Assembly (NCBI GenBank): GCA_020720115.1
Contig: DYPD01000022.1
Coordinates: 1-42,508 of the forward strand
Length of the DNA stretch: 42,508 nucleotides
Direction: 5' to 3'
Origin: Thiomargarita sp.
GTDB taxonomy: Bacteria; Pseudomonadota; Gammaproteobacteria; Beggiatoales; Beggiatoaceae
Shown piece by piece: positions 1 through 42,508 of this stretch. The position numbers were made by a program, and so were the translations under genes. Under the pieces are notes generated by a model. The model had not been told where the DNA came from. It did no database searches and worked only from the letters and a program-made list of their open reading frames with translations. The first letter of the stretch is position 1. Each line of letters begins with the position of its first letter.

Positions 1-139
1 ACCGTTCAGTCTTACTGATTGCTAAACTGATGGAAAGTCAGTGACTTATCTACGCGACAGACTCAAGGTCTAAGGGCGGATACAGTCTCTCTGATTTCCG
101 TATGATGATAGCTAATCATCATTGAGGTTAAGATACAAG

Positions 140-249
140 GGCGGATTAAGGCGCGTCTTTCGCTCACTGAGCCTGTCGAAGTGTGCGCCGTTATCCGCCA
201 TGATGGAATCTCCAAATGTCGCATACTTCGGCACGCTCAGCACAAGTGA
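140..249. repeat. Nested small inverted repeats next to the rtcB remnant
   Basis: Bases 140-154 (GGCGGATTAAGGCGC) and 185-199 (GCGCCGTTATCCGCC) form an imperfect inverted repeat with two mismatches. Inside it, the CTGAGCCTGTCGAAGT stretch near 168-183 recurs in inverted form near 228-243 with two mismatches. I infer that this is debris of a small dispersed repeat that landed beside or inside rtcB. Bases 1-121 show no gene or RNA I can support, only a short direct repeat of the GGGCGGAT motif. Confidence 0.4.
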
Positions 250-256
250 CGCTATC

Positions 257-445
257 GCTGCCAAACGGCGCTTTAGCTACCGCGATTTGGAAGCCCAAAC
301 CCAAGGTGTCGAATGCCGCAAAGACAATGGCGTACTGGATGAAATTCCTGGCGCTTACAAAGACATAGATGTGGTCATGGCAAACCAAAGCGACCTGGTT
401 GAAGTGGTTCACACACTCAAGCAAATCGTTTGCGTGAAAGGCTAA
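257..445 (+). pseudogene. rtcB: 3' remnant of rtcB (RNA-splicing ligase RtcB)
   Basis: The last ~62 residues match the C-terminus of the tRNA-splicing/RNA-repair ligase RtcB, including the family signatures QTQGVECRKD, DEIPGAYKDID, VMANQSDLVEV and the terminal QIVCVKG. Full RtcB proteins are roughly 400 residues or longer, so the manganese/GTP-binding catalytic body is missing. The frame stays open upstream to about position 122, but that part does not look like RtcB and is made of small repeats. This is a gene remnant, not a working ligase. It could also be the end of a gene disrupted by the repeats, with the rest elsewhere in the genome. The stop is TAA at 443-445. Confidence 0.8.
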
Positions 446-534
446 TAGCGAACAGCCAGATTTTTAGATGAAAGCTTCCCGCAGTAGTTGGATTAACTTT
501 CTGATTGAATGAACATTTCTTTAAGGACACTCTT

Positions 535-2688
535 ATGAACCAGGTGAATCAAAGCCGTCGTCAATTCCTCAAAGTGAGCGCCGCTGTGGGCGGCGGATTG
601 CTTTTGAGTGTGCATTTACCAGCATCCGAAAACTCCAAGCAAGTTATTGAAATAAAAAATACTTTTAACCCTAATGCGTGGATTTTGTTGCGCCCAGACA
701 ACAGCATCCAGTTGACCATTGACCGCTCGGAAATGGGGCAAGGCATCAGCACGGCGCTGGCAACGCTGATTGCTGAAGAATTGGAAGTAGACTTGGCACA
801 AATCAAAACAGTGTTTGCCCCGGTAGGCGCGGCTTATGTGAATCGGATGATTGGTTCGCAGGTAACAGGCGGCAGCACCAGCATCCGCGAAGCCTGGGAA
901 AAACTGCGCAAAGCGGGCGCGGTGGCGCGGCATTTATTGATCGAAGCCGCCGCGCAGCAATGGCAAGTGCCCGCTGAACAATGTCGTGCACAGCAGGGAA
1001 AAGTGCTGCACACAGGCAGTCGGCGCAGCGCCTATTACGGGGCTTTGGTGGAAAAAGCCGCGAGTTTGCCACCGCTGGATGCGGAGATGGTGGAGTTGAA
1101 AGCAGTAGATCAATTCAGCTTGATTGGGCGTCCGCTGGCGCGTTTGGATTTAGCCGAGAAGGTGAACGGCAAAGCCGTGTTTGGACTGGATGTCCAGTTA
1201 CCCAACATGCTGATCGCCAGCGTGAAACGCTGTCCAATCATCGGCGGCACGCTAAAATCTTTCGACGATAGCGCGGCGAAAGCCATCAAAGGTGTTCAGC
1301 AGGTGGTGAAAATCAGTGCGGGTTTAGCGGTGGTGGCAGATACTTTTTGGGCGGCGGAGCGGGGTGTGCAGGCGTTAAAAATCGAATGGGATGCAGGCAA
1401 AAACGCCGAACTTTCAACTGCGAGCATTTTGCACGACTTACAAGCAGAAATACAAAAGGATACGGCAGCAGTTGCGCACGAAAGCGGCGATTTGGTAGCG
1501 GCGCGTAATCAGGCAGCGCAGGTGTTGCAAGCATTGTACATCGCGCCCTTCCAGGCGCACGCCTGCATGGAGCCGATGAACTGCACCGCGCAGGTGACGG
1601 CAGAAGCGTGCGAAATTTGGGTTTCTACGCAAAATCAAAGTGCTACGCACAAGGTTGCAATGCAAGTCACAGGCTTGCCCGCAGAAAAAATCCAGGTGCA
1701 TACCACCTATCTAGGCGGCGGCTTCGGACGACGCACCCATCCCGATTATGTGCAAGACGCAGTAGAAATCGCCAAAATCGTCGGGCAGCCAGTAAAAGCC
1801 GTGTGGAGTCGTGAAGAAGACATACGTCACGATAGGTATCGCCCGATTAGCGTGCAAGCATTGCAAGCCGATTTGGACAAAAATGGCAAGCCCATCGGCT
1901 GGCGGCAACGCATTGCCAGCCCCTCAGTGATGAGCCTGGCGTTCCCTGGCGCAGTCAAAAACGGCATAGATCAGACCTCCGTGGAAGGTGCGGCAGATAT
2001 GAGTTACGCCATCCCCAACCGCCGAGTAGACTATGTGTTAAGCAATCCTGGCAATGTACCCGTGTGGTTTTGGCGAGCCGCTGGACATTCGCAAAACGCT
2101 TTCGTAGTTGAATCATTCCTTGATGAAATCGCTCATGCCGGCAAACAAGACCCTTATGAATTGCGCCTAGAATTGCTCAAAGACGACGAGCGCAAAACCC
2201 GCGTGTTAAAACTCGCAGCAAAAGTTGCAGGCTGGGGACAAGAATTACCTAAAGGACAAGGACGCGGCATTGCCATACATCATTCATTTGGCAGCACAGT
2301 CGCACAAGTCGCCGAAGTTGAAGTCACCAATGGTACAGTTAAAGTTAAACGCATTGTCTGCGCAATAGATTGTGGCATAGCCATCAACCTAAACACCATT
2401 GAAGCACAAATGCACAGCGCCATTGTTTACGGCTTAACCGCTACCTTAAAAAGCCACATCACTTTGCATAAAGGACAGGTAGAACAATCCAATTTCCACG
2501 ATTTCCCTTTACTAGACATCAGCGAAATGCCAAAAATTGAAGTACATATTTTGAAAAACACCAAAGCCCCTGGCGGTGTGGGCGAACCTGGACTACCGCC
2601 AACCGCGCCCGCCGTAACCAATGCGATTTTTGCAGCCATCGGCAAACGCATTCGCAGCTTACCGATTCAAAGCAAAGATTTAAGTTAG
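535..2688 (+). CDS. Xanthine dehydrogenase-family molybdopterin-binding subunit, isoquinoline 1-oxidoreductase beta-like
   Basis: This is the large subunit of a molybdenum hydroxylase that oxidises aldehydes or N-heterocycles (IorB type). ATG 535 is chosen because AAGGA (523-527) lies ahead of it and because the product then begins with a twin-arginine signal (SRRQFLK, residues 7-13) and a hydrophobic stretch, implying folded export to the periplasm. A TTG at 505 is in frame but less likely. Visible features are the SEMGQGIST segment near the N-terminus, GGGFGRR for molybdopterin contacts in the middle, and GGVGEPG near the C-terminus, which carries the conserved active-site Glu. The length (717 residues) fits the family. 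The usual small 2Fe-2S partner (IorA) is not adjacent: upstream is an rtcB remnant and downstream a convergent gene. The substrate cannot be told from sequence. Confidence 0.9.
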   Translation: MNQVNQSRRQFLKVSAAVGGGLLLSVHLPASENSKQVIEIKNTFNPNAWILLRPDNSIQLTIDRSEMGQGISTALATLIAEELEVDLAQIKTVFAPVGAAYVNRMIGSQVTGGSTSIREAWEKLRKAGAVARHLLIEAAAQQWQVPAEQCRAQQGKVLHTGSRRSAYYGALVEKAASLPPLDAEMVELKAVDQFSLIGRPLARLDLAEKVNGKAVFGLDVQLPNMLIASVKRCPIIGGTLKSFDDSAAKAIKGVQQVVKISAGLAVVADTFWAAERGVQALKIEWDAGKNAELSTASILHDLQAEIQKDTAAVAHESGDLVAARNQAAQVLQALYIAPFQAHACMEPMNCTAQVTAEACEIWVSTQNQSATHKVAMQVTGLPAEKIQVHTTYLGGGFGRRTHPDYVQDAVEIAKIVGQPVKAVWSREEDIRHDRYRPISVQALQADLDKNGKPIGWRQRIASPSVMSLAFPGAVKNGIDQTSVEGAADMSYAIPNRRVDYVLSNPGNVPVWFWRAAGHSQNAFVVESFLDEIAHAGKQDPYELRLELLKDDERKTRVLKLAAKVAGWGQELPKGQGRGIAIHHSFGSTVAQVAEVEVTNGTVKVKRIVCAIDCGIAINLNTIEAQMHSAIVYGLTATLKSHITLHKGQVEQSNFHDFPLLDISEMPKIEVHILKNTKAPGGVGEPGLPPTAPAVTNAIFAAIGKRIRSLPIQSKDLS

Positions 2689-2698
2689 TTCTTCATTC

Positions 2699-2735
2699 AT
2701 AGGTTAAAGAAAAACCGAGGCTTTCTTTAACCTAT
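2699..2735. terminator. Bidirectional hairpin terminator between convergent genes
   Basis: A perfect 14-bp stem, ATAGGTTAAAGAAA (2699-2712) with TTTCTTTAACCTAT (2722-2735) and a 9-nt loop, fills the gap between the two convergent stop codons. A- and T-rich arms on both strands suit termination in both directions. Confidence 0.65.
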
Positions 2736-2736
2736 T

Positions 2737-4620
2737 CTATTCATCCAGGCAAGCTAATTTAGCCACTCTGAGATATTCAAGTTCTATTTGCTGGGTAAAA
2801 GCTTTAGCATTGAGTAACATAGAGTTTTGTAGCCGCTCTCGCATTCCTGCCCGCAAATTCTGCAAGAACTCTCTATCTGTAGCAAGTTCTACTGCTTTCT
2901 TCACATAGTCATCTGCCTCAAACGCCACTAATTCAGCTAAACCCACCGTAGATAAAATACTCAAACCCATGCGCGAAACCTGTGTTTCACCACATAAACT
3001 AATCACCGGCACACCCATCCATAAAGCATGGCAAGTCGTTGTACCACCATTATAAGGATAAGAATCCAAACAAATATCCACTTGCTGATACAAACGCATA
3101 TACTCTAAGAACGGAATAGTTTTTTGCAATTCTATCCGAGTAGAGTCAATGCCTTTCTGCACCCAATAATCAATGAATGTTTGCTTAAAGTGCGCATCAT
3201 TCATTGAAGCATTTTGAATCAGCAGCCGCGAGTGAGGTACTTGTAATAAAATTTCCACCCAAAGCTGCAAAATAGGATCGCTGATTTTCTCGTGTTTATT
3301 AAAAGAAGCAAACGTAATAAACCCATTCTCCACCGCCGGCAATGATGGCTTAAATAATTCAACCGTTTCTTTCAATGGCGTATAACAATGATACGCAAAA
3401 GGTAAACGAATTAACTGCTCGCTGCTGTATTGCTCCGCACCCGGCGGACTTACATAAATATCCGTAATACGATAATCAATAGATTTCAATCCAGTAGTAT
3501 TGGGATAACCCAAGTAACTGATTTGAATAGGTGCAGGTTTTTGGGCAAAAACCAGCAAACGATTAGCACCCGTATGCCCCATCAAATCCACTAAAATATC
3601 AATTTCATCTTGTTTAATTTGTTGAATTAATTGTTCATCACTCCAATCAAAACAGTTAATCCAAGTATGATTGAATGCTTTAAATTCTTCAGAACTGTGT
3701 CCATTTGGATTATGTAAAGCGTAACAATATATTTTGAACTTATGTTTATCATGATGCGCTAAAATGGATTTAATAAAATAAGCAACTGGGTGTGTATTTC
3801 TTAAATCTTCAGATACATAACCAATGCGCAATGGTTTATGTAACTTATGTTTTACTTCTGCATTCAACTTAATCTCTTTTTCAAAATGCTGAGAAAATTG
3901 CTGATGGTATGCAAAAATTTGTGCCGCCGTATAATTAGTTGAATAATTTAAGGTAAATAAAAAATTGCTTAATGCTGACTTGTCATTTTTATCTTGTTGA
4001 AAGGCTTGATAGAAATAGGCTAAAGCCGTTTCTACTTGAGCTTTTTTGGCACTAATCTTAGCTAAACCTTGATAGATAGGTAAGTTTGTTTGAGGAGCAA
4101 GTTTTAAGACCTGTTGAAACTCATCGAAAGCAATATCTAAAGAATCTTCCACTTCACTCAGAATAACGCCCAAGGTGTAATGTGCTTTAGCGTATTGAGG
4201 CTCTACCGCTAAAGCAGCGCGTACATATTTCTCTGCTTCACCAAACTGTGCTTGATGATAGTAAACACTGCCTAGGTTATGCAAAGCAACCGCAAAATCT
4301 GCTTTATAGTGTAACGCTGTTTCAAAACAAACCTTGGCTTGTTCTAAATGCTTCAGACTTAAAAGTACATTGCCTAAATCATTTTGGTAATAAGGGTTAG
4401 TGGCTTGTAAAGCAACCGCTTGTTGCAGAGGGTTTAAGGAAAGGGTTAGATGATTGGTTTGTGCATATAAAATACCTAATTGATGCCAAGCGGGTGCATA
4501 GGTATTTTGCAATTGTAAAATCTGTTGCAGCAATTGTTCAGCTTGCGCAATGTGCCCTTGTGCGGCTTGTTGTTGCGCAAGTTCTACAGCTTGTTCAAGG
4601 GTGAGCATGGTTTCTGACAT
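2737..4620 (-). CDS. TPR protein with O-GlcNAc transferase (SPINDLY-type, GT41) catalytic domain
   Basis: Residues ~1-250 are tetratricopeptide repeats (helical pairs with the LG..Y....A spacing). Residues ~260-615 match the GT41/SPINDLY catalytic half: RIGYVSEDLRNTHPVAYF at its start, then DILVDLMGHTGANR, QISYLGYPNTTG and DSYPYNGGTTTCHALWMGVP, the donor-binding region. Known members transfer GlcNAc or other sugars to Ser/Thr of proteins. In bacteria they often modify adhesins or flagellins; the target here is unknown. The start codon at 4618-4620 is only 1 bp past the mraY stop, so the two genes are almost certainly co-transcribed and perhaps translationally coupled. No signal peptide is seen, so a cytoplasmic enzyme is expected. 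Confidence 0.88.
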   Translation of the reverse strand: MSETMLTLEQAVELAQQQAAQGHIAQAEQLLQQILQLQNTYAPAWHQLGILYAQTNHLTLSLNPLQQAVALQATNPYYQNDLGNVLLSLKHLEQAKVCFETALHYKADFAVALHNLGSVYYHQAQFGEAEKYVRAALAVEPQYAKAHYTLGVILSEVEDSLDIAFDEFQQVLKLAPQTNLPIYQGLAKISAKKAQVETALAYFYQAFQQDKNDKSALSNFLFTLNYSTNYTAAQIFAYHQQFSQHFEKEIKLNAEVKHKLHKPLRIGYVSEDLRNTHPVAYFIKSILAHHDKHKFKIYCYALHNPNGHSSEEFKAFNHTWINCFDWSDEQLIQQIKQDEIDILVDLMGHTGANRLLVFAQKPAPIQISYLGYPNTTGLKSIDYRITDIYVSPPGAEQYSSEQLIRLPFAYHCYTPLKETVELFKPSLPAVENGFITFASFNKHEKISDPILQLWVEILLQVPHSRLLIQNASMNDAHFKQTFIDYWVQKGIDSTRIELQKTIPFLEYMRLYQQVDICLDSYPYNGGTTTCHALWMGVPVISLCGETQVSRMGLSILSTVGLAELVAFEADDYVKKAVELATDREFLQNLRAGMRERLQNSMLLNAKAFTQQIELEYLRVAKLACLDE

Positions 4621-4621
4621 A

Positions 4622-5704
4622 TTAACGAATCTTCAATGTGGCTAAGCCAATCAGCACTAATACTACGGTGATAATCCAAAAGCGGACGATCACGCGGGGT
4701 TCGGGCCAGCCTTTGAGTTCGTAGTGGTGGTGCAGGGGTGCCATGCGGAAGATGCGCCGTCCGGTGAGTTTGTAGGAGGCAACTTGGAGCATGACGGAAA
4801 CGGTTTCCATGACGAATACGCCGCCCATGATGACGAGTACGAGTTCTTGCCGCACAATGACGGCTAGGGTGCCGAGGGCGGCACCGAGGGCTAGTGCGCC
4901 GACATCGCCCATGAAGACTTGTGCGGGGTAGGTGTTAAACCAGAGGAAACCTAAGCCCGCGCCGACGATGGCGCCGCAGAAGACGATGAGTTCTCCCGCG
5001 CCAAGGATGTGGGGGATGTGTAGGTAGGCGGAGAAGTTGTAGTGTCCGCTGACGTAGGCGAAGATGCCTAATGCGCCGCCGACCATGACGGTGGGCATGA
5101 TGGCGAGTCCGTCTAAGCCGTCGGTGAGGTTGACGGCGTTGCTGGTGCCGACGATGACGAAGTAGGCAAGGATGATGAAGAGCCAGCCCATGTCGAACAC
5201 GAGGCTTTTGAAAAAGGGCACTATGAGTTGGGTTTCGGCGGGGGTTTGTGCAGTGTAAAACAGCCAAAATGCCGCGCCTAAGCCGAACACGGATTGACAG
5301 AAGTATTTGTAGCGGGCGGGTAAGCCTTTGGGGTTTTTGTGGATGACTTTGCGGTAGTCGTCAACCCAGCCTATCGCGCCGAAGAGGACAGTGACGCTGA
5401 GGACGACCCAGACGAAGCGGTTGTCAAGGTCTGCCCAGAGTAGGGTGCTGACGGCGATGGCGAGGATGATGAGTGCGCCGCCCATGGTCGGTGTGCCGGC
5501 TTTGGAGAGGTGCGATTGGGGACCGTCATTGCGTACCGCTTGTCCGATTTGGTGGTGGGCGAGACGTTCAATGAGCGTGGGTCCAATGAGTAGGGAGATG
5601 AAGAGTGCGGTTAAAACGCCTAGCACAGCACGAAAACTCAGGTATTGAAAGACATTAAAGCCGCTGTAAAATTGCAGCAGGTATTCGCTTAGCCAAAGTA
5701 ACAT
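4622..5704 (-). CDS. mraY: Phospho-N-acetylmuramoyl-pentapeptide-transferase MraY
   Basis: MraY moves phospho-MurNAc-pentapeptide from UDP onto undecaprenyl phosphate, making lipid I at the inner membrane. The start at 5704 gives 360 residues beginning [12 protein letters not shown], the usual MraY N-terminus and length; the in-frame extension to 5743 is unlikely. Family signatures visible are [10 protein letters not shown], the DDYRK catalytic pair, [10 protein letters not shown] and the C-terminal [11 protein letters not shown], spread over about ten membrane helices. mraY normally sits between murF and murD in the division and cell-wall cluster. Here it stands with a glycosyltransferase gene downstream and a divergent Sel1 lipoprotein gene upstream. 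Confidence 0.96.
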
Positions 5705-5792
5705 GGGTAGATTCTTGTGGATTTGTGGGGAAGGGACGCGCAAAAAAGTGAGAGTATACCTTAGCCGATTTTCTAATTCACAGGAACTTATG

Positions 5793-7406
5793 ATGGAAAA
5801 ACTTCTTGCTGTTCTGGTTGCTGCCGGACTCTTAGTGGCTTGTACGCAAAATCCGCCACAGGAAACACCACCCGTTGCGGCGGCGACGATGGCTACAATT
5901 GAGCCGCCTCATGAACCGCCGCCTGAGTCGTCTAAAGCGGTAACGGCGGCGGCTGAGGATGCGCAGCAACGCTGGCAGCAGGGCGTGCAGGCTTATCAAG
6001 CGAAGGATTTTGCGCAGGCGAAAAGCCTGTTTGAAGGCGCAGCGGCTGCGGGATTTGCGCCAGCTCAGTATGCGCTGGGGGTGATGTATGAGCAGGGCGA
6101 GGGTGTACCGCAAGATTATGCACAAGCCTTTGAACTGCATAAAAAAGCAGCAGACCAAGGATTGGCTGCGGCGGAAAATAATCTGGGTTTTTTGTTAAAT
6201 CAGGGCAAGGGCGTAGCGCAAAATCAAGCGCAAGCGGTGGCATGGTTTGTCAAAGCGGCACAACAGGGTGACGCTCAAGCGCAGTATAACCTTGGCGGTA
6301 TGCTGCATGAGGGCTGGGGCGTGGCGCAAGATTATCAGCAAGCGGCGCGTTGGTTTTTGCAGGCGGCGTTACAGGGTCATGCGCAAGCCCAGTATAACTT
6401 GGCACAAAGTTATGAACGCGGGCAAGGCGTGGATCAGGATGTGAATCAAGCATTGCGCTGGTATCGTTTGGCAGCACAACAGGGGCAAAGGGATGCACAG
6501 TTTAGTCTCGCTGCTGTGCTGGAAGCCAATGATGCGCCGGAACAAGCGTTATTCTGGTATCAACAAGCGGCGCAACGCCAAGATGAGCGGGCACTGGCGC
6601 GTGTTCAGCCAGTACAGGACGCCATAAAACAGCAGCAAACCAAGGCGCAAGCGCAACTGGCAAAGGTGCAACAAGCGGCGCAACGGGGCGACGCTCAGGC
6701 GCAATTTCAGTTGGCGGTGGCTTATCAGCAGGGAAAATGGCTCAAGCAGGATAAGCAGCAAGCTTTGAGTTGGTTGCGTAAGGCGGCTGAACAGGGTTTG
6801 GCAGTGGCGCAACATACCTTGGGGCTGGCGTATGTGCAAGGTACTGAAGTACCAAAAGATTATGCGCAAGCGGCGCACTGGTTTGAACGTGCGGCGCAGC
6901 AAGATTTCATGCTGGCGGCTTATAATCTAGGTTTCTTGTACGAAGTGGGTGAGGGGGTGGAAAAAAGCGGCGCGGATGCCTCGCGCTGGTATGCGAAAGC
7001 CGCGCAACAGGGACATGCACCCGCGCAACACAACCTGGGCGTGCTTTATCTCAAGGGCGGCTGGGTGGAAAAAAATCCGGCTAAAGGGCTAGAGTTATTG
7101 CGCCAAGCGGCACAACAAGGCTATGCCGATGCGGAATATGCGCTGGGCGTGCTCTATGCCCAAGGTGAAGCAGTGGAAAAAGATGCTGCGCAAGCCCTGT
7201 TCTGGTTTCAACAAGCAGCACTGAATAGTCACGCACAAGCGCAATATCTGTTGGGGCGTTTCAGTGAAAACGGCGAAGGAATGCCACGCAATCCAACACA
7301 AGCCTTGTATTGGTATAGCCTGGCAGCGCAACAGGGGCATCCGCAGGCGCGGGAAAAACTGGGCTTAAAGTCTGAATCTAACGCTGCTTCAGCGCCGCAC
7401 CGCTAA
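5793..7406 (+). CDS. Sel1-repeat (SLR) lipoprotein
   Basis: The N-terminus is a lipoprotein signal: a short charged start, a hydrophobic core and a lipobox LVAC, so the mature protein should be lipid-anchored. After a Pro-rich linker it consists almost wholly of about eleven to twelve Sel1-like repeats of ~36 residues ([18 protein letters not shown]...A..W...A); the fifth is short and the sixth degenerate. Sel1 repeats are protein-interaction solenoids; the partner is unknown. ATG 5793 has AGGA seven bases upstream; the adjacent ATG 5790 is equally in frame. The gene is divergent from mraY across an 88-bp gap, and its 3' end overlaps the convergent transporter gene by 18 bp. Confidence 0.85.
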
Positions 7407-8276
7407 AATACCCGCCAAGCTAATCAAAACTGCGCCGCTGACAAAGCGCAAATCAAGCATTTCCTGCCAGAATAAATAACCGTAGCTGGCGCCAAACACG
7501 ACGGCAAAAAAGGTTAAAGGGCTGATTTGCGCTGCGGGTGCGGTGCTGTAACCTTGCGTCATGAGCAGTTGCCCTAACGAACCAAATAGCGCAATGAGCG
7601 CAATAAACTGCCATTGCGCCCAACTTGGCATTTGCCAACCGCTCAACCACAGCGGCAGCAAGGATAAAAAGGTGGCAAACAAGGCAAAATAAAACACAAT
7701 GCGGAGGGTGGGTTCAGTACAACTCAAACGGCGCACTGTGGTTTTTGCCAGCGCCTCGCACAAGCCGCCCAACAAACCCACCAACGCCGCCAAATGCAGC
7801 GTGCCTTGTGGCTGCAAAATCACAATCACTCCGCCAAAACCCAGAGGGATTGCCAGCAAAGCCCAGCGCGAAACTCGTTCACGCAACCATAGGTAAACCA
7901 GTAGCGGCATGAAAATCGGCGTGGTCATTTTCAGCAACATGGCATCTGCCAATGGCAAATGACTCACCGCATAAAATAAGCAGTACATGGCGCTCAAGCC
8001 AGAGACAGTGCGTAGCAGGTGTAGCGGTAATACGCAGGTTCGAAAACTGCCCACCCCCGCTTTGAGCAGCAGCGGCAACACCAGGAACAAACCTAACAAA
8101 TTACGCAGAAAAACTGTCATTTCGTTAGATAAATCGGATAAAGACAAGGCTTTGATGCTGGCACCCATAGAAGCAAACATGAGTTCAGAGAACAAAATCA
8201 GCAGTGCGCCTTGCAACACAGGTTGATTCTGAAAGGCGGCAAAGCGGGCGGGAGAAGCGGTGGGCGGAAAGGACAT
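7389..8276 (-). CDS. EamA/DMT-family inner-membrane transporter
   Basis: About ten hydrophobic segments in two homologous halves mark a drug/metabolite transporter of the EamA class, probably an exporter of a small metabolite. The sequence LILFSELMFASMGASIKAL opens the first half, and the second half begins around LHLAALVGLLGGLCEALAK. The start at 8276 (MSFPPT) is preferred to the TTG eight codons upstream, although no strong ribosome site is visible for either. The 3' end overlaps the Sel1 gene by 18 bp, tail to tail. The substrate cannot be predicted. Confidence 0.85.
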   Translation of the reverse strand: MSFPPTASPARFAAFQNQPVLQGALLILFSELMFASMGASIKALSLSDLSNEMTVFLRNLLGLFLVLPLLLKAGVGSFRTCVLPLHLLRTVSGLSAMYCLFYAVSHLPLADAMLLKMTTPIFMPLLVYLWLRERVSRWALLAIPLGFGGVIVILQPQGTLHLAALVGLLGGLCEALAKTTVRRLSCTEPTLRIVFYFALFATFLSLLPLWLSGWQMPSWAQWQFIALIALFGSLGQLLMTQGYSTAPAAQISPLTFFAVVFGASYGYLFWQEMLDLRFVSGAVLISLAGILAVRR

Positions 8277-8360
8277 TGATAAACACCACAGAGCCTTCAA
8301 GCAAAGCGCTGTGGCGGATTAGGCGCAAACTTTATAACGGCAAGCGCCTGCTTATTACGG

Positions 8361-8603
8361 CTAGGCTGCTGCACGCAAGGCACTGTAGATTTGGTCTTTT
8401 AAGTGAACGCGCTTTTTCTTCAACTCCTCGGCATAGGGGTCTGAAGTGGCTTCTACATTTTGCTCAATTTTGAGGATTTCTTCATCCAGCGCATGATATT
8501 CCTGATATATCCGTTGGAACTCCTCATCGCTGTGGTACAGTTTTTCAATCGCTTCCTTGTACTCTGGAAATTCATGTGGAATATCATGATGCTCGCCAAA
8601 CAT
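8361..8603 (-). CDS. YdcH-like (DUF465) small helical protein
   Basis: An 80-residue, highly charged helical protein with the DUF465/YdcH pattern: EFPEYKEAIEKLYHSDEEF, then YHALDEEILKIE and KKKRVHLKDQIY. The function of the family is unknown. The start is secure: GAAGGAG lies about nine bases upstream of the ATG at 8601-8603. It lies upstream of the EamA gene on the same strand with an 84-bp gap. A plausible sigma-70 promoter is listed separately. Confidence 0.85.
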   Translation of the reverse strand: MFGEHHDIPHEFPEYKEAIEKLYHSDEEFQRIYQEYHALDEEILKIEQNVEATSDPYAEELKKKRVHLKDQIYSALRAAA

Positions 8604-8644
8604 TCTTAAGTCTCCTTCAAAGCGTGGGAAAAGGCAAAGCGTGT

Positions 8645-8674
8645 ATTCTAGCCCTTGCCAAGAAGGATGCGCAA
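8645..8674 (-). promoter_or_regulatory. Predicted sigma-70 promoter for the ydcH-like gene
   Basis: On the minus strand, TTGCGC (8669-8674) and TAGAAT (8645-8650) are separated by 18 bp, placing a start site about 35 bp ahead of the ydcH-like ATG. Predicted from consensus only. Confidence 0.45.
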
Positions 8675-8772
8675 ATGTAACTGCGGCTTGATGCTAAAGT
8701 TTTTGGTGCAGTCCGCACCGCTATAACGGTAAGTATCCCGCTATGATAGCGTTATTGCACGGCGATTGCACC

Positions 8773-8802
8773 TTGAAACCATAAAAAATTACACTTTATA
8801 AT
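8773..8802 (+). promoter_or_regulatory. Strong sigma-70 promoter with upstream palindrome
   Basis: TTGAAA (8773-8778), an 18-bp spacer and a perfect TATAAT (8797-8802) predict a transcript start near 8809, some 225 nt ahead of the next start codon at 9034. Just upstream are two ATTGCAC direct repeats (8754-8760, 8765-8771) and the perfect palindrome CGCTATGATAGCG (8739-8751), possible operator elements. Confidence 0.65.
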
Positions 8803-8835
8803 CAAGTAATTAAATTGATTCTCTGACGCGCTCTG

Positions 8836-8993
8836 GTGAAAAATTGCGGTTTTTCCACACCCTATGAGATAATGCTTATGTAGCTTGGCATCCGCTCATA
8901 GCGAATCTTAAAAACCTTTTTGCGTTCGGTTGGGATGCCTTAAGTGTGCTTGGAGACTCTTAAAACCAGCCCTGAATGCGCAAGTTTCAGGGC
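8836..8993 (+). promoter_or_regulatory. Structured RNA leader or small RNA with mutually exclusive stems
   Basis: Downstream of the promoter at 8773 the non-coding stretch can fold several ways. There is an A/T-rich hairpin at about 8836-8859. CTATGAG (8862-8868) can pair with CTCATAG (8895-8901), while GGCATCC (8887-8893), inside that loop, can pair with GGATGCC (8933-8939); the two stems interlock, so they are alternatives or a pseudoknot. A final hairpin is GCCCTGAA (8969-8976) with TTCAGGGC (8986-8993). No T-run follows the last hairpin, so a 5' leader of the 63-residue gene is more likely than a free terminated RNA. No known RNA family was recognised. Confidence 0.4.
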
Positions 8994-9033
8994 ATCTTCG
9001 TTACCATTAAACAACAATGAACAGGGGTATATC

Positions 9034-9225
9034 ATGGATAAAACCTATTATGATGCTGTGACCAAAATGGAAGAAATGAATGTCAATCGTGACTATGTGC
9101 TCGGTTGGATGGGCGGCTACCTGGAAAATCCAGCACGCGAAGAACAGCGCGTTACAGAAGCCTATGAAGCAGGTTACGAAGATGGTCAGAACAAAACGAC
9201 TGATAATTTTGGCGAATGGGTGTAG
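9034..9225 (+). CDS. Conserved-looking hypothetical protein, 63 residues
   Basis: The ATG at 9034 has AGGGG six bases upstream and gives a compact acidic 63-residue protein with no signal peptide or membrane segment. The sequence has a WMGGYLENP turn and an EAYEAGYEDGQ helix and ends in DNFGEWV. I do not recognise the family. An in-frame upstream extension to 8944 would run through the structured leader and has no ribosome site, so it is rejected. The long structured leader and strong promoter suggest a highly or conditionally expressed gene. A family-B repeat begins 15 bases after its stop. Confidence 0.7.
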   Translation: MDKTYYDAVTKMEEMNVNRDYVLGWMGGYLENPAREEQRVTEAYEAGYEDGQNKTTDNFGEWV

Positions 9226-9240
9226 GGATATATGCTGTGC

Positions 9241-9335
9241 CCCGCCTGAAACTGCTCTCATGGATATTGTTAAGTAATTAAAAATCAATCGGTTGCATGA
9301 AATTTGATAGAGCAAAAAATGCGGTTTCTGGCGGG
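9241..9335. mobile_element. Family-B miniature inverted-repeat element, copy 1
   Basis: The ends CCCGCCTGAAACTGC (9241-9255) and GCGGTTTCTGGCGGG (9321-9335) are inverted repeats with two mismatches. The AT-rich interior aligns with copy 2 at 32196 (shared TAATTAAAA, TTGATAGA, CAAAAAATGC). It encodes no protein. The repeated occurrence with conserved ends supports a MITE or a REP-like unit. Confidence 0.6.
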
Positions 9336-9417
9336 TATGAATATAACTCGCTATTGCACGACTATTTTAGGCAGCTTTCGCTAAATGCTGCATGAAATGA
9401 CAATAAAACATACATAG

Positions 9418-9470
9418 GCTTGTTATTGGATAAAAATGATTGACGTTTATCCAATAACAAGCATTTTTTT
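9418..9470 (+). terminator. 17-bp perfect hairpin with T-run directly before the glutaredoxin ribosome site
   Basis: GCTTGTTATTGGATAAA (9418-9434) pairs perfectly with TTTATCCAATAACAAGC (9446-9462) across an 11-nt loop, followed by ATTTTTTT (9463-9470). It has the form of an intrinsic terminator, but the next base begins GGGGGAG, the ribosome site of the glutaredoxin gene at 9482. It may therefore terminate the upstream transcript with partial read-through, or act as an attenuator. Confidence 0.65.
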
Positions 9471-9481
9471 GGGGGAGACTT

Positions 9482-9754
9482 ATGCCAAGCGTGGTCATGT
9501 ATTCCACACATATTTGCCCGTATTGTGTGCGGGCAGAACAATTGCTGCATCGTAAAGGCGTGGCTGTAGAAAAAATCCTTATTGATCACCAACCAGAGCG
9601 TATGCAAGAGATGATAGACCTCACCGGGCGGCGCACCGTGCCACAGATTTTTATTGGCGAAACCCATGTGGGCGGTTATGACGATTTGGCCGCACTGGAA
9701 ATGGCTGGACAACTCGACGCGCTACTCGCCACTTTAGACACGCAACCAAGATAA
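9482..9754 (+). CDS. grxC: Glutaredoxin 3 (GrxC type)
   Basis: A 90-residue thioredoxin-fold protein with the dithiol active site C12-P-Y-C15, the cis-proline motif TVPQIFIG and the glutathione-binding GGYDDL turn. It reduces disulfides with glutathione in the cytoplasm. The ribosome site GGGGGAG (9471-9477) directly follows a terminator-like hairpin, so expression may depend on read-through or on structure. The following 290 bp, up to the OmpA-family gene, show no further gene. Confidence 0.95.
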   Translation: MPSVVMYSTHICPYCVRAEQLLHRKGVAVEKILIDHQPERMQEMIDLTGRRTVPQIFIGETHVGGYDDLAALEMAGQLDALLATLDTQPR

Positions 9755-10044
9755 AACCGCCCACCTGAATATGGATGATGAATTTTGCCTGATATTTAGG
9801 GCTTGTGTAGCGGGTGTGCCGCACTAATGACAAGCCAAGTTTGTAACAACTGTGGTTTTTCAGCTACACTGTGTTGCAATCAAATACAAAAAACCTAGAC
9901 GCACCACATTGCTTGTTGTTAGAATACGGAATTAAAGCTGGGGTAAATGTAGGTGGGTTGGTAAAATGTTGTCTATCTGCATTGCATCCGGTTGCACAAT
10001 TTATCTTATCAGCGATTTTTAACTTTAATAGGAAGGAATAATCC

Positions 10045-10905
10045 ATGTTTGAGCGTACTCGTCATCATCTTCTGATGGGCTTGGTGACCAGCGCGGTGCT
10101 CATCGTCTCTGCACCGGCTTGGTCTGTAGAAAGAAATCCTGGTTTGCTGATTGACAGTTCCGGCGAACCCGTTATGTCTGGTGCAGGTGATTGCGTAACC
10201 ACTGCCTCTCCAGGTTATACCACAAGTGAAAAATGCGGCGACACCTTCGATTCAGACGGCGACGGCGTAACAGATGACAAAGACAAATGTCCTAACACAC
10301 CTAAAGGCGTAAAAGTTGACGCCAATGGTTGCCCGATAGACAGCGACAAAGACGGCGTACCTGATTATATGGATAAATGCCCGAACAACACCCCGCTGGA
10401 AATTTCCGCTGGCGTTGATAAATCCGGTTGTCCGTTGGATAGCGATGGTGATGGCGTGGCTGATTACCGCGATAAATGCCCAGGTACTCCGGCTGGCACT
10501 CCAGTAGACGAAGATGGCTGTCCTCCGCAGATGGAGGTGGTAGAAATTAAAGCTACTATGTCCGATTCCGAAGGCAAGGTGAACTTTGACTTTGGCAAAG
10601 CCGTTATCAAGCCACAGGGCAAAGCAGAGCTGGATAAACTGGTAGCCTCCGTTAAAGCGGCTTACAGCATTGAAAGTGTGAGCGTAACCGGTCACACCGA
10701 TAGCGTTGGTAGTGACAAGTACAACCAAGGGTTGTCAGAAAAACGCGCTCAAGCCGTAGCTGATTACTTACGCAGCCAAGGCGTAGATGTTGGAATGAGT
10801 GCCATTGGTAAAGGTGAATCCTCACCCGTTGCCAGCAATGCAACCAAAGCAGGTCGTGCACAAAACCGTCGTGTAGAAATTCTCATCAAAGCGACACGCA
10901 AATAG
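10045..10905 (+). CDS. OmpA-family outer-membrane protein with thrombospondin type 3 repeats
   Basis: The start ATG 10045 follows GGAAGGA and yields a signal peptide ending near APAWS. Residues ~70-165 are Asp-rich calcium-binding TSP3 repeats (DSDGDGVTDDKDKCPNTPKG type, about three to four copies). Residues ~175-283 form an OmpA-like peptidoglycan-binding domain with VNFDFGKA, VTGHTDSVG and the NRRVEI ending. It probably tethers the outer membrane or a calcium-stabilised surface structure to the cell wall. It stands alone: an efficient terminator follows, and no operon partner is seen. Confidence 0.92.
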   Translation: MFERTRHHLLMGLVTSAVLIVSAPAWSVERNPGLLIDSSGEPVMSGAGDCVTTASPGYTTSEKCGDTFDSDGDGVTDDKDKCPNTPKGVKVDANGCPIDSDKDGVPDYMDKCPNNTPLEISAGVDKSGCPLDSDGDGVADYRDKCPGTPAGTPVDEDGCPPQMEVVEIKATMSDSEGKVNFDFGKAVIKPQGKAELDKLVASVKAAYSIESVSVTGHTDSVGSDKYNQGLSEKRAQAVADYLRSQGVDVGMSAIGKGESSPVASNATKAGRAQNRRVEILIKATRK

Positions 10906-10940
10906 TAAAATTATCGGCTTTAGCCGGTAATTAACCGCTA

Positions 10941-10972
10941 ACAGCGCCACCTTCGGGTGGCGCTGTTTTTTT
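10941..10972 (+). terminator. Rho-independent terminator after the OmpA-family gene
   Basis: ACAGCGCCACC (10941-10951), loop TTCG, GGTGGCGCTGT (10956-10966) and a run of seven T. This is a textbook UUCG-capped terminator 36 bp after the stop codon. Confidence 0.92.
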
Positions 10973-11031
10973 GTGCTGTTCCTATTGTCTTGTGAGGATT
11001 TACCCATAGATTTTCTGGCTGGTTTTTTATA

Positions 11032-11120
11032 TAGTCGGATTACTGAATCTTTAAAATAAAAGATATATAAAATCATATGCTTAATAATTATAAAAATATA
11101 ATTATTGAGTAATCCTACTA
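11032..11120. mobile_element. Family-A MITE, copy 1 (89 bp, TA target duplication)
   Basis: An 89-bp AT-rich element with ends TAGTCGGATTACTGAAT and, inverted, TAGTAGGATTACTCAAT, flanked by TA at 11030-11031 and 11121-11122. It is identical by eye to the reverse complement of copy 3 (16136-16224). The rest of the 540-bp gap between the OmpA gene and rapA is AT-rich and holds a terminator-like hairpin at 11329 but no gene. Confidence 0.85.
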
Positions 11121-11328
11121 TACACATCAAGACTGTCAAAAACTGACATATTGACGTACTTTAGCAAAGCCTGATTAAGTATCTAATTAATTGTAATTAG
11201 TGTAATTATTTATTTATTTTGCATGACTCAGTAAATTTTTTTGTAAAAAGCTTAAAAAATGAAGAAATAATTTGCAATAAATGAACTTTTGCAGTATCCT
11301 AATACCCGATTCTCTTCTATCACTATTG

Positions 11329-11362
11329 GCTCGGTAAGCTCTGCTTCACCGAGCTTTTTTTT
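11329..11362 (+). terminator. Orphan terminator-like hairpin upstream of rapA
   Basis: GCTCGGT (11329-11335), a 12-nt loop, ACCGAGC (11348-11354) and eight T (11355-11362). No open gene lies between the previous terminator at 10972 and this one, so it may end a small RNA or sit in a long rapA leader. Confidence 0.55.
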
Positions 11363-11387
11363 GTCCGCATTTTGGCTCTCCGCTCCG

Positions 11388-11393
11388 TATAAT
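11388..11393 (+). promoter_or_regulatory. Probable -10 element for rapA
   Basis: A perfect TATAAT lies 54 bp before the rapA start, downstream of the orphan terminator. No good -35 is seen at 16-18 bp; TTGTCC at 11361 is 21 bp away. Weak prediction. Confidence 0.3.
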
Positions 11394-11447
11394 AAATATC
11401 AAGCAGATTTTTCAGCGCCTTTTTCAAAAACAATTCAAGGAACCTCT

Positions 11448-14333
11448 ATGGCAGACTTTATTCGCGGGCAGCGTTGGATCAGTGATACAGAATCCGAACT
11501 CGGCTTAGGCTTAATCCTCGAAGTAGATGTGCGGCGTGTGACCGTGCTATTTCCCGCCGTTGACGAAACGCGCCTCTATGCCAAGGATCAAGCCCCCTTA
11601 ACCCGCGTGCGTTTTCAGCTTGGCGATACCATCAGCAGTCATCAGGGCGAATCATTAGAAATCACGGACATAGAAGAACGACAAGGGGTGTTGACCTACA
11701 TCGGCAAAACAGCAGAAGGCAACAGCAAGCGCCTGCCGGAATTGCAACTGGCGCATCACATCCAATTTTCCAAACCCCAAGATCGTTTATTTGCCGGACA
11801 AATTGATGCGCCCAAATGGTTTGATTTGCGTCTGGAAACATTACAAAAGCGCAGTCGGCTGGCGCAATCGCCCGTGCGCGGTTTACTTGGCGCACGTTTA
11901 AGCCTGATTCCTCACCAGCTTTACATCGCTCAAGAAGTCGCCAGCCGTTATGCGCCGCGTGTCTTGCTGGCAGACGAAGTGGGATTAGGTAAAACCATTG
12001 AAGCCGGGTTGATTTTGCATCAACAATTGTTCACCGAACGGGCGCGGCGCGTGCTGCTGCTGGTGCCTGGTACCCTGGTGCATCAATGGTTAGTGGAAAT
12101 GTTACGGCGCTTTAATTTGCGTTTCAGCATTTTTGACGAAGAGCGTTGTGTGGAAGCAGAAGCAGATACCGGCAGCAATCCTTTTCTAACCGAACAACTG
12201 GCACTCTGTAGCCTGAGTTTTTTCCTCAAGCGCCCTAATCGCCATGCGCAAGCCGTTGAAAGTACCTGGGATTTACTGGTCGTAGACGAGGCGCATCATT
12301 TAACCTGGACAGCAACCCAAGTCAGCCCGCAATACCATTTAGTAGAACAACTGGCGCAACGCACTCGCGGGCTACTGCTACTGACCGCCACGCCAGAGCA
12401 ATTAGGACAAGCCGGACATTTTGCCCGTTTGCGCTTGCTAGACCGCCATCGTTTTTATGATTATCAGGCTTTTTTGCAAGAAGACGCGCATTACGAGCCG
12501 GTTGCCAATGCAGTGCAGCAACTCCTCAGCGACGAGCACTTATCTGCCACTAACTTGCAGCCCTTGCTGGACAAGTTGGGCGAAGGCGAACAAGCCTGGC
12601 TGCAAGTCTTGCACGACACCAGCGCAGACGCCGCAGAGCGGGAACAAAGCCGGCAACGCTTACTCAACCTGTTGCTGGATCGGCATGGCACCGGGCGCGT
12701 GTTGTTTCGCAACAGCCGCGCTACGATAGCCGGATTTCCGCCGCGCAAAGTGCATTTTTATCCGCTACCGCTACCACCAATCTACCAAGACTTAGCGCGG
12801 GCGCTATACCCAGAAGTCTCTATTCAAAGCGTCCGCCCCACGCCGCTAAGCGAAACCTATGACGCACCCAGCACGCCGAGCAATCCCAGTTGGTGGACGC
12901 TCGACCCGCGTGTTGGCTGGCTGATGACAACGCTGGCGGCATTGAAACCGGAAAAAGTGTTAATCATTTGCGCCCACGCCCAGACTGCGCTGGATTTGGA
13001 TGAATGCCTGTTTGCTCAAGGTGGCATCCGCTCCACCGTGTTTCACGAAGGCTTAAGCATCGTACAGCGCGACCGCGCCGCCGCTTACTTTGCCGACACC
13101 GAAAACGGCGCACGGGTGCTGGTGTGCTCAGAAATCGGCAGCGAAGGGCGCAATTTCCAATTCGCACATCACCTGGTGTTGTTTGATTTACCCCTCAATC
13201 CCGACTTGCTGGAGCAACGTATTGGGCGCTTAGATCGCATTGGACAGACACAAACCATCCAAATTCATGTGCCTTACCTAAAAGACAGCGCCCAAGAAAC
13301 CCTTTGCCACTGGTATCAGCAAGGCTTAAACAGCTTTGAACACACCAGCCCCGCCGCCGCAGGCGTATTTGCCGAACTGGGCGAGCGCCTGCAACACGGC
13401 TTGCAAGACGCCAATGCCGATGCCAAAACACTGCTGCAAGACACCCAAGCCCTGCACCAAAAACTACGCGAGCACCTGCAAAAAGGGCGCGATCACCTCT
13501 TAGAAATGAATTCTTGCCGCCCGCAGATCGCTGCCCGCTGGGTTGACGCCGTTGAGCAGCAAGACGACGACGCCACATTACAACCCTTTGTCGAGCAACT
13601 CTGTGATTGCTTCGGCATTCAACTGGACGAACACAGCGACAACATCTGGCTCATGCAGCCCACCGAACACCTGTTAGCCACCGGTCTGCCGACACTGGAT
13701 GAAGACGGCATGTTAGTCACCTTTGAACGCGACACCGCGCTCATGCGCGAAGACGTGCAATTCCTCACCTGGGAACATCCACTGGTGCGCGGCGGCATGG
13801 ACTGGGTACTCGGTAATGAACTGGGCAACACCGCCCTGATTACCCTCAAGCACCCACAATTGCCCGCCGGCACTCTGCTGTTAGAAAGCCTATTCAGCGT
13901 CGTGTGCGCCGCACCCGCGCATTTACAGCCGGATCGCTTCGCCCCGGCGCTGGCGGTACACTTGCTGCTGGATCAACAGGCTACAGATTGGAGTCGGTTG
14001 TTGCCCATCGGCAATTTGCAAGGCGCACAAGCAGTAGACATACAAACCGCCCGCCGTTTAGTCAAAGCCGCCAGAGAACCCTTAGAAACCCTGGTAAAAC
14101 TCAGCGAGGCACAAGCTGCCAAACACCTACCCAGGCTCATTCAAACCAGCATTGCCCTCATGGAAAACAGCCTACAACCAGAAATTGAGCGTTTACACGC
14201 CTTGCGTCAAGTCAATCCCAATGTCCGCGAAGAAGAAGTGATTTTTGTGGAAAATCAAATCGCTAGCCTACGCCAACAACTGCAAGTGGCGCAATTACAA
14301 CTACAAGGCATCCGCGTGTTGCTGGCAACTTAA
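11448..14333 (+). CDS. rapA: RNA polymerase-associated SNF2 ATPase RapA (HepA)
   Basis: RapA is a SWI2/SNF2 ATPase that binds RNA polymerase and aids its recycling after transcription. The ATG at 11448 follows AAGGA and gives 961 residues starting MADFIRGQRWISDTE, the usual RapA N-terminus and size. Domains: N-terminal Tudor-like region (~1-110), helicase lobe 1 with Walker A DEVGLGKT (176-183) and the DEAH box (280-283), helicase lobe 2 with EGRNFQFAHHLVLFDLP and RIGRLDRIGQ, then the RapA-specific C-terminal domain. The in-frame extension to 11289 crosses a hairpin and has no ribosome site. A strong bidirectional terminator follows. Confidence 0.96.
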   Translation: MADFIRGQRWISDTESELGLGLILEVDVRRVTVLFPAVDETRLYAKDQAPLTRVRFQLGDTISSHQGESLEITDIEERQGVLTYIGKTAEGNSKRLPELQLAHHIQFSKPQDRLFAGQIDAPKWFDLRLETLQKRSRLAQSPVRGLLGARLSLIPHQLYIAQEVASRYAPRVLLADEVGLGKTIEAGLILHQQLFTERARRVLLLVPGTLVHQWLVEMLRRFNLRFSIFDEERCVEAEADTGSNPFLTEQLALCSLSFFLKRPNRHAQAVESTWDLLVVDEAHHLTWTATQVSPQYHLVEQLAQRTRGLLLLTATPEQLGQAGHFARLRLLDRHRFYDYQAFLQEDAHYEPVANAVQQLLSDEHLSATNLQPLLDKLGEGEQAWLQVLHDTSADAAEREQSRQRLLNLLLDRHGTGRVLFRNSRATIAGFPPRKVHFYPLPLPPIYQDLARALYPEVSIQSVRPTPLSETYDAPSTPSNPSWWTLDPRVGWLMTTLAALKPEKVLIICAHAQTALDLDECLFAQGGIRSTVFHEGLSIVQRDRAAAYFADTENGARVLVCSEIGSEGRNFQFAHHLVLFDLPLNPDLLEQRIGRLDRIGQTQTIQIHVPYLKDSAQETLCHWYQQGLNSFEHTSPAAAGVFAELGERLQHGLQDANADAKTLLQDTQALHQKLREHLQKGRDHLLEMNSCRPQIAARWVDAVEQQDDDATLQPFVEQLCDCFGIQLDEHSDNIWLMQPTEHLLATGLPTLDEDGMLVTFERDTALMREDVQFLTWEHPLVRGGMDWVLGNELGNTALITLKHPQLPAGTLLLESLFSVVCAAPAHLQPDRFAPALAVHLLLDQQATDWSRLLPIGNLQGAQAVDIQTARRLVKAAREPLETLVKLSEAQAAKHLPRLIQTSIALMENSLQPEIERLHALRQVNPNVREEEVIFVENQIASLRQQLQVAQLQLQGIRVLLAT

Positions 14334-14350
14334 AACCTTCAGCCCTGCCC

Positions 14351-14382
14351 ACCAAAAAGCCGCCCGAAGGCGGCTTTTTGGT
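14351..14382. terminator. Bidirectional terminator between rapA and the phosphatase gene
   Basis: A 14-bp perfect stem ACCAAAAAGCCGCC (14351-14364) / GGCGGCTTTTTGGT (14369-14382) with loop CGAA. The A-rich and T-rich arms serve both convergent genes. Confidence 0.92.
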
Positions 14383-14409
14383 CCAAGCAGTATCAAGCTG
14401 GGATTGGTG

Positions 14410-15477
14410 TTAGGCGGCTTGCGCCAGCGGGAAATGGAGTTGTTTTAGCACTACGAGGGTGATGTCATCGAGCGGATGTTTGCCGCCGAGATGCAGCTCT
14501 ACATCGGCGATTACCTGGTCGCGCAATTGTGCTGCTGTGCTGTGCTTCCAATGCTGGGTAACCACCTCGCATAAGCGATCCAAACCATAGCATTGCCCTT
14601 GAGGATTAAAGGCTTCAGTAACGCCGTCGGTATAGAGCACGAGACCGTCGCCAGGGAGCAGTTGAATTTCCTGATGTGCGACAAAATCCGAAATATCTTC
14701 CTGTAAACCCACCATAAAACCCAAGTCTATCGTGTCTATGCGCTGTATTTTGCCATCAGCGGTGACTTTGAGCACTTCTTCGTGCTGTCCGCTCAAACGC
14801 AATAGTCCACTTTGGTAGTCCAGCAAGACCAGCGTTAGGTTTTTGTCCGTCTGCATACGCTGTACATTGCCGTACAGCGCACGGTTGAGGACATTGAGAA
14901 ACTGCTTGGGATCAAGCACATTATTAGCCAGCAAAGTGCGCACAGCCATTTGCACCATCAGCATCATCACGCCACTTTCCAATCCATGTCCGGTGACATC
15001 GCCAATGCCGATTTTTACTATGCCGTTATCTTGTAACACATCATAGTAATCGCCGCCCACTTCGGTTGCAGGCTGCATGAAGCAGGCAATATCTAATTCC
15101 TTGATTTGACTCAGTTCATGCGCTTTAGGTAAGACCATTTGCTGTAATTGGCGAGTGATTTCCAGTTCTGTACCCATGCGCAGGTTTTCAGCTTTTAGGC
15201 GTTCATTTAGCTTAGAAATTTCACTGTTGGCTTGTTCTAGGTCGCAAGTGCGTTCAGCAACGCGCCGTTCGAGTTCTTCGTTTAAGCGTTCCTGCGCAGT
15301 GACCTTTTCTTCAATGGATGCCAGCAATTGATTGGTCGTAAAAGCAACAAGCCCTAATTCATCTTGCGTGTGCCCCTTGGGAATATCCAGCCGTAGTTTT
15401 TCTGGGTTATGTGCATCAATCTGCGCCAGCCGTTCGCTGAGCAGAGACAGCGGGCGGGTAATGAGGATGCGCAGCAT
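14410..15477 (-). CDS. HAMP + PP2C (SpoIIE/RsbU-type) phosphatase, C-terminal part of a gene split by a MITE
   Basis: This fragment holds the end of a membrane helix, a HAMP domain (RPLSLLSERL region), a coiled coil and a full SpoIIE/RsbU-like serine phosphatase domain. The metal-binding motifs are intact: GGDYYD, GDVTGHG, LYTDGVTE and LDDITLVVLK. Such enzymes dephosphorylate anti-anti-sigma or similar partner-switching proteins. The parent gene began at 16099 and is cut by the 89-bp element at 15513-15601; deleting 91 bp (element plus one TA) rejoins the two parts in frame as a 532-residue receptor phosphatase. The Met at 15477 could start a shortened protein lacking the sensor, but no ribosome site is evident. 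A terminator follows at 14351. Confidence 0.75.
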   Translation of the reverse strand: MLRILITRPLSLLSERLAQIDAHNPEKLRLDIPKGHTQDELGLVAFTTNQLLASIEEKVTAQERLNEELERRVAERTCDLEQANSEISKLNERLKAENLRMGTELEITRQLQQMVLPKAHELSQIKELDIACFMQPATEVGGDYYDVLQDNGIVKIGIGDVTGHGLESGVMMLMVQMAVRTLLANNVLDPKQFLNVLNRALYGNVQRMQTDKNLTLVLLDYQSGLLRLSGQHEEVLKVTADGKIQRIDTIDLGFMVGLQEDISDFVAHQEIQLLPGDGLVLYTDGVTEAFNPQGQCYGLDRLCEVVTQHWKHSTAAQLRDQVIADVELHLGGKHPLDDITLVVLKQLHFPLAQAA

Positions 15478-15512
15478 CCAGTAAAATAAACTCGCCAGCA
15501 GCAGCGCATATA

Positions 15513-15601
15513 TAGTCTGATTACTGGATTTTTATAATAAAAAATATATTAAATCATATACTTAATATCTATGAAAACATAATTATTGAGTAATCCTACT
15601 A
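15513..15601. mobile_element. Family-A MITE, copy 2, inserted inside the phosphatase gene
   Basis: 89 bp with ends TAGTCTGATTACTG and, inverted, TAGTAGGATTACTC, flanked by TA at 15511-15512 and 15602-15603. This is the most diverged copy, with many substitutions in the interior. It falls within the second transmembrane helix codons of the phosphatase gene; its first three bases in gene orientation, TAG, are the premature stop. Confidence 0.85.
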
Positions 15602-16099
15602 TAACAAGCCGCTCACAATGGTCAGACGGGTACGTTTAGCAAAGCTTTCCGCCAGTAAGAAAATATCTACCTCGGCTTTCAGCACGCCGTATTCGTGTTC
15701 CTCGTTTTTCAATTTGACTGCATAGCTGCTATACGACTGAAATAAGCGTTGCGCCAGCCACGCCCAGCGAACTTGCGCCAATTCACGCTTCTCTTCTGCC
15801 ATTACCTGGGTGTACTCGTTTTGCAGCGTCACCTGATAAAACAAGCGGTATTTAGAAATACCATGCACCACTCCCTGCGCCAGCACTGTGTCAAAGTTGT
15901 AAGCAGCTTGCAACGCCGGGGTTTTGCCAATTTCCAGCACATCCAACGCAGTGCGCTGGGCTTCGTTACAGGTATCCACATAATCAAAAGCAATCTGTAA
16001 ACTGCTGAATAACAGCCCCAAGCTCAAGGCAATTAACAGCATATATTTAGCTTGTTTGAAATATAGGCGTTGTTTAAGAGGAATTTCGGTCAACGACAT
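15599..16099 (-). pseudogene. Sensor half (N-terminal) of the MITE-split phosphatase gene
   Basis: 166 codons encode a short cytoplasmic start, a membrane helix (~19-38, MLLIALSLGLLFSSLQIAF) and a ~115-residue periplasmic sensor, then enter the second helix (RLTIVSGLL), where the stop lies inside the MITE. On joining with the downstream part the helix reads on as YALLLASLFYWML, a convincing membrane segment. The start ATG follows the original end of the substrate-binding gene by only four bases once copy 3 of the MITE is removed, so the two genes formed one operon: periplasmic binding protein plus membrane phosphatase. As it stands, the sensor piece lacks any output domain. Confidence 0.75.
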
Positions 16100-16135
16100 A
16101 AGGTTAGTTCGCTTGCAGACTGTACTTGCGTTTTA

Positions 16136-16224
16136 TAGTAGGATTACTCAATAATTATATTTTTATAATTATTAAGCATATGATTTTATATATCTTTTAT
16201 TTTAAAGATTCAGTAATCCGACTA
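16136..16224. mobile_element. Family-A MITE, copy 3, at the 3' end of the substrate-binding gene
   Basis: 89 bp flanked by TA at 16134-16135 and 16225-16226, in inverse orientation to copy 1 and identical to it by eye. It interrupts the last codons of the binding-protein gene and separates it from the phosphatase gene. Confidence 0.88.
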
Positions 16225-16980
16225 TAGTACATTAATTTGAATTGCTTGTTCACCCAGATAGCGGTTAAATGCAGTGATCAATGCAGGATGCTTCAAGGTA
16301 GACAGATGATAATAACTACGATCATGCGGCAACTCTGGAACAAAGAGCAAAACTTGTTTGTCCGCTTTGAGTTGTTCAGGCACCGGCACATGGGATTTGC
16401 CCGCATTGATTTGTTGCAAACGATAGAGTCCCACATCAATATTGGCATAAATGCCCTCTAAACGATGCCCAATTAACGCCATCAGCAACAGACTATCATA
16501 ATGCTTAACATCAATGCGCTGCACCAGTCCGGTTTCTACCCGATTTTGCCAAAACGGCAGCAGCGTAAAGCCCAAAATAGTTGCTAATTGTTTGATCTGT
16601 TCAACTTGCACAGTACCCTGGTAAGGGCGTATGAGAATGCCATCAATATATGCCACTACGGGCAGACTATAAGTGATATTCACTTTTTCCTTAAGTGTTT
16701 TGCTCCATGCCGGATGATCAGGATATTTAAAGTCCACCGAGCCGTCCACCAATTCACGAAACAAACGCCCAACAGGTAAAGGTTTATATTCCAAGCGAAT
16801 ACCCTGTGCAGCAGCAAAATTATCGAGCATCTCCCGCGCAAAGCCATGATACTCATACTCTTTAGTCATGCCGTAATGCGGATAATAATCATGGTTTTCC
16901 ACACCCACCAGATAGGTTTCTTGTGCATACACTAAATGCCAACAGTAGAACAAAAAAACCAGGCTAACAATGCGCAACAT
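16222..16980 (-). CDS. Periplasmic substrate-binding protein, family 3 type (C-terminus altered by a MITE)
   Basis: The product has a signal peptide (IVSLVFLFYCWHLVYAQ) and the layout of family 3 solute-binding proteins: VGVENHDYYPHYG at the first strand, GFAREMLDNFAAAQGI, then a two-lobed periplasmic domain of 252 residues. No permease or ATPase is adjacent, and the next gene is a membrane phosphatase, so it probably senses a ligand for that receptor rather than serving transport. The stop codon TAG (16222-16224) belongs to MITE copy 3. Removing 91 bp extends the protein by KRKYSLQAN to a TAA four bases before the phosphatase ATG. The loss of nine C-terminal residues may leave it functional. 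Confidence 0.8.
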   Translation of the reverse strand: MLRIVSLVFLFYCWHLVYAQETYLVGVENHDYYPHYGMTKEYEYHGFAREMLDNFAAAQGIRLEYKPLPVGRLFRELVDGSVDFKYPDHPAWSKTLKEKVNITYSLPVVAYIDGILIRPYQGTVQVEQIKQLATILGFTLLPFWQNRVETGLVQRIDVKHYDSLLLMALIGHRLEGIYANIDVGLYRLQQINAGKSHVPVPEQLKADKQVLLFVPELPHDRSYYHLSTLKHPALITAFNRYLGEQAIQINVL

Positions 16981-16982
16981 AC

Positions 16983-17195
16983 TTAAAACCCCAGATGAAA
17001 AAAGACTGTTGGATTCACTTCAAAGCCATAATCTACACCAAAGAAATTATTGCTGATTTCAATTTCAATACCCACAGCAGCTTTAGCAAGCCAATCATGG
17101 CTATTCATAAATTGTTTCAGCGGCACATGCAGTTGCAGCTCAGTTAGCAACACAACACCCACATCCTGACTCAGCAGGATAGCGCCAAGCAAAGC
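16983..17195 (-). pseudogene. C-terminal remnant of a probable outer-membrane beta-barrel protein
   Basis: About 70 codons, opened by a TTG or GCT after an in-frame TAG and without a start or ribosome site, end in TVFFHLGF and stop 2 bp before the binding-protein ATG. The alternating hydrophobic strands and terminal aromatic residue resemble the last strands of an outer-membrane barrel. Upstream (17196-17435) is AT-rich and holds nothing I can support. Probably a decayed first gene of the sensory operon. Confidence 0.35.
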
Positions 17196-17435
17196 CTAGC
17201 CAACCATCCACTATTTTTGTTACAAAAATTGCAGCAATCTGTGCTTTTAACAGAAGACTCTAAATGGCTGTTTTTTTAGGAGAAAAGGCTGAATAAAGGC
17301 GGCAAAATATTTATAAAAATAGTAAGTTAGAAATGCTTTGAAATATTTTGGCTTGACGAAAAAGTGTAAGGGGCTACTTTTGCTTGGAAACTATCTAATC
17401 GCTTCAAAAACTTGCATAAACAATTGGTTATTTCG

Positions 17436-20192
17436 CTAATGCACGATACCTAACAGGGCTTTAACGTCTTCGCTTTCATAGAGCAAATGCAGATGATGAA
17501 GCTGGCGTTGTTCACTAAAATGTAACGCGGCTTTTAATAAGACATGATCAATTTTCAGCAGTTCTGCGCGGTAGTTTTGGCTATGCACATCTAGGCTTTC
17601 ACCAAATAGGTTGCTATAAATCTCGCTGAGTTGTTCTAAGGTGCTGGGGCGGTCTTCGTAGTAATATAGGATTTTGGCAATTAAATATTTCTCTGTGGCA
17701 TTAGACAGCACTTCTAACACATTACCTTGGTTGGCTTTATTATCTGACAGTAAGCCGCGACTGACGCGCAAGTAAAATTCTCGGTTTTCATTGGCTAAGT
17801 AGGTAATTTCTGTCAATAAAGCATTCAAATAGGTATCAGCAATTTCTTGCAGAATCTTTTCCACTAAAGCCTTGGCGGTTGATTGTGCCTCATGTTCTCG
17901 GTAGAGCATGAGCAAACCGGTGTGTCGGATGAATTGGCGCAGGGCTTCGTTGGCTTGCTCTTTGAGTTGCTGGCGTTGTTCATGATGCAGTAGCGGATAG
18001 ACTAAAGACAAGATTTCAAAGCGTTCATCTACTGAAATCATAGGTAAAAAGACTTCGGTAATTAAAGCCTCTTTAGCAGAATTGAGATTTAATTGGAGTA
18101 GTTCTTTACTTTCTTTTGCTAACAAGCGGTCTTTTGCGCCTAATAATTGAATAATGGGTTGCCAATCATCCGGCGGTGAGCAGTCTTTTAAAGCTTGCAA
18201 GGCAAGAATCTTCATTTCTTTGGCTGGAGAGGCTAAAGCTTCAATGAAGTTTTGTTTATAAAACTCCAGATTACCTTGCAATAAAGCAATATGGGTTTTG
18301 AATGCAGCGAGGCGAATGCTTAAATCCTCTGCGTCTAAAAAGGGGGTGATGAGGGCGCTGTAGGTAGCGTTGTGCATCTCGCCGAGGGCGTGTAAATAGA
18401 GTTCAAAATTGGGCAGTTCTGGATGCTCTAGGCGAATGAGCAGACGCCCTTCGAGTGTGGTTTTGTCGGGATAATGCGGATTGCGATAAAGGCACAGAAA
18501 GGTTTCAATAAAAACTTGGGGCGATGGATGCAGTAGGTATTTTTCGATTTTTTGGCGCAGGTCTTCTTGGCTGAGAGGGTGGCGCGCCAGGGTGCGCATC
18601 ATTAACGCCAGCATTTGCGGCTGATGTTCGGTTTTCAGGGCGCTTAATACATAGGTTGACACGTCTTCTGAGCCAGGCATGGCAGACAGGGTGGCGATGC
18701 AGTGGCGCTTGATGTCGGGATTTTCTGAGCGCACCAGCAGTTGTCCGACGGCATGGATAAAGCCGCGCAGCTTGACCACCCGAATCATTTCCAGTGCGGC
18801 GATGGTTTCTTGCGGGTCTCGCGCACACAGCTTGTCTTCGACCATTTTGCTGAGGCTATCGAGTTTGCCCACTTTGGCTTTGCTGCCCTGCGCAAACAGG
18901 TTGCGATTGAGCAGTCCAAACACGCCTTCGTTGTACGCCGCCCATTGCGGCAGCGCCATAAAAATCGCGGCGCTGGCAAAGCTTAGGGAGAGCAGCGGCA
19001 GTAAAAATATTTGCGCTGGTTCGCTGAGATTGTCTTTAATCGCCATCAGCATGAGACCGGCGATGAGGGTTGCCAGCGGGAAGGCGATGCCGTTGATAAA
19101 GGCTTTGGTCATGCCCCACATATTCGGCGGAATGGCGTTGAATAGCAGGTTATTGGCTGGCGTGCGTAAAGCGCCGCGCATTTCTTGGTTGACGAATTGA
19201 GCAATCACACCCGCAACAAAACCAAAGCGGAACAGTAAGCCGATAGAAACCAGAAACATCAGCACCGGATGCAGCAAATTACTGGCGCCAACGCCCATTC
19301 TTATGATCAGACGTGAAGTGACAAAGAGTTGCAACACCAGCCATGTGAGGTTGCCGAAAATTTCGTAAGTGGCAAAAAAGGCAGCGCGTTGTTTGGTTGC
19401 TGGAAACACTGCCGGATAAATCAAGGCTTGGTATTGATATTCCAGCAATTTACTGGAAATGACGAACAGCATAAGCCCCAACGCCATGTACAGCATGAGC
19501 TTGGAGTTGATGATGAAAAAGAATGCACGTTGCAGTTCTTGCAGCGGATTAACATTGCTGGTGCTGGCTTTGCGTTCATGCAGAGAACGAATTGGCGTGA
19601 GTTTTTTCCCAATCAGCCGCAGCAGCCCAAAAGCCACGCCATAAGCCGCGCTCATCAGCAGAATCAACCAGGCGGGATCATGCACCCAAGTCAGCAAAAC
19701 AATCAGCGCCACCCCGCCCAGCGCCCCGCCAATGGGCAATCCGGCGTTGATAAAGCCGGTCACGCGCTTGAGTTGCACCGCATTAAAATACGCCGCCACC
19801 ACGCTGCCAATGTGGATAGAAATGAGCACATAAAACAAGAAAAAACCGACAAAAAACAGCCCGTAAACCCAGGCGTAAGGCAGGAAAAACAGGAATCGTG
19901 CCACCAGCGCAAACAGCGCGCCGCCAACGAGAAACAGTCCAAGAATATGCAAACAACTGATTTTTTTGGTGTAATGGGCATAAATCAGGAGGCTAAACAG
20001 GGCGCTCAAGTCAATCAAAATGAACATCTGCGGCAAAATTGCGCCGGTTAAATGCTCGATTAACAGCGTCATGCCCAGGCTGCGGGCAATACTAGAACCA
20101 AACGCAAACACCAGCATCACCAGGAAAAAATACCACACGGCTTCCCATTCGCTGGCTTTGATGGAAAACATCTGGCTCAGAAAGCGCATCAT
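17436..20192 (-). CDS. Nucleotide-transporter-like (NTT/MFS) membrane protein fused to HEAT-like repeats
   Basis: Residues ~1-420 contain about twelve membrane helices with the look of the Npt1/Npt2 ATP/ADP-translocase superfamily (SEWEAVWYFFLVMLVFAFGS opening; a GFINAGLPIGGALGG segment). Residues ~450-918 are soluble helical HEAT-like repeats (for example the runs around KYLLHPSPQVFIETFL and LEHPELPNFELYLHALGE). Classical translocases are ~500 residues and lack this tail. The start ATG at 20192 has GAAGG eight bases upstream; the cyclic-nucleotide-binding gene ends 15 bp before it. Together they look like a split form of transporter-HEAT-cNMP proteins. ATP/ADP exchange is unproven; a sensor or scaffold role is equally possible. 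Confidence 0.75.
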   Translation of the reverse strand: MMRFLSQMFSIKASEWEAVWYFFLVMLVFAFGSSIARSLGMTLLIEHLTGAILPQMFILIDLSALFSLLIYAHYTKKISCLHILGLFLVGGALFALVARFLFFLPYAWVYGLFFVGFFLFYVLISIHIGSVVAAYFNAVQLKRVTGFINAGLPIGGALGGVALIVLLTWVHDPAWLILLMSAAYGVAFGLLRLIGKKLTPIRSLHERKASTSNVNPLQELQRAFFFIINSKLMLYMALGLMLFVISSKLLEYQYQALIYPAVFPATKQRAAFFATYEIFGNLTWLVLQLFVTSRLIIRMGVGASNLLHPVLMFLVSIGLLFRFGFVAGVIAQFVNQEMRGALRTPANNLLFNAIPPNMWGMTKAFINGIAFPLATLIAGLMLMAIKDNLSEPAQIFLLPLLSLSFASAAIFMALPQWAAYNEGVFGLLNRNLFAQGSKAKVGKLDSLSKMVEDKLCARDPQETIAALEMIRVVKLRGFIHAVGQLLVRSENPDIKRHCIATLSAMPGSEDVSTYVLSALKTEHQPQMLALMMRTLARHPLSQEDLRQKIEKYLLHPSPQVFIETFLCLYRNPHYPDKTTLEGRLLIRLEHPELPNFELYLHALGEMHNATYSALITPFLDAEDLSIRLAAFKTHIALLQGNLEFYKQNFIEALASPAKEMKILALQALKDCSPPDDWQPIIQLLGAKDRLLAKESKELLQLNLNSAKEALITEVFLPMISVDERFEILSLVYPLLHHEQRQQLKEQANEALRQFIRHTGLLMLYREHEAQSTAKALVEKILQEIADTYLNALLTEITYLANENREFYLRVSRGLLSDNKANQGNVLEVLSNATEKYLIAKILYYYEDRPSTLEQLSEIYSNLFGESLDVHSQNYRAELLKIDHVLLKAALHFSEQRQLHHLHLLYESEDVKALLGIVH

Positions 20193-20207
20193 GGCAGAAA
20201 CCTTCGC

Positions 20208-20699
20208 TTAAAGTTCGCGGGTCTTCATCATTTCCCGCATCCGCCGAATCAGCACTTTAATGAATCCAAAGGCTATCGCCGGATATTCGTGTGCCAGTTG
20301 CTCCATATCGTTGCGCTCAATGACGAGAAAGGTGCAATGTCCTTCGCAACGTGCCGTTGCGGTGCGGGTTTCTGCATCAAATAGCGCCAATTCACCGAGA
20401 AAATCGTTTTCTCTAACTGTCACCAGATGAAATTGCTTGCCATCACGCTCCTGCAAAATCTGCACTTTGCCAGACACCACAATAAATAATTTGTCGCCCA
20501 CATCGCCTTGATAAAACAAAATGTGCTGGTCTTCATACACCTCTTCCGACGCGATGGTAGAAATCATGTAAATGTCCTCGGTTTTCAGCGCGGAAAACAG
20601 CGGCAAGCGGTTGAGGACAATGATTTTTTCCAATGGAATCATGGCGGCGTATTGGGGGCTTAAGTTTTTTAAAGGCTTGCGTTTATCAGCATCATTCAA
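20208..20699 (-). CDS. Cyclic-nucleotide-binding domain protein (Crp/PKA-R type)
   Basis: One cNMP-binding beta-roll covers residues ~30-150: LFSALKTEDIYMIS, FYQGDVGDKLFIVVSGKVQIL and the phosphate-binding cassette GELALFDAETRTATARC. There is no DNA-binding helix-turn-helix, so it is not a transcription factor. It is predicted to bind cAMP or cGMP and act through the membrane protein encoded 15 bp downstream. The start is uncertain: TTG at 20699 or ATG at 20642; neither has a clear ribosome site. The amidase gene ends 57 bp upstream on the same strand. Confidence 0.85.
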   Translation of the reverse strand: MNDADKRKPLKNLSPQYAAMIPLEKIIVLNRLPLFSALKTEDIYMISTIASEEVYEDQHILFYQGDVGDKLFIVVSGKVQILQERDGKQFHLVTVRENDFLGELALFDAETRTATARCEGHCTFLVIERNDMEQLAHEYPAIAFGFIKVLIRRMREMMKTREL

Positions 20700-20756
20700 C
20701 TATTAGGCTGGTTTTGGCGGGCACTCGAATAAATCCAGGGCAGTAGCAATGCCCGC

Positions 20757-22046
20757 TCAGCGTTGCGCCACCTGGGTGCCCAGTGCCGGATGTTGGCGCA
20801 TATAGGCGCGAATGCCTTGAAAAATCGCCTGCGCAATCTGCCGCTGATAAGCTTTATCGCGCAACTTGCGCTCCTCGGCGGCATTAGAAATAAACGCCGT
20901 TTCTACCAAAATCGAAGGAATATCCGGCGAACGCAACACCATAAAAGCGGCTTGCTGCACATTTTTATGATGCACCGCGCCAACACCGCTCAAGCCGCTT
21001 AACACCTGCTGCGCCAACTGCCCGCTGGCTTCCAGTGTACCAGTTTGAGATAAATCCAACAAAATCGAAGCCAGCGTATCGTTTTTATCATTCAAACTCA
21101 CGCCGCCTAACAAATCCGCCGCATTTTCCTTTTCTGCCAACCAATGTGCCGCCTCACTGCTGGCACCGCGCTGCGACAAAACATACACAGAAGCACCGCG
21201 CATCTGTTGCCCGCTTTCGTTGGCATCTGCATGAATTGAAATGAAAATATCTGCCTGATACTGGCGCGCCCGCGCAATGCGATCACGCAGCTTTAAGTAA
21301 CTGTCATCATTGCGAATCAGCGCAGCTTTCATGCCCGGCGTCTGGCGCACCAACAGCGCCAATTCCCGCGCAATCGCCAGCACCACTGTTTTTTCGTAAG
21401 TACCCAATTGCCCGATAGCACCTGGATCAATGCCACCGTGCCCCGCATCAATGGCAATCACCAATTCGCGCTGATTTTTACCGCCACCTGACGGCAACGG
21501 CATCGGCGTCAGCGGCGTCACATAGGCTGCTGCCTGCGACGGCGCAGTCGGTGGCAACAGCGCCATTGCTTCCGCTTGACGCGCCGCCGCCAGGCGTAAA
21601 GGCGTATCTGGTCGGTGCTGTTTAGCGATAATCACCACCAGCCGATGCCCATTGCGCCCCGAAGGTTTGAGCAAAAAACTGTGTGTATAAACCGACTGAT
21701 TGACATCAATGACTAGGCGCAAATCATCGTTTTCGTTGTGTGTGCCGCTACGCACCGCCTGCAACATCGGAATGTTTTTTGGCACTTCCAACAAATCGCC
21801 CACCAGTTGCGCATTGCTCAAATCAATCACCACCCGCTCCGGCTTGCCGCCTTCCGCTGGCAAGGTAAACACGCTGTGCTTCACGGGTTCACTCAGGTCG
21901 AGCACTAACTGCTGTTTTTCCGCGCTCGTCTCCAGCCAGCGCGTATTCAGCACCTTAGTTTGTGCCGCACCTACCGCTGTTACAGCAAACCAGCCCAGCA
22001 ACAGCGTTGCCAAACCAATGAAAAAATGTCTCGTTTGTAACCTCAT
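20757..22046 (-). CDS. N-acetylmuramoyl-L-alanine amidase with AMIN domain (AmiC-like)
   Basis: A zinc amidase that cuts the MurNAc-L-Ala bond of peptidoglycan during cell separation. Signal peptide to about residue 28, AMIN septal-targeting domain ~30-140, Ala/Pro linker ~145-190, Amidase_3 domain ~195-415. The zinc ligands H203 (DAGHGG), E218 and H272 (SIHADA) and the catalytic E382 (VETAFISN) are all present. No LysM domain, so it is closer to AmiC than to AmiB. The start at 22046 has GAAGGTG seven bases upstream. It leads a minus-strand series with the cNMP and transporter-like genes; whether they share a transcript is not clear. The 268-bp gap to the divergent aminotransferase must hold both promoters. 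Confidence 0.93.
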   Translation of the reverse strand: MRLQTRHFFIGLATLLLGWFAVTAVGAAQTKVLNTRWLETSAEKQQLVLDLSEPVKHSVFTLPAEGGKPERVVIDLSNAQLVGDLLEVPKNIPMLQAVRSGTHNENDDLRLVIDVNQSVYTHSFLLKPSGRNGHRLVVIIAKQHRPDTPLRLAAARQAEAMALLPPTAPSQAAAYVTPLTPMPLPSGGGKNQRELVIAIDAGHGGIDPGAIGQLGTYEKTVVLAIARELALLVRQTPGMKAALIRNDDSYLKLRDRIARARQYQADIFISIHADANESGQQMRGASVYVLSQRGASSEAAHWLAEKENAADLLGGVSLNDKNDTLASILLDLSQTGTLEASGQLAQQVLSGLSGVGAVHHKNVQQAAFMVLRSPDIPSILVETAFISNAAEERKLRDKAYQRQIAQAIFQGIRAYMRQHPALGTQVAQR

Positions 22047-22314
22047 AGCAATACACCTTCAAGCTGATAATCTAAATGAATTTATAAGGATAACCCTTTG
22101 TTTTTTAGATAACAACCAAAACTTAGCAAAGCGCGGGCGGGGGACAATAATCGCCTTAAACAGCGGGAAACGGCGCTCAGAATGCGGCTGTTTGGCAAAA
22201 TACAAAGTGCTGAGGAGCGTGCTAATATTGCGCCGCCTCTTCAGCAATTGTCGGTTGCCCGCCATAAACCGTGCAAAGTTTATCACTTAAATATTGATTT
22301 ATAGGGAGATTTTG

Positions 22315-23496
22315 ATGCCAACCCAGTCTTTTCAACCACCGCAGCGCACTTTAATGGGACCCGGACCTTCAGACGTTTCGGCGCGGGTTTTATTGGCTAT
22401 GGCAAAGCCTACTATTGGACATCTTGATCCGGCGTTTGTGACCATGATGGAATCTTTAAAAGGATTGCTGCAATACGCCATGCAGACCAAAAACACGCTG
22501 ACGCTGCCTATTTCTGCACCTGGTTCTGCGGGTATGGAAGCCTGTTTTGTCAATTTGCTCGAACCAGGCAATAAAGTGATTATTTGCGAAAACGGCGTAT
22601 TTGGTGGGCGCATGAAAGAAAACGCCCTGCGCTGCGGAGCGCAGCCCATTATGATTAATGACGATTGGGGACGAGCGGTTGATCCGAACAAAGTCGAAGC
22701 CGCGCTCAATGAACACCCAGACGCCAAGGCGCTGGCATTTGTGCAAGCAGAAACCTCAACAGGTGCGCTATCAGATGCGCAAGAATTGTGTGCTTTGGCG
22801 CAAAAATTTGGCGTATTGAGCATTGTAGACAGCGTAACGGCGCTCGGCGGCACACAGCTACAGGTAGACGCCTGGGGCATTGATGCCTGTTATTCAGGCT
22901 CACAAAAATGCCTGTCTTGCGTGCCTGGTTTATCACCCGTCAGCTTTAGCGAATGCGCTCAAGCAGTGATCAAGGGGCGCTCCTCTAAAGTGCAAAGCTG
23001 GTTTTTGGACATGAACCTGATCATGAGCTACTGGGGCACAGGCGCAAAACGCGCCTATCACCACACAGCGCCCATCAACAGCCTCTACGCCCTCCATGAA
23101 AGCCTGCTGATGCTACAAGCAGAAGGGTTAGAAAACGCCTGGGCACGGCATTCTTATCATCATCAAGCCTTGCGTGCCGGCTTAGAAGCCATGGGCTTGC
23201 GCTTCATCGTCCCAGCCGCCGAACGCCTACCGCAATTAAACTCCATCACAGTACCAGAAGGTGTTGATGAAGCACTGGTGCGCAAGCGTCTGTTAGAAGA
23301 CTATCAATTGGAAATAGGCGCAGGTTTAGGACCCTTAGCAGGTAAAATCTGGCGCATCGGTTTAATGGGCTACTCAGCCAACAAGCGCAACGTCTTGTAT
23401 TGCCTAAACAGTTTAGAATCCGTGCTAATTGATTTAGGCGTGCCTTTAAGCGGCGGTGCAGCAGTCAAAGCCGCTTTAGCCGAATATGCAGGTTAG
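22315..23496 (+). CDS. Alanine/serine-glyoxylate aminotransferase family protein
   Basis: A class V PLP aminotransferase. The N-terminus GPGPSDVSARVL and PTIGHLDP, the segment SAPGSAGMEACFVNLLEPG, and the PLP lysine K198 in SGSQKCLSC match the alanine/serine-glyoxylate transaminase group, which turns glyoxylate into glycine. The exact amino donor cannot be fixed by sequence. The start is ATG 22315 with AGGGAG eight bases upstream, giving 393 residues. It stands alone, divergent from the amidase, with a palindromic repeat 50 bp past its stop. Confidence 0.9.
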   Translation: MPTQSFQPPQRTLMGPGPSDVSARVLLAMAKPTIGHLDPAFVTMMESLKGLLQYAMQTKNTLTLPISAPGSAGMEACFVNLLEPGNKVIICENGVFGGRMKENALRCGAQPIMINDDWGRAVDPNKVEAALNEHPDAKALAFVQAETSTGALSDAQELCALAQKFGVLSIVDSVTALGGTQLQVDAWGIDACYSGSQKCLSCVPGLSPVSFSECAQAVIKGRSSKVQSWFLDMNLIMSYWGTGAKRAYHHTAPINSLYALHESLLMLQAEGLENAWARHSYHHQALRAGLEAMGLRFIVPAAERLPQLNSITVPEGVDEALVRKRLLEDYQLEIGAGLGPLAGKIWRIGLMGYSANKRNVLYCLNSLESVLIDLGVPLSGGAAVKAALAEYAG

Positions 23497-23546
23497 CCAC
23501 CTGGGATCACTGAGTGCCTATAGGGAACACAAATCAATTGCACGCC

Positions 23547-23579
23547 AGACCTGACAGGTTGCTAAAACCTGTCAGGTCT
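23547..23579. repeat. Perfect 14-bp palindromic repeat
   Basis: AGACCTGACAGGTT (23547-23560), loop GCTAA, AACCTGTCAGGTCT (23566-23579). No T-run follows, so a dispersed palindromic repeat is likelier than a standard terminator, although it may stop transcription from the aminotransferase gene. It marks the left edge of the more AT-rich two-gene system. Confidence 0.65.
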
Positions 23580-23618
23580 TAGCCGCGACCAACCGCAACC
23601 TCAGCAGACATAAACCAC

Positions 23619-25355
23619 ATGAGCCTGAAAGAACAACGCGCCAAACAAAAGCAACGCAACCAAGAGAAAAAAGCCCAGCGGCGTGGGGAATTGACACCGG
23701 CTGATAAGTTAGTCAATCAGGGTACCGCTTATGCTAAACAAGCTTTATATGACCAAGCCTTAGAATGCTACAACCAAGCCATTCAACTCAATCCAAAACT
23801 GGCCGAGGCTTATGTCAATCGCGGGAATTTTTATAGAAAACAAGAAAACTACAGTCAAGCCTTAGCGGATTACAACCAAGCCATTCAACTCAATCCTCAA
23901 TATGCTGCGGCTTATGCCAATCGCGGGAATCTATATGCAGAACAAAAAAACTTCCCCCAAGCCTTAGCAGATTACAATCAAGCCATTCAACTCAATCCAA
24001 AACTAGCGGAGGCTTATGTCAATCGAGGGCTTATTTATGCAGAACAAAAAAACTTCCCCCAAGCCTTAGCAGATTACAATCAAGCTATTCAACTCAATCC
24101 AAAACTGGCTGCGGCTTATGCCAATCGCGGATTTGCTCATTTAGATTTGGAAAATACTGAAGCTGCTTTTGCTGACCTTGATAAATTTATTGAATATTCA
24201 GAGGATAATGAGTTAAAGCAGCAAATAGCCTTAGTTGCTCATTCTGTTGCTTTGTCTAACAATGAATTTAGCAAAGCGCGTGATTATGTAGAACAAGCCT
24301 TTGCACAGGCGGCAACAGAAACAAAACAACATCAGAAAATCTATTTAGATAATATCGAGAAAACAGAAGCACTTTATAATAAAACCAAAGAACTGGAAGA
24401 GACCAACAAGAAACTTGCCGAAGCCCATAAAAAACAGGAAAATCTCCTGCGCGAGTTCACCCATATGTTAGGCAGCACCCTGTTTCCAGAAACACTGCTA
24501 GATATTGCCAACACGTTAAAAGAACACAGTACATTGCAAGAACAAATCAAACGGCTATACGATGCCTACCATGCCGAGCTTACCGTGCGCCGTCAAAGCG
24601 AATTATTGCGTGTGCGCTATTTCACAGATAGCCCCCATCGCTTTATTGAACTGGTGACAGACGGTTGTATTAAAACTGACAGCGAAGATGCTGGCAGCAA
24701 TGTGCTGGATGTGTTTGAATCTGCATTGGAGCGCGTTATCGCAAGATTGCTCAGTGAACACTATGATAAACTCAAAACACCAAGAGGCATCTTGCTGCAA
24801 CTATTGAAAACAGATGTGCTGAAATTACGCAACGAGTTTAAAGCCCATGTGTTCTTGGAAAACAAACCCTTATTAGACTGGATTAACAGTCGCTTAATGC
24901 CCGTTAGTATCCAACAAGAACCCTCAGCATGGGATAGAGTCCGTTTCAAAATTGGTGGCACTACAGAATCTTTGTTTTACAGTTATTTTAATGAGCTTTT
25001 GTTAAATGCTATTAAATACGCTGATTACACACAAGGACTAGTAGTGCGGTTTTATCAACAGTACATAGATGAAACCCTGTATTTGTGTTTTTCCATTGAA
25101 AATACCAGCCGCGTTGGTATTGTGTCAGGTTCACAAATTGGTTTAAAAAGTCTGCGTAAAAATTTAGCCCAATTAAATAGTGCAGATACACCTGAAAAAA
25201 TACTGCAAGTACAGCAAGAACAGGGGCGATTTAAGGTGACATTGGCTATTCTAAAAGACATTTTGCTATATGAACCCACAGCAGAAGATGATGAAGCGAT
25301 ACCGGAAAGCTTTAGACGTGGGAAAGCATTAAGACAACAACACCAAGCAGTATGA
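23619..25355 (+). CDS. TPR-fused divergent histidine kinase, sensor of a candidate Detocs-like system
   Basis: A soluble 578-residue protein: a basic start, four near-identical tetratricopeptide repeats (~28-165) plus weaker ones (~165-235), a coiled coil (~235-275), a dimerisation segment with candidate phospho-acceptor H282 in EFTHMLGSTLFPE, and a GHKL ATPase domain. The N-box is clear (NELLLNAIKYA, from N458), but the usual DxGxG G1 box is absent and the G2 area is reduced to SGSQIGL (503-509). No membrane segment or signal peptide, so it senses something in the cytoplasm through the TPRs. The receiver gene starts 10 bp after its stop, so the two form an operon. The Detocs defence sensor DtcA is likewise a TPR-histidine kinase. 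Catalytic activity is inferred, not certain. Confidence 0.8.
   Translation: MSLKEQRAKQKQRNQEKKAQRRGELTPADKLVNQGTAYAKQALYDQALECYNQAIQLNPKLAEAYVNRGNFYRKQENYSQALADYNQAIQLNPQYAAAYANRGNLYAEQKNFPQALADYNQAIQLNPKLAEAYVNRGLIYAEQKNFPQALADYNQAIQLNPKLAAAYANRGFAHLDLENTEAAFADLDKFIEYSEDNELKQQIALVAHSVALSNNEFSKARDYVEQAFAQAATETKQHQKIYLDNIEKTEALYNKTKELEETNKKLAEAHKKQENLLREFTHMLGSTLFPETLLDIANTLKEHSTLQEQIKRLYDAYHAELTVRRQSELLRVRYFTDSPHRFIELVTDGCIKTDSEDAGSNVLDVFESALERVIARLLSEHYDKLKTPRGILLQLLKTDVLKLRNEFKAHVFLENKPLLDWINSRLMPVSIQQEPSAWDRVRFKIGGTTESLFYSYFNELLLNAIKYADYTQGLVVRFYQQYIDETLYLCFSIENTSRVGIVSGSQIGLKSLRKNLAQLNSADTPEKILQVQQEQGRFKVTLAILKDILLYEPTAEDDEAIPESFRRGKALRQQHQAV
23937..24107 (+). repeat. 102-bp tandem DNA repeat within the TPR region
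   Basis: Bases 23937-24005 and 24039-24107 are nearly identical at a period of 102 bp (34 residues), differing at only a few positions, and the flanking units are close copies. Such DNA-level identity points to recent duplication and possible repeat-number variation. Confidence 0.8.
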
Positions 25356-25365
25356 GGATTAAATA

Positions 25366-26793
25366 ATGCGAATTTTATGGGTCGAGGATAGTGATCAACT
25401 TCCTCAAGAACTGATTAATCAGTGGTTTGGAGAATTTTACGCGCAACACCAGATTGAGCGACATAATGGCTTTAGCGATGCTTATCGCTGCATACAAACA
25501 CAGCCGCAGAATTATGATTGTGTAATTTTGGATATTAATTTGGAAAACAGTGAGTTTAATCCACAAGAATTTACCGAGTCGGATATTATATTCCCAAAAG
25601 AAAAAGAAAAATTCCTTAAAGAATCTGGATTTCATTTATATATCCGCTTGCTGTATAAAGGCTTTCCCACACAACGTATGGTTTTTCTAACCGGCAATGC
25701 CAGCGAACATAATGCCAGCGAACATGATAATTCCCGTGTTAAGTTAGTCAATGTATTTAAACAAGCCAGGGATGGCGATGATGAGAAAGCTTATGTAAAT
25801 TGTGTCAAGGAAATTAGAGAGAAATTGCCCGCACCAGAGCGCAAAAAATTTAATGATTTATTACAAACTCCTCACGTTGAACAGCTTGATGTCTGGCTTG
25901 AACAATGGGCAACACCCTTTCATACTATAGGAGAACCGCCTAAAACGGACACTTATAAAGAACTACACGACCGTTTCTATGAAGCTCGCATGACATTACC
26001 GAGACGAATAGAAAAAAACGCCGAGACTGCAAAAACATTGCAAGACTGGTTACATGAGCATTGCTCTCCACAATCACAACAGCGGCAAACATTTGATTAT
26101 CTGACCTTGCGGCGTGGGATGTTGGATGCGATTGAAGCAATAAGCCGAGATGACAGCATTCAATGCACCGCTGATTTTGAGAATGATTTAGATAAAGCGG
26201 CTTTTCTATCTGGTTTAGCCTGGCAAGTGCGGGATTTTGCTTTGCCGCCAACTGATTATGATAAATCCTATTTGGCGGTGTGTGAGTATTTAAGCAAGCC
26301 CTTTGAACGCTATTTCTGGAAGAAAAATAACAACTCAAAAAATAGCAAGGATTTGCTGAATGAAAGCGACCGTCATTTGAAAATGCCGTTGTATTTTCTG
26401 CGCAATTGGATTGCACATGGATTGATTGCTGGCAGCAACACAACAATCACCGCGCAAGCTGCTGGTCTTGTGTTCTTATTGGCTATGCGGCATTTTTTCT
26501 CAGTGGAAAACTATGGATTTCAAAATGAATTGCAGCGTTTGTTTGCTCGCCCAATGACCGATCCGCAGGAATGGAACAACTGCTGCACTCGGCTCAAACA
26601 GAAGTTTGATAAATCCGGCTTTAGTCCTTTAGAAAGTCTTAAAGAAATTGGACATAAAACATCTGCTGGTTGGGAACAACAGGATTTCATTCAGCATTTC
26701 TATGCGGCTTATGTGTTGTGTTTGCAGCAAGTAGATGGCAGTGTGCTCAACGCGCCTTTTAATGGGTGGATTGTCGGAGAAATAAGTCAGTGA
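25366..26793 (+). CDS. Receiver-domain protein with HEPN-like C-terminal region, candidate effector
   Basis: Residues ~1-135 form a response-regulator receiver: acidic pair E7-D8 (WVEDSD), phospho-acceptor D56 (CVILDINL), T109 (FLTGN) and probable K132, with a ~25-residue insertion after D56. Residues ~140-475 are helical, with no recognisable DNA-binding, HK or GGDEF output. At 346-351 is RNWIAH, followed by G, the RNxxxH pattern of HEPN ribonucleases, set between helices as in that fold. I infer a phosphorylation-controlled HEPN-like RNase or toxin. The start follows AGGA, 10 bp after the kinase stop. The motif is short and chance is possible; the C-terminal fold needs structural comparison. 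No DtcB-like phosphate buffer gene is present. Confidence 0.7.
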   Translation: MRILWVEDSDQLPQELINQWFGEFYAQHQIERHNGFSDAYRCIQTQPQNYDCVILDINLENSEFNPQEFTESDIIFPKEKEKFLKESGFHLYIRLLYKGFPTQRMVFLTGNASEHNASEHDNSRVKLVNVFKQARDGDDEKAYVNCVKEIREKLPAPERKKFNDLLQTPHVEQLDVWLEQWATPFHTIGEPPKTDTYKELHDRFYEARMTLPRRIEKNAETAKTLQDWLHEHCSPQSQQRQTFDYLTLRRGMLDAIEAISRDDSIQCTADFENDLDKAAFLSGLAWQVRDFALPPTDYDKSYLAVCEYLSKPFERYFWKKNNNSKNSKDLLNESDRHLKMPLYFLRNWIAHGLIAGSNTTITAQAAGLVFLLAMRHFFSVENYGFQNELQRLFARPMTDPQEWNNCCTRLKQKFDKSGFSPLESLKEIGHKTSAGWEQQDFIQHFYAAYVLCLQQVDGSVLNAPFNGWIVGEISQ

Positions 26794-26898
26794 TTTGTTT
26801 CGTGCCGCGTAGAACGGCTCACATGAGAAAAACTTTCTTTCTAGCCACCTTAACCTCTAAAATCACTCTAAATAAATCCCTGCCGAGAGACTGTTTCA

Positions 26899-29460
26899 GT
26901 GCCTTCACCCTCTGTTTTTACCCGCTTTAGTGCTTCTGTATCGCGCTATCGTGCTTCTCTGGTGCGTGACACCTTGCTGAAAATGGCAATGCAGATTACT
27001 GCGAGTATTGTGCTTATCAGCTTTACGGGCTATTGGTACGTTGGTAGCCTGTTGGCAAAGCGCGAAATTACGCATTTGCGCAGCTATGCGGCAAGTCGTG
27101 GGCAATTATTGAGCACTGTATTTGAGCAGGTGGAAAACCAGCACCGCTTGCTGGCAACTGCTTTTGCGCAAGCCTATAAGGAAGCGGAAGAGCCGCTCAG
27201 CGCGGCGTTGCAGCAGGCGTTACAAACTCAGCAAAAAGGCTATCTGCATTTGCCAGCGGATGCACAGAATCCAACGCTTAATGGCTTTCTGGCGCAGCCT
27301 TATGCGCTGGATGCGAAAACGCAAAAGCTGTTGCAGTTGGGGCAATCGCTGCTTAATCGTTATGGTCCTGCTTGGCAGCAAAACAGTTTGGGGCTGTATT
27401 TTGTTTTGGCAAACGGTGCTTTTTTGCGCCACCGGGCGGGGGAGAGCAAGCTTTCGGAGCGCCTCAGCACGCCGGATTGGGTAGATTTAGCGCTGCCGCA
27501 GGAAAACCCACAGCGCCAAAGTGTGTGGAGCGATGTGTCTTACCAGGATATGAACACTCAGTGGCATACCGCCTGTGTTACGCCGTTGGATCAGGGCGGG
27601 CGCTATATTGCGGCTATTGGGCAATTAGTGCCGCTCAAAAGTCTGTTTGCGCAAGTGCTTAACGAAGAATTAGAAGGGGCTTATAGCCTGGTTTTTCATC
27701 CTAACGGGCATTTGCTGGCGCATCCTCAGTACATGGGCAGTTTGTATCAGGATAATCCTTGGTACATGCAGCACAGCAATAACCAAGGTTTGCGTGCTAT
27801 TTATCAGCAGGTTTCGCAACGCGCCGAGAATGACGCGCCCTATGTGTTAGACAGCGATACTGAAGATGCTTATTTGGCGGTCACGCGCATCAAGGGACCG
27901 GGTTGGTTTTTGGTCACTGTCTATTCGCATTTGCAAATGGATAAGCAAGCCTATGATGCAGCAGGCTTTATTCTATTGCTGGGGCTATTGTCCATTATGA
28001 TTGAAGTGAGCATTCTGTTTTTTGTGCTGCGTCGTCAAGTTGCGCAGCCGCTTCAGCAGTTTATCCAGATCGCTGATCGCATTGCCAAGCGCCATTTTCA
28101 AACCCGCGATCAAGAAATCATTGCGCGTTTGCCCTTGCGCCGTCAGGATGAAATCGGGCAACTGGCGCAGGCGTTTTATTTGATGGTGGAAAATCTGCAC
28201 ACTTCTTATGTACAGCTAGAAAGCTACAACCAGAGTTTGGCGCAGAAAGTAATGGAGCGTACCCAAGAATTATCTGATGCGAATCAAGAGCGGGTGCGCT
28301 TGTTCAAAGAAGAATGTGAGCAGCGTCAAATTGCTGAGCAGCGTAGCAGTCAATTGATTGCCGCCAATAAAAAGCTCAAGCAAATTCTTCAGCACTTAAA
28401 AACCACGCAGCAGGAATTGATTCAATCGGAGAAAATGGCGGCGTTAGGACAACTGGTTGCGGGCGTTGCGCACGAAGTCAACAGCCCATTGGGGGCGATT
28501 CGTTCGTCTGTGACCACGATAGACCTCACCTTAAAACAAACGCTGACGGAGTTGCCGCAGTTTTTTCGCGGCTTGAGTGAACCGCAATTAGTCACTTTTC
28601 AGCAATTGCTGTTTAGGGCGCTTCAGCAACGTCATGCCACTCTATTGCCGCTCAAAGAAGAGCGCCGCTTAAAGCGCCAATTACGCAAACAACTGGAAGA
28701 AGCGGGGGTGGAAAAGGCAGATTTTGTCGCCGATACCCTCAGCGAAATGGGCCTATTTGAACCATTGGAAAGTCTATTGCCGCATCTGCAAATGTCTGAT
28801 AGTCAACGCTTATTACAGATTGCTTATCGTTTATCTGGGCTGTATCGCAGCGCCGATACCATTGCAACTGCCACCGAACGCGCCAGTAAAGTGGTGTTTG
28901 CTTTGAAAAATTTTACCCACAGTGACCATCGCGGGGAAAAAACCGAAGCGGATATTATTGAGACCCTAGAGACAGTGCTGACGCTTTATCACAATCAATT
29001 GAAAAGCGGCGTAGAACTGATCCGCGATTATCAAATGCCGCTGCCTAAGTTGCTGTGCTTCCCGAATGAACTTAATCAAGTCTGGACTAATTTGCTGCAC
29101 AACGCTCTGCACGCCATGCAGCACAAAGGCACTTTAAGCATTCAAGTCAAGCACTTAAACAATACGCAAGCGTCTGCTGTGCAAGTCAGTATCACCGACA
29201 GCGGTTGCGGTATCCCTGCACCACTGATGAATAAAATTTTTGAGCCATTTTTCACCACCAAAGCGGCAGGCGAAGGCAGTGGCTTAGGGTTGGACATTGT
29301 GCGCAAAATCGTGCACAAACATGAAGGCAAAATTAGCGTTGCCAGCCAACCCGGGAAAACCACTTTTAACGTGCTGTTGCCGGTGCTAACGGCACAACGA
29401 CAAGCGGATAAAAGCCGCCCACCCCAGGCACTTAAACCGCCAGCGGCAAATAAAGGCTAA
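26899..29460 (+). CDS. Membrane sensor histidine kinase (Cache-like sensor, HAMP, HisKA with insertion, HATPase)
   Basis: An 853-residue inner-membrane kinase: transmembrane helix ~31-52, a ~300-residue periplasmic Cache-like sensor, second helix ~355-378, HAMP, coiled coil, then H-box GVAHEVNSPLGAI with phospho-acceptor H525, N-box NLLHNALHAM (N735), G1 DSGCGIP, F-box FEPFFTTK and G2 GSGLGL, all intact. H525 and N735 are ~210 residues apart, about 100 more than usual, because a charged helical insertion sits in the dimerisation domain. The start is GTG 26899 with GAGAGA about nine bases upstream; an internal Met at residue 29 would remove only the basic tail. The 3' end overlaps the convergent PAS kinase gene by 29 bp. 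No cognate regulator is adjacent. Confidence 0.88.
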   Translation: MPSPSVFTRFSASVSRYRASLVRDTLLKMAMQITASIVLISFTGYWYVGSLLAKREITHLRSYAASRGQLLSTVFEQVENQHRLLATAFAQAYKEAEEPLSAALQQALQTQQKGYLHLPADAQNPTLNGFLAQPYALDAKTQKLLQLGQSLLNRYGPAWQQNSLGLYFVLANGAFLRHRAGESKLSERLSTPDWVDLALPQENPQRQSVWSDVSYQDMNTQWHTACVTPLDQGGRYIAAIGQLVPLKSLFAQVLNEELEGAYSLVFHPNGHLLAHPQYMGSLYQDNPWYMQHSNNQGLRAIYQQVSQRAENDAPYVLDSDTEDAYLAVTRIKGPGWFLVTVYSHLQMDKQAYDAAGFILLLGLLSIMIEVSILFFVLRRQVAQPLQQFIQIADRIAKRHFQTRDQEIIARLPLRRQDEIGQLAQAFYLMVENLHTSYVQLESYNQSLAQKVMERTQELSDANQERVRLFKEECEQRQIAEQRSSQLIAANKKLKQILQHLKTTQQELIQSEKMAALGQLVAGVAHEVNSPLGAIRSSVTTIDLTLKQTLTELPQFFRGLSEPQLVTFQQLLFRALQQRHATLLPLKEERRLKRQLRKQLEEAGVEKADFVADTLSEMGLFEPLESLLPHLQMSDSQRLLQIAYRLSGLYRSADTIATATERASKVVFALKNFTHSDHRGEKTEADIIETLETVLTLYHNQLKSGVELIRDYQMPLPKLLCFPNELNQVWTNLLHNALHAMQHKGTLSIQVKHLNNTQASAVQVSITDSGCGIPAPLMNKIFEPFFTTKAAGEGSGLGLDIVRKIVHKHEGKISVASQPGKTTFNVLLPVLTAQRQADKSRPPQALKPPAANKG

Positions 29461-30697
29461 AAGTCGAGCCCTGTTGCGGCTGGCTACGCACTTCAATGCG
29501 CCCCCCCGCGCATTCTGCTAGGCGCTTGGCAATGGCTAAACCAATCCCTGAGCCGTCATAGCGGCGTGTGCTGCCGTCGCTTTCTTGGCGAAACTCTTCA
29601 AACACATAAGGCAGAAAATCGGGCTGAATGCCGATGCCTTGATCGCTGACTTGCAAGCACACCCAAGGGGCTTGCGCTTCTTCCAGGCGAAACAAGCGGA
29701 TACGGATTTCTCCAGAAGAACAAAATTTAAGTGCGTTGCTAAACAGGTTTTTCAGTATTCTTTCATAGGTTTGCGTTTGAATGGCTACATTTGCTAGGCA
29801 GTTATCCAAATCAATGCGCAAAATCAAGCCTTTTTCCTGTACGCGTATTTGGAAGGGCGCCAGCGCATCGTAAGTGGCTTGGCATAGATTTAAGGGGTAT
29901 TTGGGTTTGGGGCAGGGGTGGTGTTCTAAGTAACTGAGTTCTAAGACATTATCCAGCGTATCCATGAGCCGCTCACCGCTTTGGCGAATCATGCCCAAGT
30001 ATTTTGCCAGCTCTTTATCCTCGATTTCCTCTTCTAGCAGCGAAGCGCAGCCTAAAATACCGTTCATCGGGGTACGAAACTCGTGGCTCATTTTGCTGAT
30101 GACTTGGGTTTTCAGACGCTCGATTTCTTCGCGGCGGGTGATGTCAATATTGCTGGAACGCACTGCCAACAAATGCCCTTGTTCATCAAAAACTCCGCTG
30201 GACATGTGGCTAATGGTCTTGATTTCGCCGCTTTTGGTGATAATGTGCAAATCCAGCGCAGGCGGGTCTTGTTTGCTGTAATCTAAATTTGCGATGTAAT
30301 CCTGCAACAGATCGCGGTCATCAGGGTGAACGAGCCGCGCTAAGAGATGCGGCTGTGCATAAAACTCTGCTGGATTATAGCCGGTGAGATTTTGACAATA
30401 AGGCGAGACATATTCGTATTTGCCTTGCAAATTGCAAATATAGAGAAATTCCTGCCCAAAATCCGCCAGCGCATGAAATAGCCGATTGCGGGTTTGCAAT
30501 TGCTTGTGCAGTTTTAAGGTGGTTGCCAACAGCAAGCCGGCTAGAATCCCTACCAACAGCGGCATAATGACCCACTGCGGCTTAAAATCTTTAATAAAAA
30601 TAATGACCTGTAGGCTAAAAAATAAGCCAACTACGAATACGGATAAGGCGACATAACGCAGATACAAATCCAAGTAAGGATATTTCTTGTGTTCCAT
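29432..30697 (-). CDS. PAS-domain membrane sensor histidine kinase
   Basis: Two membrane helices near the N-terminus with almost no periplasmic loop, a PAS domain (GKYEYVSPYCQNLTGYNPAEF, ending in the PAC-like SNIDITRREE), HisKA H-box SKMSHEFRTPMNGI, N-box NLFSNALKF, G1 DQGIGI, F-box FEEF, G2 GSGIGLAI. It should autophosphorylate in response to a membrane or cytoplasmic cue; no receiver is attached, so a separate regulator is needed. The start is unsure: ATG 30697 (MEHKKYPY) is used here; ATG 30724 is also in frame, and neither has an ideal ribosome site. Divergent from murL by under 80 bp and convergent with the preceding kinase. Confidence 0.87.
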   Translation of the reverse strand: MEHKKYPYLDLYLRYVALSVFVVGLFFSLQVIIFIKDFKPQWVIMPLLVGILAGLLLATTLKLHKQLQTRNRLFHALADFGQEFLYICNLQGKYEYVSPYCQNLTGYNPAEFYAQPHLLARLVHPDDRDLLQDYIANLDYSKQDPPALDLHIITKSGEIKTISHMSSGVFDEQGHLLAVRSSNIDITRREEIERLKTQVISKMSHEFRTPMNGILGCASLLEEEIEDKELAKYLGMIRQSGERLMDTLDNVLELSYLEHHPCPKPKYPLNLCQATYDALAPFQIRVQEKGLILRIDLDNCLANVAIQTQTYERILKNLFSNALKFCSSGEIRIRLFRLEEAQAPWVCLQVSDQGIGIQPDFLPYVFEEFRQESDGSTRRYDGSGIGLAIAKRLAECAGGRIEVRSQPQQGSTFSLYLPLAV

Positions 30698-30775
30698 TGT
30701 TGTATAAAATAACCTCTGTTGCATTATCTGTTGCTTACACTGTTGCGCAGAGCTTTAACTAAACGCTGGGGGATT

Positions 30776-32188
30776 ATGAGCTTCACTGCTGAAGCGGTAC
30801 AAAGTTTCCGTTTTTTACGCTATGAGTTTAAGCCAGATACTACTCAGGTGCTACTGCATTATGCCTTTGACGATACCTGTTTTTTTTGTGAAACCCTGGA
30901 ATTTCCGGGCGCTGATCTGCCGCTCTCGCCCGAACGTGAAGCGCAATTACAACAGGTGCTTAGGCATTTACACCTGGTTGCTGGCATCAGCTACTACAAA
31001 GCCGCAATTCCGCCGGAAATTCGTGTAGAAACCGGCGATTTAGACGCTGCCACTGCTGCGTTTTTGCAGCACCTATACTTACAGGGATTGGGTGAATTTG
31101 CTTATCAGAATGGGGTTTCTTTGCAACAGCGGATAAAATTTCCGTGTGCCATGACAGCGACAAATGTGCTGGAAAATGTGACAGTTGCGCAACAGGCTAA
31201 GCTGCCGCGCCGCACGCTAGTACCAGTCGGCGGCGGCAAGGATTCGCTGGTGACTATCGAGGCACTACAAGCCGCTGGTGTGCCTATTACTTTGTTTTCG
31301 GTGGGAAAACCACGCATTATTGCTGATGTGGTGGCTTGTACTGGGTTGCCACACATTTGCGTAAAACGCCAGTTGTCTCCGCAATTGTTTGAATTAAATC
31401 AACAGGGTGCGTACAACGGGCATGTACCCATCAGCGCCATTATTGCCTATATTTTAGCGGCAGCGGCAGTGCTGTATGGCTTTGATACGGTGGTGATGTC
31501 TAATGAGCGTTCTGCCAATGTTGGCAATTTGGTGCAAGATGGGCTGGAGATAAACCATCAGTACAGCAAAAGCCTGGACTTTGAACGCCGCCTGGCACAA
31601 TCCTTTCAACAAGTGCTGCCTGGCTTGCGTTATTTTTCGCTGTTGCGCCCCTTGTCAGAATTAAGCATTACTCGCTTGTTTAGCCGTTATCCACAGTATT
31701 TTCCGTATTTTTCCAGTTGCAATCGCAATTATGCTGTGCAAAAGCCCGCCGAGCACGCGGGTAATTGGTGTTTGGATTGCCCCAAATGTCGCTTTGTGTT
31801 TCTTGCTTTAGCGCCTTTTTTACCCAAAGCCCAATTAGAGGCGATTTTCACCACCAATCTATTAGCGCACTCTGAACAAATTCCGGGCTTTGCTGCACTG
31901 ATTGGTTGGCAAACGCATAAACCCTTTGAATGCGTGGGAGAAATAGAAGAATCCTTGGCGGCATTTTATTTACTCAGCCAACAACTGGAGTGGCAAACCA
32001 CAGCGGTGGTGGCTTGGTTTATGGCGCAGGTACTCCCGCAATTGACCAACCCGCAACAACTGGTGCAAACCGTGTTGACGCCTACAGATCAGCACCAGGT
32101 GCCAGATGATTTTCTGCCGGTTTTGGCAGAATTGACAGGTAGAATTTCAGCCCCTAGCATTGCGCCGCACCTGTGCGCTCATTGTTAG
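30776..32188 (+). CDS. murL: UDP-MurNAc-L-Ala-L-Glu epimerase MurL
   Basis: MurL, with MurD2, replaces the MurI/MurD route: MurD2 adds L-Glu to UDP-MurNAc-L-Ala, and MurL uses ATP to epimerise it to D-Glu. The protein shows the features I associate with the Xanthomonas enzyme: AGISYYKAAIP, GLGEFAYQNG, the PP-loop-like GGGKDS (152-157), MSNERSANVGN, SLLRPLSEL, FSSCNRN, WCLDCPKC and HKPFECVGE. The cysteine cluster suggests a metal site. ATG 30776, after a GGGGGA stretch, gives 470 residues; the TTG extension to 30719 is unlikely. MurD2 is not in the window. A family-B repeat starts 8 bp past the stop. Confidence 0.88.
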   Translation: MSFTAEAVQSFRFLRYEFKPDTTQVLLHYAFDDTCFFCETLEFPGADLPLSPEREAQLQQVLRHLHLVAGISYYKAAIPPEIRVETGDLDAATAAFLQHLYLQGLGEFAYQNGVSLQQRIKFPCAMTATNVLENVTVAQQAKLPRRTLVPVGGGKDSLVTIEALQAAGVPITLFSVGKPRIIADVVACTGLPHICVKRQLSPQLFELNQQGAYNGHVPISAIIAYILAAAAVLYGFDTVVMSNERSANVGNLVQDGLEINHQYSKSLDFERRLAQSFQQVLPGLRYFSLLRPLSELSITRLFSRYPQYFPYFSSCNRNYAVQKPAEHAGNWCLDCPKCRFVFLALAPFLPKAQLEAIFTTNLLAHSEQIPGFAALIGWQTHKPFECVGEIEESLAAFYLLSQQLEWQTTAVVAWFMAQVLPQLTNPQQLVQTVLTPTDQHQVPDDFLPVLAELTGRISAPSIAPHLCAHC

Positions 32189-32195
32189 ACTGTGC

Positions 32196-32291
32196 CCCGC
32201 CAGAAACTGCTCTCAGGGAAGTTGATTAAATAATTAAAAGTCAATTACTTATATCAAACTTGATAGAACAAAAAATGCAGTTTCTGGCGGG
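32196..32291. mobile_element. Family-B miniature inverted-repeat element, copy 2
   Basis: Perfect 15-bp terminal inverted repeats CCCGCCAGAAACTGC (32196-32210) and GCAGTTTCTGGCGGG (32277-32291) around a 66-bp AT-rich core related to copy 1. It lies between murL and cysQ, 43 bp before the cysQ start. Confidence 0.7.
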
Positions 32292-32334
32292 TATGATTAT
32301 AGTGTGTAGCAGCTTAGATTTTTGAGGAATCAAT

Positions 32335-33189
32335 ATGGAAAAACATTACGAATTATTACTGGATGATGTCATTGGGCTGGCACACAAGGCGGCTGAAGCG
32401 ATTTTGCAGGTTTATGCCAGCGAAGACTTTGACGTGCAGGCAAAGTCCGATCAATCACCGCTGACTTTAGCAGACCAAGCAGCTCACAGCATTATTCTTG
32501 AAGGCTTGCAGGCTTTAACGCCACAGCATCCGGTGTTATCAGAAGAGTCTGCTGCCTTGCCTTATGCCAAACGTAAGCAATGGCATACCTATTGGCTGGT
32601 TGATCCGCTTGACGGCACTAAAGAATTTATCAAGCGCAACGGCGAATTTACCGTCAATATCGCCTTAATTGAAGATCATCAGCCCGTACTGGGTGTAGTG
32701 TATGTGCCTGTTTCTGGAGTGGTTTATTATGCCGCTAAGGACGCTGGGGCGTACAAGCGTCAGCCTGATGCTGGCTCACAGTCAATCCGTGTGCGTCCCT
32801 GTCCTGAATCTGGTTTTAAGCTGGTGGGCAGTCGCTCTCATGCCAATCAAGCGTTGCAGGATTTCATTACCTGCCTGGGCACAGATACGCAGGTAACAAG
32901 CATTGGCAGCGCCTTGAAAATTTGCTTAGTGGCTGAAGGCGCAGCCGATATTTATCCGCGTTTGGGGCTGACTTCCGAATGGGACACCGCCGCTGCTCAA
33001 TGTGTAGTCGAACAAGCCGGCGGGCATTTAACCGGTCTGGATTTACATGCTTTACGCTACAATACCAAGGATTCATTGCTTAACCCTTTTTTCGTGGTTT
33101 TTGCCGAAGTAAACAATGCTTGGTCGCGTTGCCTACACCGCTTGCATGAGCAACTCGAATCGGCTGAATCCGCCGAAACCGCTGATTAA
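32335..33189 (+). CDS. cysQ: 3'(2'),5'-bisphosphate nucleotidase CysQ
   Basis: An inositol-monophosphatase-fold enzyme that hydrolyses PAP (and PAPS) from sulfate assimilation and similar pathways. Metal-site motifs are in place: E70-E71 after VLS, VDPLDGTKEF (D90, D93, G94, T95) and the distal SEWDTAAAQ. The length of 284 residues is slightly over the usual ~250, with a short extra acidic C-terminal tail. ATG 32335 has GAGGAA about five bases upstream. Downstream genes are co-directional with short gaps, so it may lead a transcript with the zinc-ribbon and methyltransferase genes. Confidence 0.93.
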   Translation: MEKHYELLLDDVIGLAHKAAEAILQVYASEDFDVQAKSDQSPLTLADQAAHSIILEGLQALTPQHPVLSEESAALPYAKRKQWHTYWLVDPLDGTKEFIKRNGEFTVNIALIEDHQPVLGVVYVPVSGVVYYAAKDAGAYKRQPDAGSQSIRVRPCPESGFKLVGSRSHANQALQDFITCLGTDTQVTSIGSALKICLVAEGAADIYPRLGLTSEWDTAAAQCVVEQAGGHLTGLDLHALRYNTKDSLLNPFFVVFAEVNNAWSRCLHRLHEQLESAESAETAD

Positions 33190-33226
33190 AAAGCGTCTTG
33201 ACGCTTAGCCTAATGAGGATAAATCC

Positions 33227-33625
33227 ATGATTGTTGTGTGCCCTAATCCAGACTGCAAAGCCAGATACGACCTAGAACCAGAGCAGATTCCCAGCAGCAA
33301 AAAAGGCTTCAAATGCGCTCAATGTGAAGGATTTGTACCGGTAGACTTGGAGGCTGTGCTCAAAGCGCAAAACGATTTATTGAACGGCGGACAGCAGGGT
33401 ACACCGAAATCTCTCATCATTATTTTAGCCTTAGCATTACTGATGATTATTGGTGGCGCAGGCTTTTTTTATTACCAATTGCAACTCATTAACCAGGGCA
33501 GTTTGGTGGTTGAGGGTAGCGCACAACCAATACAGTATATTAGCTCTGATCGCATGGCAGAACTGCAAGAAAAAATCCGCCAATCCCGCGCCCAACCGCC
33601 AGTTACCCCGCCTACCAACCCTTAG
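33227..33625 (+). CDS. Zinc-ribbon (MJ0042-type) protein with one transmembrane helix
   Basis: Residues 5-36 form a zinc ribbon CPNPDCKARYDL ... CAQCEG with four cysteines; a single hydrophobic helix follows at ~62-82 (SLIIILALALLMIIGGAGFFYY), then a short Pro-ending tail. Ribbons of this type are often found at the start of gliding- or export-associated membrane proteins; no function can be assigned here. ATG 33227 has GAGGA six bases upstream, 37 bp after the cysQ stop. Confidence 0.8.
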   Translation: MIVVCPNPDCKARYDLEPEQIPSSKKGFKCAQCEGFVPVDLEAVLKAQNDLLNGGQQGTPKSLIIILALALLMIIGGAGFFYYQLQLINQGSLVVEGSAQPIQYISSDRMAELQEKIRQSRAQPPVTPPTNP

Positions 33626-33643
33626 CAGGATAGTCCACAGATT

Positions 33644-34276
33644 ATGTCAAATGCCAGCGTTACCCACTTTAACCAAGCCGCTGCGCACTGGGATCAAAAA
33701 CCATTGCGCGTTATCCTTGCCGAAGCAGTGGCGCACGCCATTGCCCAACAAGTGCCATTACGCCCAGACATGCAGGCAATGGATTACGGGTGCGGCACTG
33801 GCTTGGTGTCGCTGGCGTTAGCGCCGCAGTTGGGCAGCTTGTTAGGACTCGACAGCGCCGCCGAAATGCTCAAAATCATGCAGGACAAAGCACAAACCCA
33901 GCAGTTACCAAAGATTCGCACTCAACATATTGATTTAACCGAAGAAACCCTACCAGAACACAGCTTTGACCTGATTTTAAGCAACATGACGCTACACCAT
34001 GTGCAAGACACCGAGCATCTGCTCAAGGCGTTTTACCAGCATCTCAACCCCAACGGCTGGCTGGCTATTGCTGATTTGGATAGCGAAGACGGCAGTTTTC
34101 ACCCAGCGGATGCGCAGGGCGTGGTGCATCATGGTTTTGCGCGTGAGGCTTTACAAAAGCAAGCCGAAAGCGTCGGTTTTAGCGCCGTACAATTTGTCAC
34201 CGCACACCAGATACACAAAGCCGAAACCCAACGCGATTATTCCATCTTTCTCATGACGGCACGCAAAGCCGCCTAA
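33644..34276 (+). CDS. Class I SAM-dependent methyltransferase
   Basis: A Rossmann-fold methyltransferase of 210 residues with motif I DYGCGTG (47-53), the acidic end of strand 2 at GLDSAAEML, and motif IV-like DLILSNMTLHHV. It is cytoplasmic with no membrane segment. It resembles the UbiE/BioC-type group, but the substrate cannot be named. The start is 18 bp after the zinc-ribbon stop, which suggests one transcript. Confidence 0.88.
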   Translation: MSNASVTHFNQAAAHWDQKPLRVILAEAVAHAIAQQVPLRPDMQAMDYGCGTGLVSLALAPQLGSLLGLDSAAEMLKIMQDKAQTQQLPKIRTQHIDLTEETLPEHSFDLILSNMTLHHVQDTEHLLKAFYQHLNPNGWLAIADLDSEDGSFHPADAQGVVHHGFAREALQKQAESVGFSAVQFVTAHQIHKAETQRDYSIFLMTARKAA

Positions 34277-34336
34277 ATCCGCCAACTGCCAGGCGCACAG
34301 CAACGGCTTGGCACTTGGCATTCACTGTACACCACC

Positions 34337-35896
34337 ATGACTTCATCTTTTGCCACTCATCGCTTTCTGTGGTTGTTTTTGTTTGCTGCTGTTTTTATTA
34401 GCTTTTTTTACAATATCTGGGAAATCCCGCTGTTTGACGTAGATGAAGGGGCTTTTTCCCAAGCCACGCGAGAAATGTTCTTGCGTCATGACTTCATTTC
34501 CACTTATCTCAACGGACAACCCCGTTACGACAAACCTATCCTGATTTACTGGCTACAAGCTGCCAGCGTGAGCCTGTTGGGTTTTAACGAGTTTGGCTTG
34601 CGCTTGCCTTCCGCCTTGTCCTCGCTGCTGTGGGCGCTCCTGATTGTGGCTTTTGCCCAACGCATCCTAGCTGACCGCCGCCAAGCCCTTATCGCCGCGT
34701 TACTCATGGCAACCAGCTTAGAAATAGCCGTCATCGGCAAAGCCGCCACTGCTGATGCGCTGCTCAATCTGCTGATTGCCGGAAATATGTTCAGTTTATT
34801 CTGGTTTTTGCAGCAAAAAGAACCGCACTATCTGTACTTAAGTGCGGCTTTTTGCGCTTTTGGCGTATTGACAAAGGGACCCGTTGCAGTGCTGATTCCG
34901 GCAGTGGTTAGCCTGCTCTATTGCGCGAGTTATGGCGATTGGCGCGGCTGGCTGCGTTTATTCAACTATCCGCTGGCGTGGGGAATTTTCCTGCTCATCG
35001 TGTTGCCCTGGCATTTATTGCAATATTGGCAACAGGGCGATGCTTTTGTGCAAGGGTTTTTCTTTAAGCACAATGTCGGACGCTTTCAACAAGCGATGGA
35101 AGGACACAGCGGCGCATTTTGGTTTTATGTGCCAGTGTTGCTGATTGGCTGGCTGCCCTACACCGCCTTACTGCTGCTGACTTTGCGCCACAGTCGCACG
35201 CTTTGGCAACAGCCCTGGGCGCGTTTCATGTGGCTGTGGTTTGGCTTTGTTTTCCTGTTTTTCTCGCTGGCGGCGACCAAATTGCCGCATTATCTGGTGT
35301 ATGGCTACAGCGGCTTGCTGTTGCTGATGGCAAGCCAAGCAGACCAGTTGCGCTCAAAATTGTGGGCATTTCTGCCGCAAATTGTCTTATTGTTGCTGCT
35401 GTTGGCGCTGCCTTGGGCGCTGGAATATAGCCTGCCACAGATGCGCGATGCCTTTTTGCAAGCCGCGCTACAAAATCCTTGGCAGTATTTTCCCTCCCGC
35501 TATTTTGTTCTTTTAGGCATAGGCTTGTTGGGTAGCTTTTATTGTCTGTGGGATCAGCGCCTGGCGATCTTGCCTAAGCTGCTCGCCAGCGGTTTGTACC
35601 TCAGCGTGTTGATCAGCAGCCAGCTCTTACCGCTCGTGGCGGAAGTGCAGCAAAAACCTATTGTGGAAGCTGCGCGCATCGCTAAAAACCTGCCACACCC
35701 TTTAGTCATGTGGCGTTTGCACATGCCAAGCTTTAGCCTCTACAGCGGGCGCATTGCCGAACCACGCGCCCCCCAAAGCGGCGATCTGGTGTTGAGTAAA
35801 ACCAAGCATCTCCCCGATTTACCTGGCTATCCCGCGCAGCAACAGATTCTCTATCAGCAACAAGGCATCGTGTTGGTGCTGCTAACGCCCGGCTAA
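34337..35896 (+). CDS. GT39-family (ArnT/PMT-like) membrane glycosyltransferase
   Basis: A 519-residue polytopic membrane protein. The first periplasmic loop carries the acidic motif FDVDEGAFSQATREM and YDKPILIYWLQAASVSLLG, typical of dolichyl- or undecaprenyl-phosphate-sugar transferases (GT39/ArnT). About twelve helices follow, ending in a ~90-residue soluble tail. It probably moves a lipid-carried sugar onto lipid A or another periplasmic acceptor; without lipid A modification genes nearby the acceptor is unknown. The ATG at 34337 lies 60 bp past the methyltransferase stop. Confidence 0.88.
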   Translation: MTSSFATHRFLWLFLFAAVFISFFYNIWEIPLFDVDEGAFSQATREMFLRHDFISTYLNGQPRYDKPILIYWLQAASVSLLGFNEFGLRLPSALSSLLWALLIVAFAQRILADRRQALIAALLMATSLEIAVIGKAATADALLNLLIAGNMFSLFWFLQQKEPHYLYLSAAFCAFGVLTKGPVAVLIPAVVSLLYCASYGDWRGWLRLFNYPLAWGIFLLIVLPWHLLQYWQQGDAFVQGFFFKHNVGRFQQAMEGHSGAFWFYVPVLLIGWLPYTALLLLTLRHSRTLWQQPWARFMWLWFGFVFLFFSLAATKLPHYLVYGYSGLLLLMASQADQLRSKLWAFLPQIVLLLLLLALPWALEYSLPQMRDAFLQAALQNPWQYFPSRYFVLLGIGLLGSFYCLWDQRLAILPKLLASGLYLSVLISSQLLPLVAEVQQKPIVEAARIAKNLPHPLVMWRLHMPSFSLYSGRIAEPRAPQSGDLVLSKTKHLPDLPGYPAQQQILYQQQGIVLVLLTPG

Positions 35897-36024
35897 CTGG
35901 CTGATAACTGTTAGACAAAGCAGGGAAGTTTGCGCACAATGGCAAAGGCAAAGCCTAGTGACCTTGCTGTCTTTTGTTGAATCAAGCCGCTAAAGCTTCC
36001 ATAATCGGGGCTGTTCATAGTATG

Positions 36025-36115
36025 CCCGCCATAAACTGCGTTCAAATAGATTAAAAACAGATAAAATTCAGTAGCTTGGCTATTTTATGTGCAGCTAAAA
36101 GCAGTTTATCGCAGG
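36025..36115. mobile_element. Family-B miniature inverted-repeat element, copy 3 (diverged)
   Basis: CCCGCCATAAACTGC (36025-36039) and GCAGTTTATCGCAGG (36101-36115) are inverted repeats with two mismatches around a 61-bp AT-rich core. The ends share the CCCGCC.N.AAACTGC pattern of copies 1 and 2. It ends 40 bp before the hybrid kinase start and may carry or displace its promoter. Confidence 0.5.
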
Positions 36116-36155
36116 TGTGAGTATCCAATGTTGGGGCAATGAAGGGTCAGCCCGT

Positions 36156-38192
36156 ATGTCCAATAATACACAAGCTAAAATTTTGGTTATTGATGACGGA
36201 TTAGTGCATCTGGCGTTTGCCAATGAAGTGCTATCCAAACAAGGTTATCAAGTCATGCTCGCGCGCAATGGACGGGAAGGCTTAAATGTCGCCCTTCAGC
36301 GCAAACCTGGGCTGATTTTGCTGGATGTCAACATGCCCGGCTGGGATGGCTATGAAACCTGTCGTCATCTAAAAGAAGAAGAATCGCTGCACGATGTGCC
36401 AGTGCTGTTTTTTTCTACGCTGGATAAGCCTCAAGATCGGTTACGGGCTTTTTCTGTTGGCGCGGTGGATTATGTAGATAAACCCTGCCAAGAAGAGGAA
36501 TTGTTGGCGCGGGTACAAACCCACTTATCCCTGCATTTGCTCAATCAGCAGTTGCGCCATGAGAAAACAACAGCCGAAGCCGCCAATATGGCAAAAAGCC
36601 AGTTTCTCGCTAACATGAGCCACGAATTGCGCACCCCCATGAACGCCATCATCGGCTATAGCGAAATGCTGGCAGAAGAAGCACGGGATGAAGGGCTTGA
36701 GCAGTTTGTTTCTGACTTGGATAAAATCCACGCAGCGGGCAATCATTTACTGGGCTTGATTAATGATGTGCTCGATTTATCCAAAATCGAATCGCGCAAA
36801 ATGGGCTTGTCTTTAAGCCAATTTTCGGTTGCGCAAATGCTCAAAGAAATTCAGTCAACAGTCATGCCACTGGTGCGCAAGAAAAACAACCAATTAAACA
36901 TTGAATGGGAAGGCACAACGCCGGAAACAGCCGATCTTCTGTATGCTGATGAAACCAAGATGCGGCAAATACTGTTAAACCTTATCAGCAATGCAGCCAA
37001 ATTTACCGAAAACGGCACAATCTTGGTGCGGGTTAAAAACACTAAAAAACACTATACCTTTTATGTCACAGACAACGGCATTGGCATGACGCCAGAGCAG
37101 TTAGGCAAAGTGTTTGAGCCTTTCACCCAAGCGGATTCTTCAACCACACGCAAATACGGCGGCACCGGCTTGGGCTTGACCATTTCCCGCGAATTTGCCG
37201 GCATGATGGGCGGTACAGTGAATGTGGAAAGCACCTTTGGCGAAGGCAGTACCTTTACTTTACGCCTACCCAAGCAGGTGTTGGATACAGCAATGGGTGA
37301 AGTGGCGGAGCACTTAGAAACTGCTGAAGAAAATGCTGAAGCACAAGCCGCCGAAGCGCAGCGCGTGGGCGACGGCGTGGTGCTGGTGATCGATCATGAA
37401 GACAGCACACGAGAGTTACTGTTTAACTATTTATCCGGTTTGGGCTATGCCGTCGCCGCCGCCACTGGCGGGCGCGATGGCTTACGTTTAGCGCAAAAGC
37501 TGCGCCCTGACGCCATTATCCTAGAAGCGCAAATGCCAGAAATGGATGGCTGGGATCTGTTAGCGCAATTAAAAGCAGACGACAATTTAAGCGAAATTCC
37601 CGTGATCATGACTTCTATTGAAGAAGATCAGCAAATGGGCTACGCCATGGGCGCAACGGATTACCTGCTGAAACCCCTGAATAAGAGCCAACTGTCAAAA
37701 ATTCTGGACCGCCATCAAATCAAAAAAGGCAATACAACGGGTGAAGCAGAAGCAATGGGTTGGATCATGGTGGTGGAAGATGATCCCATTTTGCGCGAAC
37801 TCATGCTCGACATGCTGCAAGAGCAAGGCTGGCATACCTTGGATGCGGAAAACGGCGCAGTGGCGCTGGATTTATTAAAGCAGGATCAGCGTCCAGATTT
37901 GATTTTGTTGGATTTGAGTATGCCCGTGATGGACGGCTATGAGTTTTTACTGCGGATGCGGGCGCGTCCTGAATGGCAAAGCCTGCCAGTAGTGATATTA
38001 ACGTCCAACTACCTCACAGCAGAAGAACAAGAACGTCTTCAAGGCTGTGTAGACACAGTGCTGCGCAAACAAAGCTATGATAAAAAAGACCTGTTAAACC
38101 AAATTCATCATTTGATTACAGATACCAAGCAGGTAGATACCCTGCACCAACAGATTCAAAACTTCTTTCACCAATCGCTGGCAAATCCTTAG
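36156..38192 (+). CDS. Hybrid histidine kinase: REC-HisKA-HATPase-REC-REC
   Basis: A soluble 678-residue signalling protein: receiver 1 with acceptor D57 (ILLDVNMP), HisKA with H156 ([12 protein letters not shown]), full HATPase ([25 protein letters not shown]), receiver 2 and receiver 3 with D586 (ILLDLSMP). Receiver 2 has Glu (E457, [13 protein letters not shown]) where the acceptor Asp should be, and its first acidic pair is altered (VIDHEDS), so it probably cannot be phosphorylated. The start at 36156 has AAGGG nine bases upstream; the GTG at 36117 lies just past the family-B repeat and is less likely. It meets the next gene tail to tail, and their stop codons overlap. Confidence 0.9.
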
Positions 38193-39334
38193 CCAGCCGC
38201 TGGGGTTGTGACGGCGGGCAGGGTAAAATAAAAACGACTGCCCTGTCCTGGTGTACTTTCCATGCCTACACTACCGCCGCAGTTTTCCAAAATGCGCTGC
38301 ACAATGGACAAGCCTAAACCATGTCCTTCCACGCCAGCTTGTGCAATGCGCGTAAAGGGCATAAACAATGACTGTTGCTTGTCTGCTGCGATACCCACAC
38401 CATTGTCTTCCACCCAAAAACGCACGAATTGCCCTTCAGATTCGCAGCCTAGGCGAATTAAAGGCGGCGCACCGCCATATTTAATCGCGTTATTCAAATA
38501 ATTGACCCACACTTCCTCTATCCACTGCGGATAACCCAAGGCGCCCAACCATTGCATCGGCTGCGTAATTTGTGCGCCAGATTGCGTAATCAAAGGCGCT
38601 AATCGCTGTTCGGCTTGCGCCACCAATCTTTCCATGTTCAATGGTTGTATCTGAATTTTGCTGCGATTGCGGGTTTGTCCCAGCAACAAAAGCGCGTCAA
38701 TAATGCTTTTCATTTTATCTGCGGATTGCTCTAAAAAGCCCAGATATTTATGTGCTTTTTCATCCAACGGATAATGCAGCTTGTCCACCAGATGATGTTT
38801 TAAGGCATCCAACGAAGCAGCCAAACCATTGACTGGGGTTTTGAGATCGTGCGCTACTGTATAGGCGTAAGCATCCAGTTCTTTATTTTGCTGCTGTAAC
38901 TGCGTGTTTTGGCTGGCTAACGCATGGCGCAATTCGCTTAACGCTAAGTGCGTATTCACCCGCGCCATGACTTCCTCATATTGAAATGGCTTAGTGATGT
39001 AATCCACGCCGCCCACCTCAAAACCCGTCACCTTATCCACAGTGTCAGACAAAGCACTCATAAAAATGACCGGAATTTCTTGCGTATTGGGATCAGCTTT
39101 CAAACGCCGACACGTTTCAAAGCCATCCAATTTGGGCATCATGATGTCCAACAAAATCAGATCGGGCTTGGCGTATACCACCTGCTCCAAAGCATCCAAA
39201 CCATCTTTTGCCACGCGCACCCGATATTTCAAATTACTCAGGTAGCGAAACAAAAGCTTGAGGTTGTCTGCCATGTCATCCACTATCAACAGCGTTTTAC
39301 TAGGAATATCGTTCATTGAATTTAAGCTTTTCAT
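38189..39334 (-). CDS. REC-histidine kinase (receiver followed by HisKA/HATPase)
   Basis: A 381-residue soluble protein with an N-terminal receiver (VDD at 18-20, acceptor D63 in LLDIMMP, K115 in TKPF), a coiled coil, H-box with H162 ([12 protein letters not shown]), N-box [11 protein letters not shown]1 DNGVGI and G2 GHGLGLSI. This class takes a phosphoryl signal from another kinase and tunes its own kinase activity. Its 3' end shares the TTAG at 38189-38192 with the convergent hybrid kinase. The start is ATG 39334; an in-frame ATG six codons further in is also possible. The 357-bp upstream gap contains MITE copy 4 and no other gene. Confidence 0.88.
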
Positions 39335-39408
39335 GATGGCTGGAAACTGTGTGAAGTATAAGCAATTTTCGATGCTGCTGCGCTGAGCGTTTGAAGCCTG
39401 GAATTATA

Positions 39409-39497
39409 TAGTAGGATTACTCAATAATTATATTTTTATAATTATTAAGCATATGATTTTATATATCTTTTATTTTAAATATTCAGTAATCCGACTA
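39409..39497. mobile_element. Family-A MITE, copy 4
   Basis: 89 bp flanked by TA at 39407-39408 and 39498-39499; one substitution from copy 3 by eye. It lies in the divergent gap between the REC-kinase and yfiR genes, 75 bp before the kinase start, so it may alter expression of either. The rest of the gap (39500-39691) shows no gene or clear promoter. Confidence 0.88.
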
Positions 39498-39691
39498 TAG
39501 TACAGAATATTTTCTTTCGGCGCATTGCTAGGGTTAAGCGCATTATTGCAAATACGCGACAACTGCCCGCTCAAAATAGGTCAATAATTAAAGTGCCACA
39601 GCCCCCTATTTCATTATGTTGCCATGTTTTTCTGCTATCTAGTCCAAAATCTTAGCGTTTCGCTATTCAACAAAATACAACAGGGGTTGTT

Positions 39692-40240
39692 ATGCGTTTT
39701 TTCCGATCTTTTTGGCTAGTCACCGGGTTAGCTGCTCTGCTGTCTTGTCAAAGCACCTGGGCAGAAGTAGAAGCGGCCAATGAATATGACATTAAAGCCG
39801 CTTATCTGATGAATTTAGGCAGCTTTGTGTATTGGCCTGATAGCGCCTTTGCGGGTAAAAATGGCGCTTTCAATATTTGCACTTTAGGCAAAGACCCCTT
39901 TGCGGGCGCATTGGAGTTTTTGCAGAAAAAATATACCAGTATTCAAAAACATCCGGTTACAGTGCAGACATTTGCGCATGTTCAGGAGGTCAATGGCTGT
40001 CATGTGCTCTTTATCAGCGATTCGGAAACACTGCGTTTAGCAGACATTTTTCAACAGCTTAAAAATAAACCCATATTACTGGTGGGCGATATAGAAAATT
40101 TTGTGATTAACGGCGGCATGGTGCAATTTTTCCGCCGTGACAGCAAAATCCGCTTACTGCTCGACCCTCTGACTTTTGAAGAAGCCGGCTTAAAGCCCAG
40201 TTCGCACCTCATGCGTATTGCGACTACGGTGAAGCAATAA
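39692..40240 (+). CDS. YfiR-family periplasmic protein (DUF4154)
   Basis: A signal peptide (LVTGLAALLSCQSTWA) leads into a YfiR domain: EYDIKAAYLMNLGSFVYWP at its start, FNICTLGKDPF, the conserved CHVLFISDSE, and a C-terminal FRRDSKIRLLLD. In Pseudomonas YfiR restrains the diguanylate cyclase YfiN from the periplasm. Here the next gene is a TonB-type receptor and no cyclase is visible. The start has AGGGG about six bases upstream. The LLSC near the signal end could be a lipobox, but cleavage after TWA seems likelier. Confidence 0.88.
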   Translation: MRFFRSFWLVTGLAALLSCQSTWAEVEAANEYDIKAAYLMNLGSFVYWPDSAFAGKNGAFNICTLGKDPFAGALEFLQKKYTSIQKHPVTVQTFAHVQEVNGCHVLFISDSETLRLADIFQQLKNKPILLVGDIENFVINGGMVQFFRRDSKIRLLLDPLTFEEAGLKPSSHLMRIATTVKQ

Positions 40241-40273
40241 CCCTGTAATCATTATAAATGAGCAACTAAGATC

Positions 40274-42256
40274 ATGAATAAATTGACTTATCTGTTTTTT
40301 TGTGCGGCTTTGTGTTGCACTCAACCGGTTTTTGCGCTCAGTGCGGATCGTGCCGCTGCTTTGGAAAGCTTGGCATTGATGGATTTAGAAGCCTTGCAAG
40401 AAGTCGAAGTGTATAACCCAGCGGGCGGTTTAGCGGCACGCAAGAAGCAAAATTTATTGGCAACGCCAGCGGCGCTGTTCGTCATTTCCCAAACCGATAT
40501 TCGCCGCGGCGGATTTACCAGCATTCCCGAAGCATTGCGCATGGTGCCGGGGATGCAAGTGGCACGGATTGATGGCAATAAATGGGCAATCAGCGCCCGC
40601 GGGTTTAATTCGCGTTTTGCTGGCAAATTGCTGGTGATGATTGACGGGCGCACTGTGTATAGCCTGTTGCGCTCTGAAGTGTATTGGGATGTGCAGGATA
40701 CCTTACTGGAAGATGTTGAACGGATTGAAGTATTGCGCGGTCCTGGCGCGGCATTGTGGGGCGCAAATGCGGTCAATGGCATTATTAACATCGTCACCAA
40801 AGCAGCGGCGCAGACACAAGGTGTCTTAGCCAGCGTGCAGGCTGGCAGCGCCGAAGAACGTGCGGTTGTTGGGCTGCGTTATGGCGGCAAGCTGGGCAAA
40901 CAGGGACATTACCGGGTGTATGGCAAATCCTATGATTTTGATTTCATGGCAACTCCGACAGGCGATAACCAAGACAGCCGCTGGCGCAATCAACGGGCAG
41001 GTTTCCGCACGGATTGGCAACTGGGCGAATATGACAGCCTGACCGTGCAAGGCGATGGATACGATGGTTGGACGAATCAAGAAACCAAGTCTATGTCAAA
41101 AGGTTTGGCTGTGGAAAAAATCGCGATTGCTGGGCACAACCTGCTGGCACGCTGGTATCGGGAAACCCAACGCGGCGGCATGAGCGTACAGGCGTATTAC
41201 GACTGGAACGAACGGCACGAGCCGGATTTTGAGGATTCACGCGGTACGCTGGATGTGGATTTTCAACACCGCCTGGCGCTCAATCCCCGCGCCGAGTTTA
41301 TTTGGGGCTTGGGATACCGCCGCACCTGGGACGAAATCAATGGCTCGGCAACGCAGTATTACACCCCCGCCGAGCGCACGGATGATTTGTACAGCACTTT
41401 TGCGCACCTGGATTACGCGCTGATTCCTGAACATTTACGCCTGGTAGTGGGCAGTAAACTGTCTTGGGATAGCTATGCCGGCGTTGAAATCCAGCCCAAT
41501 GCCCGCCTGTTGTGGCAACTGACTCCCACGCATCAACTGTGGGCAGCGCTTTCCCGCGCTGTGCGCACCCCATCACGCACCGATGAAGATTTTAATTTGC
41601 TCGTGCCTATGGGCAAAAATATGAATTTGCGTCTGCAAGGCGATGACGATTTCAAATCCGAAGAAATCATTGCCTACGAACTGGGGTGGCGCTTCACCCC
41701 TGGCAATGGCTTTTTACTTGATGCCGCCCTATTTTTTAATCAATATGACCAACTTGGACCCTTTGGCGCATCCAGCGGATTTGTGCCGCCTAACACTGTG
41801 GTGCAAACCATCACCAATGGTTACGAGGGGCACACCTTTGGACTAGAACTCGCCGCGCACTGGCAAGTGCTTGATAACTGGAAATTAAGTGCAGCGTACC
41901 ACTATTTTGATATGAACTTAGACCCGATGCCCGGTATACCTAGCGGTAAGAGTCAGGCAGAAGGCGCTACCCCACCGCACCAGGCAAGTATCCGTTCCAT
42001 ACTGAATCTAACCGCCCATTGGCAGTGGGATAACGCTTTGTACTACGTTGATAATATTCCTAAAAATACCATCGCCAACTATCTGCGCTTTGATACCCGC
42101 CTGGCTTGGCTTCCAGCCAACTCATGGGAAATTGCGCTTGGTGTGCGCAACTTGCTTGATGACCGCCACCCCGAATTTAACACTGACATCGGTGAAGTGA
42201 ACGGCGAAGTACCGCGCACATTCTATTTTCAACTTAAATATGCCTTTGGGGAGTAA
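40274..42256 (+). CDS. TonB-dependent-receptor-like outer-membrane protein
   Basis: A 660-residue outer-membrane protein: signal peptide to about residue 22, plug domain ~60-180 (ATPAALFVISQTDIRRGG, RGFNSRFAGKLLVMIDGR, VERIEVLRGPGAALWGANAV, GIINIVTK), then a 22-strand-type barrel ending in FYFQLKYAF. No clear TonB box is seen at the mature N-terminus. It follows yfiR by 33 bp, and the pair recurs in many proteobacteria as a signalling or uptake unit. The ligand is unknown. The stop at 42254-42256 overlaps the ribosome-site region of the next, broken gene. Confidence 0.9.
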   Translation: MNKLTYLFFCAALCCTQPVFALSADRAAALESLALMDLEALQEVEVYNPAGGLAARKKQNLLATPAALFVISQTDIRRGGFTSIPEALRMVPGMQVARIDGNKWAISARGFNSRFAGKLLVMIDGRTVYSLLRSEVYWDVQDTLLEDVERIEVLRGPGAALWGANAVNGIINIVTKAAAQTQGVLASVQAGSAEERAVVGLRYGGKLGKQGHYRVYGKSYDFDFMATPTGDNQDSRWRNQRAGFRTDWQLGEYDSLTVQGDGYDGWTNQETKSMSKGLAVEKIAIAGHNLLARWYRETQRGGMSVQAYYDWNERHEPDFEDSRGTLDVDFQHRLALNPRAEFIWGLGYRRTWDEINGSATQYYTPAERTDDLYSTFAHLDYALIPEHLRLVVGSKLSWDSYAGVEIQPNARLLWQLTPTHQLWAALSRAVRTPSRTDEDFNLLVPMGKNMNLRLQGDDDFKSEEIIAYELGWRFTPGNGFLLDAALFFNQYDQLGPFGASSGFVPPNTVVQTITNGYEGHTFGLELAAHWQVLDNWKLSAAYHYFDMNLDPMPGIPSGKSQAEGATPPHQASIRSILNLTAHWQWDNALYYVDNIPKNTIANYLRFDTRLAWLPANSWEIALGVRNLLDDRHPEFNTDIGEVNGEVPRTFYFQLKYAFGE

Positions 42257-42259
42257 GTT

Positions 42260-42352
42260 ATGAAAAAAATCAGTGTATTACTGTGTGGCTTGCTTGCCAT
42301 TACCCATGCCTTTATCTTGTTCCCATGCGTCGCATCAATGGCATTAAGTTAA
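42260..42352 (+). pseudogene. Third gene of the yfiR/receptor unit, broken just after its signal peptide
   Basis: ATG 42260, with GGGGAG seven to twelve bases upstream, encodes a perfect signal peptide (MKKISVLLCGLLAITHA). After about 18 residues the frame enters a dispersed repeat (from 42316) and stops at TAA 42350-42352. In related loci the third gene encodes a sensor or binding protein; none of that body is seen here up to the window end. Interruption by a repeat is likely; the remainder may lie beyond 42508. Confidence 0.55.
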
Positions 42353-42478
42353 GAAAAAAGGTGATATAATATGAATAAAAATCAAGGAGATATAAAGATG
42401 TTAAAAAAAGAGAACATTAGAAATGGTTAGGGGTTTTCTCTCGTTCCCACGCTGGAGCGTCAATGCCATTAAGTTAAG
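42316..42478 (+). repeat. Pair of ~38-bp direct repeats around a short AT-rich segment
   Basis: Bases 42316-42353 and 42440-42478 share GTTCCCA.GC, TCAATG.CATTAAGTTAAG at a spacing of ~124 bp. Between them are a perfect TATAAT (42365-42370), an AGGAGA ribosome site and a short frame at 42371-42430 (19 residues, MNKNQGDIKM start) that ends at once. This looks like part of a mobile or dispersed repeat unit continuing past the window. Confidence 0.5.
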
Positions 42479-42508
42479 GGAATTTAGAAAGAGATTTTGC
42501 ATAATCGT

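Follow-up and report, generated by a model that had tools for sequence, protein, structure and literature searches.

MITEs that interrupt genes have been described in Candidatus Thiomargarita nelsonii (Beggiatoaceae), at hupL and in a dsrA intron (PMC4853749). In Anabaena sp. 90, 15 of 147 MITEs were reported to lie in disrupted open reading frames (PMC3542288). For ISY100, an IS630 element, excision by the transposase in vitro was reported to leave TATATA, 4 bp beyond the empty TA site (PMC2170065). MITE-split genes are already a known kind, and the case presented here is a further example. The window, by which we mean the whole stretch of 42,508 nucleotides analyzed, holds four copies of a 93-bp repeat with inverted ends, and two of them lie in neighboring genes of the same direction (Table 1).

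Table 1. Positions of the MITE copies and of the interrupted gene pair in the window
Feature	Position	Strand	Description
MITE copy 1	11030-11122	+	majority type
Phosphatase gene, 3' half	14410-15510	-	rest of TM2, weak HAMP match, linker, SpoIIE domain
MITE copy 2	15511-15603	+	93 bp with the two TA counted; minor variant, shared identically by 3 of the 67 copies examined
Phosphatase gene, 5' half	15599-16099	-	TM1, predicted periplasmic sensor, start of TM2; stop TAG (15599-15601) supplied by the MITE
Solute-binding-protein gene, severed 3' end	16104-16133	-	KRKYSLQAN, stop TAA (16104-16106)
MITE copy 3	16134-16226	-	majority (39-copy) type; severs nine terminal codons from the solute-binding-protein gene
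Solute-binding-protein gene	16222-16980	-	252 residues; now ends at the MITE TAG (16222-16224)
MITE copy 4	39407-39499	-	differs from the majority type by one base; variant represented by 15 of the 67 copies

Results

The upstream open frame of the split gene codes for 166 residues and ends at a TAG inside copy 2. The next frame in the same direction (14410-15477, 355 residues) begins at an ATG (15475-15477), which is a possible internal start of the 3' half, in frame from 15510. The net insertion is 91 bp at a TA target. When 91 bp (15511-15601) were removed from the sequence so that one TA was left, the two halves joined into a single frame of 532 codons that reads ...RLTIVSGLL-YALLLASLFYWML... 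across the junction. Kyte-Doolittle analysis of the joined protein gave hydrophobic stretches at about residues 18-39 and 157-184, and the junction (residues 166/167) falls within the second of these, TM2. The ORF coordinates and the joined sequence bear out the preliminary description, which had placed the stop at 15599-15601 and predicted that removal of 91 bp would yield a 532-residue frame with a second membrane helix.

The 3' half contains a SpoIIE catalytic domain (PF07228, 127.7 bits against a cut-off of 25, E 7e-37), in agreement with the earlier claim that the catalytic part is intact downstream of the MITE. A match to HAMP (PF00672) after TM2 scored 16.9 bits, below the cut-off of 25. 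Scans of the sensor half against Pfam (E 0.1) and NCBIfam (E 0.001) gave no match, and relatives of it were found in 14 of the 57 genomes, the own genome included. Judged by eye from their C-terminal ends, these relatives precede outputs resembling histidine kinases, GGDEF or EAL proteins and an adenylate cyclase. Because they stand before such different outputs, the sensor half is probably a shared input module, and the gene probably encodes a receptor phosphatase with the architecture TM1-sensor-TM2-SpoIIE.

Among the 57 genomes searched (own included), G021, which belongs to another genus of the same family, carries an uninterrupted full-length orthologue of 527 residues. It is 65% identical to the joined protein over residues 1-523, with 70% identity in the phosphatase half and 58% in the sensor half. 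The alignment is gapless at the junction (RLTIVSGLLYALLLASLFYWMLR versus RFTLLTGLAQALLFATGLFLLLR); its sole gap, of three residues, lies further on, in the linker preceding the phosphatase domain. The predicted junction thus held against an uninterrupted relative, although G021 is no sister strain. Together with the joining of the empty site and the hydrophobicity analysis, the orthologue also upholds the claim that the MITE splits a receptor phosphatase inside TM2. In a 19-base search, the right-hand end of the MITE had 72 exact matches in the genome, against 0 for a reversed-pattern control. Since this end is so abundant and the uninterrupted relative is gapless, chance is excluded, and the observation of a MITE-split phosphatase is confirmed. 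By the comparison with G021, the insertion of copy 2 is younger than the split of the G021 and window lineages, which is as fine as the dating goes.

The only other genome of the same genus, G001, holds related, non-orthologous genes (at best 55% identical for the phosphatase and 38% for the sensor). The phosphatase half is 56% identical to a sequence of Candidatus Parabeggiatoa (L076), and from this one named hit the host probably belongs to the family of Candidatus Thiomargarita nelsonii. The own genome contains 18 matches to the phosphatase half, the split gene itself counted, so the loss of this one phosphatase may be buffered by its other relatives there.

The preliminary description lacked a second insertion, in the gene upstream. 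Copy 3 sits 34 bp upstream of the phosphatase ATG and cuts the end of a gene whose product scored 24.3 bits with SBP_bac_3, just below the cut-off of 26.4. Removal of copy 3 (91 bp) returns the nine residues KRKYSLQAN to this solute-binding protein; the neighbor in G021 ends in KHKYHLQAE followed by TGA. At the empty site the stop of the solute-binding-protein gene lies 4 nt before the phosphatase ATG, compared with 3 nt in G021. The solute-binding protein is 54% identical over 228 positions to the product of the gene beside the G021 phosphatase. Within 1.5 kb on each side, a relative of it was found at 3 of 21 sensor loci, namely those of the window, of G021 and of G033, the last with a cyclase-like output. 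When 42 family genomes were searched with the protein, 5 had a match, own included (those in G005 and G020 being short or weak), and G001 had none. The solute-binding protein and the receptor phosphatase are encoded by an orthologous gene pair, which probably forms an operon. Both genes of the pair were hit, and by different MITE variants (the 39-copy type and the 3-copy type).

We then surveyed the repeat in the whole genome. The census required both ends 60-140 bp apart and drew on 60 fetched stretches plus the window, which together cover 70 of the 72 right-hand ends, the window's four included; those on C156 and C157, cut at contig starts, were left out. Fifteen unpaired ends were excluded (contig-end pieces, a truncated copy, a nested copy and the ends of other elements). 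All 67 paired-end copies are 93 bp long: 39 share one sequence, 15 represent a one-base variant of it and 3, including copy 2, are of the minor type. The element is short and non-coding, with stops in all six frames, and has terminal inverted repeats with TATAGT..GATTACT at both ends. Its 67 copies are inserted at a TA within roughly symmetric A/T-rich surroundings, and the one-TA empty sites at copies 2 and 3, which agree with G021, indicate duplication of the TA target. As the near-identical copies at different sites are all of one length and 39 of them do not differ at all, they most likely stem from a recent burst of this probable IS630-type MITE. The MITE gave no match in G001 of the same genus, in line with a recent spread.

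At E 0.001 the MITE matched in 10 of 57 genomes, own included. Save in G005, the matches in other genomes were pieces of 25-56 bp at 79-96% identity, which we took as chance A/T-rich matches. At the end of contig C102 of G005, a genome of another genus, 55 bp (L050 1501-1555) are 100% identical to the MITE, which would reflect either horizontal spread or contamination of the G005 assembly. A plasmid source and a viral source were rejected: blastn against 72,556 plasmid records gave no match to the MITE, and its left 19 bases had no exact match in the viral contigs. A plasmid search with 14300-17200 returned 113 records, at best 65-69% identical over 8-22% of the query; the five listed all match in the phosphatase-domain part and are uninformative on the source. 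No known RNA family was found in 10900-17200 at gathering thresholds. MITE copies 2 and 3 fold better than dinucleotide shuffles on both strands (z -3.2 to -6.2), which is expected from the inverted ends alone. Two other repeats were seen in the window: a tandem repeat at 23753-24130, with three overlapping copies of a 174-nt register at 102-bp spacing, and another dispersed repeat, of 76 bp, whose copies at 9270-9345 and 32226-32301 are 84% identical.

A search of the own assembly with the DDE_3 model found one decayed remnant, on C48, and no intact IS630 transposase gene. The DDE_3 piece lies in a remnant ending in TATAGTAAGATTACC and TATAGTGAAATTCCT. An exact search gave 29 IS630-like ends in the own genome. 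At least 26 lie no more than about 55 bp from where a contig ends, the two on C48 are internal, and the C168 end was left out of this count. Twenty loci were given for these ends, and all 18 off C48 break off 50-55 bp inside the element. This pattern suggests that a multicopy IS630 is present and that the assembly collapsed and dropped its interior. In two related genomes, coordinate arithmetic places like ends around a DDE_3 match. At L185 of G018, TATAGTAACATTCCT stands at both ends, 1016 bp apart, around a decayed match with no stop-free stretch of more than 130 codons, and at L180 of G003 ends 999 bp apart bracket a match in a 299-residue open frame. Counted by hand, the MITE and the hidden IS ends have 11-12 of 15 terminal bases in common; further in, the similarity is weak and was reached by 25 of 500 shuffles. 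The hidden IS630 likely mobilizes the MITE in trans.

A rough test was used to find other genes split by the MITE: the frame spanning a copy had to have 150 codons or more, with 20 or more on each side. Such a frame was found for 23 of 67 copies, against 937 of 1340 random TA sites in the same stretches, so the copies avoid frames; where a copy lies close to a contig end, its flank is short and it may be mis-scored as outside a frame. The test also misses short losses, and copy 3, which is followed by only 10 codons, is outside the 23. Fifteen of these frames are cut well inside. The upstream piece has just 20-37 codons in five others (L089, L091, L114, L121 and L127), where it may be a leader, and the downstream piece has just 23-32 codons in the remaining three (L120, L123 and L124). 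Neighboring MITE copies less than 650 bp apart form 5 pairs by hand count, against 0.87 expected for 72 copies placed uniformly. Local hopping was rejected as the reading of this close spacing, since copies avoid frames and insertions gathering in tolerant stretches would explain it equally.

At L083 (own C15, 3059-3151) the MITE splits nifB between its radical-SAM and NifX-like parts, and this is the only full-scoring nifB found in the genome. At L101 (own C79, 2001-2093) it splits an ammonium-transporter histidine kinase in the transporter domain, at profile position 206/210. In both cases the two pieces match one family in order, and at L103 and L122 both pieces match the same repeat families. 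The family search, which passed over the short pieces of L091, L114 and L127 (upstream) and of L120 and L124 (downstream), gave no family for the pieces searched of L090, L117, L120, L124 and L132.

Two further observations concern individual copies. In L094 (own C48:33211-37083), a minor-type MITE at 1717-2019 has itself received an insertion of about 200 bp. This nested element, with ends AGGACTTTCGC, looks like a MITE of another kind. The copies at 2587-2679 of L086 and 2487-2579 of L118 share one flank of 60 bp but not the other, a pattern that recombination or a larger repeat at the MITE could have produced.

Discussion

A MITE burst very probably hit this probable operon twice, with loss of the phosphatase function. 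In the proposed history, an IS630 transposase would have moved an IS630-type MITE in trans, and the resulting recent burst would have struck a two-gene operon (solute-binding protein, then receptor phosphatase) at two places, and the insertions would have become fixed in the population. Within TM2 of the phosphatase, copy 2 would have caused a frameshift and supplied a stop, and so parted the sensor from the SpoIIE domain, which most likely destroys signal-controlled phosphatase activity. Copy 3 would have made the solute-binding protein nine residues shorter and placed its stop farther from the phosphatase start. Both halves of the phosphatase gene are otherwise open, which fits a recent loss and, equally, residual use. 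Most likely, the gene was recently inactivated by an ordinary insertion, and insertions of this kind are on record from what is probably the same bacterial family.

On the other hand, the 3' half may be expressed alone. The preliminary description suggested that the Met at 15477 could start a sensor-free, perhaps constitutive phosphatase, and the SpoIIE domain is indeed intact. A promoter-like site was also seen at 15625-15598 on the minus strand, with the MITE end as its second hexamer; however, promoter-like sites occur here at the level of chance (7 versus 4.8 +/- 2.4 in shuffles). The residue at this Met is Leu in the G021 orthologue, no Shine-Dalgarno sequence was seen by eye at the usual distance, and the start and first residues would fall in half a membrane helix. 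The suggestion is therefore weak, and we consider such a product unlikely.

Another alternative is that the insertion is reversible, or that empty alleles coexist in the population or within a polyploid cell and restore the receptor. The MITE copies are recent and near-identical, the remaining phosphatase gene is open, and the only full-scoring nifB found is split likewise, so that full loss everywhere could be costly. However, no empty second allele was seen in the assembly, and among the 18 phosphatase-half matches in the own genome the 9 others listed, the best of them, are just 51-66% identical. Excision of the ISY100 type would leave 4 bp and keep the frame broken: with a TATATA footprint at the copy 2 site, the frame stops after 198 codons. 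It is therefore doubtful that excision restores the gene; restoration would take either an unusually clean excision or repair templated by an intact copy. The excision on paper in the preliminary description was right for the ancestor, as the empty site and G021 indicate, but not for the expected excision product, which would be out of frame. In the part of the Candidatus Thiomargarita nelsonii report that deals with hupL, PCR gave no other version of the gene (PMC4853749). Reversible or mixed alleles at this locus thus seem improbable, more so than a sensor-free product. The broader proposal, in which the split genes (phosphatase, nifB, ammonium-transporter kinase and others) are all reversible or mixed and MITE gain and clean loss act as a genome-wide phase switch, appears very improbable.

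We give almost no weight to an assembly artifact, a false join of two unrelated stretches at a repeat. The MITE is present in many copies, and many contigs here break in such repeats, but both flanks belong to a single gene whose orthologue is continuous, and the neighboring gene is also the orthologous one. Ribosome bypassing, which occurs in phage T4 gene 60, was rejected for the MITE, as no matched take-off and landing pair was seen by eye (TTA as the last codon ahead of the gap, ATA ahead of the landing site).

With loss of the phosphatase through a MITE burst as the preferred reading, the locus presents a clean case of such a burst breaking a signaling gene pair, with orthologous empty sites for both insertions, in a host that is a probable relative of the large sulfur bacteria. 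The double hit on a single gene pair and the presence of nifB among the other targets add to its interest. If intact alleles coexist, up to 23 split frames (about 15 cut well inside), including nifB, would bear on the question of mixed-allele tolerance.

Among known proteins, the SiaA-like receptor phosphatases (NF038263) resemble the product in that its C-terminal half aligns to model positions 334-654 of 658. This half scored 73.7 bits, far under the family cut-off of 700, and the sensor half, which matches no family model, gave no match when scanned alone. Among known elements, ISY100 of the Tc1/mariner/IS630 group was described as duplicating a TA target upon insertion and having short inverted repeats, as seen here, but it encodes its own transposase (PMC2170065), whereas the present MITE, with stops in six frames, codes for nothing visible. 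The Anabaena sp. 90 MITEs likewise made pseudogenes; they are 77-541 bp long, were assigned by the authors to type II and have no evident matching IS ends (PMC3542288). The closest likeness in host is with Candidatus Thiomargarita nelsonii, a probable relative, in which MITEs are also multicopy and gene-interrupting, and the TATA ends of the dsrA type were likened to IS630 (PMC4853749). Compared by description, the hupL MITE of that bacterium is about 205 bp long with 10-bp direct and 19-bp inverted repeats (PMC4853749), while the MITE described here has 93 bp and a TA target, and hit both genes of a pair.
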